From SAR202 cluster bacterium (GTDB taxonomy: Bacteria > Chloroflexota > Dehalococcoidia > Lucifugimonadales > VXLM01): a stretch of DNA of 64,000 nt. The stretch's first letter is position 1. Each line of letters opens with the position of its first letter. The position numbers and the translations under genes are program-made. Positions 1-64,000 of the stretch are shown one piece after another. The DNA lies in NCBI GenBank assembly GCA_022448725.1, contig JAKUTR010000013.1:1-64000 (forward strand). The letters run 5' to 3'. The notes below the pieces were generated by a model. The model was not told the DNA's origin, searched no databases, and saw only the letters and a list, made by a program, of their open reading frames with translations.

Positions 1-1
1 A

Positions 2-2233
2 AATCCAGATTATACTTTGGCGACTAACAATAAGGAACTTGCCATCAAAGCGTCTTTGGAATCCGGCGATTCCTCGGTTTCGTTTGCACCGGCACCAGTT
101 GCTAAGCCGTCGGTTCCGTCTTCTTGTGTTTCGGTGGGCGATGTCATTACTGACTGCCCGCTCCGAAGCCCGCACGTATGGACGCCTGCTGAGCAGCAGG
201 TTCCTGGTAAGGTCCACGTGTTCCAGGACTACGACGGCCCTATGCCAACGCAGTTCTTTGAGTCTCCGTACTCCGCTTCTCTCGTCAAGCAAGGCAAGCT
301 TCCTCCGGTAAGCGAGCGCCTACCGGTAGCTTCTGACGTTTCCGTCATTGCCGGACCTGACGGTATTGGTGAGTATGGTGGTTGGTACCAGATGGTATCT
401 GGTGGTAACTACATCGGTGAGTGGATCACCGCCAGTTGGAACCGCCGTGACTCTCTCGGTGGCCTCAAGTGGTTCCCGTGGATTGGTAAGGACTGGGGCG
501 TCAGCGACGATGGTCGCGTATGGACGTTCACGATGCGAGAAGGCCTGAAGTGGTCTGACGGTCTCCCGCTAGACATGGAAGCTGTCGACTTCGCATGGTT
601 CAATAACTTCCACCCAGAGCAGATGCCTAACGGTCTCCCGCTTTGGATGTCTGACCAGGTGACCTTGGGTCCTCCGGTCTACAACAGGGTTGACGACCTT
701 ACTTGGACGCTAACCTATGAGACCCCGATCTTTACGATCATGGAACAGCGCGCGACACCATCCGGTATTTGCGGCCCGAACAGGGTATGTATCGCTGGTG
801 GCACGAAGTTCAAGAAGTACTACTACGAGTACAATGACAAGGCAGCCGTCGATAAGTTCATCAGTGACGGCAACCATGCTGACTGGAAGGCGCTTCAGAG
901 TCATATCTGGAACCACTACCAGAACATGGAAAACATCCCGTGTGCAGGCCCGTACTGTGCAGTTGAGAACAGTGAGAACCAGGCCATATGGGAGAGGAAC
1001 CATTACAACTGGTTCGTCGATCCTGAGGGTAACCAGCTTCCGTATACCGACGGAGCTATCATGCCCAAGGTCGAGAACCGTGACGTAATAATCTTCCGTG
1101 CGATGTCTGGTGACAACGACGGCCGAACCTCGCCGTTCCAGGCGCAGGAACTGCCGCTGTATGTACAGAACATGGACAAGGGCGACTACTCGATCTATCA
1201 CTGGCCTAGCTCCGGTGGTTCCGAGCTCCCCAACCGCACGCAGCAGACGTATAACGAAGACCCGTACATAGCCGAGCTGATTCGTACCGCAGATTTCCGC
1301 CGAGGGCTTTCCCACGGCTTAGACGGTGACGAGTACAACTCTCTCACCCTCAGCTCGATCGGTGTTGTCCAGAACCGCGTACCGCGACCTGACAACCCCT
1401 ACTACCCTGGTGACAAGTACAAGAGGCTCCATATTGAGTACGACGTAGCCAAGGGCAACAAGATTCTTGACGGCCTAGGCCTTACGGCCAAGGACGCGGA
1501 TGGCTATCGAACCCGCCCAGACGGTAAGGGCGCGATCAATATCCAGTTAGTACAGAGTGCCAACAACCCGATGCTGATGCTCGCATCAGAGGCGTGGATT
1601 AGCGCCATGAAGAAGGTTGGAATCAAGGCCCAGTACCACTCCCAGGCCAGCAACTGCTGGAACAAGAGTGAGTGTGAAGCCAGGATTACTACGGACGATG
1701 CTGCATACCAGTACAACCCGTGGATGGTCCAGTGGACGAGCCTCGTCTCTTTGAGCACGAACGGCCCGGCCGCCCAGATAGGCACGTACTACTCCTCCAA
1801 GAAGAAGGAAGGTATGGCTCCTACAGGTCCTGACTCCGCATGGCTGCCTCTCGCTCCGGCTGGGACATTCCCTGCCGACCCGACCGGCCTGCTGAAGAAG
1901 GGTCCGGACGAGTACCTAGAGGGTATTAGCTACAGCGCAATCGACCCGAAGAGGATTAGAATTGGGCAGGATATCTTTGCTGACGGTGCCGACCAGCTCT
2001 GGTCGCTCAACAGGATTGGTTTCTCCGGTGCGTTCCGCGGTCTATATCTAAACCGCAACAACTTCCGGAACAAGCCCATTACTCACGAGCGTGACCATAA
2101 CGGTTTCACCGCTTGGGCCCGCTTCTTCGAAGATGGTCGTGACAACTACCACAACCCTGGTAACAAGTCCAAGTTCTGCAAGAGCTGGGCGTTCATCCAA
2201 GGTGGTAGCCCGTACGATCGCTGCACGCAGTAA
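2..2233 (+). CDS. ABC transporter substrate-binding protein, family 5 (peptide/nickel type), 5' partial
   Basis: Periplasmic or cell-surface solute-binding component of an ABC importer for peptides or similar solutes. The reading frame is open to the left edge of the window, so the true start and any signal peptide lie outside; the first in-window start-like codon is a TTG at 17. The family hallmark W-x-V-S-D-D-G-R-x-W-T-F followed by L-K-W-S-D-G and a short acidic/aromatic stretch is present about 160-190 residues in, as in SBP_bac_5 proteins. At over 740 residues it is longer than the usual 500-600, as seen in some environmental members. Six or more cysteines occur, two close pairs near G-P-Y-C and S-N-C-W-N-K-S-E-C. 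A strong terminator follows directly, so it ends a transcription unit whose permease and ATPase genes, if linked, must be to the left. Family certain; substrate unknown. Confidence 0.9.
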   Translation, partial: NPDYTLATNNKELAIKASLESGDSSVSFAPAPVAKPSVPSSCVSVGDVITDCPLRSPHVWTPAEQQVPGKVHVFQDYDGPMPTQFFESPYSASLVKQGKLPPVSERLPVASDVSVIAGPDGIGEYGGWYQMVSGGNYIGEWITASWNRRDSLGGLKWFPWIGKDWGVSDDGRVWTFTMREGLKWSDGLPLDMEAVDFAWFNNFHPEQMPNGLPLWMSDQVTLGPPVYNRVDDLTWTLTYETPIFTIMEQRATPSGICGPNRVCIAGGTKFKKYYYEYNDKAAVDKFISDGNHADWKALQSHIWNHYQNMENIPCAGPYCAVENSENQAIWERNHYNWFVDPEGNQLPYTDGAIMPKVENRDVIIFRAMSGDNDGRTSPFQAQELPLYVQNMDKGDYSIYHWPSSGGSELPNRTQQTYNEDPYIAELIRTADFRRGLSHGLDGDEYNSLTLSSIGVVQNRVPRPDNPYYPGDKYKRLHIEYDVAKGNKILDGLGLTAKDADGYRTRPDGKGAINIQLVQSANNPMLMLASEAWISAMKKVGIKAQYHSQASNCWNKSECEARITTDDAAYQYNPWMVQWTSLVSLSTNGPAAQIGTYYSSKKKEGMAPTGPDSAWLPLAPAGTFPADPTGLLKKGPDEYLEGISYSAIDPKRIRIGQDIFADGADQLWSLNRIGFSGAFRGLYLNRNNFRNKPITHERDHNGFTAWARFFEDGRDNYHNPGNKSKFCKSWAFIQGGSPYDRCTQ

Positions 2234-2262
2234 GTATCGGCTTACAAGCTAGTAATTAGTAG

Positions 2263-2299
2263 CAAGGCCCGTCTCTTAGGAGGCGGGCCTTGTTTTTTG
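2263..2299 (+). terminator. rho-independent terminator after the binding-protein gene
   Basis: A 12-bp stem (2263-2274 with 2281-2292, one non-Watson-Crick pair) with a 6-nt loop is followed by a run of six T. It lies 30 bp after the stop codon of the solute-binding protein and before the promoter of the next gene. Confidence 0.9.
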
Positions 2300-2359
2300 T
2301 TCACGGATATTATTCGTATAGATACTGGTTGTTCCTTGATCTTCTCTTTTAGGTGCCGG

Positions 2360-2388
2360 TTGTTTTAGCCATGTTCTGGAAGTACTAT
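2360..2388 (+). promoter_or_regulatory. possible sigma70-type promoter of the PhyH gene
   Basis: TTGTTT at 2360-2365 and TACTAT at 2383-2388 are separated by 17 bp. They lie after the terminator and 35 bp before the ATG, and an AAAGGAG ribosome-binding site sits at 2412-2418. The hexamers match the consensus only moderately, so this is a prediction. Confidence 0.5.
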
Positions 2389-2423
2389 AAGCGGCATCGT
2401 AAAAACCTGATAAAGGAGTCATC

Positions 2424-3236
2424 ATGCTCACTGATTCCCAAGTTAGCTTCTTTAACTCATTCGGGTATGTCTTCGCCCCCGAATTCTTCAGTTCTTCTGA
2501 GATAGAGAAGATTACAAACGTATCTGATTCTTTCATGAAGGAACTTCGAGAAGGGGAAGAAGTTGACCCTGAAAAAGGGCAATCGGAAGATAGGTTTGTT
2601 GAAAGAAGCGAGTATCTTACGCAGATCGTCGCGGAAGACCGCATCTACGAGTCGGCGAGAAAGATCCTCGGTGAGCGTTTTCTTTGGGCTGGCTCAGAAG
2701 GACACATCACGGTAAACAGTACTCATCAATGGCATCCTGATAGGCCAGGTAACCCCGATGAAGTCTCGTATACCCGGCTCAAGGTTAATATCTACCTCGA
2801 CCCGATAAGAAGTGAGAGTGGTTGCCTAAGGGTAATCCCAGGGTCGCATCGTTGGCCTCTGCATGGTGAGATCGAACCAGAACGCTTCCACCAGGTCGAA
2901 GACACTGTGAGACCTTTCGATGTGCTTGGCGAAAAGATGCCAAGCGTACTACTCGAATCAAACCCTGGCGACGCTATATTTTTTAATCAAAGCCTATGGC
3001 ACGCGATCTTTAATGGGTGGGCTGGTCGGCGCTACATCGCACTCAAGTTTGCCGCAAACCCCCAAACTGATACGCATCTTGCCTCTCTCAAGTACTATGG
3101 TAACTCGAAAATGTTCGCACCGGACCCAGCATGGGTTGGCAGCGCAAGTGACCGCATCCAATCAATGGTTGGCAGGTTGCCAAAATTGGGAGAGAAGCCG
3201 GTTTCTGATTTCCTTCCTATTCGCCCTGATAGGTAG
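2424..3236 (+). CDS. Phytanoyl-CoA dioxygenase (PhyH) family Fe(II)/2-oxoglutarate oxygenase
   Basis: Cytoplasmic non-heme iron oxygenase that would hydroxylate an unidentified organic substrate with 2-oxoglutarate and O2. The 270-residue length is normal for the family. The iron facial triad is visible as H104-x-D106 (in W-H-P-D) and the distal His at about residue 193 (in L-W-H-A-I-F), with an Arg about ten residues later (G-R-R-Y) suited to bind 2-oxoglutarate. The N-terminus (L-T-D-S-Q-V-S-F-F-N-S-F-G-Y) is the usual PhyH opening. The ATG start has an AAAGGAG site 5 bp upstream. It is followed at 36 bp by the FG-GAP protein gene, so the two are probably co-transcribed. PhyH proteins act on very different substrates, so none is proposed. 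Confidence 0.92.
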   Translation: MLTDSQVSFFNSFGYVFAPEFFSSSEIEKITNVSDSFMKELREGEEVDPEKGQSEDRFVERSEYLTQIVAEDRIYESARKILGERFLWAGSEGHITVNSTHQWHPDRPGNPDEVSYTRLKVNIYLDPIRSESGCLRVIPGSHRWPLHGEIEPERFHQVEDTVRPFDVLGEKMPSVLLESNPGDAIFFNQSLWHAIFNGWAGRRYIALKFAANPQTDTHLASLKYYGNSKMFAPDPAWVGSASDRIQSMVGRLPKLGEKPVSDFLPIRPDR

Positions 3237-3272
3237 TCCGAATAGCACCTACTACGATGACTTGGAGGTCTT

Positions 3273-5405
3273 ATGAACAACTTCCCGCGGCCGATCGAAG
3301 GTGGTAATACCGGCGATGGTTCGCCACTACTAGCCGGAGGAGAAGGCTATATTGGTGATCTGTATTGCTACGAGGGCACAATTAATTTTGTGGACTGGGA
3401 TGGTGACGGTGAAAGAGAATTAGTCTTGTCTGGATCCGATATTTTCAGTTATAAGATCATCGACTCCTTACCTGACGGTACTCCTATCGTTGACCGTGGA
3501 ATGCGTTGGGGAGAGATGGCCCGAGACCAACATATCAACGATGTGGATGGCGGTATCACTGGTGGAGTCATCTTAGCTGAAGACTTTGATGGCGATGGTA
3601 AGACAGAAGTCCTTTTGGCCTCACGAGGATATTCCACAAAATCCCCGGTAATATTACGGCCGGGTGATGGAGGGGCGCCTGTAACACGTGATGGTGCCGA
3701 CACCAATATCGCGCTGGTTGGCACCGATAAAAAGATTGAGGCCTTTCAACGTAGCGCGGTTACGGGAATTGATTGGGATGGTGATGGCAAGGTCGACATC
3801 ATCACAATCGAAAATCCCGATGATGATCGATGGTATATCGAACCAGGGAACACCATAATCCCGGAAGATCAACGAGAACGCTATTACAAAGATGGGCGTT
3901 GGGTAGGTAGCCAACCTGACGACTATGGAAGAGACGGTTGGTACCGGGAAAATACAGAACCAGAATTACACCTCTACCGGAACACCAGCGTAGACGGAAA
4001 GATAGAGTTTACCTACGTTGGGCAGATACCGATCAAACTACCACGGCATTCTTTCTTTATTGGCTCTGTTAACCCTACACAACCACACGCGGGGATTTTG
4101 ATTCAGACGTATTACGGTAGCGTCCACCATTTGCCACTTGATAAGCCTGGTGATGATCCAGTCTGGGGCGATATCAAGGAACTGTTTACTCTGCACAACG
4201 AACCTTTCAACCGATCTCGCAACTTTGAGGGGAGCATATTGACATCGGACGTCATTGAGTCGAATCGTTACGACCTATTTGCCTTCGATAAAAGTAACTC
4301 AGTTGTATGGTGCCGTTATCATGGACAGGATCCAGATGGGCGTCCAATTTACGATAATCCAAAGAACATCAAGCAGGTCAACCCTCATGTCAACGGTGGC
4401 CACTTTTCCGTACCAACCGTAGGGGATTGGCGCAGCACAGGCAACGCTGATCTTGTGGTGGGCAGCGTTGAAGGATACATATATTGGTATAAAACACTCT
4501 CAACCAAGCCCTTGCAATTCGCCCCGCCAGAAAGAGTGCGACAAGGTACTGAGGAGATACGCCGTCTGGCGAGACCGAAACCAAATGCAGGTCAATCTTG
4601 GGGTGGCTCGCAGGGGCCATATGATGGTGATACGGGTGGCTACAGTAATCCGGTGCTCGCTGACTGGAGTGGTGATGGCCTGCTAGATTTAATCGTATCT
4701 GACATGGTCAGTCTGTTCGATTATTATCCAAATTGGGGAACCAAAGACCAACCGGAACTTGGTCCTCCACAACGCCTCCATGTCAATGGTGAACCGCTGA
4801 TCGGTCCCTGGCGGCAACAGCCTGGCATAGCTGACTGGTATGGTGACGGAATTCCTGCAATCATCGCCCAAGATCCTGATCTTGATCTCTCAATCTATCG
4901 ACGGGCAGGACGTGAAGACCTAGCAGGCCTGCTCCCCGGCGAGAAACTTAGATATGAGGACGGTTCTACCATAAAAACGCATGGCACATACACTCCCCCC
5001 GGGGGAGATGGTCGTGGGAGGACCAAAATAACGGTGGTTGACTGGGACCACAGTGGCGTATTTGATCTTCTGATAGGCGTGGGGCCGCAACATGGGGCTC
5101 CCTACCGTAGTAGCTATGTGCTACTGGCTAAAAATATCGCTACCAACGAGGACCCAGTCTTTAGAAAACCCATCATCCTGTTGTGGAATAAGGATGGTGA
5201 ACCACAGCAGTTCTGGCGGCACGGGGCTCATCCAGCCCCAGTGAAATGGAATGATGATGGTAAGTATGGACTTGTAGTGGGAGCGGATAACGGACACGTG
5301 TGGTACTGGGATGCCGATCACCTCGGGTCACCCGCTAGTGGTGATCCGACAGCACCTATCCGCCCTGTCGGCGAGGAGGGTTTTGGGCCTCGGGTTGATG
5401 AGTAA
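3273..5405 (+). CDS. FG-GAP/VCBS repeat beta-propeller protein without signal peptide
   Basis: A 710-residue protein built of repeated D-W-D-G-D-G-type calcium-binding loops. They occur at about residues 39, 102, 165, 382 (degenerate, D-W-R-S-T-G), 462, 519, 588 and 657, each followed by a hydrophobic strand such as D-L-I-V-S-D. This spacing suggests a seven- or eight-bladed propeller as in FG-GAP/VCBS proteins. Such proteins are normally exported, but the N-terminus (M-N-N-F-P-R-P-I-E-G-G) has no hydrophobic segment, so it either stays in the cytoplasm or leaves by an unrecognised route. A GGAGG-type site precedes the ATG. The stop overlaps the start of the JAMM gene by 8 bp, indicating translational coupling. 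Fold assignment is firm from the repeats; the function (binding or lyase-like) is unknown. Confidence 0.85.
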   Translation: MNNFPRPIEGGNTGDGSPLLAGGEGYIGDLYCYEGTINFVDWDGDGERELVLSGSDIFSYKIIDSLPDGTPIVDRGMRWGEMARDQHINDVDGGITGGVILAEDFDGDGKTEVLLASRGYSTKSPVILRPGDGGAPVTRDGADTNIALVGTDKKIEAFQRSAVTGIDWDGDGKVDIITIENPDDDRWYIEPGNTIIPEDQRERYYKDGRWVGSQPDDYGRDGWYRENTEPELHLYRNTSVDGKIEFTYVGQIPIKLPRHSFFIGSVNPTQPHAGILIQTYYGSVHHLPLDKPGDDPVWGDIKELFTLHNEPFNRSRNFEGSILTSDVIESNRYDLFAFDKSNSVVWCRYHGQDPDGRPIYDNPKNIKQVNPHVNGGHFSVPTVGDWRSTGNADLVVGSVEGYIYWYKTLSTKPLQFAPPERVRQGTEEIRRLARPKPNAGQSWGGSQGPYDGDTGGYSNPVLADWSGDGLLDLIVSDMVSLFDYYPNWGTKDQPELGPPQRLHVNGEPLIGPWRQQPGIADWYGDGIPAIIAQDPDLDLSIYRRAGREDLAGLLPGEKLRYEDGSTIKTHGTYTPPGGDGRGRTKITVVDWDHSGVFDLLIGVGPQHGAPYRSSYVLLAKNIATNEDPVFRKPIILLWNKDGEPQQFWRHGAHPAPVKWNDDGKYGLVVGADNGHVWYWDADHLGSPASGDPTAPIRPVGEEGFGPRVDE

Positions 5406-5883
5406 TCCAACACCTGTAGAGGTACCCCGTCATCTGTTAAGAGAGGCGTACCGCCAAGCCCGCAACGAATTCCCTGCAGAGTGCTGCGGTTGGATGGCTG
5501 GTGCGGACAACGAGAACTCGGTATCTAATATCCGCGAGTGCGTAAATATGCAAGAGCAGGGGCAACACCCCACGGCACCTGAGCGTTTGCCAGAGACCGC
5601 TTTCGTCATTGGGGGACAGGATCTTATTGAACTGAACCAAAGTTTTGATAGTGACAATCCCGCTCGCATAATCTATCACTCGCATCCTAATGGGTTGTCC
5701 TACCTCTCCGAGACAGACAGGGGTATTGCGACAAGCCCATGGGGGGATGGCCCAGCATACCCGGTACAGCAACTTGTCATTGGGATAGATGCAGAACAAA
5801 TCGTGGATGCTGCACTGTTTGACTGGTCGGAAAGTACGGGAGGCTTTGTAGAGATAGCCCGATTCAGCGGGGAAAGGTTCTGA
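5398..5883 (+). CDS. JAMM/MPN+ (Mov34, M67-type) zinc metalloprotease
   Basis: A 161-residue single-domain JAMM peptidase. The zinc/catalytic signature is complete: Glu28 in A-E-C-C-G, and H94-x-H96-x(7)-S104-x(2)-D107. The E-C-C-G context resembles the bacterial Mec+ subfamily, which trims residues from ubiquitin-like sulfur carriers (MoaD/ThiS/CysO). The start at 5398 (ATG overlapping the preceding stop) is preferred. The frame is open further upstream to 5311, but that part lies in the propeller gene; a TTG at 5383 sits close behind a GAGGAGG and is an alternative. It is followed after 2 bp by the HesB-like gene. No sulfur-carrier gene is adjacent; the nearest is at 33339. Role in sulfur-carrier processing is inference from the family. 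Confidence 0.85.
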   Translation: MSNPTPVEVPRHLLREAYRQARNEFPAECCGWMAGADNENSVSNIRECVNMQEQGQHPTAPERLPETAFVIGGQDLIELNQSFDSDNPARIIYHSHPNGLSYLSETDRGIATSPWGDGPAYPVQQLVIGIDAEQIVDAALFDWSESTGGFVEIARFSGERF

Positions 5884-5885
5884 GA

Positions 5886-6170
5886 ATGTTAACGGTCACT
5901 GATGAGGCAAAGGCAGAGCTAAAGCGTACTTTGGAAACACGAGTACTACCCAATGAGAGGTATCTTAAGTTGGCTGTTAGGCCGGAATGGACTGGCCCAG
6001 GAGACTTCGGCATAGTCATCGATATGGAAAAAGGTGGAGAAGTTTTCTACGAGTACGAAGGAATGGTCGTTTTAGCAATAGATCCCGGCTTGGTAGAAAA
6101 TCTTGAGAACTCGATCTTCGATTTTAAGGAGACTCCTCAAGGTCTCGGATTCACACTGGATGTTCACTGA
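5886..6170 (+). CDS. HesB/IscA-like (Fe-S biogenesis domain) protein lacking all cysteines
   Basis: A 94-residue protein whose order of elements follows the HesB/IscA/NfuA-N domain: L-T-V-T-D-E-A at the start, an L-K-L-A-V-R strand, an I-V-I-D strand, and G-L-G-F-T-L-D at the end, where IscA has C-x-C. It has no cysteine at all, so it cannot bind an Fe-S cluster in the way IscA does. Cysteine-free HesB-like proteins exist but have no clear function. It lies 2 bp after the JAMM peptidase and probably shares its transcript. The family call rests on pattern only and is moderate. Confidence 0.65.
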   Translation: MLTVTDEAKAELKRTLETRVLPNERYLKLAVRPEWTGPGDFGIVIDMEKGGEVFYEYEGMVVLAIDPGLVENLENSIFDFKETPQGLGFTLDVH

Positions 6171-6262
6171 CCATGTTTCGAGATGGTCACGATGGAGTGG
6201 CTGGCTAGCTAAACCATAAGCATCGTAGGAAGTGCTGTATTATCACGCGGTGAGGTTCTCCC

Positions 6263-7237
6263 ATGTCATACAAACTTGTTATCGCTGAGCCAGAGGATCC
6301 CGCGATGCAGACACCAGTGGTCTCAACTTGGCCTGCACGGATCCATCAAATTCTGCCTCAGGTTGAGGTTGAGTATTGTAGGTCGATGGATCATGCAAAG
6401 AAGGCCATCGCCAAGGCAGACGCTGCATATGGCGATATTACTCCAGAGCTATTTAGCCATGCCCAACGACTTCGGTGGATCCAGTCTCCTCAAGCAGGAC
6501 CGAAGGCAGGCTACTATCACAATGCGCTTGTGGAAAGTGACGTGGTTGTTACAAACATGCGAGGAATCTTCAATGATCACATCGCTGCACATATCATGTC
6601 CTACGTCCTTAGCTTTGCCCGCGGGCTACATATCTATCGAGATCTGCAAAACGAGAAACGATGGCATTCGGGGGCTTCGACAGTCCATCTGCCAGAGGCG
6701 ACTGCGGTCATCGTCGGGGTTGGAGGGATTGGTAGTGAGACTGGGCGTTTGTGCTCAGAGTTTGGAATGAAGGTAATCGGTGTCGACACACGACTTCAGG
6801 AACGCCCCCATTGGATAGATGAACTACATCGACCGAATGCATTGGATGACGTGATAGGCCGAGCCGATTTCCTTATAGTAACTGTTCCAGAAACACCAGA
6901 TACTCAGGGACTCTTCAACCGGGCGAAGTTTAGGATCATGAAAAAGACAGCTTATTTCATCAACATAGGCCGCGGAGCCACAACTAGCCTCTCTGACCTC
7001 AGGGATGCAGTTGTGAGAGCTGAGATTGCTGGTGCAGCACTGGACGTTTACGAGGAAGAGCCCTTACCAATAACGCATCAGCTATGGAGTCTACCAAATG
7101 TGATAATGACGCCCCACGTCGCTGCAGCAGGTCCCTATATTGATGATCGTCGTACGGAAGTCTTCCTTGACAACTGCACTCGTTTCGCTGAAAACCAGTC
7201 AATGCGTAACGTCGTTGATAAGGACAAGTGGTTTTAG
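6263..7237 (+). CDS. D-isomer-specific 2-hydroxyacid dehydrogenase
   Basis: Cytoplasmic NAD(P)-dependent reductase of 2-oxo acids (324 residues, normal length). The Rossmann motif G-V-G-G-I-G lies at about residue 151. The catalytic triad of the family is visible as Arg in N-I-G-R-G (about 237), Glu in Y-E-E-E-P (about 265) and His in T-P-H-V-A (about 285). The N-terminal catalytic half is less conserved, as is usual for glyoxylate/hydroxypyruvate-reductase-like members. The ATG has a GTGAGG site upstream. It stands 92 bp after the HesB-like gene and converges with the sulfatase gene, with 27 bp between them. The substrate cannot be read from the sequence. Confidence 0.93.
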   Translation: MSYKLVIAEPEDPAMQTPVVSTWPARIHQILPQVEVEYCRSMDHAKKAIAKADAAYGDITPELFSHAQRLRWIQSPQAGPKAGYYHNALVESDVVVTNMRGIFNDHIAAHIMSYVLSFARGLHIYRDLQNEKRWHSGASTVHLPEATAVIVGVGGIGSETGRLCSEFGMKVIGVDTRLQERPHWIDELHRPNALDDVIGRADFLIVTVPETPDTQGLFNRAKFRIMKKTAYFINIGRGATTSLSDLRDAVVRAEIAGAALDVYEEEPLPITHQLWSLPNVIMTPHVAAAGPYIDDRRTEVFLDNCTRFAENQSMRNVVDKDKWF

Positions 7238-7264
7238 CCGTATCTTGCTTAACCGAACGATGTG

Positions 7265-8734
7265 CTAGACGGAGGGCAAGGGTGCAGAGTCGCCCATCTG
7301 GTCCATCCAGGCACGAATTCGAGCAGCCATGTCATGGATACGCTCGCGGTGGGCTGGGTTATTGTAAAGGTTCGTCATCTCATGAGGATCGGCAGACAAG
7401 TTATAAAGTTCGCTTTGATCAGTTGAACAGAGGTTCAGTTTCCAGCGGTCACTTGTGACAACGCTCCGCCAAGGCATCGCAACCATACGATTAATTGCTG
7501 CAGTTCCGAGGTTGCGATCCCCATAACCATTCCACTGTAGGAAAACATCGTTGTTGTTAAGTCTCTTCTCGCCCTTGAGCACCGGAGCAAGACTTTTCCC
7601 TTCGATGTGTCCAGGGATTGGATCTCCTACAAGGTCAAGTAACGTGGGCACTAGGTCAACAAGACTTATGCTGCCCTCGATACGTTTCTGGTTATGACTG
7701 ATCCATGGCACGTGTATCAATAATGGTACCCTTGTAGCTTCCTCATAAAGAGTTCGTTTCTCAAGTATGCCGTGATCGCCGGCCATCTCACCGTGCTCGC
7801 TCGTGAAGACAATGATGGTATTTTCCGCCTCTCCAGATTCTTCAAGCGCTTGCAAAATACGACCCACATTACGATCGACAAGCGTTACGTTTGCAAAGTA
7901 CTGCGCTCGTAGTTTTCTCCACCCGTCTTCGTTTGTTATGTCGTGAAAATCTCCACCTTCGACACCAAGGGGGTTTAAATTGCCAGATAGGTAGTAATCT
8001 GCCCGTAAGCGATTAACGAGAGCACCACTCTCGGGCCTCTTAAGAAAGGCAGGGCCGACAGGAAGGGTATTCGGGTTATAAAGGTCGTTTAACGGACCTG
8101 TATAGGGCGGGTGAGGCTCAAAAAAGCAGGTGAACAACATGTATGGAGGATCGGTGTGTTGGGAGTTATGGCGATCACGAATGAATCGACTTGCTTCGTT
8201 ACCCAAATAAGACGCTTGGGTCAACTCTTCAGGCAGATTCGCATTTGCAGCCCACCCCTCATATGATATCCCTGTTGGTGGGTTAAAACCGTTTCTTCGA
8301 AGCCATCTGTCGTAGTCACACTCTAGAAATCGGTCTTCTTCATTGGATGGAATAGTTTCTCGCCAGTCTTCTATGCTTCTCCATTCCTCAAATCCATGTT
8401 GGGGTACGAGATCGTCTCCCAGATGCCACTTGCCGTAATACCCACAGAGGTATGTATCAGAAATCATTTCCGCTATCGTGTGAGTATCGGGGCCAAGCGT
8501 TATTCCATTGCGAATGAGACCCGTTGTCTGAGGGTACTGCCCGGTCAAGATTGACGCGCGAGACGGAGTGCATACTGGCTGAGAGACGTAGGCATTTTCG
8601 AAAACAAAACTACGCTCGGCGAGAGCGTTCAAATTAGGAGTCTCGATCCAGTCGTTACCATAAGCAGCGAGTGAATCTTGCCGCTGTTGGTCAGTCAGAA
8701 TGAAGAGAATGTTGGGCTGATTGTTAGTCACCAA
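7265..8734 (-). CDS. Sulfatase (type I, formylglycine-dependent), cytoplasmic
   Basis: Hydrolyses a sulfate ester of an unknown substrate. The activation motif C-T-P-S-R at residues 55-59 is the C-x-P-S-R substrate of formylglycine-generating enzyme. The N-terminal metal motif is L-T-D-Q-Q-R, the form found in many choline-sulfatase or sulfatase-like hydrolases. The central V-F-T-S-E-H-G-E-M-A-G-D-H-G supplies further metal and sulfate ligands. The N-terminus has no signal peptide, so the enzyme should act inside the cell. It begins 3 bp after gltD, with TTG at 8734 or GTG at 8731 as start. That makes it the last gene of the glutamate-synthesis operon. Family sure; substrate unknown. Confidence 0.93.
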   Translation of the reverse strand: MVTNNQPNILFILTDQQRQDSLAAYGNDWIETPNLNALAERSFVFENAYVSQPVCTPSRASILTGQYPQTTGLIRNGITLGPDTHTIAEMISDTYLCGYYGKWHLGDDLVPQHGFEEWRSIEDWRETIPSNEEDRFLECDYDRWLRRNGFNPPTGISYEGWAANANLPEELTQASYLGNEASRFIRDRHNSQHTDPPYMLFTCFFEPHPPYTGPLNDLYNPNTLPVGPAFLKRPESGALVNRLRADYYLSGNLNPLGVEGGDFHDITNEDGWRKLRAQYFANVTLVDRNVGRILQALEESGEAENTIIVFTSEHGEMAGDHGILEKRTLYEEATRVPLLIHVPWISHNQKRIEGSISLVDLVPTLLDLVGDPIPGHIEGKSLAPVLKGEKRLNNNDVFLQWNGYGDRNLGTAAINRMVAMPWRSVVTSDRWKLNLCSTDQSELYNLSADPHEMTNLYNNPAHRERIHDMAARIRAWMDQMGDSAPLPSV

Positions 8735-8737
8735 TGA

Positions 8738-10243
8738 CTATTTCCAGACATGCCCCGCTTGCTGAGGACGGACGGGCCGACGTAGAACGGGCCTTAGGCT
8801 TGTAACACCCATCAGATACTGATCGATACAACGAGCAACGTCACGTCCTTCGGCTATCGCCCAGACAACAAGTGACTGCCCTCTAGACATATCTCCGGCG
8901 GAGAATACTCTGGCAACACTAGTACGCATCTCATCATCTACAAGAACGTTACCACGTTGATCGAGGTCAAGATCCAACTGCTCAAGCATTCCTCCGTGCT
9001 CCGGATGCAAAAATCCCATTGCAAGCAGAACAAGATCAGCGTCCATTTCAAATTCGGTTCCGGGGACTGGCTCAGGTTGGCCGTTATTCCATGAGACGCT
9101 GGAACCGTGAAGTTTCTTGACGGTTCCATTTGATCCAGTCAGATTAGTAGTCACAATATTGTAGTCACGGACGCCACCTTCTTCGTGGGCGGACGATGAT
9201 CTAAGGACCAGAGGCCACTGTGGCCATGGGTTATTCCCAGCTCTATCAGCAGGTGGTTCTGGCATAATCTCGAACTGATAAACTTCCTCTGCGCCCTGCC
9301 TATGCGCGGTTCCCAGGCAGTCGGCCCCTGTATCACCCCCACCAAGGATAACAACGCGTTTACCCTTCGCGTTAATGCGGATGCCGCTGTCCACTTCATA
9401 ACCAGAATTAACACGATTCTGCTGCGTCAAATACTCCATTGCGAAGTGAACGCCATCCAGTTCCCGTCCGGGCACAGGTAAGTCACGAGCCTGCGTTGAG
9501 CCACCCGTCAAACAAACAGCATCGTATTGATCGAGTAAGTCATTTGCGTCAAAATCCTTGCCGACATCGGTGTTGGCCTCAAACTTGACGCCCTCAGCCT
9601 CCATCTGGTCTACGCGCCGCTGTACGACTTCCTTTTCAAGCTTGAAGTCGGGAATGCCCAAGCGCAGTAACCCCCCGATGTATTCTGACCTTTCATACAC
9701 GGTGACCCAGTGTCCAGTACGGTTTAGCTGCTGCGCTGCAGCCATACCCGCTGGTCCTGAGCCGACGACAGCGACACTCTTACCGGTGCGAACTAAGGGT
9801 GGCTCAGGTTTTATCCATCCTTCTTGCCATCCTCGATCAGCGATACTTTTCTCAATGTATTCAATCGTGACGGGGTCGTCAGCCTCTACATGGTCTGTAT
9901 AGTGGCGAGGGCGTCCTACAATGCATGCGGCCTCACAAGGGGCAGGACAAATACGACCCGTGAACTCAGGGAAATTATTGGTTGAGTGTAAGGAAATAAG
10001 TGCCTTGTCCCATTGATCTTCGTACACAAAGTCGTTCCAGTCAGGGATGATGTTGCCGAGAGGGCAGCCTGTATAGCTGTGGCACATGGGAACGGCACAA
10101 TTCATACATCTACCCGCTTGGTGCCGAGCTTCCTGCGGGTCCCAGTCCAATAGGAACTCTTGCCAATCACGGACACGCTCCGGTACTGCACGCTTCGGTA
10201 GCGGTACACGTGCAAAATCTATGAATCCGGTTGGTTTACCCAT
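8738..10243 (-). CDS. gltD: Glutamate synthase (NADPH) small subunit
   Basis: The beta subunit of GOGAT passes electrons from NAD(P)H through FAD to the large subunit. The N-terminal part carries the cysteine-rich Fe-S region: C-M-N-C-A-V-P-M-C with a following C-P-L-G, then C-P-A-P-C-E-A-A-C. It is followed by an FAD-binding motif (V-V-G-S-G-P-A-G-M-A-A-A) and a NADPH-binding motif (V-I-L-G-G-G-D-T-G-A-D-C). Length of 501 residues is standard. It lies 23 bp downstream of gltB and 3 bp upstream of the sulfatase gene. Confidence 0.97.
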   Translation of the reverse strand: MGKPTGFIDFARVPLPKRAVPERVRDWQEFLLDWDPQEARHQAGRCMNCAVPMCHSYTGCPLGNIIPDWNDFVYEDQWDKALISLHSTNNFPEFTGRICPAPCEAACIVGRPRHYTDHVEADDPVTIEYIEKSIADRGWQEGWIKPEPPLVRTGKSVAVVGSGPAGMAAAQQLNRTGHWVTVYERSEYIGGLLRLGIPDFKLEKEVVQRRVDQMEAEGVKFEANTDVGKDFDANDLLDQYDAVCLTGGSTQARDLPVPGRELDGVHFAMEYLTQQNRVNSGYEVDSGIRINAKGKRVVILGGGDTGADCLGTAHRQGAEEVYQFEIMPEPPADRAGNNPWPQWPLVLRSSSAHEEGGVRDYNIVTTNLTGSNGTVKKLHGSSVSWNNGQPEPVPGTEFEMDADLVLLAMGFLHPEHGGMLEQLDLDLDQRGNVLVDDEMRTSVARVFSAGDMSRGQSLVVWAIAEGRDVARCIDQYLMGVTSLRPVLRRPVRPQQAGHVWK

Positions 10244-10266
10244 AGTTGTAGGAGTTCACTGCGATT

Positions 10267-13200
10267 TTATCTGCTGAAATCGTCCAAGCTGACATCCGTG
10301 CTAAGTGGGAGTTTTGCATTTTCTGCCAGGGCTCTCTTGTAGTCGTGAGGCATGATTTTTACGAACTTGGGCAGCATGGCATCCCAATTAGAAAGAACGC
10401 GCTCAGCATTCGCACTACCGGTATTACTTAGATGCTCAGAGAGCAGGCGATGTAGGGAGTCGCGATCTTCCTGTGATTTGACACTCTCGAGGGCTACCAT
10501 CTCGGTGTTGCATAAGCTTGAGAAGTCACCTTTTTCATCAAGAACGTATGCTTCTCCGCCACTCATACCAGCAGCGAAGTTTCGGCCTGTTGGCCCTAGT
10601 ACAATTACCCGTCCACCTGTCATATACTCGCACCCATGGTCACCTACACCTTCGACTACAGCTTCTGCTCCACTATTGCGCACGCAGAACCGTTCGCCAG
10701 CAATTCCTCGGATAAACACTTTTCCGGCAGTTGCGCCATATAAACCTACGTTACCAACTATGGTGTTTTCTTCTGGCGTAAAAGTTGCAGCGTCCGGTGG
10801 CACGATGGCTACTTTACCACCAGAAAGGCCCTTACAAAAATAGTCATTGGCATCACCTTGAAGCCTGAATGAAATACCTGGGGAAAGGAATGCAGCAAAA
10901 CTCTGTCCTGCGGACCCCCTTAGATCCAATTCGATAGTGTCTTCAGGTAACCCATCCTCACCGTAGCGTTTAGCCACCTGGTTACTCAACATCGTACCCA
11001 GTGTTCTGTTCTGGTTCCCAATGTTAAGTGTAAATTTCACTGGCTGGCCTTTTTGTAAGGCATCCGCGCACCTCTCAATAATCGTATTATCAATAGCGTG
11101 CTGAATACCGTGATCTTGCTTGTGGTCGGGGACAAAGTGGGTAGCAATTGACTCGGGCACATCAGGTCGGTGGAGTAGAGCAGAAAAATCCAGGCCGCGC
11201 GCCTTCCAATGATCAATCGCCTGTGTAGTATCAAGACGATCAACCCGGCCGACCATCTCGTTGATTGTCCGGAAACCCATCCGAGCCATGATCTCTCTTA
11301 ACTGCTCCGCTATAAAGAAGAAATAGTTGATAACGTGCTCGGGTTGGCCCGTGAACTTCTGGCGAAGTATCGGGTCTTGGGTTGCGATGCCAACTGAGCA
11401 GGTATTGAGGTGGCACTTTCGGAGCATAATGCAGCCCATAACGACTAGGGGGGCTGTAGCCATACCAAACTCTTCAGCACCAAGAAGGCATGCGATTGCC
11501 ACATCTCGACCTGTCTTTATCTGCCCGTCAGTCTGGACGACGATTCGGGAACGAAGGTTGTTCATCACCAGTACCTGCTGGGTCTCAGCTAAGCCAAGTT
11601 CCCAAGGCAAGCCTGCGTACTTAATAGAGGACTCGGGCGAGGCGCCAGTACCGCCGGAGTCGCCACTTATCAAAACCACGTCACCATGTCCTTTTGACAC
11701 GCCGGCAGCAATGGTTCCCACCCCTGCTTCAGCCACGAGTTTCACATGAACTCTGGCCTCGGGATTTGAATTCTTAAGGTCGTGTATAAGCTGCGCCAAA
11801 TCTTCGATAGAATAGATATCATGGTGCGGCGGAGGAGAAATCAACTCAACTCCAGGCGTTGAGTGGCGAACCCAGCCGATATATTCATCAACTTTATGTC
11901 CCGGGAGTTGTCCCCCTTCGCCTGGTTTTGATCCCTGCGCCATTTTGATCTGAAGATCGGTCGCATTGGCCAAGTAGGTTGCTGTAACACCAAACCGCCC
12001 GGAGGCCACTTGCTTCATTGCCGAGTTCCGAGATTCGCCATTTGGGTCAGGTTTGTAGCGTCTGAAATCTTCTCCGCCCTCACCCGTGTTGCTACGTGCC
12101 CCAATGCGATTCATCGCCACCGCCATCGTTTCGTGGGCCTCTCGACTAATTGAGCCTAAAGAGGCAGCGCCCGTCGCAAACCGCTTCACGATCTCCTTAG
12201 CTGGCTCAACTTCGTCAATCGGAATGGCTTTATCAGAATACTTAAACTCAAGTAAACCACGGATGGTGCATAACCGGCGATTGTAATCGTTTGCTTGAGA
12301 AGTAAACGCCTCGAAAGAGGAAGTGTCATTTGCTCTTGCAGCATATTGAAGGCTAGCGATCGTATCGGGGTTCCACATGTGGTACTCCCCATTGTGACGC
12401 CAGTAATAGAGTCCTCCTGGCGCTAGATCTAACTCGCCTACGATGTCACGTTCAGAGTAAGCAGCAGCGTGTCTGCGACAACTCTCTTGCTCAATCTCAC
12501 CGATTCCAATCCCCCCAACCCGCGAGGGAGTCCAGGTGAAGTATTCATCCACAAACTCTTGGTTCAAGCCAACCGCTTCGAATATCTGTGCTCCACGGTA
12601 GCCTTGGAGTGTTGAGATACCCATCTTGGACATCACTTTCACTACTCCCTTAACTACAGCCTTGATATAGTTTTTTTGTGTGTCGTCGTGAAGGCTACTG
12701 CTTGTAGGGGTACTTTCGAGCTTGACTTGTGCAAGTGTTTCGAAAGCAAGGTAAGGGTTTATGGCTCCCGCTCCATACCCGAACAGCAACGCGAATTGTC
12801 CTACATCACGAGGCTCACCAGATTCAACAACAAGCCCAACCTTAGTACGTGTCCCTTGGCGAATAAGGTGGTGGTGGACACTAGATACTGCAAGGAGGCT
12901 TGGAATAGGCGCATGCTCTGCATCCGCAGCACGGTCAGATAGGATCAGGATTGTATGCCCTTGCTGTACTGCATCGCCAGCTTCTTTCCTGAGAGATTCG
13001 ATAGCGTTCTTCAGAGAGCCCCTACCATCAGTTGGCCTAAAGACCGATGACAAGGTTTTGGCTTTGAGATTCCCTGAGTTCAGAGATCGAATTTTTTCAA
13101 GCTCGGCGTTCGTGAGAATCGGGGTTTTTAGCTTAAGCTGTGCAGATTGTAAGGGGGTCTGGTCAAACAAATTCCCCTCTGATCCTATGAAGGTTTCTAC

Positions 13201-14850
13201 GGAGGTTACCAACTCCTCACGAATAGCATCGAGTGGGGGGTTGGATACCTGAGCGAACAACTGTTTGAAGTACCAGAACAACAAAGGTGTCTGGTCTGAT
13301 AAAACTGCAAGTGGCGCGTCATTCCCCATTGAGCCGATGGGCTCGGATCCATTCTCACCCATTGGGGTAAGAACCATATTTACGTCTTCAAGAGTGTATC
13401 CAAATGCTGCCTGGCGTTGCGAGAGGGTCGTGAAGTCAGGGCCGTGGACGTCTGTAGGTTCTGGCAGGTCCTCCAATATCACTTTATTCTCGTTGAGCCA
13501 CTGTTTGTAGGGTTGCTGATTAGCTAACTGGGCCTTGATCTCCTCATCTGGTATGAGTCTCTGTTCATTCAGGTCGAGAAGAAACATTCGGCCAGGCTGT
13601 ATACGAGATTTGTATTTCACATCCTTGTCGGGAATGTCCAGTACTCCAGTCTCAGACGCCATGACCAGCACGTCATCTGATGTGACAAGGAAACGGCACG
13701 GCCTAAGTCCGTTACGGTCTAGAATCGCAGATATCTTTGTACCATCGGTGCCAATGATCAGTGCAGGGCCATCCCAGGGCTCCATCAGCCCAGAGTGATA
13801 CTCGTAAAAGGCCTTCTTTTCTTCGTCCATAGGGATACCGTCCGTCCAAGCTTCAGGGATCATCATCATCATCGCGTGAGGTAAAGATCTGCCCGAAGCC
13901 AGTAGTAGCTCTAGCACGTTGTCAAAGGTTGCTGTATCACTTTGTGTAGGCGAAGTAATAACCGGTAGAAGTTTTTTGATCTCAGGGCCCAGGATGGGTG
14001 AATCTAGTGATGCTTCGCGGGCGGCCATCCAGTTCATGTTGCCGCGCAGCGTATTAATTTCACCGTTATGAATGACGTATCGGTACGGGTGTGCCAAACG
14101 CCAGGATCCAAGCGTATTAGTACTGAACCTAGAATGCACCATGGCGAATGCTGAGACCATATCTTGGTCGGCAAGATCACAGTAAAAACCCTCTAATTGA
14201 TGCGCCAGAATCAATCCCTTGTAGACGATCGTATTGGAGGAAAGGCTGCAGATATAAAAGTCTTCATCCTCTGACAGAGTCAGGGAGCTAACAACATTCT
14301 CAATCTGTCGGCGAATAACGTACAGACGTAATTCAAAGGGAACGGGGTCGCAATTATTTGAATCAGGGGAAACGAAGAACTGGCGAATAGCTGGCATGAC
14401 ACCCTGAGCAAGTTCGCCTATTGCTTCTGGGCAGGTTGGTACGTCTCTCCATCCGAGGAATGAATAGCCTTCCTTGCGGACAGTACTTTCAATCACATCC
14501 TCACATTTCTTCCGTTCTTCGATGTCTTGTGGAAGAAAAACTGTTGCTACTGCATAGTTGCCCGGTGCTGGAAGGTCTATCCCTAGTTTTGCGGTCTCTC
14601 TAGCGAAGAATTCATGAGGAATCTGAATTAACAGGCCGGCGCCATCACCCGTGTCTGGGTCCGCACCTGCTGCTCCCCGGTGGCCAAGATTTATAAGTAC
14701 TTCAAGGCCCTTAGCTATCATATCGTGAGACTTGAGTCCCTTGATATTAGCGACCAGCCCCACTCCGCAGGCATCGTGTTCGAACCAAGGGTCGTAAAGG
14801 CCTTGTTTGCGTAATCGCGGGAAATTTCTATTTAATTTTGTGTCGTTCAT
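10267..14850 (-). CDS. gltB: Glutamate synthase large subunit
   Basis: The alpha subunit (1527 residues) makes glutamate from glutamine and 2-oxoglutarate. The catalytic N-terminal nucleophile is Cys28 (D-A-C-G-V-G), reached after removal of a short propeptide as in other GltB. The synthase barrel carries the [3Fe-4S] motif C-I-M-L-R-K-C-H-L-N-T-C-S-V-G, and the C-terminal beta-helix (GXGXG) domain follows. It starts 5 bp after the glnA stop, so GS and GOGAT, the two enzymes of the ammonium-assimilation cycle, are co-transcribed in pathway order. Confidence 0.98.
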   Translation of the reverse strand: MNDTKLNRNFPRLRKQGLYDPWFEHDACGVGLVANIKGLKSHDMIAKGLEVLINLGHRGAAGADPDTGDGAGLLIQIPHEFFARETAKLGIDLPAPGNYAVATVFLPQDIEERKKCEDVIESTVRKEGYSFLGWRDVPTCPEAIGELAQGVMPAIRQFFVSPDSNNCDPVPFELRLYVIRRQIENVVSSLTLSEDEDFYICSLSSNTIVYKGLILAHQLEGFYCDLADQDMVSAFAMVHSRFSTNTLGSWRLAHPYRYVIHNGEINTLRGNMNWMAAREASLDSPILGPEIKKLLPVITSPTQSDTATFDNVLELLLASGRSLPHAMMMMIPEAWTDGIPMDEEKKAFYEYHSGLMEPWDGPALIIGTDGTKISAILDRNGLRPCRFLVTSDDVLVMASETGVLDIPDKDVKYKSRIQPGRMFLLDLNEQRLIPDEEIKAQLANQQPYKQWLNENKVILEDLPEPTDVHGPDFTTLSQRQAAFGYTLEDVNMVLTPMGENGSEPIGSMGNDAPLAVLSDQTPLLFWYFKQLFAQVSNPPLDAIREELVTSVETFIGSEGNLFDQTPLQSAQLKLKTPILTNAELEKIRSLNSGNLKAKTLSSVFRPTDGRGSLKNAIESLRKEAGDAVQQGHTILILSDRAADAEHAPIPSLLAVSSVHHHLIRQGTRTKVGLVVESGEPRDVGQFALLFGYGAGAINPYLAFETLAQVKLESTPTSSSLHDDTQKNYIKAVVKGVVKVMSKMGISTLQGYRGAQIFEAVGLNQEFVDEYFTWTPSRVGGIGIGEIEQESCRRHAAAYSERDIVGELDLAPGGLYYWRHNGEYHMWNPDTIASLQYAARANDTSSFEAFTSQANDYNRRLCTIRGLLEFKYSDKAIPIDEVEPAKEIVKRFATGAASLGSISREAHETMAVAMNRIGARSNTGEGGEDFRRYKPDPNGESRNSAMKQVASGRFGVTATYLANATDLQIKMAQGSKPGEGGQLPGHKVDEYIGWVRHSTPGVELISPPPHHDIYSIEDLAQLIHDLKNSNPEARVHVKLVAEAGVGTIAAGVSKGHGDVVLISGDSGGTGASPESSIKYAGLPWELGLAETQQVLVMNNLRSRIVVQTDGQIKTGRDVAIACLLGAEEFGMATAPLVVMGCIMLRKCHLNTCSVGIATQDPILRQKFTGQPEHVINYFFFIAEQLREIMARMGFRTINEMVGRVDRLDTTQAIDHWKARGLDFSALLHRPDVPESIATHFVPDHKQDHGIQHAIDNTIIERCADALQKGQPVKFTLNIGNQNRTLGTMLSNQVAKRYGEDGLPEDTIELDLRGSAGQSFAAFLSPGISFRLQGDANDYFCKGLSGGKVAIVPPDAATFTPEENTIVGNVGLYGATAGKVFIRGIAGERFCVRNSGAEAVVEGVGDHGCEYMTGGRVIVLGPTGRNFAAGMSGGEAYVLDEKGDFSSLCNTEMVALESVKSQEDRDSLHRLLSEHLSNTGSANAERVLSNWDAMLPKFVKIMPHDYKRALAENAKLPLSTDVSLDDFSR

Positions 14851-14855
14851 GTTTG

Positions 14856-16214
14856 CTAAAGCCTTGGCAGATACTCTTTGATCTCATAATCTGAGACTTG
14901 GGTTCGGTATCTGTCCCATTCAATCTTCTTGTTCCTGATGAAGCTATCAAACACGGGCGAGCCTAGTGCGTTTCTGACGAGGGTGCTTTTCTCGCTCTCC
15001 TCAATGGCCTCGCCTAGGCTTAATGGCAACGATTCTATGCCCATTGCGGTGCGCTGGGCGTCATTCATATCGAGAACGTTTGCCTCTGCGGATGGAGGCA
15101 ACGGGTACTGATTAACAATACCTTCTAAGCCAGCTGCGAGCATGACGCTAAATGCCAGATAGGGGTTACATGCAGGATCAGGAGCACGGTATTCAATGCG
15201 TCTTGAGGCCTCCCGGCCTTCAGTATGAGAAGGAACACGAACGAGGTCGGCTCGGTTAGTCATCGCCCACGAGGCGTACATTGGTGCTTCATAGCCCAGT
15301 GGGTCCACCCCATTACTTCTTACTAACCGCTTGTACGAGTTAACCCATTGGTTGGTCACCAATGTGATCTCCCTAGCATGGTGTAGTAACCCTGCGATGA
15401 ACCATTTAGCTTCATCAGACAGCCTTGCCGTGTCGCTGGCATCGTCGAAAGCATTGTTGTCACCTCTGAACAGTGACTGATGGGTGTGCATGCCACTTCC
15501 ATTAATGCCATAAATCGGTTTGGGCATGAACGTAGCATAGTAACCACGGCTTACGGCGATCTCTTTGATTACCACGCGACAAGTCATAACAGTATCAGCC
15601 ATGGTTAGAGCGTCCGTATGGCGCAGATCTATCTCGTGTTGTGAAGCTGATACCTCGTGGTGACTGAAGACCACAGGGATTTCAAGCTGTTCCAAAGCCA
15701 GGACGGTTTCACGACGTAGATTTGTCGCAAGATCGCCTGGGTCTTGATCAAAGTAACCACCGTCATCTAAACCTGTTGTGCTTGCGGAGTCCTTAAAGTA
15801 GAAATACTCGATCTCAGGGGCGACGTAGTAGGTGTATCCCAAGGTGGCAGCCCGCTCAACATTGCGCCTGAGGACGGCTCGAGGATCACCTTCAAACGGC
15901 TTTCCCTCAGGCGTAACTATGTCGCAGAACATCCTTGCGACGGCGTTGGTCTTGGGTCGCCACGGTAGCAGGCTGAAGGTAGTGGGATCCGGGAGGGCAT
16001 ACATGTCACTTTCTGAGGAGCGAGCGAATCCTTCTATTGAGGAGCCATCAAAGCTCATCCCCCTTATCAAGGCGGATTCTAACTCCTCTATTGTGACGGC
16101 GACGCCCTTTAGACTACCAAGTATGTCGGTGAACCAAAGACGGACAAACTTGACGTCATTCTCACGGGCTTTCCGGAGGACATATTCGACCTCCTTTGCG
16201 TCTCGCTTTAACAT
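14856..16214 (-). CDS. glnA: Glutamine synthetase, type I
   Basis: Makes glutamine from glutamate, ammonium and ATP. The start at 16214 gives 452 residues and places V-K-F-V-R-L-W-F-T-D-I-L-G in the usual N-terminal position. The earlier ATG at 16265 would add 17 residues and lies inside a leader hairpin. Visible motifs are M-S-F-D-G-S-S-I, the metal-binding A-P-E-I-E-Y-F, and the glutamate/ATP loop V-N-S-Y-K-R-L. The region where GSI-beta enzymes carry the adenylylated Tyr (N-L-Y-D-L-P-P) is shortened and absent, which suggests the GSI-alpha type without adenylylation control. First gene of the glnA-gltB-gltD-sulfatase operon. No clear ribosome-binding site is seen at either start. Confidence 0.95.
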   Translation of the reverse strand: MLKRDAKEVEYVLRKARENDVKFVRLWFTDILGSLKGVAVTIEELESALIRGMSFDGSSIEGFARSSESDMYALPDPTTFSLLPWRPKTNAVARMFCDIVTPEGKPFEGDPRAVLRRNVERAATLGYTYYVAPEIEYFYFKDSASTTGLDDGGYFDQDPGDLATNLRRETVLALEQLEIPVVFSHHEVSASQHEIDLRHTDALTMADTVMTCRVVIKEIAVSRGYYATFMPKPIYGINGSGMHTHQSLFRGDNNAFDDASDTARLSDEAKWFIAGLLHHAREITLVTNQWVNSYKRLVRSNGVDPLGYEAPMYASWAMTNRADLVRVPSHTEGREASRRIEYRAPDPACNPYLAFSVMLAAGLEGIVNQYPLPPSAEANVLDMNDAQRTAMGIESLPLSLGEAIEESEKSTLVRNALGSPVFDSFIRNKKIEWDRYRTQVSDYEIKEYLPRL

Positions 16215-16245
16215 ATGCGTAATTTGGGAGTTAAATCGTTGGTTG

Positions 16246-16275
16246 AAAAAAGCCGTCCGCCCCATAACGAGGCGG
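16246..16275 (-). terminator. possible attenuator in the glnA leader
   Basis: In the direction of glnA transcription, CCGCC (16275-16271) pairs with GGCGG (16261-16257) over a 9-nt loop. After 5 nt comes a run of six T (16251-16246), 31 nt before the chosen glnA start. The stem is short and the T run slightly removed, so attenuation is only a suggestion. Confidence 0.4.
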
Positions 16276-16291
16276 GAAACAGCGAAAGGTC

Positions 16292-16320
16292 ATTATATTG
16301 CCAGATAAGATTGATGTCAA
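16292..16320 (-). promoter_or_regulatory. consensus sigma70-type promoter of glnA-gltBD
   Basis: On the minus strand TTGACA (16320-16315) and TATAAT (16297-16292) are both perfect hexamers separated by exactly 17 bp. Transcription would start near 16285, about 70 nt before the glnA start at 16214. No sigma54-type GG-N10-GC element was seen beside it. Confidence 0.88.
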
Positions 16321-16390
16321 TCATAGTGAAGGAACACCCTCTTCTGCCTAGTGGATGTAATATATATTCGAATTACCAAGGGAGCACATC

Positions 16391-17875
16391 ATGCGCAAGC
16401 AACGAACGATTTATCACAACGATGCCCGTCACTATCACCTGTGGCTCCATGATCCTCCGATACGTTTAAAAGATGCCCAAAGACCTGTAGATGATGTTGC
16501 CGGAACGGGCGTTGACACCTTCAGTTATTGCGTCGAACGAGGTGATGGAGCTTTCTACCCAACGAAGGTTGGCCTCTTGTTCGGTACTGATAAACAACCT
16601 TTCAGCAGCTCCATTACCTGGCATGCCTGGGAGGCGTTCCGGAGTTTGTCGGATGATGGTTACGATCCTCTACAGATTCTGATTGACAGAGCACATGAAA
16701 AAGGAATGGAGTTCTGGGCGGATCTCAGACTTGCCCAATACGGGGGTATGGATCCAAAGTTTGCCATCGAAAACGGAGGGAGATACTTTGCAGAGACCGG
16801 GGTAAGAGAGCATTTCTCAGCCATGTCCCGTGAGCTCGTAGTGGACTATAACAGTGATGGACTAGAGCTCGACTTTACGATTGCAAATGGTACGCATCAC
16901 TCTTATCTCCGTCCTGAGGATGTGGAGCAGTACACTTCCGTGATCACGGAGTGGGTTAAGAGCGTATCTGAGATGGTTAAACGTTTTTCGGGCCCCCAAT
17001 GTGCCATAGGGGCCCGAGTCTACCCCCTTGAAGAGACCAACCTGCGACAGGGGCTTGATGTGAGAGAATGGCTTGCGAATGGGATATTGGACTTCGTAGT
17101 TCCAATGCAGTATGAGTACAATTCTCTAGATCCAAACATGCCGTTTGATTGGCTTATCGAAGCTGCCCACCTCAATCAGGCCTCAGTCTATGGGATGTTG
17201 CAGCCGTATGTGCCCGTTCAAGAAGTTTCCCTACAAAAAGATAATCGCCACCATGCGCCCCAAGACATGATGAGGGCAACGGCAGCGAGCTATTGGGACA
17301 GGGGTGTGGACGGTTTATACACTTGGTTCATGCGGTGGCCGCATGGTAGTGATGAGCGCACCCTGCTAACGGATATTAGCGACCCTGATTTGATCAGCGA
17401 GAAAGACAAAAGGTTCTTCGTACTACGCCGATCACAGGATCCAGACAGTGCGTCTTATGGTGCGGGTCTTCCTATAGAGATTCCTCACGCTGATTCCAAA
17501 CCTCGGGCCGTCAGCATTTACGTAGCAGATGATGTCCGCGCCACACCAGGTAACAGAGTTAAGTCTGTGAAGCTGATCGTATCCACCACAAATATGGTTG
17601 GATTAGATGGGTTTGAGGTAATGCTTAACGGAGAGTCGGTTTTAGGCGAAACGTGTACACGTGACTTTGCTCATAACACCCCGCATCTGGCCCCCCGGGG
17701 TTTGGAATTGACTTTTGAACTAAAGAGTGTTGTACCGATACATGGATGGAACGTCGTTGAACTATCATTGAATTCACGCCCCAAGGGGTTTGAAGGAGGC
17801 ATGATCGTTGAAGGTGTCGAACTCTTGGTTGAGTATGCGCCATACCCGACGTCGCACAGAGTAGCGAAAGAATGA
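16391..17875 (+). CDS. Glycoside-hydrolase-like TIM-barrel protein
   Basis: A 494-residue protein resembling the GHL10/family-10-like putative glycosyl hydrolases. An N-terminal barrel half ends in strands such as G-M-E-F-W-A-D-L-R and D-G-L-E-L-D-F-T, the latter typical of the acid-bearing strand in these barrels. A later strand reads D-F-V-V-P-M-Q-Y-E-Y. The last 150 residues (from about R-R-S-Q-D-P-D) look like a beta-sandwich accessory domain. No signal peptide is present, so action on an intracellular sugar or glycoside is implied. An AAGGGAG site precedes the ATG. Its stop overlaps the next start by 4 bp (ATGA). The enzymatic role is inferred from fold-like patterns; the substrate is unknown. 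Confidence 0.65.
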   Translation: MRKQRTIYHNDARHYHLWLHDPPIRLKDAQRPVDDVAGTGVDTFSYCVERGDGAFYPTKVGLLFGTDKQPFSSSITWHAWEAFRSLSDDGYDPLQILIDRAHEKGMEFWADLRLAQYGGMDPKFAIENGGRYFAETGVREHFSAMSRELVVDYNSDGLELDFTIANGTHHSYLRPEDVEQYTSVITEWVKSVSEMVKRFSGPQCAIGARVYPLEETNLRQGLDVREWLANGILDFVVPMQYEYNSLDPNMPFDWLIEAAHLNQASVYGMLQPYVPVQEVSLQKDNRHHAPQDMMRATAASYWDRGVDGLYTWFMRWPHGSDERTLLTDISDPDLISEKDKRFFVLRRSQDPDSASYGAGLPIEIPHADSKPRAVSIYVADDVRATPGNRVKSVKLIVSTTNMVGLDGFEVMLNGESVLGETCTRDFAHNTPHLAPRGLELTFELKSVVPIHGWNVVELSLNSRPKGFEGGMIVEGVELLVEYAPYPTSHRVAKE

Positions 17876-18141
17876 TTGATTGGCTGAAAGCAGTTCTGGG
17901 TATCGCAGATGACAACGAAAAGTTTGTGACGCTCACCGATCCGATGCCCGAGCCAGAGGCAGAGATGTGGGCTCAGCGTCTACGTGCAGTTGGTATAGGA
18001 GCAGCCGTGCAGAATCTAGGACTTCCTCCCTATACCAGCTCGATGAGTAACAACTACACCGTATCAATTCGAGCTATCGATGTTACTCGAGCGTGCGGGG
18101 TCTTGGGTGAGGAGAGCACTGATCGATCTGATGTCGGGTAA
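17872..18141 (+). CDS. Small DUF2007-like protein
   Basis: An 89-residue soluble protein that starts in the ATGA overlap with the preceding gene. The pattern A-E-M-W-A-Q-R-L-R-A-V-G-I-G-A-A-V, then a strand Y-T-V-S-I, then A-C-G-V-L, matches the ferredoxin-like DUF2007 domain, in which a helix-plus-strand unit precedes a V-x-V strand and an A-x-x-V-L helix. The function of the domain is not established. Assignment is by pattern and is moderate. Confidence 0.6.
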   Translation: MIDWLKAVLGIADDNEKFVTLTDPMPEPEAEMWAQRLRAVGIGAAVQNLGLPPYTSSMSNNYTVSIRAIDVTRACGVLGEESTDRSDVG

Positions 18142-18217
18142 TGAGGATTCAATGGATAAAAGGTAGCTTGTTTGGGGTGATTGATATTTCATCAGTGTCT
18201 TCTTGTCCCCAACTTCT

Positions 18218-18245
18218 TTGCTATTTGGGTAAGCACGTATACAAT
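18218..18245 (+). promoter_or_regulatory. possible promoter of the Ldh2 gene
   Basis: TTGCTA (18218-18223) and TACAAT (18240-18245) are separated by 16 bp, 35 bp before the ATG at 18280. Moderate match only. Confidence 0.35.
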
Positions 18246-18279
18246 CCGTTCCGGTAATCGACAGGGAGGATTTGGTCAG

Positions 18280-19377
18280 ATGCCAACGCGCTACAAAGTA
18301 CCACCTGAATTACAGGTGCGAGTGCAACATCAATCCGTTCGGTCTACAGCGGCTAAGATACTTCACTCTGCGGGAGTGCCTGTAGCGGAGGCGGATGAAG
18401 CGGCAGACGTTCTAGTTACAGCCGATCTACGGGGGATAGATTCCCATGGTGTCTCCAACCATGTGCCTCTTTACATAGAATACTACAGCACGGGTGCGTT
18501 GAATCCGCGGCCAAACTGGAGTGTGTCTCGGGAGACTCGCAGCACTGCCACTATTGATGCGGATAAGGGTCTTGGTATCGCGCTAGGCAGACGGGCTATG
18601 CAGATGGCCGTTGATAAGGCGAAGGATGTAGGGATGGGAGTGGTAACAATGAGTAATAGTGGCCACCTTGGTGCAGTAGGACACTTCTCCATGATTGCAG
18701 CTGAGCAAGATATGATCGGCATGACGATGACATGTGGTGGCATGTTAATGGCACCAACTTTTGGTGCCGAAGCAAGGTTCGGTACGAACCCCATAGGAGT
18801 CGCGGCTCCAGCTAACAAGGAACCAGCGTTCCTCTTCGATGCTGCTACCTCCAGCGTCGCTTACAACAAGATTCTTTTGATCGAACGACTTGGACTGCCT
18901 GTACCGGCAGGCTGGTTAACCGATGAAAAGGGTGATCCCATTATGGAGGAAACTGAAGTTCCTCCACTTGGCAAGTTCATGGTACCCCCGGTAGGGAGTA
19001 CACGTGAAATAGGATCACATAAGGGCTATGGCCTCGCAACGATGGTGGAGATACTGACGGCGCTATTATCGGGCATGCAACCATCAATGGTTGAGGGGTA
19101 TAAACCAGGTGCACCACACCGGAATTACTTTGCAGCCTACGACATCGCTGCTTTTAGTGAGGTAGACGTGTTCAAGGAAAACATGGATCAGATGCTTAGG
19201 ACCCTTCGAGAGACGAAGCCGGCTCCCGGGGAGGAGCGAGTGCTCTATCCAGGAATGCTTGAGCATGAAGCAGAGATTGATAGGCGTGCTAACGGGATAC
19301 CCCTTCACCACGAAATTGTCACCTGGCTAGACACCAAGGCATCGGTGATTGGAGCACCCGCGCTCGAACGATCTTAA
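18280..19377 (+). CDS. Malate/L-lactate dehydrogenase (Ldh2) family oxidoreductase
   Basis: NAD(P)-dependent 2-hydroxyacid (or ureidoglycolate/imine-type) dehydrogenase of the fold distinct from classical LDH. The start at 18280 (365 residues) is chosen because GGGAGGA lies 9 bp upstream. The longer frame from a TTG at 18181 has no homology-like N-terminus. Family motifs seen: D-S-H-G-V, G-M-G-V-V-T-M-S-N-S-G-H, F-G-T-N-P-I-G-V-A, T-S-S-V-A, and S-H-K-G-Y-G-L-A. It lies between the DUF2007-like gene and the metallophosphoesterase gene, 3 bp before the latter. It is one of three paralogs in the window. The exact substrate cannot be told from the sequence. Confidence 0.93.
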   Translation: MPTRYKVPPELQVRVQHQSVRSTAAKILHSAGVPVAEADEAADVLVTADLRGIDSHGVSNHVPLYIEYYSTGALNPRPNWSVSRETRSTATIDADKGLGIALGRRAMQMAVDKAKDVGMGVVTMSNSGHLGAVGHFSMIAAEQDMIGMTMTCGGMLMAPTFGAEARFGTNPIGVAAPANKEPAFLFDAATSSVAYNKILLIERLGLPVPAGWLTDEKGDPIMEETEVPPLGKFMVPPVGSTREIGSHKGYGLATMVEILTALLSGMQPSMVEGYKPGAPHRNYFAAYDIAAFSEVDVFKENMDQMLRTLRETKPAPGEERVLYPGMLEHEAEIDRRANGIPLHHEIVTWLDTKASVIGAPALERS

Positions 19378-19380
19378 CGG

Positions 19381-21498
19381 ATGCATGTTCATGGCACAGT
19401 CTATGATGAGACTGAGAGCGGTATCCCTGCCGTACTTGTTTCCAATGGCGAAGAGGTGGTATTCACCAACTCAAAAGGCGAGTATGAAATAGTAGCTGAG
19501 CCAGGAGTTCATACCTTCATATTTGTGTCTGTGCCAGATACGTATCGTCCTGCGCACACCTTCTACCACCCTATTCCCAGCAGTGTAAAAACCCCCGTAA
19601 ATTTTACGCTAGTAACAGACCTTGAAAGGGCTAATGAGGAGTTTCTTCTCGCACAAATTACTGATACGCATGTCCGTGCTGAGTCGTATTACCGTCCACA
19701 GGGGGCGTGGTTGGGGCCGGAAACCGGCCCGCGATTAACACAGGACCTGAACCAAATCGAAAGGGACTCTAACCCCGGGTTAATACTTGCGACAGGTGAT
19801 CTAACAGATACAGGTACTATGCCAGAACTGGAACTTTGGCGAGATTCTACTGCTCCAGTTAGGACCCCCATCTACCCTGTTTATGGAGGGCATGATGGGG
19901 AGGAAGAGATGCGGACTCAAGGCGGGGATCGCGACAAATATGAGTATATAGAAGGTATCAGTTGTGTCCAGAACTACCAAAGGGTGATAGGGCCGTTTTA
20001 TTACAGTTTTAACTGGGGTGGACGCCACTTTATTGCGTTTTCGAAGGAAGATTCATACCTGACGACTACGGACCGTGATCGGAAGGATAGTTGGCTGATT
20101 AATGATCTGTCCAGCCAGCCCGAGGGTATTGAAAATGTAGTTTTCATGCACACGCCCCCGGCGGAAGAATTCCTTGACATGATCGTAACCCACAACGTTA
20201 AGTTGATCTTGTTCGGGCACACTCATTCTAGTAAAGCCTTTCAATATAAGGGTATGGCGGTTGGTGGGCCAACACCTCTATGTTTCGGTGGTTATGATAC
20301 AAACGCTCGCGGGTACAGACTGGTTAGATTTACCAGCCATGGCTTTGATTTTGACCTTGTTCAGCAAACGACAAAACAAAGACCAAGTGTGAGGCCGATC
20401 AATATCTCATTGAGTGAGCAAGAGTCCCTGAAACAGAGTTGGGAAACACAGTTACCCGGCCCAACCCACCGAGCGGAGCCAGTTCGTGTCGGCGATACTT
20501 ACATATACAGTGTCACCGATGACAACCTGCGTGGCTATGGTGGAGTCTATGCAATTGACGTCAATTCGGGTGACCAACGCTGGAAGGTTCCAACCGATAG
20601 TTCAATTAAAAATAGTGTCTCGGTTGATCACGAAGGTGTTGTAGTAGGAGTCTCGATCACGGGCAGAGCCTATGCTATTGACACCAGTTCAGGTGAATTG
20701 GTGTGGCAGAGAGACCTTCCAGGGTATCCATTCCGCTGGATTTACTCTCGCCCGGCAATAGCTGATGGAATTGTCTATTTTGGAGGAAAAGCTGGGTATC
20801 AGGCGCTTGATGTAGAGACTGGTGAGCAGGTTTGGTACAAGGTACTCACCGTACCAAAAGGTAGCGGGGATCCTGTCGGTGATGGGTGGGGCAGCTACCC
20901 TGGCCCAATCACGTACGGAGGATTACTTATCCTGCATCTGAGCGGAATAGGGTTGGTAGCCCTCGATCGCGAAAAATGTGAGATTGTTTGGCTGAATCCT
21001 CTCGAAGTGACCCACTACTACTCGAACCCTGTACTCATGGATGATTTAATTATCTGTGGAGGTTCCTATGGGAATCTGGCGGCGGTGCAGGCTGGTACCG
21101 GCGAAACTGTATGGCAGAGATCCATTCATGGTGCTCAATACCCTACCAATATCGTGATATGTGATGGCAGGATGTACCTTACGACTAACCAAGGGGCTGT
21201 GCAACGCTTGGATCTCGCGTCTCATAGGACCTATTGGGACTTTCAATCTGGGGACGACCTGCTCAACATGAATCCCTTTCGCCGTGAAGTAATCTCGTTG
21301 CTAGCGAGGCCAGTTCAACATGGCAACTCCCTACTGATCGCAGGCGTAGATGGCGTGCTCTATACCTTGGATACCGAAACCGGGCAGAGGGTTTCTACCA
21401 CTCAATTCCCTGTTCCGATAGCCGCAGCACCAGGGTTAGATAAAGAGAGTATTGTGATTGCGACGTGGGATGGTCACTTGAGGGGATTCTGGCGTTAA
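19381..21498 (+). CDS. Metallophosphoesterase fused to a PQQ-type beta-propeller
   Basis: A 705-residue fusion. Residues 1-80 form a small beta-sandwich (carboxypeptidase-regulatory/CnaB-like: H-G-T-V-Y-D-E, G-E-Y-E-I). Residues 88-330 are a calcineurin-like phosphoesterase with D95-x-H97, G139-D140, H257 and G279-H280-x-H282. Residues about 385-705 hold repeated PQQ/outer-membrane-assembly-like blades (A-I-D-V-N-S-G-D-Q-R-W, A-I-D-T-S-S-G-E-L-V-W, A-L-D-V-E-T-G-E-Q-V-W). The metal-bridging Asn of the usual G-N-H-D motif is Gly170 here (G-G-H-D). No signal peptide is evident. It starts 3 bp after the Ldh2 gene and converges with the lipoprotein gene, 12 bp apart. Fold calls are firm; catalytic competence is open. 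Confidence 0.87.
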   Translation: MHVHGTVYDETESGIPAVLVSNGEEVVFTNSKGEYEIVAEPGVHTFIFVSVPDTYRPAHTFYHPIPSSVKTPVNFTLVTDLERANEEFLLAQITDTHVRAESYYRPQGAWLGPETGPRLTQDLNQIERDSNPGLILATGDLTDTGTMPELELWRDSTAPVRTPIYPVYGGHDGEEEMRTQGGDRDKYEYIEGISCVQNYQRVIGPFYYSFNWGGRHFIAFSKEDSYLTTTDRDRKDSWLINDLSSQPEGIENVVFMHTPPAEEFLDMIVTHNVKLILFGHTHSSKAFQYKGMAVGGPTPLCFGGYDTNARGYRLVRFTSHGFDFDLVQQTTKQRPSVRPINISLSEQESLKQSWETQLPGPTHRAEPVRVGDTYIYSVTDDNLRGYGGVYAIDVNSGDQRWKVPTDSSIKNSVSVDHEGVVVGVSITGRAYAIDTSSGELVWQRDLPGYPFRWIYSRPAIADGIVYFGGKAGYQALDVETGEQVWYKVLTVPKGSGDPVGDGWGSYPGPITYGGLLILHLSGIGLVALDREKCEIVWLNPLEVTHYYSNPVLMDDLIICGGSYGNLAAVQAGTGETVWQRSIHGAQYPTNIVICDGRMYLTTNQGAVQRLDLASHRTYWDFQSGDDLLNMNPFRREVISLLARPVQHGNSLLIAGVDGVLYTLDTETGQRVSTTQFPVPIAAAPGLDKESIVIATWDGHLRGFWR

Positions 21499-21510
21499 GG
21501 GCAAGAAGAA

Positions 21511-22506
21511 TTACCAGGATGGAGCGAAGTCAGAGTCACTGTTGTTCGTCAAGCGTCGTTGTTTGTCTCCGTTAGCATCCATTACGAAAAGCTCCGAGTC
21601 ACCATCAAGGTGCGAGACAAAAGCAATCTTTTTCCCGTTAGGCGACCAAGCCGGAGATTCATCAATCACATCGTTATGTGTAAGTCGGCTGAGTTCCTCT
21701 AATTCATTGTCAGCACCTACGGTGATAACGTAAATCTCCGAGTTGCCGTCGCGATCACTCGCGAAGGCAATCCTCCGACCGTCAGGTGCCCAGTCGATAT
21801 CGGATACAAGGGAAGCAGATTGAGTTACCCTGGTTGCCTTCCCTCCTTCAGAGTTCATCACGTAAAGCTCTGGGGCTCCATCGCGCAAGGAAACGAAAGC
21901 GATCTTGTCACCCGTGGGTGACCAAACGGCATCTAAATCATTTTGGTCTGTTAACCTGAACTCGTTTACGCCGTCTGGGTTTCGCGTATAAAGCCCAATA
22001 TGGGGCCCAGATCTCACTCCAAATACAACGGAGTCCCCACGAGGCGACCAGCCCCCCACGTGTTGGGCCTCAATCTTTGTAAGGAGCATCTTTTCGGTCC
22101 CGTCTGAATGGCTAACATATACATGGCTAGAGGAGGGCGTCGACCTCACATATGCAAGCCGGTTATTTCTGGGAGACCATTGCACGTCTTCATGGTTACC
22201 TCCATCCTCCGAGACCTTGGTTCGGTCCTTACCATTGATACGTATTACCTCTACAGATTGGTCAGATCCCTCATCGGCCAAGAATGCCACGTGTCGTGCA
22301 TTGGGTGAGAGTCTTGGGGAATGCTCTGGCTGAGGAGACTTAGTTAAGTTTTTCTGTTCTCCACCATCAGGACTGACCGCATAAATCTCAAGGTTTCCGT
22401 CACGATCCGAGGTAAATACTATCGGCGGGGTGCTTGATCCACACGCTACCATTAGCAATAAAAAAGCGTTCCCCGCGAGTAGGGAGATACGTTGGGAAAG
22501 GTTCAT
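21511..22506 (-). CDS. TolB-like WD40/PD40 beta-propeller lipoprotein
   Basis: Surface lipoprotein with a six-bladed propeller. A hydrophobic leader ends in the lipobox L-M-V-A-C, followed by G-S-S. The rest is built of TolB-type repeats such as I-V-F-T-S-D-R-D-G-N-L-E-I-Y, W-S-P-R-G-D-S-V-V-F, I-A-F-A-S-D-R-D-G-N-S-E-I-Y and W-S-P-N-G-K-K-I-A-F. The ATG at 22506 has an AGG-rich site at good spacing; an in-frame GTG at 22512 is too close to it. No tol-pal genes are near, so it is a stand-alone propeller rather than TolB. Its binding partner is unknown. Confidence 0.9.
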   Translation of the reverse strand: MNLSQRISLLAGNAFLLLMVACGSSTPPIVFTSDRDGNLEIYAVSPDGGEQKNLTKSPQPEHSPRLSPNARHVAFLADEGSDQSVEVIRINGKDRTKVSEDGGNHEDVQWSPRNNRLAYVRSTPSSSHVYVSHSDGTEKMLLTKIEAQHVGGWSPRGDSVVFGVRSGPHIGLYTRNPDGVNEFRLTDQNDLDAVWSPTGDKIAFVSLRDGAPELYVMNSEGGKATRVTQSASLVSDIDWAPDGRRIAFASDRDGNSEIYVITVGADNELEELSRLTHNDVIDESPAWSPNGKKIAFVSHLDGDSELFVMDANGDKQRRLTNNSDSDFAPSW

Positions 22507-22800
22507 GATCACCCTGCCTGCTTATATAGTCTTAAACTTGTCTCAAACTTTCATGGGGAATTGCAAGGGGATACAGGGTGTTGGATTGGGCAGTGATATC
22601 TTGCAGTAAGGCACTTGCGTTAGCATGAAAACGTCGTATTGCGATAGGACGCTAGTTGACGGAAGCTAAAATCTTTGCTTTTCTAGCAAGGATCCCTCTG
22701 TTGTGGGTTACTTGAATAGAGAGTGGTTAAAGGTCCAGACTGTAGGACTGTGTGGTATTGCACGGAGCTTAAAACAGAGTAGGCATTAGGAGATGAAATT
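22507..22800. other. intergenic region between divergent genes
   Basis: About 290 bp between the lipoprotein gene and the unknown gene at 22801. I see no RNA gene, no convincing promoter pair and no ORF worth calling. A TAGGAGATG ribosome-binding site for the right-hand gene ends the stretch. Confidence 0.5.
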
Positions 22801-23571
22801 ATGATCACCGACTATGGTAATTCGTACATCGTTTGGACTAGCTCCCAAAACCCCGAAGACGATAGAGTCCCAGGCCATATGCCTTGGGACAACACGGTCC
22901 GGATACTTCTCGATTCGCGGTGTTGGATTACAAACGAGGATACTAAGGAGACAACCGTCTACAATCTTATCTCTCCCTGTCGGACAGAGTGGATGTACCG
23001 TGATGACGTACTTTGGCAACAGCCCAATCGTGAATACAGCGGCATTTTCTCTGAGAAGGAAACTCTCTCAGGGCATATATCCGCTGAGCCTCATCAAGAG
23101 TTTGGAGGTGACTGGCGTGAGGTAAAATTAACAACAGATGGCTATAAGCGCTACGAGTTTGTGATACGACACCATCGATCCACCTACAGGCTCGAAAATG
23201 ACGCTGAGACCGTTAAGGCAACGATGGATTACTTGCCCATCATAGCTCACACAGAGATATGGAGTCCTGATGAAAAACTTCGAGCCATTATCGAGTACCC
23301 AATAAGGACAATGAACGTGGCGCTTGATCACGGCAGGATACAGGTAGACACTGGGCCAGTTATCTACCCAGACCTGATCACCAATACCCGGCGGGATATT
23401 GAGCGACTCCACTGGGCATTTGTTTGCTACAACACGGATGATGTTGCTGAATTCGTGCTCCGCGGCCCGACTACTTTGACATCGAATAGCGGTGATATAG
23501 GCACGTACATCGATTATTCCGAGGTTCGGCGAACTCCGATGAGGAACTCGTTCTATGCGGTGAATGTGTAA
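22801..23571 (+). CDS. Protein of unknown function
   Basis: A 256-residue protein I do not recognise. The ATG is preceded by AGGAG at 10 bp, and the frame has coding-like composition, so it is probably a real gene. It is soluble, without signal peptide or membrane segment, rich in aromatic, acidic and Asn/Thr residues. Predicted beta-rich stretches include N-S-Y-I-V-W-T, R-Y-E-F-V-I-R and L-R-A-I-I-E-Y-P-I-R. Trp and His recur in charged surroundings (P-W-D-N, R-H-H-R-S-T-Y). It stands alone between a lipoprotein gene and a convergent kinase-like gene. A carbohydrate- or ligand-binding beta-sandwich would fit but is not shown. Confidence 0.6.
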   Translation: MITDYGNSYIVWTSSQNPEDDRVPGHMPWDNTVRILLDSRCWITNEDTKETTVYNLISPCRTEWMYRDDVLWQQPNREYSGIFSEKETLSGHISAEPHQEFGGDWREVKLTTDGYKRYEFVIRHHRSTYRLENDAETVKATMDYLPIIAHTEIWSPDEKLRAIIEYPIRTMNVALDHGRIQVDTGPVIYPDLITNTRRDIERLHWAFVCYNTDDVAEFVLRGPTTLTSNSGDIGTYIDYSEVRRTPMRNSFYAVNV

Positions 23572-23715
23572 GTGAGCATCCTCCTGAACTTTCCGTCCGC
23601 TAGGAGGAAGATTAGAGGCTGGGATCGATAAGAAATAATCGTGGGCCATATTCGCGATAAACTTAGCAAGTCACAATAAGGCCGGCTGAAATTCTTACGA
23701 ATACCTGCGTAGTTC

Positions 23716-24432
23716 TTACTTGAGCCTTCCCGCCGCCAGTGCAAGGCTAGCCTGTACTACTAATTCAATAGCATACTCATTACTTGTAGCACTTGTGTTG
23801 ATTACAAGATGATAGAGACTGGGTGAATCAGGGTCGTTAATATTGAAGTAGCGCTTGTAGTAGTCGCCTCTAGCATTGTCACGCGCTTTGATGGTCCGCT
23901 CAGCATCTTTTTTGGTGAGCTGATCAATCTCCATAACACGCTCAACCCTGTCGTCCCACTCTGCGATGGTGCCAACTCTCAAGGCGGTAGGGACATCTTT
24001 TAGGATGTAAGGGCTTCCGCGGCCAACGATTACGACATTGCCGGTCTTTGCAAGGGTGTGGATGATGTCTGTTAAGGCCGTTATGTAGAGGGAGTCGTCA
24101 AGTTCGTGACCTTGTGTAATCCTAGGCTGTGGCAACTCCTCAAATTCTTCTGTTAACAGGGATACAGCAGATGATCCAAAATAAGGGTCACCGCTTGCGG
24201 AAGTTACAGCGGAACGCTCAAGCACGTTTTGGACGACACGAAGGAATCGCTCTCCATGGGTTAAGATTCGCTCCTCCCGATCATGTAGCGCCTCCACAGT
24301 TGCTCCAATCTTGCGAGCTGCCCTTGTGAGGATGAGGCGATCAACGTAATCCGACCCAAGACGTTCTGCAATCGTTGGCCCTAGTTTTCTAGCGCCACCG
24401 CCGGTGAGTCCGCTGAGGCTTACGATTGGCAA
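23716..24432 (-). CDS. Cytidylate-kinase-like family protein
   Basis: A 238-residue P-loop-like protein of the cytidylate kinase 2 type. The N-terminus I-V-S-L-S-G-L-T-G-G-G-A-R-K-L-G replaces the canonical G-x-G-K-[ST] Walker A. This glycine-rich form followed by A-x-x-L-G-x-x-Y-V-D is the usual look of that family. A later V-V-I-V-G-R-G-S-P-Y-I-L and a D-R-V-E-R-V-M-E helix are also typical, as is the Arg/Asp-rich R-D-N-A-R-G-D-Y-Y-K lid. It starts with TTG behind GGAGGTG (4-bp spacing). Its physiological substrate is not known; kinase activity is inferred from the family. Confidence 0.8.
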   Translation of the reverse strand: MPIVSLSGLTGGGARKLGPTIAERLGSDYVDRLILTRAARKIGATVEALHDREERILTHGERFLRVVQNVLERSAVTSASGDPYFGSSAVSLLTEEFEELPQPRITQGHELDDSLYITALTDIIHTLAKTGNVVIVGRGSPYILKDVPTALRVGTIAEWDDRVERVMEIDQLTKKDAERTIKARDNARGDYYKRYFNINDPDSPSLYHLVINTSATSNEYAIELVVQASLALAAGRLK

Positions 24433-24724
24433 ATAGCACCTCCAAATGTTGATGTGGAGAGTAGCTATCCAATAATAGCAGACGATCGGCTATTAGAGTA
24501 TCGATGTATTTGGAATGACACCGTTTTTATATAGAAGCTGTTGGATAAGGTCAACCAATGGCTTGCCGTAGGGTTAGCTCTGCGCGGTTGAGCGGCGACG
24601 CTTAACCTAATCCTAATTAGGTATAACAGCATGCGCCGCGCTGAGGCAAGTTTCCGTACTATCCAACGGAGAGTGACCAGTACTTAGGGACAGATGTTTT
24701 GCGGTTACTTAGCCACGTGAGGGT
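24433..24724. other. gene-free leader with inverted repeats upstream of the NADH-type oxidoreductase genes
   Basis: 292 bp between divergent genes. It contains a perfect palindrome CCTAATTAGG at 24612-24621 with a TATAAC just downstream. This is enclosed by a longer inverted repeat, CTCTGCGCGG (24578-24587) with CCGCGCTGAG (24636-24645), matching at 9 of 10 positions. This could be an operator or a structured leader. No known riboswitch could be recognised by eye. Confidence 0.35.
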
Positions 24725-25273
24725 ATGTGCCAATTGGAGCGTTGTAGGCGTACGGTCTGTGTGCTATGCTTTGTGAAGAATTTTGCAATCCCTGGGGCCC
24801 GCGATTTGACCGTAGCTAACGAGGACCTTAGAGACCGTATACGGCAGGCTATCAAGCGCCAAGAACGGCCCACTGTTACCGTACTGTCGTCGCTTCTTGC
24901 AACCCAGGACGAGTTCGGATATATCCCTCGCGAAGCGATTGAAGAGATCGCCGTCTACACTGGTGCAAGCACTAACGATGTCTGGGGTGTTGCATCCTTC
25001 TATAAAAACTTCCAGTTCACTGAACCTAATGAACACGTTATTGAGATCTGCTGGGGGCCTTCCTGTCACATCATGGGGGCGCCCGAAATTATCGAAGAAG
25101 CAGCGGAAGTGCTGGGCATAGAAGGTGAAGGAGATTCAGTTGATGGCAAAGGAACATTGCGCTACAACACGTGTCTTGGAGCATGCGCACGAGCTCCTGT
25201 TATTAGTATCGACCATCAGCTCTACGGACGCATGACAGCGAAAAAAGCAGTTGAAAAGATAAAGAGCCTCTAG
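24725..25273 (+). CDS. NuoE/HoxE/FdsG-like thioredoxin-fold [2Fe-2S] subunit
   Basis: Small electron-carrier subunit of an NADH-linked complex. The four cluster ligands are present: C109-x(4)-C114 (C-W-G-P-S-C) and C150-x(3)-C154 (C-L-G-A-C). The helical N-terminal part (L-R-D-R-I-R-Q-A-I, then L-L-A-T-Q-D-E-F-G-Y-I-P) is typical. The first 25 residues of the longest frame are Cys-rich and unlike the family, so translation may start at TTG 24806 instead of ATG 24725, giving 156 residues. It precedes the NuoF-like gene by 4 bp; the operon is E-F-A as in soluble formate dehydrogenases and hydrogenases. No membrane Nuo subunits follow. Confidence 0.9.
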   Translation: MCQLERCRRTVCVLCFVKNFAIPGARDLTVANEDLRDRIRQAIKRQERPTVTVLSSLLATQDEFGYIPREAIEEIAVYTGASTNDVWGVASFYKNFQFTEPNEHVIEICWGPSCHIMGAPEIIEEAAEVLGIEGEGDSVDGKGTLRYNTCLGACARAPVISIDHQLYGRMTAKKAVEKIKSL

Positions 25274-25277
25274 CGAT

Positions 25278-27041
25278 ATGTTTTCTTACGACGAACTTAA
25301 GGGTACAGCCGACCAGCGTTGGAAAGACTTAACGCAGGGTGACATGCCATGGATACGCGTTGGAACAGAGATGAATGGCCATGCCGCTGGTGGATTTCAA
25401 GTGATCGACGCTATTCGAAGTGAATTGGGTGCGAGGAACATTGCGGCTTATGTCGATGAGGTAGGAACGCTGGGGCTCTCATATGCTGAGCCTATAGTAG
25501 ATGTTCTGAAGCCCGGTAGAAGATCACGGCTACTTTTCCGAGATGTGCTAGTCGACGATCTGCCAGAGATCATTGACAAGTATATTGTTAACGACTCTGT
25601 CCCTGGTAATAAGGCGTTTGCCTATTTAGGGGAAGAACCTATCCAAGGGGTGCCCGATCTGCGTACGATCCCTCAGTATGGGATGCAGCAGCGGGTCGCT
25701 ATGCGGAACGCTGGGCACATTGCCCCGGCTGATATATATCAATATATCGCAAACGACGGATATGCAGCCTTGAATAAGGCGCTATTTGAGATTGGGGCGG
25801 ACACAGTTATCGAGGAAATGAAGGCATCGAACCTCCGAGGTCGTGGAGGTGCAGGCTTTCCTACGGGGCTTAAATGGAGCTTCATGGTGAATTCCCCTGG
25901 GCCGATTAAATACATTGCGTGTAACTGTGAAGAAGGTGACCCAGGAGCATTTAATGATAAGGCTATTTTAGAAAGTGATCCACACACCTTGCTTGAGGGA
26001 ATGTTACTAGCTGGATTCTCGACTGGGGCTTCCAACGGGTTCGTCTTTATTAGACACGGCCATGATGGTCCTATTGATCGTACTGAACGGGCTATTGAAC
26101 AGGCGTACGAATTGGGAATCTTGGGCAAGAACATCATGGGCAGTGACTTCAGTTTCGATATCGAGGTTAGCCTCACAGGGGACTCCTACGTGGCAGGGGA
26201 AGAGACAGCACTGATGGAATCGATCGAAGGCAAGAGATCAATGCCTAGGTTTAAGCCGCCGTTCCCTGCGGCAGCTGGAATCTGGCAGAAACCAACTACT
26301 ATCAACAATGTGAAGACCCTGGCATATGCACCACAGATCATCCTAAATGGGAGCGAGTGGTTCTCTGGAATTGGGACCGAAAAGAGTACAGGGACAGCGA
26401 TTGCCTGCCTGACTGGACATATTGCATACCCTGGCATTTATGAAGTGCCGATGGGTCTTACCATAGGTCAGGTCATCAACACCGTGGGTGGAGGGGTACC
26501 AGGCGGGAAGAGTCTGAAACTTTTACAAACAGGAGGACCACTCGGTGGTGTTCTTGGCCCCGATAGCCTTGATGTAAAAATCGACTTTGATGATATGGCC
26601 GCTGCCGGTGCAATCTTTGGATCTGGCGGTCTGATCGTAGGCAATGAAGATACTTCCGTCGTCGATCTGATTCGTGTGCTGGTCACTTTTTGTCAGTACG
26701 AGTCGTGTGGCAAATGCTTCCCCTGTCGTTTAGGTATGACACAGCTTCTAGATATAATGGAGCGGATCGCTCGTTTCGAAGGGAAGCCGGAAGACCTTGA
26801 CGTATGTGAGCGACTTGGAAAAACGATGCAGATAGGTTCTCTGTGTGCCCATGGCCAGCTTGGGTTTAACCCCATTAAATCTGCCCTCACTCACTTTATC
26901 AGCGAGTTTGAAGAGCATTTGAACGAACGTCGTGATCCGACTGGACGAACATCCACTAAATTCTTCTCCCCCAAAGCCACTCGGCCCTATTCTGAAGACT
27001 TTAGGGAAGTGCAGCCATTGGAGGTGATTAGTAGTCTGTAA
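25278..27041 (+). CDS. NuoF/FdsB/HndC-like NADH-binding flavoprotein subunit
   Basis: Oxidises NADH at FMN and passes electrons to Fe-S clusters. The core has the glycine-rich NADH/FMN site G-R-G-G-A-G-F-P-T-G (about 188-197), then C-N-C-E-E-G-D-P-G-A-F-N-D-K, and the [4Fe-4S] ligands C477-x2-C480-x2-C483 and C523 (S-L-C-A-H-G). The first 120 residues form the extra thioredoxin-like domain found in HndC/FdsB (A-A-G-G-F-Q-V-I-D-A-I at 36-46; Y-A-E-P-I-V-D-V at 69-76). All four [2Fe-2S] cysteines of that domain are gone: the first Cys of the protein is residue 215. Length 587 with no C-terminal ferredoxin domain. Sits 4 bp after the E subunit and 45 bp before the A subunit. Confidence 0.94.
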   Translation: MFSYDELKGTADQRWKDLTQGDMPWIRVGTEMNGHAAGGFQVIDAIRSELGARNIAAYVDEVGTLGLSYAEPIVDVLKPGRRSRLLFRDVLVDDLPEIIDKYIVNDSVPGNKAFAYLGEEPIQGVPDLRTIPQYGMQQRVAMRNAGHIAPADIYQYIANDGYAALNKALFEIGADTVIEEMKASNLRGRGGAGFPTGLKWSFMVNSPGPIKYIACNCEEGDPGAFNDKAILESDPHTLLEGMLLAGFSTGASNGFVFIRHGHDGPIDRTERAIEQAYELGILGKNIMGSDFSFDIEVSLTGDSYVAGEETALMESIEGKRSMPRFKPPFPAAAGIWQKPTTINNVKTLAYAPQIILNGSEWFSGIGTEKSTGTAIACLTGHIAYPGIYEVPMGLTIGQVINTVGGGVPGGKSLKLLQTGGPLGGVLGPDSLDVKIDFDDMAAAGAIFGSGGLIVGNEDTSVVDLIRVLVTFCQYESCGKCFPCRLGMTQLLDIMERIARFEGKPEDLDVCERLGKTMQIGSLCAHGQLGFNPIKSALTHFISEFEEHLNERRDPTGRTSTKFFSPKATRPYSEDFREVQPLEVISSL

Positions 27042-27086
27042 TGATAAGCCGGCCCACGGCGACTAAGTAGGACAGACAAAATAATT

Positions 27087-29876
27087 ATGCCAGAACACAT
27101 AACCATTGAAATTGACGGGACCAAGGTGCAAGCCGAGGCAGGGACGAATGTCCTTCAGGCAGCGATGGACGCTGGAGTATACGTGCCTTACCTATGCTAC
27201 TACCCGGGGATGAAGTCGTTCGGAGCATGCCGGATGTGTGTTGTTGAGATTGATGGACCCCGAGGGACCGAGACGGCAGCTTCGTGCACCGTCCCGGTGG
27301 GTCCGGATATGGTCGTTCGCACGCGTACTGATGATGTTCAGGATCTCCGCAGAAACATCATGGACTTGCTAATTTCCGAACATCCACACGGATGTCTTAA
27401 CTGCCACCGCGTTGACCTTTGCGGTCCGCAGGATATCTGCCTGCGGCATGTCGGAGTGAATGACCGTTGCGTGACATGTCCCAAGAACGAGCGGTGTGAA
27501 CTCAAAGACACTGTCCGTTGGCTTGAAATGGAACTTGATACTGAACTCACGTACAACAACCGGCATCTCCCGCAGCAGGTGAATGACCCGTTTTGGGACA
27601 TGGACCTCAACCTGTGCATCGTTTGTGGCAGATGTGTCCGGGCGTGCGATGAAATCAGAGGCGACAATGCCCTGGCGTTTGTTGATCGAGGTGGTAAAGG
27701 GCTGATAGGAACGTCTATCGGGACCTCGCTTTTGGAGTCAGGGTGTGAATTCTGTGGAGCATGCATTGATGTCTGTCCTACCGGCGCACTTGTTGAACGC
27801 GACCACAAATGGGATAAAGCGGTTACTACTTATCAAAGCACCTGCAACAATTGTGCTGTTGGCTGCCAAGTCAAACTTGAAGTGGATAAGCGTAACCAGC
27901 TAATTCGAACTATTGGAGATCTACATGGTGCTCCGAACCAGGGCCAGCTTTGTGTGAAGGGCAAATTCGGCCTTGAATACGTTAATGACAAGCGGCGGCT
28001 GAGAACACCCCTCATACGCAGAGGCGAAGATCTAGAAGAGACTACTTTAACGAGTGCTCTTGATTTTGCTGCTGCTGAACTTGCGAAATACAGAGGGGAA
28101 GGATTTGCTCTGATAGCTTCTCCTCGACACGCCAATGAGGATCTCTACATCGCCCAAAAGTTTTCACGTGTGGTTATGGAGAGTAACAACGTTGACGTCT
28201 CATCCAATCTCCGCCCAGAGTTGTTTCCTGCCCTCGGCGAGATGCTTGGATACCCAGCGGCGACTAACACAATATGGGATCTAGAACTCGCAAAGAGCTT
28301 CCTTGTTGTATCCAGCAACATGACAGAAGAGCAGAACGTTACGGCTATACCTATTAAAAAGGCTTTAAAGACAGGAGCCAAACTTTTAGTCATAGACCAA
28401 CGCGAGACAGAATTGACTCGCTATGCTGACCTATGGCTCCGTCCACGACCTGGTACAGAGACAGCTCTCATAGGTGGTATGTTGCGAGTCATTGTTGATG
28501 AATCGCTGGATGATCATGAATTTCTGTCAAAAGGAGTCAATGGAGTAACGGATTTTAAAAATAGCCTCTGGGAGTTTGACCTGATGCAGGTTGAACAGAT
28601 CACATCCATCTCGCGGGAACAAATCCAACAGGCTGCTCGAATTTTTGTTGAGAATGGCCCTGGAGCAATACTGTACGGTCTTGAGACGGTCGAGCCAGTA
28701 GATAGGGACGCTTGCGTCAGAAGCCTCATTGATCTAGCCATTATAACTGGGAGTGTAGCAAAGCAGGCAGCAGGTACTGGTTTATATCCACTGTATGCTG
28801 GCGCTAATGAGCAAGGTGCGAGAGACATGGGTTGCGTTCCTAGTCATTTGCCAGGACATAGTCTCGTTAATGAGGAGTCTGCGATCGATAGGTTCAACCG
28901 CGAATGGGCCACTGTGCTGCCTTCAAATCCAGGCGTTGGTGTTCGGGAAATCACAGAGAAGATAACCAGCGGCCAGATTGAAGCGATGTTTCTCTTGGGG
29001 AATAGTGAAAACTTCAAAAATGGAACCATGGGTGAATTCATTGATGCTCTGGGGGATCTAAAGTTTCTTGTTGTGGCAGATACTTTCGCTAGTGAGATCA
29101 CTGAGGTAGCGGATGTGGTTCTACCAGCAGCCACATTTGCAGAAGAGCAAGGTACGTTCACAAATATGGAGCGGAGGGTCCAGCTAACACAAAGAGCGAT
29201 TACTGCCAAAGGAGAAGAAGATTCCGCTTGGCGTATCCTGGGACAGATCGCGCGTCGAATAGGTGTTAACGGGTTTGACCATCCCAATTCCGAGGATGTT
29301 TTTGAAGAAATCCGAGGCATGGTGGCTCTCTACGGTGGGATCACGCACGAGCGGCTGGCAAAGGGAGGGGTACAATGGCCATGTCCGGCTATTGACACCT
29401 CCGAATCATCTGCCCCACATACTGAAGGTAGCCAAGACAAATTATCGCTCACGCCGATAGAGTTCCCAGAACCTCAAGGAGAGATCGACCCCAGTAGTGA
29501 GTATCCACTGACACTCGCGCATGGGCGCGTGTTGCGAGAGCCGGATAGGAAGATGGAGATTGATCTTGTAGATAAGCGCAACATCATCGTGCGAGAAGAG
29601 ATACTCGAGGTACACCCAGAGGATGCTCTTGTGTTGGGACTATCTGTAGGTGATGTGATTGATGTGGTTTCCGAGCGAGAGAGGATTAGAGGTGTCGTTG
29701 ATACCACGAGTCCTCTCAAAGGGGTGGTTTCAACGACAACTCTTTTTGGTAGTCGCCTACTAGATATCAATCAAGGTGCGACCCCCGATCCAATGATTGA
29801 GTTTGGCGCCTTGCCGCTAATCCCCGTTCGTATTGAGAAAGTAGCAGCCCAACCTATCGAAGCTGCAGCTGACTAG
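27087..29876 (+). CDS. FdhA/NuoG-like molybdopterin-oxidoreductase-fold subunit without catalytic cysteine
   Basis: A 929-residue subunit with, in order: a [2Fe-2S] domain (C37, C48, C51, C67); an enlarged His-Cys [4Fe-4S] region with two C-x2-C-x5-C groups (H99, C103, C106, C112 and C128, C131, C137, plus C118); two ferredoxin clusters (C177-C187, C220-C230); the molybdopterin-fold cluster (C253, C256, C260, C289) followed by V-K-G-K-F-G; and the molybdopterin-binding body and C-terminal domain. Where formate dehydrogenases have the Mo-ligating Cys/Sec and adjacent His, after N-N-V-D, this protein reads V-S-S-N-L-R-P-E. No Cys occurs from residue 290 to beyond 540. It is therefore unlikely to oxidise formate and may serve, like NuoG, as an electron conduit. 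Third gene of the E-F-A set. Confidence 0.9.
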   Translation: MPEHITIEIDGTKVQAEAGTNVLQAAMDAGVYVPYLCYYPGMKSFGACRMCVVEIDGPRGTETAASCTVPVGPDMVVRTRTDDVQDLRRNIMDLLISEHPHGCLNCHRVDLCGPQDICLRHVGVNDRCVTCPKNERCELKDTVRWLEMELDTELTYNNRHLPQQVNDPFWDMDLNLCIVCGRCVRACDEIRGDNALAFVDRGGKGLIGTSIGTSLLESGCEFCGACIDVCPTGALVERDHKWDKAVTTYQSTCNNCAVGCQVKLEVDKRNQLIRTIGDLHGAPNQGQLCVKGKFGLEYVNDKRRLRTPLIRRGEDLEETTLTSALDFAAAELAKYRGEGFALIASPRHANEDLYIAQKFSRVVMESNNVDVSSNLRPELFPALGEMLGYPAATNTIWDLELAKSFLVVSSNMTEEQNVTAIPIKKALKTGAKLLVIDQRETELTRYADLWLRPRPGTETALIGGMLRVIVDESLDDHEFLSKGVNGVTDFKNSLWEFDLMQVEQITSISREQIQQAARIFVENGPGAILYGLETVEPVDRDACVRSLIDLAIITGSVAKQAAGTGLYPLYAGANEQGARDMGCVPSHLPGHSLVNEESAIDRFNREWATVLPSNPGVGVREITEKITSGQIEAMFLLGNSENFKNGTMGEFIDALGDLKFLVVADTFASEITEVADVVLPAATFAEEQGTFTNMERRVQLTQRAITAKGEEDSAWRILGQIARRIGVNGFDHPNSEDVFEEIRGMVALYGGITHERLAKGGVQWPCPAIDTSESSAPHTEGSQDKLSLTPIEFPEPQGEIDPSSEYPLTLAHGRVLREPDRKMEIDLVDKRNIIVREEILEVHPEDALVLGLSVGDVIDVVSERERIRGVVDTTSPLKGVVSTTTLFGSRLLDINQGATPDPMIEFGALPLIPVRIEKVAAQPIEAAAD

Positions 29877-29935
29877 GGCGTCGCTATATTGCAACCTGAA
29901 GAGGTCAGAAGAACACAATTTGAAATCAATATTGG

Positions 29936-29984
29936 ACCGTGTGATTCGTTATTTAAGATTCCTAGATTGGGACATACACACGGT
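29936..29984. repeat. 8-bp inverted repeat upstream of the Fpr-type reductase
   Basis: ACCGTGTG (29936-29943) and CACACGGT (29977-29984) are perfect inverted copies 33 bp apart, in the 149-bp gap between the FdhA-like gene and the reductase gene. It could be a regulator-binding site or a loose hairpin. Confidence 0.4.
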
Positions 29985-30025
29985 AACAATAAGGATAAAT
30001 AGCAGCCTAAGACCTGGGAGAACAT

Positions 30026-30781
30026 GTGACACCAACTAAACGACAGTTCAACTCGAAACCCAAGACCGTTGAGGCTAAGGTGCTAAAACGGAAAGATGTC
30101 ACGGATGAGCTTCTTTTGATTTGGGTAAAGCGTCCTGAAGGCCTGAGTTTCAAGGCAGGGCAGTACTGCACGATAGGGATTGGTGGTATCGAGCGGGCCT
30201 ATTCCATTGCCTCAGCACCGTATGAAGAGGATTTGGAGTTGTTCGTTGAATTGGTTCCGTTACCAGAGGGGAATCTCACTCCGTTAATTTGGGAACTTAA
30301 CGAGGGTGACGTTGTGACGATCCGACCGCGTGCAAAGGGAATTTTCACCTTCAAATCTGACAAGCCCAATCAGTTAATGGTTGCAACCGTTACTGGGGTC
30401 GTGCCATTTGTAAGTATAGTTCGTCAATACCTACACGATGATGATTCAGGCCACCATTTCTATATTCTTGAAGGGGCTAGTTACTTTGATGAACTTACAT
30501 ATGATACTGAGCTACATGAACTAGCGAAACAACACCCGGATGTAATCACCTTTATTCCAACTGTGAGCAGACCGTCGGAAGAACGTAACCTGGGCTGGCT
30601 GGGGCAAACAGGCAGGGTAAATAGCATCGTTAATCAATACGTTGAAGAGTTTAGTCTCAGCGATGATGATACAGTCATCTATGCCTGTGGCCACCCCGAC
30701 ATGATAGAGGATGTTAAGGACCAGTTTCTCCCCAAAGGGTTCCAGGTTGAGGAAGAACGTTTTTGGAAACAGGATGACTAG
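30026..30781 (+). CDS. Fpr-type ferredoxin/flavodoxin-NADP+ reductase
   Basis: FAD enzyme of 251 residues that transfers electrons between NAD(P)H and a ferredoxin or flavodoxin. The FAD motif R57-A-Y-S60, the V-E-L-V-P segment with L-T-P-L-I, and the C-terminal Y-A-C-G-H-P-D-M are typical of the bacterial Fpr subclass. The pyrophosphate motif, usually A-T-G-T-G-V-A-P-F, reads A-T-V-T-G-V-V-P-F (residues 120-128). It lacks the Cys-rich tail of NfnA/PyrK proteins. GTG start at 30026 behind GGGAG; the overlapping ATG at 30024 is followed at once by a stop. It sits 149 bp after the E-F-A oxidoreductase genes, which suggests that the complex and this enzyme share a ferredoxin pool. That link is inference. 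Confidence 0.9.
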   Translation: MTPTKRQFNSKPKTVEAKVLKRKDVTDELLLIWVKRPEGLSFKAGQYCTIGIGGIERAYSIASAPYEEDLELFVELVPLPEGNLTPLIWELNEGDVVTIRPRAKGIFTFKSDKPNQLMVATVTGVVPFVSIVRQYLHDDDSGHHFYILEGASYFDELTYDTELHELAKQHPDVITFIPTVSRPSEERNLGWLGQTGRVNSIVNQYVEEFSLSDDDTVIYACGHPDMIEDVKDQFLPKGFQVEEERFWKQDD

Positions 30782-30872
30782 ATAGATGGTCGTCCGGGTA
30801 AAGGCAGTCCAACTGTGTGAATCGAGTCCAGAGTCTGGTTAGCAGGCGGTTCATTTGGCTCTATAACAAGTC

Positions 30873-30901
30873 TATTTTGGGAGGATACGCTACCCAAAAT
30901 A
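30873..30901. repeat. inverted repeat upstream of the xanthine-dehydrogenase-family gene
   Basis: TATTTTGGG (30873-30881) and CCCAAAATA (30893-30901) are perfect inverted copies with an 11-bp spacer. The similarity extends outward imperfectly (ACAAGTCTA against TAGATTGTTG). It lies 88 bp before the start of the molybdenum-enzyme gene and may be its operator. Confidence 0.5.
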
Positions 30902-30989
30902 AATAGATTGTTGTTACAACAGTGCGACTAAGCGTGTACTCCATGTACTATGATGCCAGACATTGAAGAAATCCCCGAGAGGTGAAAGA

Positions 30990-33248
30990 TTGACGACGAG
31001 CTATGAATCCAACGTAGTCCTATCAACCAAAGAATACGATGTTGTTGGCAGCCGCCCTATTCGCCATGATGGTGCGGATAAGGTAACTGGATCTGCTAAA
31101 TACGGCGCAGACACCTCACCTACAGGATTGATCTATGGAAAGATCCTCAGGAGTCCCCACGCCCATGCACGTATCGTCTCGATTGACACGAACGGGGCCG
31201 AGGCACTGGCTACAACGCGCGCAATTGTCACCGGCGCAGATTTTACTGGTGGTGATGGGGAGAAGGAAACAAGAGACCTTCGTGAGAGCGTTATGGCTAC
31301 GCGTAAAGTTTTGTATAAAGGACACCCGATCGTGGGCGTTGCTGCTACAAGTCCTCATGATGCGGAAGAGGCAATAAAGTTAATCAAAATTGAGTACGAG
31401 ATTTTGCCGCATGTGTTGACCGCACCGGATGCTATGTCAAAAGCTGCACCGATTCTGCATGAAGATAATCGCTCTGAGTACAGTGGTGATGACGTACCTA
31501 CCAATGTTGAGGAGTATATTCACCACCAGAAAGGAGATATCGCGAAAGGTTTTGCCAGGGCTGATGTTGTGGTCGAACGTGAATACAACACGGCTACTGT
31601 GCATCAGGGATACATTGAACCCCAAAACACGACTGTAATTTGGGGTAAAGATGGTCGGGTCCGCATTTGGTGTAGTACACAAGGCCCCTTTGACGTTCGC
31701 GACGCAACGGCGAAAGCACTCGGATTGGAAGAATCAGAGGTAGTGTTAACTCCACAGGAAATCGGGGGAGGTTTCGGTGGTAAGTTTGACCCCTACGGAG
31801 CCCCAGTAGCTGCTTTGCTCTCGAAAAAGACAAATCGGCCCGTTAAGATTGTAATGACTAGGAGTGAAGACTTAGAGGCTAGCGGTCCGACTCCAGGATC
31901 CTTTATCAAAGTCAAAATGGGCTGTACGAAAAAGGGTGAACTGGTTGCGGCACAGGCTTACATGGCATACGAATCGGGAGCCTATTCTGGATCCATGATT
32001 AGTGCTGGAACGATGTGCGTGTTCGCCCCTTACGAGTGTGAGAATATGGAGGTTCAGGGTTTCGGAGTCTTTGTAAACAAGCCATCAACCAATGCATACC
32101 GAGCCCCTGGTGCGACCAACGCTGAGTTTGCCTCTGAGTCGGTGATCGATGAGCTAGCGGCTAAAACAGGTATTGATCCGGTAGAGTTCCGCATGTTAAA
32201 TGCAGCTACCGAGGGCACTCGACGTGTGGACGGACCCGTCTTTCCTACAATCGGTCTAACGGATGTTCTTGACAGTATCAAGAACCATCCACACTATAGT
32301 GCACCATTGGAGGGTCCTAATACGGGACGGGGGATTGCGGTGGGCTGGTGGGTAAACGGAGGTGGCCCGTCAAGTGTGACCATAAATATAAACTCTGATG
32401 GCACATGTAGCCTCATTGAAGGTTCGCCGGATATTGGAGGTACTCGTACTTCCATCTCAATGCAGGCTGCGGAAGTTCTAGGAATCCCCGTTGAGGATAT
32501 CAATCCCATGGTTGTAAGTACCGACGAGGTAGGTTATACAGCGGGCACAGGTGGTAGTCGGGTTACGTTTGCGACAGGTATGGCTGCCCACAATGCTGCT
32601 CAAGACGTGAAGCGCCAGATGGAGAAGCGTGCGGCAAAGATCTGGGATGTAAACTCCGAGTCTGTGGAAATGACTTCAGGAGTGATACGTTCCAAAGCCG
32701 ATAATGAACTTAGCATGACTTTCAAAGAACTGGCAGCTGAAATGAACAACACTGGCGAACCGATCGTGGGACGAGCAACAGTAGATGCTGGTGGTGTTGG
32801 GTCCGCTTACTGTGGGAATATCGTTGATCTCCATGTGGATACTGAGACCGGGAAGGTCAACATTTTGCGATTTACTGCTGTTCAGGATGTTGGCAAGGCG
32901 ATTCATCCCTCTTACGTTGAAGGGCAAATGCAAGGAGGTAGTGTACAAGGGATTGGATGGGCCCTCAATGAGGAATACTTCATGGGGGATGATGGTAGTA
33001 TGGCTAATAGTACCTTCCTAGACTACCGTATTCCTGTTGCAAACGATCTTCCAATGATTGACACGGTAATCGTTGAGACTGCTAACCCTGGCCATCCTTT
33101 TGGTGTCCGCGGAGTTGGTGAAGTGAACATCGTTCCCCCTCCGGCTGCCATTGCGAATGCGATTAATAACGCTATTGGTGTTCGTATGAATGTCCTTCCA
33201 ATGAGCCCAGTAAATATCATGAATAATATTTGGAGAAACGATGGATAA
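30990..33248 (+). CDS. Xanthine dehydrogenase family molybdopterin-binding subunit, stand-alone
   Basis: Large molybdenum subunit (752 residues from TTG 30990, which has GAGAGGTG 5 bp upstream; a TTG at 30963 is the longer alternative). The family order is clear: an N-terminal a/b-hammerhead (V-T-G-S-A-K-Y-G-A-D) and then the molybdopterin body with G-G-G-F-G-G-K. The C-terminal catalytic Glu is at residue 711 in V-G-E (G-V-R-G-V-G-E-V-N). The A-Y-R-A-P-G sequence stands where CoxL has A-Y-x-C-S-F-R, so it is not a form I CO dehydrogenase. Neither the FAD subunit nor the 2x[2Fe-2S] subunit is adjacent; a MoaD-like gene follows. The substrate, perhaps an aldehyde or N-heterocycle, is unknown. 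Confidence 0.92.
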   Translation: MTTSYESNVVLSTKEYDVVGSRPIRHDGADKVTGSAKYGADTSPTGLIYGKILRSPHAHARIVSIDTNGAEALATTRAIVTGADFTGGDGEKETRDLRESVMATRKVLYKGHPIVGVAATSPHDAEEAIKLIKIEYEILPHVLTAPDAMSKAAPILHEDNRSEYSGDDVPTNVEEYIHHQKGDIAKGFARADVVVEREYNTATVHQGYIEPQNTTVIWGKDGRVRIWCSTQGPFDVRDATAKALGLEESEVVLTPQEIGGGFGGKFDPYGAPVAALLSKKTNRPVKIVMTRSEDLEASGPTPGSFIKVKMGCTKKGELVAAQAYMAYESGAYSGSMISAGTMCVFAPYECENMEVQGFGVFVNKPSTNAYRAPGATNAEFASESVIDELAAKTGIDPVEFRMLNAATEGTRRVDGPVFPTIGLTDVLDSIKNHPHYSAPLEGPNTGRGIAVGWWVNGGGPSSVTININSDGTCSLIEGSPDIGGTRTSISMQAAEVLGIPVEDINPMVVSTDEVGYTAGTGGSRVTFATGMAAHNAAQDVKRQMEKRAAKIWDVNSESVEMTSGVIRSKADNELSMTFKELAAEMNNTGEPIVGRATVDAGGVGSAYCGNIVDLHVDTETGKVNILRFTAVQDVGKAIHPSYVEGQMQGGSVQGIGWALNEEYFMGDDGSMANSTFLDYRIPVANDLPMIDTVIVETANPGHPFGVRGVGEVNIVPPPAAIANAINNAIGVRMNVLPMSPVNIMNNIWRNDG

Positions 33249-33338
33249 ACGGGAGTCGTTGGATAATCAAAAACGAAGCTGAAGCGGTGCCCTGGTATCT
33301 GCGTAAGTATGCTTGGTGAGATCAGAGCGAGGTGCAAG

Positions 33339-33602
33339 ATGGCAACTGTATTCATACCCCCGCTAATGCAGAAACTGACGGGTGGTGAGCGGACTGTAGA
33401 TGTAGAAGGGAAAAACGTCCGCGAGGTGATCAATAACCTTGAAGTACTACACCCAGGCACAAGGGAGAGGCTTGTGGACGGGTTTAAGCTCAAGCCTAAC
33501 ATCTCTGTAGCTGTCGATGGAGAGACTACTCCGATCGGTATGCTCGAGAAAGTGGGGGAAGACTCAGAGGTACATTTTTTGCCAGCGATCGGTGGAGGGT
33601 AG
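33339..33602 (+). CDS. MoaD/ThiS-like ubiquitin-fold sulfur carrier
   Basis: An 87-residue beta-grasp protein ending in A-I-G-G-G, the C-terminal Gly-Gly that is adenylated and thiocarboxylated in MoaD, ThiS and CysO. ATG 33339 is chosen over the upstream ATG at 33309 because GAGG lies 8 bp before it and the protein then opens with the first beta strand (A-T-V-F-I-P-P). The V-E-G-K-N-V-R-E-V-I-N-N-L motif matches the family helix. It follows the molybdenum-enzyme gene by 90 bp, which would fit a role in molybdopterin synthesis, but a cysteine or other sulfur-transfer role is as likely. The window's JAMM peptidase is of the type that processes such carriers. Confidence 0.88.
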   Translation: MATVFIPPLMQKLTGGERTVDVEGKNVREVINNLEVLHPGTRERLVDGFKLKPNISVAVDGETTPIGMLEKVGEDSEVHFLPAIGGG

Positions 33603-33672
33603 TCACTACTCGATGTTGAGTACCGAACAAGCCGAGCACTATAGGGTCTTTCGATTCGTGATACTTAGGTAA

Positions 33673-33840
33673 TCCCTAAGTAATCAAGAGACTGCTAAGC
33701 ATCCTAAACCTCGTTTGGACTGGATACGCAAGTTGAATGACCTTTTTGCAATGCCGGACGGACAAGCCGGATTCAAGGCTGCCGCCGAAGATGGCAAATG
33801 GAAAATTGTGCCTACTTTACAATCTGGTAATTCAAATTAG
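33673..33840 (+). other. short open frame, possible small protein or gene remnant
   Basis: In the 244-bp gap between convergent genes, a frame is open from 33673 to the TAG at 33840. Its last 40 codons read like protein (K-P-R-L-D-W-I-R-K-L-N-D-L-F-A-M, then G-K-W-K-I-V-P). No ATG/GTG with a ribosome-binding site is seen; TTG codons occur at 33715 and 33733. It may be the decayed end of a gene. Confidence 0.25.
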
Positions 33841-33846
33841 CGTTAG

Positions 33847-34245
33847 TTAGCGCTTTGAATACTGTTCCTTTTTACGTGCACGCCTAAGTCCGTACTTCTT
33901 GCTCTCTTTCTCCCTAGAATCACGAGTAAGAAGGCCCGCCTTTTTTAGCGGGGATCTAAGCGCGGGGTCAGCCTCGGTAAGAGCACGCGAAATGCCATGC
34001 TTTATGGCTCCGGCCTGGGAAACTATACCGCCACCGGAGACTTTGGCTACCACTCGGAACTGTCCTACAGTGTTTGTGACTTCAAAAGGATGATTAATTG
34101 TTTCCTGCCAGGACGTCCAGGTATAAACCTCTTCCATGGGCTTGCCATTTACGAGATGGGCGCCACGTTCCATGTAGATTCTCACTTGGGCAACGGAGGT
34201 CTTCCGACGTCCGGTACCGTAGTAGTATTGCTGCTGGTTAACCAA
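33847..34245 (-). CDS. rpsI: 30S ribosomal protein S9
   Basis: Last gene of the ribosomal block (132 residues). Hallmarks are G-T-G-R-R-K-T-S-V-A-Q-V-R at the N-terminus and the C-terminal tail K-K-Y-G-L-R-R-A-R-K-K-E-Q-Y-S-K-R, whose final Lys-Arg reaches the P-site tRNA. It directly abuts rplM with no spacer, the usual L13-S9 pair. Confidence 0.98.
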   Translation of the reverse strand: MVNQQQYYYGTGRRKTSVAQVRIYMERGAHLVNGKPMEEVYTWTSWQETINHPFEVTNTVGQFRVVAKVSGGGIVSQAGAIKHGISRALTEADPALRSPLKKAGLLTRDSREKESKKYGLRRARKKEQYSKR

Positions 34246-34689
34246 CTATTCCTCCTGTTCCTGTGAGCCCACGCGGTTGATGAGCTGTGATTGATGGGGG
34301 TGATCAGATCCCGCGTATACTTTCATGCGTTTGAGCATTCTAGCGCCGAGCTTGTTCTTTGGGAGCATACCTTTCACTGCATGAGTTATGGCTCGCTCTG
34401 GTTGCTTCTCAAGAACTGCTGCAAGAGTTTGCTCGTTTATCCCACCACGATACCCGCTATAGCGGTAGTATTTCTTCTGGTCGAGTTTATCACCCGTAAC
34501 GAGAATTTTCTGAGCGTTTATCACAACTACAAAATCCCCTACGTGGCGGTATGGAACGTAAGTGGGCTTGTGTTTGCCCATCAGCAAAGTAGCAATTCTT
34601 GACGCTAACCGACCAAGAGTCTCGCCGTTAGCATCTATAAGATGCCAACTGGCTTCATCCACGGCGTTTTTTGTTGTTTCCACTGTCAT
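34246..34689 (-). CDS. rplM: 50S ribosomal protein L13
   Basis: Early-assembly 50S protein, 147 residues. Typical sequences are [15 protein letters not shown], the G-D-F-V-V-V-I-N-A strand, and [11 protein letters not shown]. Located 17 bp after truA and immediately before rpsI. Confidence 0.98.
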
Positions 34690-34706
34690 TCGTCTCTCCG
34701 TTTATT

Positions 34707-35450
34707 CTAGAACTGTTTATATGTTACTTCCACTAGGCAGAGGCCATGGGCTGGTAGAGAATGTGCCACAGCGTCTGTAGGATTGCCATCGATTAGATCA
34801 GAGAACGTCTCCAAGGGTAATTTCCCGCGCCCCACGTCCACTAGTGCCCCACTCATCCGCCGGACCTGATGAGGCAAGAAGGCGTTACCGTATATTTCAA
34901 TTTCTATTATCTCTCCTAGCGTGCGGACCTCTGTGCGAAATATCTCTCTAACCGTGCTAGCTCTTAGGTCTTCTAGCGGGCCGGCGAACCTAGCGAAGTC
35001 ATGGATTCCTTCAAACTCTTTTGAGGCACGACTCATACTATAAAGGTCCAGCTGTTGAGCGACTCGGTAGACGGTCCTTCGGTTCAATGGTGATCGTGTG
35101 GAGTCTCTCTCAATACTGTAAATGTAACGGCGGCCGGTTGCCCACCGTCTTGGATCAAAGTCCGGGGAAGTTTTGCGACCACACTTAACGGATATGTCAT
35201 CCGGCAGGTAGAAGTTTAAGCCTCGTATGAGGGAGCTAGTCTCTTCTGTCGACATGGTGTCGAAAGCTATGACCTGTCCTTTAGCGTGAACTCCTGCATC
35301 AGTGCGGCCCGCCGAATTTATACGGACCCGTTCGCCACTGAACCTATGTATTGCGTTTTCGATCTCCTCCTGTATGGTGCGGGTGTTTTTCTGATACTGA
35401 AAACCACTGTAGGCAGTTCCGTCGTATTCAATTGTTAGTGCTACCCTCAT
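34707..35450 (-). CDS. truA: tRNA pseudouridine(38-40) synthase
   Basis: Modifies uridines 38-40 in tRNA anticodon stems. The catalytic Asp lies in the motif S-A-G-R-T-D-A-G-V-H-A. The opening A-L-T-I-E-Y-D-G-T-A-Y-S-G-F-Q and the later F-L-P-H-Q-V-R-R-M are standard. 247 residues. It sits between rplQ and rplM, a common place in Gram-positive and Chloroflexota-like alpha operons. Confidence 0.97.
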   Translation of the reverse strand: MRVALTIEYDGTAYSGFQYQKNTRTIQEEIENAIHRFSGERVRINSAGRTDAGVHAKGQVIAFDTMSTEETSSLIRGLNFYLPDDISVKCGRKTSPDFDPRRWATGRRYIYSIERDSTRSPLNRRTVYRVAQQLDLYSMSRASKEFEGIHDFARFAGPLEDLRASTVREIFRTEVRTLGEIIEIEIYGNAFLPHQVRRMSGALVDVGRGKLPLETFSDLIDGNPTDAVAHSLPAHGLCLVEVTYKQF

Positions 35451-35471
35451 ACCCTATTGGGGTGAGAGGGC

Positions 35472-35825
35472 CTACTCAACGAGTTCTAGTAGGGCCATTG
35501 GAGCCGCATCACCACTCCTAGCACCTATTTTCACAATTCGAGTGTACCCTCCGGGCCGGTTCTCGTACCTTGGTCCCAGTTCATCAAATAGCTTATCAAC
35601 AACCTTACTATCAGTTAAGAAAGAAGCAGCTAGCCTTCGCTGATGCAGCGACCCTTTCTTACCTCTTGTAATAACCTTTTCAGCTAGGCGGCGTATTTCT
35701 TTCGCCTTCGGCTCAGTGGTTTTCATAGACTCGTTACGTAGGAGATCAGTCACGGCAGTACGCATCATCGACATTCGGTGGGCTGTTGGGCGCCCAAGTT
35801 TTCGACCTGCAACCTTATGTCTCAC
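35472..35825 (-). CDS. rplQ: 50S ribosomal protein L17
   Basis: 117 residues, with the characteristic start M-R-H-K-V-A-G-R-K-L-G-R-P-T-A-H-R and the late R-P-G-G-Y-T-R-I-V-K. Follows rpoA by 30 bp. Confidence 0.98.
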   Translation of the reverse strand: MRHKVAGRKLGRPTAHRMSMMRTAVTDLLRNESMKTTEPKAKEIRRLAEKVITRGKKGSLHQRRLAASFLTDSKVVDKLFDELGPRYENRPGGYTRIVKIGARSGDAAPMALLELVE

Positions 35826-35855
35826 AGTATAATCTCCCTTCAGCCTGTATTGACT

Positions 35856-36905
35856 TTAGCTTTCAGTCTCGTCCGCGTCCTCGGTGCCAGTGGTCCCATC
35901 AGAAGTGTCTCCTGCTAGGTCGGGGTCGAGTTCGGCTGGCATGAGTTCTAACTCACGAAGTTTGCCGTAGAGTTCGTTTAAAGACTTTTCGCCGAAGTTA
36001 CGTATTTCTAGAAGATCAGGACGTTTTAGCTCCAGTACCTGGCCCACCTTATCGATGCTAGCACGCTTGAGGCAGTTGAGTGTCCTAGACGACAGATCAA
36101 GTTTCTCCACTTCTGTGTTGTATTGCTCTGGTGTTAACAACAGAGCCGCCGGTGTGCCAGCTTGATCCTCTTCTCCACCCCTGTGAGTATTTGCAAACAG
36201 GAAGAAGCTTTCGACCAGGGCACTCCCTGCTTGGCGCATAGCATCAACAGGAGAGATGGATCCGTCGGTCCATACTTCCACGATTAGCCGTTCTAGGTCA
36301 GTTCGCTGCCCAACGCGTGTGTTCTCAATGGAGTAGTTGACTTTGAGAATGGGGGTGTAGACTGCGTCCACTGGTAGAACGCCGATGGGGAGGCCTTCGC
36401 CCTTTGTGGCCTCATCGTATCCGGTCCCACGTTCCACATTTAGCTCAATGGATAATGTAGCATCGTCCGAGTCCAGAGTAGCTATATGCCACTCTGGGTT
36501 AACAACTTCAAAGTCAGAGGATGCCATAATATCTCCAGCTGACACCTCTCCCTGACCCGCAACTTCAAGCCGTAATTTGCCTGGCCTGTCTACTGATGAC
36601 CTCAGGCGTACGCCTTTGATATTTATCAATATATCGGAGACTTGCTCTTTGACGTTGGGGATGGTGGTGTACTCATGAAGTACGCCATCAATCTTTACCC
36701 AAGTAACCGCCGAGCCGGTCAGGGAGCTGTATAGAACCCTGCGCAGAGGGTTCCCAAGAGTCATTCCATATCCCTGTAGCAGTGGTGCGATAAGAAACTT
36801 ACCGTACCGGTCAGTTTCTTCCTCTACCTCAATCCGCGGAACGGGTTCTGGTTCGCTCTCGGCTGGCATCGTCTCTGGTGATGTTAGTATGTCAAACTCT
36901 ACCAT
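35856..36905 (-). CDS. rpoA: RNA polymerase alpha subunit
   Basis: 349 residues. The N-terminal dimerisation domain shows G-K-F-L-I-A-P-L-L-Q-G-Y-G-M-T-L-G-N-P-L-R-R split over two segments. The C-terminal DNA/activator-binding domain contains L-K-R-A-S-I-D-K-V-G-Q-V-L and I-R-N-F-G-E-K-S-L-N-E-L. It ends in an acidic, Asp/Glu/Thr-rich tail of about 25 residues that is longer than in E. coli. It lies in the alpha operon between rpsD (84-bp gap) and rplQ. Confidence 0.98.
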   Translation of the reverse strand: MVEFDILTSPETMPAESEPEPVPRIEVEEETDRYGKFLIAPLLQGYGMTLGNPLRRVLYSSLTGSAVTWVKIDGVLHEYTTIPNVKEQVSDILINIKGVRLRSSVDRPGKLRLEVAGQGEVSAGDIMASSDFEVVNPEWHIATLDSDDATLSIELNVERGTGYDEATKGEGLPIGVLPVDAVYTPILKVNYSIENTRVGQRTDLERLIVEVWTDGSISPVDAMRQAGSALVESFFLFANTHRGGEEDQAGTPAALLLTPEQYNTEVEKLDLSSRTLNCLKRASIDKVGQVLELKRPDLLEIRNFGEKSLNELYGKLRELELMPAELDPDLAGDTSDGTTGTEDADETES

Positions 36906-36989
36906 TTTTCAGGAGACTCCTTCGAAATTTCGCACTCCAACGACTGTGGTATGCGCCTCATCTTCATCTGCTTATCCTGACTTCCCTCA

Positions 36990-37622
36990 TTACTTGGAAT
37001 AGAACTCTACAATTAGACGTACGTCGACTCCAGAGTCGTTTTCGGACGCATCGGGAATAGAAAGCACCTCACCTTTTAGGTCAGAGGGTTCCAACTGTAG
37101 CCAGCTTGGGACAGGTCGTTTAGGCAGTCCATCTGTCAGGGCTTGGACGAACTCAGGGACGGTGTCGCCGTCTACCCTGTTCCAGGTGATAACGTCACCA
37201 ACCTTTATAAGGTAGGAGGGGATGTTGACGCGCCTGCCGTTGACGTTGAAATGGCCGTGGTTGACCAGCTGGCGTCCCTGCTTACGCGAATCAGCGAAAG
37301 AGAGTCGATAAACGACGTTGTCCAGCCGCTGTTCAAGTGTGCTTAGCAACAAGTCGCCTGTGACACCCTTAGTGTCCCTGGCTTCCTCAAAGTACTTTCT
37401 AAACTGGCGTTCCAGTACACCGTAGGTGAAGCGAGCCTTCTGTTTCTCGCGGAGTTGTACGGCCCAGTCTGAGGACCGTGGGCGCCTTCGTGACGGTTCT
37501 CCCGGAGGCCGTTTGCGGCGCTCAACGCCACACTTTTGAGAGTAGCACCGGTCGCCTTTCAAGAATAGTTTTTCGCCAATCCGTCGGCATTGACGGCATG
37601 ATGCATCGGTATATCTAGCCAT
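36990..37622 (-). CDS. rpsD: 30S ribosomal protein S4, zinc-binding form
   Basis: Primary 16S rRNA-binding protein of 210 residues. The N-terminus keeps the four-cysteine C+ zinc motif (C-R-Q-C and C-Y-S-Q-K-C). The S4 RNA-binding domain has R-L-D-N-V-V-Y-R-L-S-F and G-H-F-N-V-N-G-R-R-V. A 160-bp gap separates it from rpsK; I see no clear promoter or known S4-binding leader there. Confidence 0.98.
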   Translation of the reverse strand: MARYTDASCRQCRRIGEKLFLKGDRCYSQKCGVERRKRPPGEPSRRRPRSSDWAVQLREKQKARFTYGVLERQFRKYFEEARDTKGVTGDLLLSTLEQRLDNVVYRLSFADSRKQGRQLVNHGHFNVNGRRVNIPSYLIKVGDVITWNRVDGDTVPEFVQALTDGLPKRPVPSWLQLEPSDLKGEVLSIPDASENDSGVDVRLIVEFYSK

Positions 37623-37782
37623 AATTCTACTCGAACACTCTCCTTTTAAGCACCCTAATACGTTATAAGGGCCCCATCTCTTGGTCTAACTTCTATGTCT
37701 GATACTAGCTGCAATTTTTGATTCTTTGTTTGGTGAGCGATTTTCGCCCGAAAGATTTAAGTTATCCATGCATCGAAGCAAT

Positions 37783-38169
37783 CTACTGACGTCGGCGTTT
37801 TCTCGGTCGACATCCATTGTGAGGAATAGGTGTCACGTCCCGAATGGTAGTTACGCGCATACCTGCCGCTATTAGTGCCCTAATGGCTGCCTCACGTCCG
37901 GCACCCGGGCCTCGCACGAAAACATCAACCTGACGAAGTCCGCTATCCATGCCCTTTCGAGCAGCTACCTCTCCTGCTCTCTGGGCAGCGAATGCAGTCG
38001 ACTTTCGGGAGCCTCGGAACAGACCGACCGAGCCCGAACTACTCCATGCGAGGACATTTCCCTGAGGATCTGTCAAGGTGATGATAGTGTTATTGTAGGT
38101 CGATTGGACGTAGGCCCGTCCGACCGGGACGGTTTTTCTCTCTCGGCGTCGAGTTCTTGTTCTTGGCAT
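37783..38169 (-). CDS. rpsK: 30S ribosomal protein S11
   Basis: 128 residues. Typical elements are [23 protein letters not shown] and the C-terminal [12 protein letters not shown]. It follows rpsM by 11 bp. Confidence 0.98.
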
Positions 38170-38180
38170 ACAGCCCTTCC

Positions 38181-38555
38181 TTACTTCGTAACTTGTCTTC
38201 TACCTGCTACGGGCACCCGGCGTCCACGTTTACCACGCGCATTTGTTTTTGTGCGCTGGCCACGAACGGGAAGACCGCGGCGGTGTCGTAGACCTCGGTA
38301 TGTACCTATATCGATTAGACGCCTAATGTTAAGGTTGATCTCACGGCGAAGATCTCCTTCTACTAACTTTCCGTCAACGAATTCTCTGATGCGAGTTAAC
38401 TCTGCCTCAGTCAGATCACTAACCTTAGGATTGCCATCGATACCTGCCTTCACAATGATATCTTTAGCTTGCGCAGGACCGATACCGTAGATCTTGGTAA
38501 GTGAGATTGCCACTCGCTTGTTATCTGGTATGTTGACACCTGAGATGATAGCCAT
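38181..38555 (-). CDS. rpsM: 30S ribosomal protein S13
   Basis: 124 residues. Starts [12 protein letters not shown] and has the helix-two-turn-helix I-Y-G-I-G-P-A-Q-A. The basic tail [13 protein letters not shown] reaches the tRNA sites. A TAAGGAGG-type site precedes the ATG. Lies between rpmJ and rpsK. Confidence 0.98.
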
Positions 38556-38568
38556 ATGTCCTCCTTAG

Positions 38569-38682
38569 CTAACCTTGCCGCTGCTTATGTCTGAGGTTGT
38601 CGCAGGTAACCATAACCCTGCCATGGCGCCGGACAATTCGGCACTTGGCACATCTCGTTTTCACTGACGCTGATACTTTCAC
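38569..38682 (-). CDS. rpmJ: 50S ribosomal protein L36
   Basis: A 37-residue protein starting with GTG at 38682, found by reading the gap between infA and rpsM. It begins V-K-V-S-A-S-V-K and ends H-K-Q-R-Q-G. The zinc ligands C11-x2-C14, C27 and H32 are all present, so it is the C+ form. Position in infA-rpmJ-rpsM is canonical. Confidence 0.95.
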
Positions 38683-38697
38683 GTCACACCTACCATT

Positions 38698-38919
38698 CTA
38701 AAATCGGTATGTAATTCTTCCTCGACTAAGATCGTATGGCGACAACTCTACTAGTACTCTGTCGCCTGGGAGGACCCTGATGTAGTTCATCTTGAGCTTA
38801 CCAGAGATATAGGCTAGAACCTCATGCCCATTAGCGAGTTCTACTCGAAAAGTCGCGTTACGGAGAGACTCTATGACTTTTCCTTCAACGGCTATTGCTT
38901 CTTTCTTTCCTTTCGGCAT
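38698..38919 (-). CDS. infA: Translation initiation factor IF-1
   Basis: 73-residue OB-fold protein. [13 protein letters not shown], then F-R-V-E-L-A-N-G-H, then [18 protein letters not shown] cover the whole family pattern. It starts 4 bp after map. Confidence 0.98.
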
Positions 38920-38923
38920 GTGA

Positions 38924-39652
38924 TTATTCCAGTAAGGGATTGACCGCGGTTAGCACTTCTGGTCCGTCTTCAGTTATGGCAATAGTATCTTCGAAATGTG
39001 CAGATAGGCTGCCGTCGGCAGTCACTACGGTCCATCCGTCATTCATCAATTCTGTTTCCCAAGACCCGATATTCAACATAGGTTCTATGGCAATCGTCAT
39101 GCCTGACCGCAGCATTGGCCCTCGGCCTGGGGTGCCATAGTTGGGCACCTGAGGTTCCTCATGGAGGGATCTGCCGATTCCATGACCGACGTATTGACGA
39201 ACGACGCCGTAACCAAAGGACTCCGCGAAATTCTGTATAGCATGAGAAATATCCCCGATTCGATTCCCAGGTAGGCATAAAGCAATAGCTCGCTTAAGGG
39301 ACTTCTCAGTTGTATCAATGAGGTGGTGTGTCTTGCTGGGGACATCGCCTACGTTGATAGTGAATGCAGTGTCGCTATGGAACCCTCCTACAACCGCACC
39401 CAGATCGATGCTGACCACGTCTCCTGTCTGGATCACCCTCTTATTAGATGGGATACCATGTACGATTTCATTGTTAATGGAGAAGCAAATGGTAGCAGGG
39501 AAGCCGTAAAGCCCTTTGAAGGACGGTATGGCACCGAGCTTGCGGATTTCCTTCTCAGCAATTTGATCAATTTCCCCAGAAGTCATTCCGGGAGAGAGAG
39601 ATTTTCTAAGGTGGGCTTTTGTCAAAGCAGCAACAGTCCCAGCCTCGCGCAT
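38924..39652 (-). CDS. map: Methionine aminopeptidase type I, start uncertain
   Basis: Removes the N-terminal Met from new proteins. All metal ligands are visible: Asp in S-I-D-L-G-A, Asp in H-S-D-T-A-F, His in G-H-G-I-G, Glu in I-E-P-M and Glu in H-F-E-D-T; the catalytic His is in I-V-H-G-I-P. The first ATG (39652) starts at M-R-E-A-G, but the family normally has about 10-15 residues before this. The frame upstream does encode a matching I-T-L-K-S-S-R-E-L-S-L, open to a stop at 39734-39736. No ATG, GTG or TTG exists in that stretch, though an AAGGGAG lies just before it. The true start may be an unusual codon. Confidence 0.93.
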
Positions 39653-39784
39653 GAGGCTTAACTCTCTCGAGGACTTCAGCGTTATCCCCGAAGGATTCTC
39701 AACGTTTATTGTTGCGGTACAATCGATGACCAGTTACTCCCTTTGTATGTTTAAAACGCCAAACGTATATCGTAGCACACCAAA

Positions 39785-40420
39785 CTATGTGAGCGCCTCT
39801 ATAAAGGCCTGTCCGACCATTTTAATACTCTGCTCACCATCGACCTCTCTAAGAACGCCAGCAATTGAATAATAATTTACCAATGGAACTGTCTGATTAA
39901 AAAAAACCTCTAGCCTCTTTGCCACTGCATCAGGTTTATCATCGCCCCTCTGGTATAGGTCGCCTTCACAATCAGCGCATACTCCGTCTTCGGGGGGCGG
40001 ATTTGATATCTTGTGGTAGGTACGATTACAGTTGTTGCATACAACACGTCCTGCTAGTCTCCGGACGAGCTCATCCTGGGAAACATTTACATAGAGAACC
40101 CTATCTATGGCCTCTTCCCCTAGTCTCTTGTCTAGCACTGTTGCCTGATTCAAAGTTCGGGGGAAGCCGTCCAGTAGGAAACCTTCCCTGGTAGCTTCCT
40201 TGGAAATCCATTCCATTACCATGCGTATGGTAATGGAATCGGGAACCAAAACTCCCTTCTTCATATATGAGTCTGCCAATTGGCCTAGCTCAGTTTCCTG
40301 CTGTAAGTGATCACGGAACAGGTCACCAGATGCTACCTTCGGAACTCCGAGGTGATCAGCGACCCTGGTTGCTTGCGTACCCTTCCCAGCTCCTGGGGGA
40401 CCCAAAAGTATTATTCTCAT
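39785..40420 (-). CDS. adk: Adenylate kinase
   Basis: Interconverts ATP, ADP and AMP. 211 residues, with the P-loop G-P-P-G-A-G-K-G-T at 7-15 and the D-G-F-P-R-T AMP-site motif. The long LID is of the zinc type, with C-N-N-C and C-A-D-C. Located between secY and map as in the spc operon of many bacteria. Confidence 0.98.
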   Translation of the reverse strand: MRIILLGPPGAGKGTQATRVADHLGVPKVASGDLFRDHLQQETELGQLADSYMKKGVLVPDSITIRMVMEWISKEATREGFLLDGFPRTLNQATVLDKRLGEEAIDRVLYVNVSQDELVRRLAGRVVCNNCNRTYHKISNPPPEDGVCADCEGDLYQRGDDKPDAVAKRLEVFFNQTVPLVNYYSIAGVLREVDGEQSIKMVGQAFIEALT

Positions 40421-40430
40421 GCTTAAGCGC

Positions 40431-41768
40431 CTACCGTAGGAACCCTTCGTAATTGCGCATTAATAATTGAGCTTCAAGCTGGCGCATAGTATCCAGAGCT
40501 ACGCCAACCATAATTAACAAGCTCGTACTACTTAATGTTAGGGCACGGACGTTGGTTATCTCCTGAAAGATAAATGGCAAAATAGCTACTGTTCCTAGGA
40601 AGAGAGCGCCTCCCACAGTGATACGAATCACAACTCTCGTGAGGTAGTCTTGGGTAGGTTTGCCGGGTCGTATACCAGGTATGAATCCGCCGTTACGTTG
40701 CAAGGTTTCGGCTAGGTTCTGCTGCTGGAATATCACTAGTGTGTAGAAGAAAGTGAAGGCCAAAGTTAGGAAAAACACCGCTACCCAATAAGGGGCTCTT
40801 GACGGATCCATAGCATCCCCGAAGAATTGGATCGCACGTAGGAAGATGTTAGTAGTCATTGGGTCGCGAAAATAGCTGGCGACCGTCACGGGGAGAATTA
40901 TGATGGAGAATGAGAAAATGAGAGGAATCATACCCGCTGAATTTACGCGCAGCGGCAAATGGCTTGAGCCACTTTGTCGCTGCATGCGTCCACCCCTGAA
41001 TACACTGCGGCCATACTGGACGGGGATGCGTCTCTGCGCCTCAGTGAACAAAACTATTAGCATGATTGTAGCGAAGCCCATAAGTGCCAGGAGTAACAAG
41101 CCTGCGGCTTGATCGCTCTCGAGGAAGCCTTGTCCTATCTGAGAGGGGAATTGGGCTACGATACCTCCGAAAATGATTAACGATATCCCATTCCCTAGCC
41201 CGCGTTCAGTTATTAGTTCCCCTAGCCATACCAGAAACATTGTTCCAGCAACCATTGAGCAGATCATCGCTAATGTCGGCAGATTGATACCAAGGTCAAT
41301 AATTGGCAATACCCCAGATTGTTGTAACAAACTAAGCTGACCCCACCCTTGAAAAACGGCGACGGGTACAGCGAGGTAATGAGTGACTTGGTTGATTCGC
41401 TGGCGTCCATACTCCCCCTCTTGAGAGAGAGCCTTGAGTTGAGGAACAACTGGGGTCAGAATTTGCATTACGATGGATGAAGTGATGTAAGGGTAAACGC
41501 CCAAAGCTGCAATGCTGAGGTTCGAAAGGGCTCCGCCACTGAAAAGGTCCAAGAAGCCAAGTAGGGCCTGTTGCTCAAACGCCTGTGCGAGTGCTTGTAC
41601 GTCAACCCCGGGGACAGGCACGTGAGCTACAAAACGGAAGACGACCAACATAGCTAATGTGAAAAGGATCTTTGCTCGCAGGTCAGGGACCCGCATAGCA
41701 TCGATCATCGACTGAATCAGTTGTGGACGTGAGACCTCTTGGGTCCTTGCAGCTGGTGTCTGGCGCAA
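40431..41768 (-). CDS. secY: Protein translocase subunit SecY
   Basis: Channel of the Sec translocon in the cytoplasmic membrane; 445 residues with ten predicted transmembrane helices. Motifs include V-P-V-P-G-V-D, G-A-L-S-N-L-S-I-A-A-L-G-V-Y-P-Y, G-L-G-N-G-I-S and L-P-L-R-V-N-S-A-G-M-I-P. Starts 1 bp after rplO. Confidence 0.98.
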   Translation of the reverse strand: MRQTPAARTQEVSRPQLIQSMIDAMRVPDLRAKILFTLAMLVVFRFVAHVPVPGVDVQALAQAFEQQALLGFLDLFSGGALSNLSIAALGVYPYITSSIVMQILTPVVPQLKALSQEGEYGRQRINQVTHYLAVPVAVFQGWGQLSLLQQSGVLPIIDLGINLPTLAMICSMVAGTMFLVWLGELITERGLGNGISLIIFGGIVAQFPSQIGQGFLESDQAAGLLLLALMGFATIMLIVLFTEAQRRIPVQYGRSVFRGGRMQRQSGSSHLPLRVNSAGMIPLIFSFSIIILPVTVASYFRDPMTTNIFLRAIQFFGDAMDPSRAPYWVAVFFLTLAFTFFYTLVIFQQQNLAETLQRNGGFIPGIRPGKPTQDYLTRVVIRITVGGALFLGTVAILPFIFQEITNVRALTLSSTSLLIMVGVALDTMRQLEAQLLMRNYEGFLR

Positions 41769-41769
41769 G

Positions 41770-42213
41770 CTACACCTCCCTTACGCTGCCACCCGCCGCT
41801 TCGATCTTTCGTTTAGCTGACTCTGAGAAACTGTTCGCTTCTACAGTCAATGGGATCGTGATCTCGCCACGGCCCAGCACCTTAACCGGCTTGCTAAGGT
41901 CTTTCACGATGCCGGAGGAAACCATTAATCCGAGCGTAACCTCTGTCCCAGTTTCAAACCCTGTAAGAATATCAATGTTGACCGGGGCGTATTCTGTGCG
42001 AAATATGTTAGTAAACCCTCTAAGTGAAGGCATTCCCTTGATGAGGCGTTGCTGACCACCCTCAAATCCAGGGCGAACCCCTCCTCCGCTACGGGAGTTT
42101 TGGCCCTTAATACCTCGTCCTGAGTATGTGCCTGTACCTCGGGCATTGCCACGCCCGATTCGTTTGCGATTTTTTTTGGCCCCTTGCGGGGAACGTAATT
42201 CGTGCTGTTTCAT
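41770..42213 (-). CDS. rplO: 50S ribosomal protein L15
   Basis: 147 residues. The glycine/basic N-terminal half (K-K-N-R-K-R-I-G-R-G-N-A-R-G) threads into 23S rRNA, and F-E-G-G-Q-Q-R-L-I-K-G-M-P is typical. Lies 45 bp after rpmD. Confidence 0.98.
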   Translation of the reverse strand: MKQHELRSPQGAKKNRKRIGRGNARGTGTYSGRGIKGQNSRSGGGVRPGFEGGQQRLIKGMPSLRGFTNIFRTEYAPVNIDILTGFETGTEVTLGLMVSSGIVKDLSKPVKVLGRGEITIPLTVEANSFSESAKRKIEAAGGSVREV

Positions 42214-42258
42214 AATTTTTTAGGTTACCTATCCAAGCGATTCATATGTGTTAGACGC

Positions 42259-42441
42259 TCAGGACTTCTCCTCTACTTCCACCATGTGCTGCACTTTAGA
42301 GACCATGCCACGAATGGATGGTGTGTCTTCGTGTTCCACGGTGTGGTTGAGTCGATGTAGACCGAGACTGGCGATGGTCTTACGCTGATCGCGCGAGTAG
42401 CCAATCCCGCTTTTTCGCCAAGTAACCATTATTTTACTCAT
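42259..42441 (-). CDS. rpmD: 50S ribosomal protein L30
   Basis: 60 residues from ATG 42441, which overlaps the rpsE stop by 8 bp; an upstream in-frame codon at 42456 lies inside rpsE and is not needed. The pattern [11 protein letters not shown], then [10 protein letters not shown], then I-R-G-M-V-S-K-V is that of L30. Confidence 0.96.
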
Positions 42442-42991
42442 TTTTCTCGTTAGCATTGCTATCTTGGTCAGAAGTTGTAGAGGACGTTGCTAACTGTTGT
42501 CTCTTTGCAAATTCAACCTCTGGTATTTTCATAGATGCTAACCCGTAGAAAGCTGCTTTCACAGCGTTTATTGGGTTAGAACTTCGTCGCGTTTTTGTGA
42601 CGATGTCCTTGACTCCCGCTAGTTCAACTACTGCTCGGACAGCCCCACCCGCAATAACACCAGTACCTGGCGGAGCTGGTCTCATCATCACTTCTGAGGC
42701 TTCGTACTTGTACACAATCTCATGCGGGATCGTACTATCATCAAGCGAGATAGTGATCATGTTGCGTTTAGCTTTTGAGACACCCTTGCGAACAGCGTCT
42801 GGTACGGCACTTGCCTTGCCCCGTCCGATGCCAACGGTGCCTTTACCATCACCGATTACAACATCAGCAGCAAAGCTGAGGTTACGGCCGCCCTTCACAA
42901 CCTTTGTCACTCGAGAGATGTTAACTACACGTTCCTGAAACTCTGAGTCTTCGGCGTCATTACCTTGGTATGAAAAATTGGGTGAGACCAT
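42434..42991 (-). CDS. rpsE: 30S ribosomal protein S5
   Basis: 185 residues, with [10 protein letters not shown], the loop V-G-I-G-R-G-K-A and the late [10 protein letters not shown]. The last 20 residues form a Ser/Asp/Asn-rich tail. It abuts rplR directly. Confidence 0.98.
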
Positions 42992-43357
42992 CTAGAAAGT
43001 TAGTCCTCCTTTACGGGCAGCGTCGGCCAGCGCCTTGACACGACCTTGGTATTGGTAGCCACCACGATCAAACACAACGGCCTTTACTCCCTTTTTCTTG
43101 GCGCGGGATGCGACTAAATTGCCGACGAGGGTTGAAACGTCTGCTTTTCGTTTACCTGAGATCTCAGACTGCACATCTGAATCAAGACTTGAGGCTGCAA
43201 TAAGAGTCTCACCTTTGGTATCGTCAATTATCTGTGCATAGATGTGGTTCAAACTACGGAAAACCGCTAGGCGTGGCCTATCTGCTGTGCCATGTATTTT
43301 GCGTCGTACGCGAACGTGCCGCGCTAGTCGTCTCGATGTGTTAGTTGTTTTAGACAT
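42992..43357 (-). CDS. rplR: 50S ribosomal protein L18
   Basis: 121 residues; binds 5S r[23 protein letters not shown] and [12 protein letters not shown] are family marks. Lies 5 bp after rplF. Confidence 0.98.
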
Positions 43358-43362
43358 TGTAT

Positions 43363-43911
43363 CTAGGCTATCCCTGCTCGTGCGCTCTTACCAGGTTTCA
43401 ATCGTACCTGCTCGCCTACGTATCTGATACCTTTACCCTTGTAGGATTCTGGTGGTCGCACCTTTCGTATTTCAGCGGCAGTCTGTCCAACTAGTTGTTT
43501 GTCGATTCCTCTCACATGAATTAGGTTTTGGCCCTCGACCTCAAGAGCGATTCCATCACGAGGTTGTATCTCAACGGTATGACTCAGCATCACGCTCAGA
43601 CTGATCCCTTTCCCACTTTGCTGCACACGATACCCTACACCAACCAGTTCCAAGGATTTCGAGAATCCTTCCAAAACCCCTATTACCATATTTGATATTA
43701 GGCTGCGAGTGAGCCCGTGAAGAGCGCGATGATTCCGCTCATCCGAAGGCCTCTGGACGGTGACAACTCCCTCAGCGGTCGAGATACTCATGTCGGGATT
43801 GAAGGATTGAGTTAAAGATCCCTTGGGTCCCTTAACGGTCACTTTGCTCCCATTCAGAGTAACGTCGACTTCAGAAGGTATTGATACAGGCTGGTTACCT
43901 ACTCTAGACAT
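43363..43911 (-). CDS. rplF: 50S ribosomal protein L6
   Basis: 182 residues from ATG 43911, where the family N-terminus M-S-R-V-G-N-Q-P-V begins; the frame continues to 43962 but that part overlaps rpsH. The C-terminal [11 protein letters not shown] and K-P-G-K-S-A-R are typical. 10 bp after rpsH. Confidence 0.97.
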
Positions 43912-43921
43912 CTTTTCATCC

Positions 43922-44323
43922 TTACCATACGTAACACATAAGCTCTCCACCGACTCCTTCAAGTCGTGCCTTGGCGCCAGTCATTAACCCACGGGATGTC
44001 GATAGGATTGCTACACCAAGGCCACCATAATACCGAGGGATTTCACCCTTCTTAACATACACCCGTAGACCAGGCCTGCTAACACGTTTTAGGCCAGTGA
44101 TAGCCGACTCATTTTCTTCCCGGTAGTGTAGTTTAACTACGATCGCGCCCTGGGCCGAAGCCTCATCGTCTATATCAAAGCCCTCGATGAAGCCTTCTTC
44201 CTTCAAGATTTGAGCAATAGCAGCCTTTGTACCGGATTTAGGTATCGACACCGTGTCGTGCCGCACCATGACGGCGTTCCGGATACGGGTCAGCATGTCG
44301 GATATTGGGTCTGTGACAGGCAT
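43922..44323 (-). CDS. rpsH: 30S ribosomal protein S8
   Basis: 133 residues. Start [12 protein letters not shown] and end [12 protein letters not shown] identify it. It follows rplE by only 9 bp, so rpsN, which normally lies between them, is absent here. Confidence 0.98.
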
Positions 44324-44332
44324 CGGTTTCTC

Positions 44333-45112
44333 CTATGCTGCTTCCGACATGTCCGTCGATGCGAAGGGCATGCCCATTAGCTCTAAAAGTCTAAATCCCT
44401 CTCGGTCGCTCCGTGCGGTGGTGGTGATCACGATTTGCATCGGTCGTAACCGATCAATTGAGTTGTAGTCAATCTCTGGGAAAATCACCTGTTCTTGGAT
44501 ACCAAGCGCAAAGTTACCCCGTCCGTCGAATGACTTTCGTGATACACCACGGAAATCTCGTATGCGAGGTAGTGATGAACTGACCAGCCGATCGAAGAAC
44601 TCATACATCCTGCGTCCACGGAGTGTTACCTTGAGTCCCATCGGCATTCCATCACGAACTTTGAAATTAGCGATGGATCTCCTTGCTTTGGTAGTTACAG
44701 GATTCTGACCAGTGATTGAGCGTAGGTCCTTAGTAGCAGATTCAAAGACACGAGAGTTCGTTTGTGCTTCCTTGCCGATCCCTATGTTAACAATGATCTT
44801 TTCGAGACCAGGGATCTGCATCGCGCTAGTGTACTCAAAGTCTTTCATTAGCTGCGGACCAATTTCCGCTCGGTAACGTTCTAAAAGGCGAGGCACATTA
44901 GGCAGTTTTGCCTGAGTTGGTGTCGCACCCGCGTCTTTCTTCTGAGTGTCCTTTTTGGCAACAGTCTTCTTGGCGGCAGTCTTTTTGGCAACAGTCTTCT
45001 TGGCGGCAGTCTTTTTGGCAACAGTCTTCTTGGCAACACTTTTCTTCGTAGTGCTGCTGGCTGCTTTTTTAGTTGCTGGCTGCTTTTGTTTTGGCTTGTC
45101 TTCGGTCGTCAC
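44333..45112 (-). CDS. rplE: 50S ribosomal protein L5 with histone-H1-like N-terminal tail
   Basis: 5S rRNA-binding protein. Residues about 75-255 are a complete L5 ([14 protein letters not shown], then [12 protein letters not shown], then F-P-E-I-D-Y). The first 70 residues are a Lys/Ala/Thr tail built of the decapeptide [10 protein letters not shown], resembling histone H1 and HU-tail repeats; normal L5 is about 180 residues. The tail is in frame with no internal start that would favour a shorter product. The gene starts in a 4-bp overlap with rplX. The tail may bind RNA, but this is inference. Confidence 0.96.
44951..45040 (-). repeat. three 30-bp tandem repeats inside rplE
   Basis: Units at 44951-44980 and 44981-45010 are identical. 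The third (45011-45040) differs only in its last bases. Each encodes ten residues of the Lys/Ala tail of L5, so the repeat number can change without shifting the frame. Confidence 0.95.
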
Positions 45113-45420
45113 TCGATCACTTCCTCACAGTCTTTACATGTACGTGCTTTTGATCCGTCTGCTAGCCGACGCATACCAACGCGAGTCGGTTCGTTAGATA
45201 TCGGGCAGATCAACATGACGTTCGCAATTGGGACGGAAAGCTCTTTTTGAACGATCCCTGTTTGCCGGAGTTGAGGGTTCGGTTTCATATGTCGGCTAAC
45301 GATATTTACCCCCTCAACCATCAATCTACCCTTGTCTGCAAAGATTCGCTGAACACGACCTGTCCGACCACGGTCACGTCCCTTCGTTACTAGCACGTTA
45401 TCATCTACACGTATCTTCAT
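45109..45420 (-). CDS. rplX: 50S ribosomal protein L24
   Basis: 103 residues with the KOW motif ([15 protein letters not shown]) and the [10 protein letters not shown] segment. A C-terminal C-K-D-C pair is present in the last ten residues. Its stop overlaps the rplE start. Confidence 0.98.
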
Positions 45421-45421
45421 T

Positions 45422-45793
45422 TCACAACACCTCGGGTGCTAAGGAGACGATACGCATGAAGTTATTCTCACGTAGTTCCCTAGCCACAGGACCAAAGATA
45501 CGGGTTCCCCTGGGCTGTTGGCCGTCTTCGTCAATGATAACGGCGGCGTTCTCATCAAAGCGAATGTGAGAGCCATCCGCGCGCCTAGTCGGTTTAGCCG
45601 TACGAACTATGACAGCTCGAATGACCTCTCCTTGCTTAACAGCCGCAGCGGGCGTGGCTTCCTTCACAGACGCCACGATGATGTCCCCTAGGCCGGCGTA
45701 CTGACGTCCGCTCCCGCCAGGAACTCCAATACAACTGATAATTTTCGCCCCCGAGTTATCCGCTACCTTTAGTCTGCTATATATCTGAATCAC
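45422..45793 (-). CDS. rplN: 50S ribosomal protein L14
   Basis: 123 residues: [17 protein letters not shown] opening, R-A-V-I-V-R-T and [13 protein letters not shown]. Overlaps the rpsQ stop by 1 bp. Confidence 0.98.
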
Positions 45794-46179
45794 TATTTTG
45801 CCTGCTCTTCTTGAGGAGTGTCAGGGTTTTCTACGGGACTCTCAGATCGCATTGGAGTTTCAACAAGGGGCTGAATTATCCCGACGTCGCCCACAGAAGT
45901 AATTTCGTCTGGCGAAACCTCTGCGATATCTTCACGCTGAATAATTTCTGAGATTTTCCACCGCTTGGTACGAGACAAAGGTCGCGTCTCGATAATACGG
46001 ACAGTGTCGCCCAAGCGCGTAGAGTTAGCCTCATCGTGCACGTTGAATCGCGTCCGCCTCCTCATGGACTTTTTATAAAGTCTGTGTGTCGACCGCCACT
46101 CAACCTCAACTATGCGAGTTTTCGCAGTAGTGTCGCGGACGATTTTACCTACGCGTGTTTTTCTGCGTTCAAAGCTCAT
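45793..46179 (-). CDS. rpsQ: 30S ribosomal protein S17 with acidic C-terminal extension
   Basis: The first 85 residues are a normal S17 ([11 protein letters not shown], then [13 protein letters not shown]). A further 43 residues rich in Glu, Pro, Val and Asp follow without family similarity, making 128 in total. Overlaps rpmC by 4 bp. Confidence 0.97.
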
Positions 46180-46382
46180 TGTGTAACTCTTGCCAATTCT
46201 CTTTCTCTGATGATTGTTTTTATTCTTGCTAGCCGTTTACGGGATTTGCGAATCGCGTTAACATCTGAAAGTTGCATTGTTGCTGATTGGAACCGCAGGT
46301 TCATCAATTCTCGGTGAGTTGACTCCAAATCCTCGGACAGATCCACGTCGTTGAGTCCTCTAAGATCGTCTATCTCTGACAT
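46176..46382 (-). CDS. rpmC: 50S ribosomal protein L29
   Basis: 68 residues; two helices with E-L-M-N-L-R-F-Q and I-R-K-S-R-K-R-L-A-R-I-K-T-I identify L29. It lies 9 bp after rplP. Confidence 0.96.
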   Translation of the reverse strand: MSEIDDLRGLNDVDLSEDLESTHRELMNLRFQSATMQLSDVNAIRKSRKRLARIKTIIRERELARVTQ

Positions 46383-46391
46383 GCGGCGTCC

Positions 46392-46805
46392 TTATATCCC
46401 TTGTACTGAAACGACTTTTGTATCTAAAGGCAGCTTAGCAGAGGCTAGCTTCAGTGCCTCTTTAGCTTCGTCCTCTGGGACCCCGGCTAGTTCGAAAATA
46501 ATTCTTCCGGGCTTAACAACAGCAACCCAGTGATCAACTGCCCCTTTTCCCTTTCCCATGCGGGTTTCAGCGGCTCGAGCAGTCACAGATTTATCAGGAA
46601 ATACTCTAATCCAAACTCTGCCACCTCTTCTGGCGTAGCGAGTAATAACTCGTCTTGCTGCCTCAATCTGCCTGGAAGTTACCCAAGCAGGTGTCGTAGC
46701 CTTGAGACCGAATTCACCAAAGTTGAGGGTGCTCCCAGATACGGCAAGACCTTTCATGCGCCCCCGCTGTTTGTTACGGTATTTAACTCTCTTGGGCTGA
46801 AGCAC
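46392..46805 (-). CDS. rplP: 50S ribosomal protein L16
   Basis: 137 residues. The GTG at 46805 is chosen because it gives the family start (M)-L-Q-P-K-R-V-K-Y-R and lies 6 bp after AGGAGG; the in-frame GTG at 46811 directly touches that site. Marks: [15 protein letters not shown] and M-G-K-G-K-G. It overlaps the end of rpsC by 23 bp. Confidence 0.96.
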
Positions 46806-47547
46806 CGTCACCCTCCTTTGGAATAGCCTCTTCTTCCTGTCGGGCTAGATCCTCAGCTCGCAACGTCACCTCAATTGGGGAAAGGTCCTCTTCAATATCG
46901 TCCTCAACCTTAGGCTCTGGCAGGATCTCGCCTTTGAAAATCCAAACCTTGACACCAATACGGCCAAAGTCAGTAGCTGCCTCTGCGATATCAAAATCGA
47001 TATCTGCACGAAGCGTATGGAGCGGTACACGCCCCTCCATGACCTTCTCTGTGCGTGCGATGTCTGCTCCACCCAATCTACCCGAACAGATGACTTTTAC
47101 ACCTTGTGCTCCGGCCTGGATAGTTCTACCAACCGCCTGACGCATAGCTCGTCGGAATGCTATGCGGCGCTCCAGTTGGTCAGCGATATTGCGAGCGACT
47201 AGGTAAGCATTCAATTCGGGGTGGCGTATTTCCTGAACGTTCAGTCTTACTCTACTACTACTGAGAGCTTCAAGATCTTTACGAAGTTGGTCTACCTTCT
47301 GTCCACCGCGGCCGATCACTATGCCGGGTCTGGCTGTATGGATCGCGATAACCATCTCAATGGAGCCCCGCTCTACTTCGATGCCCGAGATACCAGCATC
47401 TGCGTTGTCTTCAAGTATGTGGCTGCGCAGGCGAATATCTTCCGCGACGAGGTCACGGTAGTCAGCAGGCTTCGCTGCGAACCACCGGGACTGCCAATCC
47501 TTGACAATACCGAGCCGAAATCCTGTGGGATGTGTCTTTTGACCCAT
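46783..47547 (-). CDS. rpsC: 30S ribosomal protein S3
   Basis: 254 residues from ATG 47547 (M-G-Q-K-T-H-P), preceded by GAGG. KH domain with V-I-G-R-G-G-Q and the C-terminal [13 protein letters not shown]. The last 45 residues form an acidic Glu/Asp-rich extension. Starts 1 bp after rplV. Confidence 0.97.
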
Positions 47548-47548
47548 T

Positions 47549-47887
47549 CTATTCCTCACCCTCGTCAACTACGACGGTTACATGACTGTTACGGCGGATT
47601 ATCTTGGTACCGCGACCTCGAGCCCTGGCCCGAAATCGGAGAGTTTTTGGTCCTGCATTTGCGTATATTTCCACGATGCGCAGTCGTGCTTGTTGAGACA
47701 TAAGTTCATTCTCAGCGTTCGCGGATGCCGAGCGGACGATTTTAGCGACCTGATGTGCAGCTGGCGATTGCATAAAGTCGAGAACATTGAGGGCGTCGTT
47801 TACCATGCGCCCTCTAACGAGGTCGATTATAGGCACCATCTTCTTAACTGATACGCCTGTATTCTTTGCTGTTGCACTGATCGCCAT
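47549..47887 (-). CDS. rplV: 50S ribosomal protein L22
   Basis: 112 residues. Family patterns: [19 protein letters not shown] and the exit-tunnel loop [10 protein letters not shown]. Lies between rpsS and rpsC. Confidence 0.98.
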
Positions 47888-47892
47888 ATACT

Positions 47893-48177
47893 TTACTCTA
47901 CTGTGGTCGTCCTCTCTGTATTTCTTGAGTGGCCCCGAAATGTGCGTGTCGGGGCAAATTCTCCAAGCTTGTGCCCCACCATGTTCTCAGTAATGAAGAG
48001 TGGGATATGCCTACGACCATCGTGAACTGCTATAGTCAGGCCCAGCATGTTTGGCATGATTGTCGAAGCCCGGGACCAGGTTTGAATAACTGCGTTTGTA
48101 CCACTCCTCTGGACAGTGTCTATTTTTTTCAACAGCTTCGGGTGCACGTACGGCCCCTTTTTAATTGACCTGGACAT
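47893..48177 (-). CDS. rpsS: 30S ribosomal protein S19
   Basis: 94 residues. [10 protein letters not shown] start, T-W-S-R-A-S-T-I and [12 protein letters not shown] are diagnostic. Confidence 0.98.
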
Positions 48178-48180
48178 CCA

Positions 48181-49011
48181 TTACCTCTCGTATCTACGTT
48201 TTACGATGAATCGATCCGATTTCTTGTTACGCCTCGTGCGATAACCAAGGGTTGGCTTGCCCCAAGGAGTTTTGGGACTCGGCATACCTATTGGCGACTT
48301 GCCCTCTCCTCCACCATGAGGATGGTCCGCAGGGGACATCACTACTCCTCTTACCTGTGGGCGCCAGCCCATGTTGCGTTTGCGCCCCGCTTTGCCTAGC
48401 TTCACGTTTTTGTGATCAACGGCGCCGATTTGGCCAACTGTTGCGGTGCAGCGACTGAATACCTGCCGCATCTCGCCTGACGGGAGTTTCAGCAGGGTGT
48501 AATCTCCCTCCTTGGCCATAACTTGTGCCGATGTGCCAGCACCTCGGACTATCTGGCCTCCCCGCCCAACTTTTAGTTCGACGTTATGAACAAGTGTGCC
48601 GCTAGGAATGGAGCCTAAGGGCAGAGCGTTGCCTGGCCGGATTTCTGCTTGGTCTCCTGCCGTAATCTTGTCACCCACCTTTAGACCTACCGGAGCCAGG
48701 ATGTATCTCCAGTCTCCATCGCTGTATTTGATTAGGGCGATGCGGGCGGAGCGGTTAGGGTCGTACTCAATCGAGAAGACCTCGCCTGGCACGGCAACTT
48801 TGTCACGCTTGAAGTCAATAACGCGAAGTCGGCGTTTATGGCCACCTCCGCGATGTCGAACGGTGATACGGCCCTTGTTATTTCGGCCAGCGCGCTTTTT
48901 GAGCGGCTTGAGCAGTGACTTCTTCGGTTTATCACGTGTGATGTCATCGGATGTTTGGAGTATCGCTCCTCGCCGGCCAGGGGTTGTTGGTTTAAATTTC
49001 CTAAGTGGCAT
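48181..49011 (-). CDS. rplB: 50S ribosomal protein L2
   Basis: 276 residues; contributes to the peptidyl-transferase region. [19 protein letters not shown] and the conserved [13 protein letters not shown] loop are present. Overlaps rplW by 1 bp. Confidence 0.98.
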
Positions 49012-49313
49012 CAGACCCCCTCAAACAGCGTGATTCTATCGCCACCGGCTAGAGTCACGATGGCTTTTTTCCATGATCGCTGGGTTGTAATCTTGGGGCC
49101 ATAACGTTTTCGTTTTCCCTTAACGGCCATCGTGTTAACTTTCACAACGGTGACGTCAAAGGCTTCTTCGACAGCGCGCTTTATGTCGTGCTTGCTGGAC
49201 GAGGGTGCAACCTCAAAAACGTATCGCCCGGACTCTCCCATGAGAGTGCTTTTCTCGGTAACCACGGGTCGTCGTAGGATGTCAAATGGGTGAAGGTCCA
49301 TGGATTTAGCCAC
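49011..49313 (-). CDS. rplW: 50S ribosomal protein L23
   Basis: 100 residues; exit-tunnel protein and docking site for trigger factor/[23 protein letters not shown] and K-R-K-R-Y-G are typical. Overlaps rplD by 8 bp. Confidence 0.97.
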
Positions 49314-49962
49314 TCACCTTCTCAACAAGACGGCTCCGTCTGCCCGCCCACAACTCTTGAACCTTTTGAAGGGCTTCAAGGGTCATAATTAAAGTATCGT
49401 GATTAATAATATCAACAGTGTTTAATAGGGAAGCTGGCAGTGTGTCCAACGCAGGAATGTTTCGCGCTGCCTTTACTACCAAGTCAGAGGTGCCGTCTGC
49501 AGAGAGTAGCACCGAGCCCTTCACGTTGAGAGCTTTAAGAATATTTACCACTGTTTTAGTCTTACTATCTTCGACCCCAAGGTTATCTATCACTATCAAC
49601 TTACTGTCTCGGATCTTATCTGAAAGGGCCATGCGTATAGCCAAGCGTCTCATTCGTTTGGGCGTGCGATGACGGTAACTCCGCGGTGTGGGGCCGAACG
49701 CATTCCCCCCGCCTACCCAGAGGGGAGACCGAATCGAGCCCTGTCGTGAGAGTCCAGAGTGTTTCTGAGGACGGGGTTTACGCCCTCCGCCTGATACCTG
49801 TGACCTGTTCTTAACCTTGGATGTCCCTTGGCGGGCGTTAGCTAACTGAGCAACCACAACTTGATGCACCAAGGGGGCACGCATAGGCACGCCAAAAACA
49901 TCGTCCCGGACGTCAATCTTCTTGACGACCGCACCGTCTATATTGTGGAGTTTGATTTTCAC
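49306..49962 (-). CDS. rplD: 50S ribosomal protein L4
   Basis: 218 residues. The tunnel loop T-S-K-V-K-N-R-S-Q-V-S-G-G-G-R-K-P and the R-S-P-L-W-V-G-G-G segment mark L4. In E. coli L4 represses its own operon; no such leader can be recognised here. Confidence 0.98.
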   Translation of the reverse strand: MKIKLHNIDGAVVKKIDVRDDVFGVPMRAPLVHQVVVAQLANARQGTSKVKNRSQVSGGGRKPRPQKHSGLSRQGSIRSPLWVGGGNAFGPTPRSYRHRTPKRMRRLAIRMALSDKIRDSKLIVIDNLGVEDSKTKTVVNILKALNVKGSVLLSADGTSDLVVKAARNIPALDTLPASLLNTVDIINHDTLIMTLEALQKVQELWAGRRSRLVEKVSG

Positions 49963-49972
49963 GATATCTGTC

Positions 49973-50578
49973 CTATCGGCCTGACTTGGTTAGCATAATG
50001 AGGGAGTTTCTTGCTCCTGGGATAGAGCCCTTAATCAGTACCAGATTACGCTCGGGGTTGGTTTGAACTACTTCCAGGTACTTGGTTGTTACCTTTGTAT
50101 TACCCATGTGCCCGGACATCTTTTGGCCTTTGATTACTTTGCCTGGTGTGGAACCAGCGCCAATTGAACCTGGAGCCCTGTGACGGTCAGATTGGCCGTG
50201 AGTCTTTGGGCCTCCATGGAAGCCATGGCGACGGACAGTGCCTGCAAACCCACGTCCCCGAGTCAAGCCTGTCACATTCACCTTTTCGCCGACTTCAAAC
50301 AAGCTGGCGTCAAAGGTCTGCCCGATCTCGATATCCTCCCCCTCCACCTCTCGAAGGTATCGGAATCCAGCGTTAGCGCCTCGCTGTGGTTTATTCACCT
50401 TACGTAGTTCCAAGTACCCGATCTGCACAGCCGAATAGCCGTCAGTGTCCGGAGTTTTTATCTGTGTCACAGTACAAGGACCTGTTTCAATGGCGGTTAC
50501 ACACACCGCCTCGCCTGTGTCCTGGCGGAACACTTGCGAAGTTCCAATTTTTTTGCCTAGCAGCGAACTTATACTCAT
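49973..50578 (-). CDS. rplC: 50S ribosomal protein L3
   Basis: 201 residues. The G-L-T-R-G-R-G-F-A-G-T and H-R-A-P-G-S-I-G-A-G motifs are present, with the conserved G-Q-K-M-S-G-H-M-G. Lies 25 bp after rpsJ. Confidence 0.98.
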   Translation of the reverse strand: MSISSLLGKKIGTSQVFRQDTGEAVCVTAIETGPCTVTQIKTPDTDGYSAVQIGYLELRKVNKPQRGANAGFRYLREVEGEDIEIGQTFDASLFEVGEKVNVTGLTRGRGFAGTVRRHGFHGGPKTHGQSDRHRAPGSIGAGSTPGKVIKGQKMSGHMGNTKVTTKYLEVVQTNPERNLVLIKGSIPGARNSLIMLTKSGR

Positions 50579-50603
50579 TTTACTTTCACAGTTTGATTTA
50601 GGT

Positions 50604-50921
50604 TTACAGCTTGATGGAAATGTCTACACCCGCAGGCACGTTGAGCCTGGTTAACGAATCCACAGTTTTTGAAGTCGGCTCAAGAATATCAATTAGGCGA
50701 TTATGAGTCCTAATCTCAAAATGCTCCCTGGAATCTTTGTCGATATGAGGACCTCGGATAACACAAAACCGCTTGATACTAGTGGGCAGCGGGACTGGCC
50801 CAGCTACCTGAGCACCGGTACGTTGGGCTGCCTCTACAATGTGACCAGCAGACTGGTCGAGGACCCGATGGTCAAACGCCTTCAATATAATTCTTATCTT
50901 TTGTCGTACGTCTGTTGTCAT
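50604..50921 (-). CDS. rpsJ: 30S ribosomal protein S10
   Basis: 105 residues; [14 protein letters not shown] and G-P-V-P-L-P-T are diagnostic. It follows fusA by 39 bp, so no tuf gene intervenes. Confidence 0.98.
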
Positions 50922-50960
50922 AAGTACCCTAAGGATTTAGTCCCGATAAAGAATCGGAAG

Positions 50961-53027
50961 TTACCCATCCAATTCTCCTTCCGGGGCAGGTTCATAATCA
51001 TCAAATTCCAGAGACTGAGCAGCTCTTCCTTGAGTTATTGACCTCAATGTGTCAGCGTAACCAAAGGTCTCGGCAAGAGGCACACTCGCCCGGACCACCT
51101 GTGTGGAACCCTCACCCTCGATGCCGCGAATATTCGAGCGGCGCCTACCAAGATCTCCGAGGACGTCGCCCAGAAATTGTCCCGGAGTAACTACCTCAAG
51201 TTTCATAACCGGTTCTAATGCAACCGGGGCAGCCTTTTTCAGGGCGGCTTTTGCAGCCATCGATGCTGCAACGCGGAAAGCCATTTCTGACGAATCGACC
51301 TCATGATAGGAACCATCAATGAGCGTAGCCGTCACATCCATTACAGGGAAACCCGTGAGAGGACCGGCGTTTAAAGCATCCTGGATTCCTTTGGAGACGG
51401 CAGGGAAGAATTCCCTCGGGACCGATCCACCTCGAACAGAGTCTACGAACGTGAACCCATCGCCACGCGCGCCTGGCTCAACCTTGATAACAACATGCGC
51501 AAACTGCCCATGTCCGCCAGTTTGACGAACTAGGCGCCCTTCGGCTTGAGCATTCGACCGGATCGCTTCGCGGTAGGCGACACGAGGCTTCCCAACGTTA
51601 CCTTCTACCTTGTATTCCCGCCTTATACGATCAACGATGATGTCTAGATGAAGTTCGCCCATACCAGACATTATTGTCTGGCCTAACTCATCGTCGTAGG
51701 CGATCTTTAGCGTTGGGTCTTCTGACGCGAGCTTGTTGAGGGCTTCGCCGAGCTTGTCCTGATCAGCTCTCGTCTTGGGCTCTATTGCAATAGATATAAC
51801 GGGATCAGGGAAGGTAATTGGAGCAAGTACGACGGGAGACTTGAGATCCGAAACGGTGTCTCCTGTAGTGGCATCTTTCATTCCTACCGCAGCGACGATG
51901 TCCCCAGCATGTACTTCATCCACCTCTTCACGCCGATCAGCATGCATCTTGACGAGTCGCCCAATACGCTCTCTATGTCCAGTAGTTGAGTTGAAAGCTA
52001 CTCCACCGGCGACTAATGAACCAGAGTAAACTCGGAAGTACACTAGCCTCCCAATAAAGGGGTCAGCTACAGACTTAAATACTAAGGCAGAAAAGGAGTC
52101 TGTTTCCCCGGGAGTAATAACGATTTCATCTCCGGTGTTGTAATCAGTAGCGATGGTTGGCGGAACGTCCTCCGGTGAAGGCAGGAAGTCAGTAATTGCA
52201 TCGAGAAGAGGGTGGACCCCACGGTTCCGAAGAGCGCTTCCGCAAAGGACGGGCACGAGCGAGCCGTTTACTGTCCCACTGCGGATAGCTTTTTTAAGGT
52301 CAGCAACCGAGATTTCCTGTCCTTCTAGGTACTTGACCAGAAGGTCGTCGTCAGTTTCCGCCACTTTTTCGATCATGCGGGAGCGGTAGTCATTGACTAT
52401 TTCTAGCATCTCTTCAGGTACTGGGCCAGTAGTAGGAGGAGTGGGCGAATCATCATTGTAGAAATAGGCACGCTCTTCCAAGAGATCCACCATTCCGCGG
52501 AACCCATCTTCTGCTCCGATCGGCACTTGAATAGCCACAGGGTTTGCGCCTAAGCGCTGGACTAAGCTATCGATCGCGTTTTGGAAGTCCGCCCCGATGC
52601 GATCCATCTTATTTATGAAACATATGCGCGGGACCTGGTATTTATCAGCCTGCCGCCACACTGTCTCGGATTGGGGCTGAACTCCAGCAACCGCATCGAT
52701 GATCACGATACCGCCATCAAGTACCCGGAGGCTACGTTCCACCTCTGCTGTGAAGTCAACGTGGCCTGGCGTATCGATCACATTGATAACACAGCCGTTC
52801 CAGTCGGCTGTCGTAGCAGCGGATGTGATAGTGATACCACGCTCACGTTCTTGGACCATCCAGTCCATTGCCGCTGTACCTTCATCAACACCACCAATCT
52901 TGTAAATTCGGCCTGCTATGAACAAAACGCGCTCAGTCACCGTTGTTTTACCGGCGTCAATGTGCGCTATGAAGCCGATATTTCGGGTCAATGCGATATT
53001 GGTTTTTGGTTGAGTTGCCATCGCCAT
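50961..53027 (-). CDS. fusA: Translation elongation factor G
   Basis: 688 residues. GTPase motifs A-H-I-D-A-G-K-T-T (G1), R-G-I-T-I (G2), D-T-P-G-H (G3) and N-K-M-D (G4) are intact. Domain IV has the G-G-H-G-Q-F-A-H-V and S-S-E-M-A-F elements. Lies 27 bp after rpsG. The usual downstream tuf is missing. Confidence 0.98.
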
Positions 53028-53054
53028 GGGTAAGGGGCCTTCTTACTAGTTTTT

Positions 53055-53522
53055 CTACCAGCGGTAATGGGCGAACGCTCTGTTCGCCTCTGCCATACGG
53101 TGGACGTCTTCGCGACGACGCACCGCGTCACCTGAACCGTTTGATGCCTCCATTAATTCTTGAGCCAGTCGCTGGGCCATTGGTCTTCCGCCACGGCCCC
53201 GAGCTGCTTCAACGATCCACCGCATTGCGAGTGCCTGTTGGCGTTCGACACGTACTTCGCGAGGTACTTGGTAAGTAGCACCTCCAACACGACGAGACCT
53301 AACTTCTAATGTAGGGGTTGCATTGCGCAGAGCCTGTCGCAGAACGTCTATTCCGGGACGGCCTGCCTGAACTTCAATTTCATCTAACGCGGTATATACA
53401 ATGCGTTGCGCAGTGGTTTTTTTACCACCTATCATCACTCTGTTTATGAAGCGAGCGACATCTTGACCTCCAAACCGGGGGTCTGGTACAACGTCGCGCC
53501 TCTGTGCCTTCCTTCTCCTCAA
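53055..53522 (-). CDS. rpsG: 30S ribosomal protein S7
   Basis: 155 residues; M-R-R-R-K-A-Q-R-R start, D-V-A-R-F-I-N-R-V-M and E-V-R-S-R-R-V-G-G-A-T-Y-Q-V-P identify it. Begins 3 bp after rpsL. Confidence 0.98.
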   Translation of the reverse strand: MRRRKAQRRDVVPDPRFGGQDVARFINRVMIGGKKTTAQRIVYTALDEIEVQAGRPGIDVLRQALRNATPTLEVRSRRVGGATYQVPREVRVERQQALAMRWIVEAARGRGGRPMAQRLAQELMEASNGSGDAVRRREDVHRMAEANRAFAHYRW

Positions 53523-53525
53523 CAG

Positions 53526-53936
53526 CTAACCTCGTTTGCTTCCGTATTTACTTCGGCCCCGTTTACGCTCTTCAACACCGTCGGAATCTAAGGTGCCACG
53601 AACCACGTGGTAGCGAACACCAGGCAGGTCTTTAACTCGTCCACCCCGAATCAGAACGACCGAGTGTTCTTGAAGGTTGTGCCCTTCACCGGGAATATAG
53701 GCAGTCACTTCCATTCCGTTGGTCAGCCGCACCCTCGCTACCTTACGTAGCGCGGAGTTTGGCTTCTTCGGAGTTTGTGTTCTTACTTGGACACAAACTC
53801 CACGTTTTTGGGGTGATCCTCCGTCCCGACTAGCTCGGTTCTTAAGTGAGTTATAAGAGAAGCGGAGAGCGGGCGCCTTGTCTTTCTGGCGCTTCGTCCG
53901 TCGACCCTTTCTAACAAGTTGATTAGTGGTGGGCAT
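53526..53936 (-). CDS. rpsL: 30S ribosomal protein S12
   Basis: First gene of the superoperon, 136 residues. The decoding-centre loops [11 protein letters not shown] and [10 protein letters not shown] are unchanged, as in streptomycin-sensitive proteins. A GAAAGTAAGGAC ribosome-binding region precedes the ATG, about 75 nt after the predicted transcription start. Confidence 0.98.
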
Positions 53937-54018
53937 TTGTCCTTACTTTCCTTCATTTGAGAGCCATCGGCTCAAAACACAGTTTCACATACACGTGTTA
54001 AAAAACACGCAAGGGACC

Positions 54019-54047
54019 ACTATACCAATGCACCTAGCTACTGTCAA
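54019..54047 (-). promoter_or_regulatory. strong sigma70-type promoter of the ribosomal superoperon
   Basis: On the minus strand TTGACA (54047-54042) and TATAGT (54024-54019) are separated by exactly 17 bp, with transcription expected from about 54012 toward rpsL. It is nearly the consensus and is the only strong promoter seen for the whole block. Confidence 0.85.
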
Positions 54048-54096
54048 TGAAATCTAGACCCCCTTCCGGCGGATGATAGACACCCTGAGACGGATT

Positions 54097-54112
54097 AAAA
54101 GCGATCGCTTTT
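54097..54112. repeat. perfect 16-bp palindrome
   Basis: AAAAGCGATCGCTTTT reads the same on both strands. It lies 50 bp upstream of the -35 element of the rpsL promoter and contains the octamer GCGATCGC. It could be an operator or an origin-associated protein site. Confidence 0.8.
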
Positions 54113-55048
54113 CTCGCTTGACACGACACCAAGTTTGTGTGAGTTGCCCTTGGATTGAAATACTGAAGCTCTGCCGTACCCTAATTTCAATGCTACTGCA
54201 TCGAGAAACATTGCCTAAAGCTGTCGAGGCGAGGATTAAACTTATCTGATGGGACCCGATGCTTGAGCTGAAACGTTATCTTCTACGTCAGTTAAACAGA
54301 CAAATATTTTTCAACAACGTCTTGATAAGTGGATGCTTACCTGGAGATTCGTATATCACCGGGTATTAATAGTGAGCGATCGAAGGGCGTCAAGGTTTTA
54401 TCCAATGCCTTTAGTTTCTATGAACATTAGAGGTGCCGTAGTTCCACATTTTCTTCGTCAGTACTCGCTGACGCTTCTCTTTAGCCCCTCAAGTTTTACT
54501 CACGCGTGGGCTTTTTCTCCTGCACCTTTCTCTTCCCGACTGGTATCGTCACCACTCAGGCCAATCTTGAGATGAAAAAAGACAGGAACTCTTTACGGTA
54601 TCCCGGGGATAAAACAGAACAATTGTGCCTTTGGTGTTGCTGCTCTCCGGCCCTTGAAAATTATTGGATTTAACATAGTGATAGTAAAAGAGAAAAACTG
54701 TTATATACCAATAGATTGTCCTGCTATTTGATTACTGAACTAGGTGTTAGACTTATCAAGAGGCATCGAGTTCTAATAAATTTACCAGATCTATCCCATA
54801 TCACCCCTATTAAGAACGGCTGTGCGGAAGCCCATGAGCGCCGTCTTCAAGCCGCTGGTGAGTCGCCCAAATGTGATGCCTAATAGCTCGTAAAAACTCG
54901 TAATAATTTCCTTGGCTCAGCTATTGCCTCGCCTAAAAGATCGGCTGCTAGAATCGCATGCGTCATCGGTTTCGATCTCGGTCCTATGCGGTGCGAGATC
55001 AACATGTTTCATGCTCAATGGTTTGTGCTTAGGGAGGGCGCACGTTAG

Positions 55049-56419
55049 TTGCTAGCTGATACTTCTATAAGACCCCCAACCCAGATTTGGGATACGGCTC
55101 TAGGGCGACTGCAACTGCAGGTCCCTAAACCCAGTTTTGAGACCTGGCTGAGAGGCACGACCGGAATTTCGTATACCAACGGTGAATTCACGGTCGAGGC
55201 ACCGAACGCCTTTGTTGCTGAGATGCTTGACCAGCGCATGTATTCTCTTATCTGCGATTCCATCACGATGGTTGTTGGTGAACGGGTCAGCGTTAAGTTC
55301 GAAGTAGCAAAGGAGGAGGCGCCCCCATCAATTGATCCACGCTCCTCGACCTCTACTCGCAAGGCGCACTCACCTGTTGTTCAGCCGTCCCTAACATCCC
55401 ATCAGTTGGGCACTCTCAACCCAGCGTTTACTTTCGGAACTTTCGTTCGAGGGAGCTCTAATGAACTGGCACACGCCGCTGCGCAGGCATCTGCTGAAAA
55501 TCCTGGAGCCAGCTTCAACCCGATTTTCATTCATTCTGAGGTTGGTCTTGGAAAAACTCATCTACTGCATGCCATAGGTCATGAAATGGCATCAATTGGC
55601 CTATCCTTCATATATGCGACGACAGAACAGTTTACTAATGAGTACATTAGGGCAATTCGTTCTAACAGTGCAGAAACGTTCAGAAAGCGCTATCGAGGAG
55701 CAGATGCGCTCCTCTTAGACGATATCCAATTCATTATTGGCAAGGAATCGACCCAGGAAGGCTTTTTCCACACCTTCAACGCCCTCCACATGTCGGGTAA
55801 ACAGATCGTTGTAACCAGCGATCGACCGCTAAGTGAGTTGTCTCTACTGCAGTCGCGAGTGTCATCGCGGTTATCTGGAGGCTTAGTAGTTGATATCCAG
55901 CCACCTGATATAGAGACGAGGATTGCTATCTTACAGAACAAGAGCCACAGACATCATCTGCCGGCGGAAGTGATTGAGTACATCGCCCAAATGAGCCACA
56001 GAAACGTTCGTGCCTTGGAGGGTTGCCTAAACCGTGTGGTTGCTATCTCCAAACTTTCTAGAGAAAGATTAAACATCGAATATTTGAAGGGTGCTCTGAG
56101 CGATATCATGCCAGACACATACTCTAAGCGTGTAACAGATGAAGCAGTTGTTAATGCGGTCGTTAGCCACTTCGGGCTGAGCCCATCCGAACTTGAGAGT
56201 AGTAAGCGAGATAAACGCACAACTCGCGCTAGGCATATTTGTATGTATCTGCTGAGGGAAGATACCGGGATGGCTCTAGCTACTATTGGCCGTTTACTCG
56301 GAGGTAGGGACCACAGCACTGTTGTAAGCGGCCATCAACGTATAGCTGATCGAATCAATACAGAGGATGATTTACGCCGTGACATTGTTACTATCCGTGG
56401 TGCTCTAGCGGCGCCCTAG
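55049..56419 (+). CDS. dnaA: Chromosomal replication initiator DnaA
   Basis: 456 residues from a TTG with AGGGAGG 10 bp upstream. Domain I (W-D-T-A-L-G-R-L, F-E-T-W-L-R) is followed by a short linker. The AAA+ domain has Walker A S-E-V-G-L-G-K-T at about 163-170 and Walker B L-L-L-D-D-I-Q-F at about 224. The DNA-binding domain IV has the box-recognition signature G-R-D-H-S-T-V-V. Unlike most genomes it is not followed by dnaN but by two Ldh2-type genes. The divergent 1.1-kb region upstream may contain its target sites. Confidence 0.98.
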   Translation: MLADTSIRPPTQIWDTALGRLQLQVPKPSFETWLRGTTGISYTNGEFTVEAPNAFVAEMLDQRMYSLICDSITMVVGERVSVKFEVAKEEAPPSIDPRSSTSTRKAHSPVVQPSLTSHQLGTLNPAFTFGTFVRGSSNELAHAAAQASAENPGASFNPIFIHSEVGLGKTHLLHAIGHEMASIGLSFIYATTEQFTNEYIRAIRSNSAETFRKRYRGADALLLDDIQFIIGKESTQEGFFHTFNALHMSGKQIVVTSDRPLSELSLLQSRVSSRLSGGLVVDIQPPDIETRIAILQNKSHRHHLPAEVIEYIAQMSHRNVRALEGCLNRVVAISKLSRERLNIEYLKGALSDIMPDTYSKRVTDEAVVNAVVSHFGLSPSELESSKRDKRTTRARHICMYLLREDTGMALATIGRLLGGRDHSTVVSGHQRIADRINTEDDLRRDIVTIRGALAAP

Positions 56420-56440
56420 CTATAATCCTAGGAGGCTGAG

Positions 56441-57508
56441 ATGCCTTTGTTAACCCCGTCTCGGATCGTGGATATTACCGGAGCGCTTCTCCAGAAGTGC
56501 GGTGCATCCGAATCACATGCGGCTATTGTCGCTGAGCACTTGGCAGATTCCAATCTAACGGGACATGACTCCCATGGTTTTATCCGGGTAATGCAATACC
56601 TTCGCGAGATCAGCGACGGTGTGATTATTCCAAATGCTGAGCCTATGGTGATTAGTGAAACGACAACGGCTGCGCAGATTGACGGGAATAACACCTTCGG
56701 TCAAGTTGTCGCCACGATGGCTCTGAAGATTGCTCTTGGGAAGGCGCGTGAACATGGGATGAGCGTTGTCACCATGTCAAATCACCAGCACACTGGTCGG
56801 ATTGGGTCTTATCCAGAGAAGGCTGCGAAAGAAGGAATGGCAGCTATCATGTGTACCGGTTTCGTTGGAGGTACGCAGCTAAAGGATGTTGCCCCGTTCG
56901 GGGGATTGGCCCGTAAACTTGGCTCCAACCCTATCGCGATGGCATTCCCATATCGGGATGACGCTCCAATCCTCCTTGATTTCGCCACCTCAGTAGTCGC
57001 TGAGGGTAAATTGCGAGTAGCGCGGGCCAGAGGGGAGTCGATACCTAGTGACTGGGTGATGACCTCTGAAGGAACTCCAACTAATGACCCGAATGACTAC
57101 TATTCCGGTGGCTCTATACTCCCTACAGGTGGCTTTTACTCTGGCCATAAGGGATACGCGCTCTCCTTCATGGTAGCTATGTTTTCTGGGATTATGGCAG
57201 GGTTGGGTGTATCTTCTGAGACTTCAACCGCGACGGGAGATCATCTTCAACGGGGTGGAACTGTGCTTATGCTGATTGATCTCGCTAAACTAGGATCCCT
57301 TGATCTCATAAAAACTCAGGTTGATGGAGTTGTTGAATATGTAAAGGACACTCCTCTCCGGGACGGCTTTTCTGAGATCTATTACCCTGGTGAGATTGAG
57401 GCAAGAACTAGATCGGAGCGCGGCGCTCGTGGGATTCACATTGAGGACGCCACTTGGGAAGAGATATCAGAAGTGATGAAAAAACACGGTGTCCAAGAAC
57501 CACTCTGA
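56441..57508 (+). CDS. Malate/L-lactate dehydrogenase (Ldh2) family oxidoreductase, first of a tandem pair
   Basis: 355 residues. Family motifs: T-G-H-D-S-H-G-F near residue 46, M-S-V-V-T-M-S-N-H-Q-H-T-G, L-G-S-N-P-I-A-M-A-F, F-A-T-S-V-V-A-E-G-K and G-H-K-G-Y-A-L-S. A TAGGAGG site lies before the ATG. It starts 21 bp after dnaA and is followed by its paralog after 15 bp. The two differ throughout, so this is an old duplication. It would reduce or oxidise a 2-hydroxyacid-like compound with NAD(P); the identity is unknown. Confidence 0.93.
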   Translation: MPLLTPSRIVDITGALLQKCGASESHAAIVAEHLADSNLTGHDSHGFIRVMQYLREISDGVIIPNAEPMVISETTTAAQIDGNNTFGQVVATMALKIALGKAREHGMSVVTMSNHQHTGRIGSYPEKAAKEGMAAIMCTGFVGGTQLKDVAPFGGLARKLGSNPIAMAFPYRDDAPILLDFATSVVAEGKLRVARARGESIPSDWVMTSEGTPTNDPNDYYSGGSILPTGGFYSGHKGYALSFMVAMFSGIMAGLGVSSETSTATGDHLQRGGTVLMLIDLAKLGSLDLIKTQVDGVVEYVKDTPLRDGFSEIYYPGEIEARTRSERGARGIHIEDATWEEISEVMKKHGVQEPL

Positions 57509-57523
57509 TTCGAGGTGTGAAAA

Positions 57524-58570
57524 TTGAATGAAATTACCGTGGATCCAGGAATCCTACGAGGGTTTACTGCCGAAATATTTGCTGCAGCTGGTATGTCACC
57601 CGCCGATGCGGAAATTGAGGCAGATGTGCTCGTGTGGGCTAACCTACGAGGAGTTGATTCGCATGGAGTATTGAGGATCCCTTGGTATATCAAGAACGTA
57701 GATGATGGCGTCTTCAACCCGAAGCCTAATATTCGTATAGAGCGGGAGACGGTGGCGACAATTCTAATCGAGGGTGATCAGGCTTTTGGGCCTATTGTTA
57801 CAGTCTTCGCTATGGATAAGGTGATGGAGAAAGCAAGAGAGGCAGGTGTCTGCTGGGGAATTATCCGTAATACGACCCATCAGGGCGCTATGGCATATTA
57901 TGCACTTAAAGCGGCTGAAAAAGGCATGGCTGGAATTATTTCGGTGTGCAGTCCACCGAATATGGCCCCATTTGGCGCCCGTGCGAAGGGTGTCCACAAC
58001 AGCCCTATCTCGGTCGCCGTGCCTGCCAATAAGTACGATCCACTTGTCCTTGATATGGCAACAAGTGTAGTAGCAGGTGGGAAATTAAGTCTGGCAGAGG
58101 ATAAGGGGGTGGAGATTCCACCAGAGTGGTCTTTGGACCCGAAAGGCAACTCTACTACCATACCAAGTTTCGATAATATCCTATTGCCGGTGGGCGGCCC
58201 CAAGGGATCTGGTTTGGCACTTATGTTTGAGACTCTTTCGAGTGTGATGGTTGGGAACCCTCTTTTAGAGCGTAACGTTGTTGGGCAAAACCCCACCCCG
58301 CGTGGCCTACAGAATAGTTTTCTGATGGCGATCGACATCTCGGCGTTTACTGATCTCAATGAATATAGAGCAAATATTGACGCATTAATTGATGCTCAAA
58401 AGTCCCTTCGCATGGCTGAAGGTTTTGAGGAGATAATGGTGCCTGGAGAACCAGAATTTCGGATCCAGGCCCAGCGTGAGAAGGGGGGTATCCCGCTGCC
58501 AATTGGTACGGTAGAAAACATTCGCCCCATAGCCTCCCGCTTCGGTGTCGACATGCCTTTTGGGGAGTAG
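57524..58570 (+). CDS. Malate/L-lactate dehydrogenase (Ldh2) family oxidoreductase, second of the pair
   Basis: 348 residues from TTG 57524 with GAGGTG at 6-bp spacing. R-G-V-D-S-H-G-V, V-C-W-G-I-I-R-N-T-T-H-Q-G-A, H-N-S-P-I-S-V-A-V-P and M-A-T-S-V-V-A-G-G-K are present. The late motif, usually H/Y-K-G-Y-G-L, reads G-P-K-G-S-G-L-A-L here, so the residue before Lys differs from the other two paralogs. It is followed by an alpha/beta hydrolase gene, probably in the same transcript. Confidence 0.92.
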   Translation: MNEITVDPGILRGFTAEIFAAAGMSPADAEIEADVLVWANLRGVDSHGVLRIPWYIKNVDDGVFNPKPNIRIERETVATILIEGDQAFGPIVTVFAMDKVMEKAREAGVCWGIIRNTTHQGAMAYYALKAAEKGMAGIISVCSPPNMAPFGARAKGVHNSPISVAVPANKYDPLVLDMATSVVAGGKLSLAEDKGVEIPPEWSLDPKGNSTTIPSFDNILLPVGGPKGSGLALMFETLSSVMVGNPLLERNVVGQNPTPRGLQNSFLMAIDISAFTDLNEYRANIDALIDAQKSLRMAEGFEEIMVPGEPEFRIQAQREKGGIPLPIGTVENIRPIASRFGVDMPFGE

Positions 58571-58583
58571 AAGATCTAGAGAG

Positions 58584-59342
58584 ATGTTTCTGTCCGTATC
58601 TACATGCCTGCCGATGTCCTCTTCCGAAAAGCATCCTATTATCTTTGTGCATGGTGCTGGTACAACGAGTGGTGTTTGGGTTTACTGGCAGCGCCGATTA
58701 ACTGCTGAAGGTTGGCCAACATACAACATGGACTTACGTGGACATGGTGACAGTGAGGCCATAGATCTTACACACACGGGTATGTGGGACTATGTTGAGG
58801 ATGTAAACTCAGTTGCACGTCAACTGAGCGGCGACCCAGTCCTTATCGGTTGGAGTATGGGTGGGCATATCGCTATCTTAGCTGCGTCGCTAGGGGGGTA
58901 TTCGGCGTGTGTAACGCTTGATCCGGATCCCCCAGTCTCCCATTTTGATGACTCAATCGAACTCATACCCGGCGAATATACGCCTGAGGAAGTAGGATAC
59001 GACCTAATGGGAGATCCGGATAATTTGCCGGGCATGCCAGATCTAACGACGGAGGAACGTTCCTTAGCACAGCAGTGGTTGACGAAGGAGTCTAGGGTGG
59101 TTGGCCAAGAAAGAAGCAGGGGGATCCTTGTGAAAGCAGTACCGTGTCCTGTTCTTGAGATCGTCGGTGGGTATAACAATTACTATCCGACTGAGCCTAG
59201 TTATTACAGTACCGGTATCGCAGACCGACAGATTTATGTCCAAGAAGCTTCACACTGGGGGTTGATGTTAAACAAACGTATCGTGCCTTGGTTGTTGGAT
59301 GAAGTGGTTGGATGGCTGGATACCAAGGGTTGCAATACCTAA
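58584..59342 (+). CDS. Alpha/beta-fold hydrolase
   Basis: About 252 residues. Oxyanion-hole region V-H-G-A-G-T-T-S-G-V-W, nucleophile elbow G-W-S-M-G-G with Ser as nucleophile, and a C-terminal S-H-W-G-L-M that supplies the His. The start is uncertain: ATG 58584 has only AGAG before it, ATG 58614 would start just before the first strand, and GTG 58545 overlaps the preceding gene. No signal peptide is evident. It may hydrolyse an ester or lactone linked to the dehydrogenase pair upstream; that is inference from position. Confidence 0.88.
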   Translation: MFLSVSTCLPMSSSEKHPIIFVHGAGTTSGVWVYWQRRLTAEGWPTYNMDLRGHGDSEAIDLTHTGMWDYVEDVNSVARQLSGDPVLIGWSMGGHIAILAASLGGYSACVTLDPDPPVSHFDDSIELIPGEYTPEEVGYDLMGDPDNLPGMPDLTTEERSLAQQWLTKESRVVGQERSRGILVKAVPCPVLEIVGGYNNYYPTEPSYYSTGIADRQIYVQEASHWGLMLNKRIVPWLLDEVVGWLDTKGCNT

Positions 59343-59347
59343 CTGCC

Positions 59348-59376
59348 CTAAAACAAAGACCGAGCCAATGTTTTAG
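59348..59376. terminator. AT-rich inverted repeat between convergent genes
   Basis: CTAAAACA (59348-59355) and TGTTTTAG (59369-59376) are perfect inverted copies with 13 bp between them, and the right arm covers the dadA-like stop codon. It may serve as a weak bidirectional terminator. Confidence 0.4.
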
Positions 59377-60674
59377 AAGCGCATCGGGCTGAATGGATTT
59401 ATATCCACTGTAGTGTGTTGTCCTGATACGATTTCGGTTACCAGTTTGCCGGTAACAGCCCCAAGAGTGACGCCGGTCATTGAGTGACCGGTTGCTAATA
59501 TTAGGTTATCAAGCTGAGAGGTACGTCCAATAATTGGGACGCTGTCAGGTGTTAACGGTCTCATACCACACCAGACCACCTCGGTGGCATTGGTAATGTC
59601 TGTTGTGATGAACTTGTCACCCGCTCGCCGTATGGCTCCCAGCCGGCGGTTATTTATATCCGTGTTTAATCCTGACAGTTCCAGAGTACCGGCGAAGCGT
59701 AGAACTGGACCCATGGGAGTAACGCCTACTTTTGACTCCGCCAGCATAAGTGGGAATAAGGGCGGGTTGGTTATCTCTTCAAAGCTAATACTGTAGCCTT
59801 TCGCCGGTTGTATTGGGAGATCAAGTTTTAACTCCTGCGCCACTCTTGGCGACCAGGCGCCAGTTGCAAGAACTACCTCGTCCGCAGTGAAGATCCCATT
59901 TGTTGTCAACACTGACTTGATCTTGCCTCCAGAGGTGCTGAACCCGGTAACTGCAGTGTTCTCATGTATCTTGGCACCTCGCTCATCTATGATGGAAGCG
60001 AGACCCTTAACCAAATCATCAGGTTTAACGTGCGCCTCGTTCGGATAGTACACCCCGCCTGCGATCGTAGGCTTTACGGCCGGTTCCATATCTAGAACCT
60101 GTTCTGTATCCAGTGTTTGGCTGTGTACACTGAACTCGCTGAGCAAATGAGCTTCTTCAATACCCTCTTTCAGCCAATCTGTGGTGGCATATAAGGCTAT
60201 CAAGCCTTTCTGGGCATAGTATGAATTGAGTGAAGTCTCTTCCTTTTCCAACTCGGCATACAGTTGGAGGCTAACTTCTCCGAGTTCAACCAATGGGCCA
60301 AGCACTTTCCGTAGCGAGGAAAGGTTTGCAGCTCTGCGAAAACGCAATAACCAATTGATCAAATCTAGGCTCGGACGAGGCTTAATATAGAAAGGACTTT
60401 CTGGGTTGAGCATCCACTTGAGGCCCTGTGTAACAGATCCGGGACGCGCTAGAGGGACGCTATGGCTTGGAACTAACCAGCCGGCGTTGCCCCAAGAGCT
60501 ACCACTACAGATTCGATTTTGCTCTAGCAGAGTTACGTTGATGCCGGCTTTATTCATGTAGTAAGCAGTGCAAACCCCTACTACGCCACCCCCGATGACG
60601 ATAACGTCAGGGGCATTACTTTTGGTCTGTTGTACCTGTCTTTTTGATAGGTTTTTTGTCAACGTCTTCCTCAT
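59373..60674 (-). CDS. DadA-like FAD-dependent D-amino-acid dehydrogenase
   Basis: 433 residues. Oxidises D-amino acids (or a related amine/imino acid) with FAD and passes electrons onward. The FAD-binding fold is at about 24-52 (V-I-V-I-G-G-G-V-V-G-V, ending L-L-E-Q). The DadA-type S-W-G-N-A-G-W-L-V-P-S-H-S-V-P-L-A-R-P-G follows, and the late G-M-R-P-L-T-P-D-S-V-P-I-I-G with G-H-S-M-T-G closes the FAD domain. The basic N-terminal extension of about 20 residues overlaps the end of the small membrane-protein gene by 59 bp. The real start could be the internal TTG at 60662. Confidence 0.92.
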   Translation of the reverse strand: MRKTLTKNLSKRQVQQTKSNAPDVIVIGGGVVGVCTAYYMNKAGINVTLLEQNRICSGSSWGNAGWLVPSHSVPLARPGSVTQGLKWMLNPESPFYIKPRPSLDLINWLLRFRRAANLSSLRKVLGPLVELGEVSLQLYAELEKEETSLNSYYAQKGLIALYATTDWLKEGIEEAHLLSEFSVHSQTLDTEQVLDMEPAVKPTIAGGVYYPNEAHVKPDDLVKGLASIIDERGAKIHENTAVTGFSTSGGKIKSVLTTNGIFTADEVVLATGAWSPRVAQELKLDLPIQPAKGYSISFEEITNPPLFPLMLAESKVGVTPMGPVLRFAGTLELSGLNTDINNRRLGAIRRAGDKFITTDITNATEVVWCGMRPLTPDSVPIIGRTSQLDNLILATGHSMTGVTLGAVTGKLVTEIVSGQHTTVDINPFSPMRF

Positions 60675-60831
60675 GATGATATGCCGACGTAAATGAGCGT
60701 CGGAATATGTAAAGTATGAACGTTAGTGATACGCCGGATAATCCTAGCCAAGGAATACCTGCGACTACTCCGCCCAAGAACGATATCATTGATACTGCAA
60801 ACAACGTTATGAATAGCCAGTAGGGAATCAA
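60616..60831 (-). CDS. Small membrane protein, two transmembrane segments
   Basis: 71 residues: two hydrophobic stretches (Y-W-L-F-I-T-L-F-A-V-S-M-I and L-S-G-V-S-L-T-F-I-L-Y-I-F) joined by a short loop, then a charged cytoplasmic tail. TTG start at 60831. It overlaps the DadA-like gene, so the two are probably translationally coupled. It might anchor the dehydrogenase to the membrane, but no family was recognised. Confidence 0.6.
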   Translation of the reverse strand: MIPYWLFITLFAVSMISFLGGVVAGIPWLGLSGVSLTFILYIFRRSFTSAYHHEEDVDKKPIKKTGTTDQK

Positions 60832-60906
60832 TAGGTACCCACGATAAACCAGTACTTGTACATCCTATTAGTATAAACTGGGCCAACTCATACGAGGGAG
60901 GGATTC

Positions 60907-62277
60907 ATGGTTCCATCGCCGGATTTCGACCGTATCCGCCTGGTAGTCGACGAGATCAACCAAGAGACTGAGGGCAGTGTTCTCCGGTATGGATTCGAAT
61001 TTAATGGAGAAGACATTGATTTACTGCTTGAATCCCACACGGGAAACGAAGCTGAGATTGCGCTAAGGGCGATCGCGGAGTGGATGGTGCGTACAAATAG
61101 CCAGAACCACGACGGCGTTACTCTTACCCCAGTGCTCGTCAAGTACCTTGTCGGAAAGGGAGATATCCATGACAAGTTGGGACAGTTGGAGGAGCTACGC
61201 TTAGGGGTCCGGCAGGGGAAGTTTGATGTAACGAACCTGGTTCAACGCGATACAGAGTTCCATCGATACATCCATATGCATTCTGAAGAGAATCTGGGTG
61301 ACTTGAGTGATAAAGCAGGTCGATACAAGGCATTTACTCAGCTGCCCCTGCTTGAATCACAGACCCAGGATCGATTCGTATTGGACGGCCAGAACTTAGT
61401 TGAGGCGCGACGAACTGCATACGAGGCATTTGGGTTTCTAAAATTCGTACAGAAATTTCAAGCACAGACATCTAGGCCTATAGTTATCGTGGGTAATGAC
61501 AGGTATGGTCGGCAGTGGGCGGTAGAGCCGATCGAGGAATACCTTGAGGGCATACAACTTCTTTACCCAAGGGTGCCTTCTCACAAATCGTTTCGATTAC
61601 GTGTACCCCACATGATTGAAAACTTGGGGGTAAGATCTGGATTCCACCGCGAATTTGTGAAGTATGTAAATGATGAGATGCCGCACATAATCGTTGTAGA
61701 TGCGCGTAATGTTGGTCAAGACAATATGATGCGATTGTCCAGGGGTACCCGTGACTATGCCAACTGGTTCCTGCTCTTCAATGATCTACGAAGTCAAGGG
61801 GACGTATCAAAGTATGCAGATTTGATGCCGTTACCTAGGCAACATTTCGATGAAATTAAGCGGTGGTATCAGTTCGAGATCGTTCGGCGGATGATAAAAC
61901 CATGGGTGTCGTCTGGCCAGCCGTATGCTGTAAGTATGTGGGCACCAGTAATCACACGGACGGCAATGCTCGGAGATTTTATCGTGCCTACGCGGCCTGT
62001 AGAGTACGGGAGTGATGAGCCGCAGGTAGTACTCGCCAACCCCATTGTGTATCAGACGGATCAAGATGACGCGGAGATCCACGAGAATTTAAGAGAGAAC
62101 CGACCGTATTACTATGATGGTCCGGAGAGGCATGTAACCCATGACCTATTGGTTGGGTTTGGAGACTTTGGAGTCGAGATGCGGATTGAAGGAAATACTA
62201 CTGATGAATTTGTACATTCTGTGCAGACGTTTATGCGTGAGGAGATTAGTCGCCTTCTTGCATCCGAGGACTCATGA
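60907..62277 (+). CDS. Protein of unknown function, 456 residues
   Basis: A real gene by its strong GAGGGAGGGA ribosome-binding site and long coding frame, but I do not recognise a family. It is soluble, with no signal peptide or transmembrane part. Predicted alternating strands and helices include R-P-I-V-I-V-G-N-D-R-Y-G-R-Q-W and P-H-I-I-V-V-D-A-R-N-V-G-Q-D, which look like nucleotide- or phosphate-binding turns. The final third is rich in Trp, Tyr and Pro (P-Y-A-V-S-M-W-A-P-V-I). The gene stands alone between a divergent small membrane-protein gene and an ABC permease gene. Confidence 0.7.
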   Translation: MVPSPDFDRIRLVVDEINQETEGSVLRYGFEFNGEDIDLLLESHTGNEAEIALRAIAEWMVRTNSQNHDGVTLTPVLVKYLVGKGDIHDKLGQLEELRLGVRQGKFDVTNLVQRDTEFHRYIHMHSEENLGDLSDKAGRYKAFTQLPLLESQTQDRFVLDGQNLVEARRTAYEAFGFLKFVQKFQAQTSRPIVIVGNDRYGRQWAVEPIEEYLEGIQLLYPRVPSHKSFRLRVPHMIENLGVRSGFHREFVKYVNDEMPHIIVVDARNVGQDNMMRLSRGTRDYANWFLLFNDLRSQGDVSKYADLMPLPRQHFDEIKRWYQFEIVRRMIKPWVSSGQPYAVSMWAPVITRTAMLGDFIVPTRPVEYGSDEPQVVLANPIVYQTDQDDAEIHENLRENRPYYYDGPERHVTHDLLVGFGDFGVEMRIEGNTTDEFVHSVQTFMREEISRLLASEDS

Positions 62278-62388
62278 ATAGGTTGATTTAGTGCTACGCC
62301 ATGACCTTAAGTTATACTTCCCGTTAGTGAAAATCGACCCCGTGACTCGGTCGCATAAGGTTAGGTCACCGGATTCTCCTACCAACCC

Positions 62389-64000
62389 ATGAAACAAAAC
62401 CTTGGGACCAATAAGCTCATATCACGCCGTCTCGCAGACGAGTGGAAACTCTTAGCCAGTGTTTTCATCGGGATTTTGATCGCGGTTACGATTGGGGCCG
62501 GTTCAACAATGTACTTGAATGCTCTGTCCCAACTAGCATTCAAAGTTTCTTTAGAGCGGCTGGGTGCTCCAACGATTGACCTTGATGTCTTTGCAAAGCG
62601 TATTGCGCTTAAAGAGAGTGCCATTGACCGCGCGGACGAGCTACTTTCAACTATAACAACGAAACATCTAGGTGACTTGTATGTTGGGCACGAGACCTAT
62701 GTGCGTGGAGAGATGTCGATCGTTGGGACACAGCAACGGCCTCTCCCTGAGATAGGTGACCAAGAATCGAACGCTACAGTTTCCAGTGGTTTCCTGCATT
62801 GGCTGACAAACCTAGAGACACGCGCGAGCGTCACTGAAGGACGAATGTTCACAGCAGAAACTAGAGGAACGCAAAATGATCCGGTCGTCGAGGCGGTCAT
62901 TTCTGTTGATGTGGCCCAGGATTTCCGATTCGAAGTCGGTGACACAGTTACCCTTGCTCCAGACGTATTCGTACCCATCCGTATCTCAGCAGAGATTGTC
63001 GGATTTATCGAGCCAGACGACTTAGAGACGGATTACTGGTCAACTGCTGGAATCTTACTGCGACCAGGCTCCGCGGGCACTCGTACTCCCAGCCTTGAGG
63101 TTGCGGAAGAAGGTGCGGATCCACCTCCGCCACCAGCGCCTGATGGGGTGCAGTGGGACACCAACGAGGAGATGGCAGTAGGACTGTTTGTACACCGATC
63201 GGTCATCTTTGACGTACTTTCACCTGCGTACCCCGGTAGCATTACTAACCCTATCCTTTTTGCAGCTCTGGACACGAATAAACTTGGCGATTGGTCAGCT
63301 GATCGGTTCGTCGAAAAGTTGACTGACACTGAGGAGGAACTCCGGGAAGTTCTGCCAGGCGCATCCGTAATTTCAGGGACCGTTAAGGGGCTTATCGCTA
63401 ACGTGGCCCGCCGCGTTTTTTTCTCCCGTATCCCTCTACTACTGCTAATGACGGTCATGGTCGTAACGGTGCTGTTTTATATGACAATGATGACATCGTA
63501 CCTAGCGCGTAGTCGGGAGCGAGACTCAGCTCTATTGAGGACACGCGGAGTTAAAATCTCAGAGTTGTTCCGACTGTATGGGTCTGAAGGGTTGGTGATG
63601 GTAGTAATCGCGGTCTTATTGGGGCCGTTACTGGCGTATGGATTTGTTTCCGTGCTTGGATGGGTGCCACCGTTCCGTGAGATCACTGGTGGTGATGTGT
63701 TGTTGGTTAAATTAGAGGCCTGGCCGCTCGTCGTCGCAGGTAGTATCGGTATAGTCAGTCTCGCTGCATACGTTGGGTTCAGTATCATGGGGATTCGACA
63801 TGGCTTGCTGGTGCAGAAACTGCTTGCAGCGCGACCTATACAAATCTCTTTTTTCCACCGGTATTATCTTGACCTTGCACTTATTCTGATAGGTGCGGCT
63901 ACCTTTTGGGAACTGCAGTCACGAGACCAAATTACTGCAGGCGGTTCACTTGACACCCAAGTCTCTGTAAATGAAACATTGCTGTTAGCCCCCGTTTTGT
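62389..64000 (+). CDS. ABC transporter permease, MacB/FtsX type, 3' partial
   Basis: Frame open from ATG 62389 to the right edge (537 codons). A first transmembrane helix at about 24-45 (L-L-A-S-V-F-I-G-I-L-I-A-V-T-I) is followed by a 300-residue extracytoplasmic MacB-PCD-like domain. The FtsX block follows, with helices around P-L-L-L-L-M-T-V-M-V-V-T-V-L and V-M-V-V-I-A-V-L-L-G-P-L-L. The R-S-R-E-R-D-S-A-L-L-R-T-R-G-V sequence is the typical FtsX-domain cytoplasmic loop. A Pro-rich patch (A-D-P-P-P-P-P-A-P) lies in the outer domain. No ribosome-binding site is obvious. Such proteins work in lipoprotein/peptide export or envelope signalling; the ATPase would be outside the window. Confidence 0.88.
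   Translation, partial: MKQNLGTNKLISRRLADEWKLLASVFIGILIAVTIGAGSTMYLNALSQLAFKVSLERLGAPTIDLDVFAKRIALKESAIDRADELLSTITTKHLGDLYVGHETYVRGEMSIVGTQQRPLPEIGDQESNATVSSGFLHWLTNLETRASVTEGRMFTAETRGTQNDPVVEAVISVDVAQDFRFEVGDTVTLAPDVFVPIRISAEIVGFIEPDDLETDYWSTAGILLRPGSAGTRTPSLEVAEEGADPPPPPAPDGVQWDTNEEMAVGLFVHRSVIFDVLSPAYPGSITNPILFAALDTNKLGDWSADRFVEKLTDTEEELREVLPGASVISGTVKGLIANVARRVFFSRIPLLLLMTVMVVTVLFYMTMMTSYLARSRERDSALLRTRGVKISELFRLYGSEGLVMVVIAVLLGPLLAYGFVSVLGWVPPFREITGGDVLLVKLEAWPLVVAGSIGIVSLAAYVGFSIMGIRHGLLVQKLLAARPIQISFFHRYYLDLALILIGAATFWELQSRDQITAGGSLDTQVSVNETLLLAPVL

Follow-up and report, generated by a model that had tools for sequence, protein, structure and literature searches.

In the formate dehydrogenase (FDH) of Rhodobacter capsulatus, Mo is bound by Cys386 of the FdsA subunit, whose His387 and Arg587 also belong to the active site (PMC7171172). 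Inactive FDH domains are already known from NuoG (Nqo3) of complex I and from StnC of the Stn transhydrogenase of Sporomusa ovata (PDB 8OH5), where the inactive FdhF domain is needed for assembly (PMC10482914). In the Nuo-Bfu system of Geobacter, BfuABC has been proposed to take the place of NuoEFG as a non-canonical NADH module on complex I (PMC9304861), and OmeA (DET0187) of Dehalococcoides is an FDH-like protein without FDH activity that has been proposed as an electron carrier (PMC5736913, PMC6005880). Which protein feeds the 11-subunit complex I has yet to be settled (PMC11238625); a deep-sea Chloroflexi genome has a separate nuoEFG operon beside its 11-subunit Nuo (PMC5736913). For the SAR202 clade, components of an aerobic respiratory chain have been described (PMC5864207), and genome papers cite formate dehydrogenase for one-carbon oxidation (PMC5395668, PMC5864207).

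The window analysed here, a stretch of 64,000 nucleotides, comes from a SAR202-clade Dehalococcoidia genome that is 95% complete. An intact open reading frame of 929 amino acids on its forward strand (27087-29876) encodes an FdhA/FdsA-like Fe-S protein which, together with its orthologues in the order, is hereafter referred to as FDHx. The best PDB match is R. capsulatus FdsA (6tg9_A, E=1.7e-129, residues 2-884), and about 670 residues make up a complete pterin fold. The gene, its conserved neighbours and the cofactor sites are as follows.

24725-25273, + strand: NuoE/FdsG-like thioredoxin-fold [2Fe-2S] subunit, first gene of the conserved cluster (Pfam 2Fe-2S_thioredx, E=1.2e-34); the annotated start may lie too far upstream
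25278-27041, + strand: NuoF-like FMN/NADH-binding subunit (Pfam Complex1_51K, SLBB and NADH_4Fe-4S only)
27087-29876, + strand: FDHx, FdhA/FdsA-like Fe-S subunit without the Mo/W ligand (PDB, Pfam, NCBIfam and orthologue alignment)
27195-27287, + strand: [2Fe-2S] ligands C37, C48, C51 and C67, N1b equivalent (invariant in 42/42)
27381-27497, + strand: N5-type loop with H99, C103, C106, C112, C118, C128, C131 and C137 (ligands invariant in FDHx)
27615-27776, + strand: two-[4Fe-4S] ferredoxin domain, C177, C180, C183, C187 and C220, C223, C226, C230 (Pfam; invariant ligands)
27843-27953, + strand: [4Fe-4S] adjoining the pterin fold, C253, C256, C260 and C289, N7/A1 equivalent (Pfam Molybdop_Fe4S4; invariant)
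28185-28220, + strand: former Mo/W-ligand site NNVD-VSSNLRPE, Cys/Sec column deleted and His replaced by R376 (orthologue alignment)
28794-28802, + strand: former catalytic Arg-Gly-Gln (FdhF R333-G334-Q335), here Y570-A571-G572 (alignment)
30026-30781, + strand: FNR-type FAD/NAD(P)H flavoprotein of the ferredoxin/flavodoxin-NADP reductase family (5tr9_A, E=3e-20), a conserved neighbour

The first-pass annotation, made from the sequence of the window, had warned that automatic annotation as formate dehydrogenase would be wrong. This applies to naming by similarity, where FdsA is the best PDB match, and does not apply to the NCBIfam cut-offs, as FDHx reaches 446.6 bits with TIGR01591 (Fdh-alpha; cut-off 666.25) and 316 bits with the NuoG model (cut-off 470). 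Structure prediction from 16 sequences gave a mean pLDDT of 59.9, falling below 50 at the former Mo site and in the cofactor regions; in a Foldseek search with this model, which is too weak for superposition and served as a consistency check only, FDHs came first and NuoG lower.

FDHx shares with R. capsulatus FdsA (PDB 6TG9/6TGA) the FdsG-FdsB-FdsA gene order and five Fe-S ligand sets, but has no counterparts of C386, H387 and R587, no FdsC/FdsD neighbours, and an extra ligand set in the N5 loop. With NuoG/Nqo3 it has in common the ligand sets of the NADH arm, the lost Mo site, the NuoE and NuoF partners and, probably, the role of an NADH relay; unlike NuoG, it lies outside the nuo operon, carries the N5 insert and retains a complete second [4Fe-4S] in its ferredoxin domain, one that NuoG has often lost. 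StnC likewise joins an inactive FdhF-like domain and its clusters to NuoE/NuoF-like partners (PMC10482914), but its fused GltD-like NADPH domain is absent from FDHx, among whose Pfam domains no such domain was found, and the extra C-terminal clusters for ferredoxin of the Stn NuoF partner are absent from the NuoF linked to FDHx. In comparison with Nuo-Bfu, for which a non-canonical NADH module on complex I is likewise proposed, the BfuB ferredoxin domain is missing, the genes lie outside the nuo operon and the G-like subunit is derived from an FDH. OmeA, although from the same class, is the molybdoenzyme of a membrane complex tied to a hydrogenase and a reductive dehalogenase, not to NuoEF.

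Residues were compared in an alignment of 42 FDHx orthologues from the order (none of them more than 66% identical to the window protein), 45 Cys-His or Sec-His relatives, six others in which Cys-His is not intact, and three NuoG. That every Fe-S ligand set is intact, as the first-pass annotation had stated, agrees with this alignment, in which each ligand is invariant among the orthologues barring an occasional undetermined residue and the NuoG-type N1b, N4, N5 and N7 sets are all present. Also invariant (42/42) are C106, C112, C118 and C128 inside the N5 loop, which the earlier reading did not mention. The eight ligands of this loop would suffice for two [4Fe-4S], and an extra cluster is probable on this pattern of residues; the printed alignments with solved structures match one half of the tandem motif or the other, never both. 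The eight-ligand insert also occurs in many Sec-type FDHs of Dehalococcoidia and is absent from FdsA and from every NuoG examined.

The molybdenum site presents the opposite picture. Residues 367-370 of the window protein are NNVD and residues 371-378 VSSNLRPE, in place of the expected Cys-His, and consecutive cysteines fall at 289 and 543; both observations had been made at the first reading and are borne out. Set against the 45 Cys-His/Sec-His FDHs, the column of the catalytic Cys/Sec is a one-residue deletion in 42/42 orthologues, and the position of the essential His holds Arg in 25/42, the others having Lys, Asp, Gln, Val etc. The catalytic Arg (FdhF R333, FdsA R587) is Tyr in the window protein and mostly Phe or Tyr in the family, Arg being present in this column in 8/42 FDHx versus 43/45 catalytic FDHs. 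Further replacements affect FdhF Q335 (Gly in 42/42), P182 (Asn in 40/42) and G298 (Glu or Asp in 41/42). As the same deletion is present across the order, chance or sequencing error is excluded; the deletion is a general trait of the order and has functional meaning. At exactly the deleted column, relatives in other parts of the class have an in-frame TGA (e.g. L100, L108 and L109) or a Cys, which indicates that the ancestor of FDHx was a Sec- or Cys-dependent enzyme. Read-through of Sec in the window gene or its orthologues was considered and rejected, the one TGA seen (L012) lying at the end of the gene and not at the site; C583 was likewise rejected as a substitute ligand, being unconserved and present also in relatives with the catalytic Cys.

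The first-pass annotation had left a choice between a NuoG-like relay and a pterin enzyme with different chemistry. Other chemistry on the same fold is known from acetylene hydratase and arsenite oxidase, and an FDHx holding a Mo/W cofactor in its pocket through Arg, Ser or water as ligand and acting on another substrate would fit with the completeness of the fold. The clade-specific residues N417, E/D533 and G572 are themselves conserved in FDHx, and K291, the equivalent of FdhF Lys44, is still Lys in 34/42, so that a residual pterin is possible. The motif replacing Cys-His, however, is strict (RPEL) in the core group only and gives way elsewhere in the order to KPEL, QPDA, DSNM, NINY and others. 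Constraint along the protein, measured as the mean majority-residue frequency in FDHx orthologues versus catalytic relatives, points in the same direction, with values of 0.74 versus 0.55 for residues 1-150 and 0.80 versus 0.56 for residues 160-245, against 0.61 versus 0.65 for residues 311-580, 0.54 versus 0.66 for residues 581-770 and 0.49 versus 0.63 for residues 800-929. Since the catalytic set is the more divergent overall, the lower conservation of the pterin half of FDHx reflects relaxed constraint. Moreover, a search for FdhD (PF02634) drew a blank in this genome, which is 95% complete, and was positive in 8/14 control genomes. The pattern of constraint and the drift of the motif are, as far as sequences can tell, as predicted by a relay and unlike a new catalytic site, and a pterin enzyme of different chemistry is improbable. 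Considering the loss of the three catalytic residues, the invariant Fe-S ligands, the relaxed pterin half, the FdhD result and the link to nuoE and nuoF, FDHx is very probably an electron relay and not a formate dehydrogenase, and would carry neither Mo nor W.

The likeness to NuoG raises the question of descent. FDHx forms one clade in all three trees (support 100 in the quick tree, 100/100 in the careful tree and 97/94 under the mixture model), apart from FdsA, and in none of the three does it group with FdsA or with the catalytic FDH that its genome also encodes. Two of these trees place it next to ligand-less proteins (L106, L113, L117) from two further families of the class, and then next to FDHs of the class with the N5 insert. 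The family tree with NuoG and FdhA that had been suggested at the outset thus separates FDHx from FdsA, but the position of NuoG, which sits on very long branches, differs among the three trees. The clade tests made with the quick tree are given no weight here, as topologies under constraint outscored the unconstrained one. FDHx could be a true NuoG that shares a ligand-less ancestor with the NuoG of complex I and is FDH-like merely in appearance: a 64-row tree joins two Chloroflexota NuoG to the ligand-less group (90/99), and the NuoG of the phylum has the same one-residue deletion. This is the least probable of the explanations considered here and very unlikely, given the length of the NuoG branches, the failure of the two NuoG rows to group under the mixture model, the separate placement of NuoG in the quick tree, the HydB-like NuoF of the cluster with its extra N-terminal domain and the eight-ligand insert, which is shared with Sec-FDHs of the class and absent from every NuoG examined. 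The common insert argues that FDHx arose from insert-bearing FDHs and came to resemble NuoG by parallel change; its likeness to NuoG is one of role and probably not of descent. By these trees and alignments the Mo/W ligand was lost more than once, in FDHx and its neighbours and in L112 and L123, with His alone lost in L110. The last three proteins, all from outside the order, show partial or different losses of Cys-His (LCD, LDR and LRD in L110, L112 and L123, respectively), a series of decaying sites.

The order nuoE-nuoF-FDHx is conserved, mostly followed by the FNR-type flavoprotein. By coordinates, NuoF lies within 5 kb of FDHx in 91/93 FDHx genomes and FNR within 4 kb in 69/93. The best PDB matches of the NuoF-like subunit are HydB (7t2r_B, 9bov_B), and its body is of the HydB/StnB type; the C-terminal two-[4Fe-4S] domain of HydB/StnB was not found in it by Pfam. 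The tail of FDHx-linked NuoF contains 0-3 cysteines, versus 10 in several relatives linked to Sec- or Cys-FDHs. The number of Fe-S clusters differs between bifurcating and non-bifurcating beta subunits (PMC7311640), and a NuoF without the extra clusters would therefore be expected to be a non-bifurcating diaphorase; in its sequence features the FDHx cluster offers no pointer to ferredoxin bifurcation. At the N-terminal [2Fe-2S] cysteines kept in most of the order, the window NuoF has Asn, Thr and Ser, and scattered parallel losses of these cysteines occur in other families.

Elsewhere in the genome, an fdsG-fdsB-FDH operon (L049:1934-9340, contig C1) encodes an FDH with the motif RLCHSP, that is, an intact Cys-His, and thus a formate role is covered by another gene. 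This second FDH is without the N5 ligands, is adjoined by an aldehyde:ferredoxin oxidoreductase and mobA, and is followed by a 218-amino-acid protein of unknown function. Complex I is encoded by one complete cluster, nuoABCDHIJKLMN (11 subunits), on another contig than FDHx; nuoE, nuoF and nuoG are absent from this cluster, no other NuoG was found in the genome, and its only two NuoF genes are those of FDHx and of the Cys-His FDH.

In a survey of 98 genomes of the order, NuoD is present in 98/98, NuoF in 94/98 and FDHx in 93/98, about 10 absences being expected from genome incompleteness alone. A NuoF neighbours FDHx in 91 genomes, 54 of which have no other NuoF. Complex I clusters of the order yielded no NuoF, and only one NuoF, that of a Cys-type FDH, came within 20 kb of a listed NuoD. 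An NDH-2 homologue (query E. coli Ndh) was detected in 6/98 genomes only; as NDH-2 is nearly absent, most genomes would show no visible route from NADH to quinone without the FDHx complex. In many genomes of the order (e.g. L090, L092 and L096) a second, more divergent complex I cluster was also seen, with subunits about 40-50% identical.

NuoE-NuoF-FDHx may, on balance, supply the NADH module that the 11-subunit complex I lacks. NADH would deliver its electrons to the FMN of the NuoF-like subunit, from where they would travel through the Fe-S clusters of NuoF, NuoE and FDHx and exit most likely to the NuoI cluster of the complex I encoded elsewhere, on which the module would dock. The link to complex I is favoured by a sister-lineage genome (L175:3-13695) in which fdsG-fdsB-FDH(Sec) and NfnA-like and NfnB-like genes precede nuoABCDHIJKL on the same strand, the Sec-FDH lying about 3 kb upstream of nuoA with the two Nfn-like genes between. 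Several observations count against it. In no genome of the order does FDHx come within 20 kb of a listed nuoD, the adjoining FNR could be the real electron exit, other organisms have an 11-subunit complex I that can accept electrons from ferredoxin (PMC11238625), and reduced ferredoxin is produced in SAR202 (PMC5395668). G044 and G065, both genomes of a single family, keep complex I and FNR and are without FDHx and NuoF, which suggests that true loss is tolerated.

The same neighbourhood would also suit a soluble enzyme for NADH-ferredoxin-NADPH exchange, in which NuoEF, FDHx and FNR interconvert NADH and NADPH, possibly via ferredoxin, as a non-bifurcating cousin of Stn. FNR, present in 84/98 genomes of the order, is the direct neighbour in the 69 genomes noted above and belongs to the ferredoxin/flavodoxin-NADP reductase family, the sister Sec-FDH operon has its NfnA-like and NfnB-like genes at the same place, and StnC provides a precedent for a dead FdhF domain (PMC10482914). 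In about a quarter of the FDHx genomes, however, FNR is elsewhere or was not found, and G044 and G065 keep FNR without FDHx. By textbook potentials, moreover, transfer from NADH to ferredoxin is uphill without bifurcation, and the FDHx-linked NuoF lacks the ferredoxin clusters of HydB/StnB. Such an enzyme would also leave NADH without a visible quinone route in most genomes, and it is regarded here as rather unlikely. The overall reading, an FDH disarmed at both ends that acts as a NuoG-like relay and most likely feeds NADH electrons into complex I, is considered fairly probable. A more specific proposal, that this whole order of abundant ocean bacteria exchanged the NADH module of complex I for an electron-bifurcating FDH disarmed at both the formate site of its alpha subunit and the ferredoxin clusters of its beta subunit, is put forward tentatively; if true, it would be a second instance of the path by which NuoG is supposed to have arisen, and would show how NADH feeds an 11-subunit complex I, a role for which SAR202 offers a single, near-universal candidate.

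The natural series from selenocysteine through cysteine to no ligand illustrates how an FDH may become a relay of an NADH dehydrogenase. Part of the published SAR202 FDH calls could be FDHx, and would then be no sign of formate use. Downstream of the conserved cluster, the window encodes a lone molybdenum subunit of the XDH/4-hydroxybenzoyl-CoA-reductase type (30963-33248), with no FAD or small Fe-S subunits visible alongside; it was rejected as a true partner of FDHx, being outside the conserved cluster of the relatives, and a relative of it is found near the cluster in the same genus only. It is directly followed by a small MoaD/ThiS-like open reading frame (33339-33602) with a GG end.
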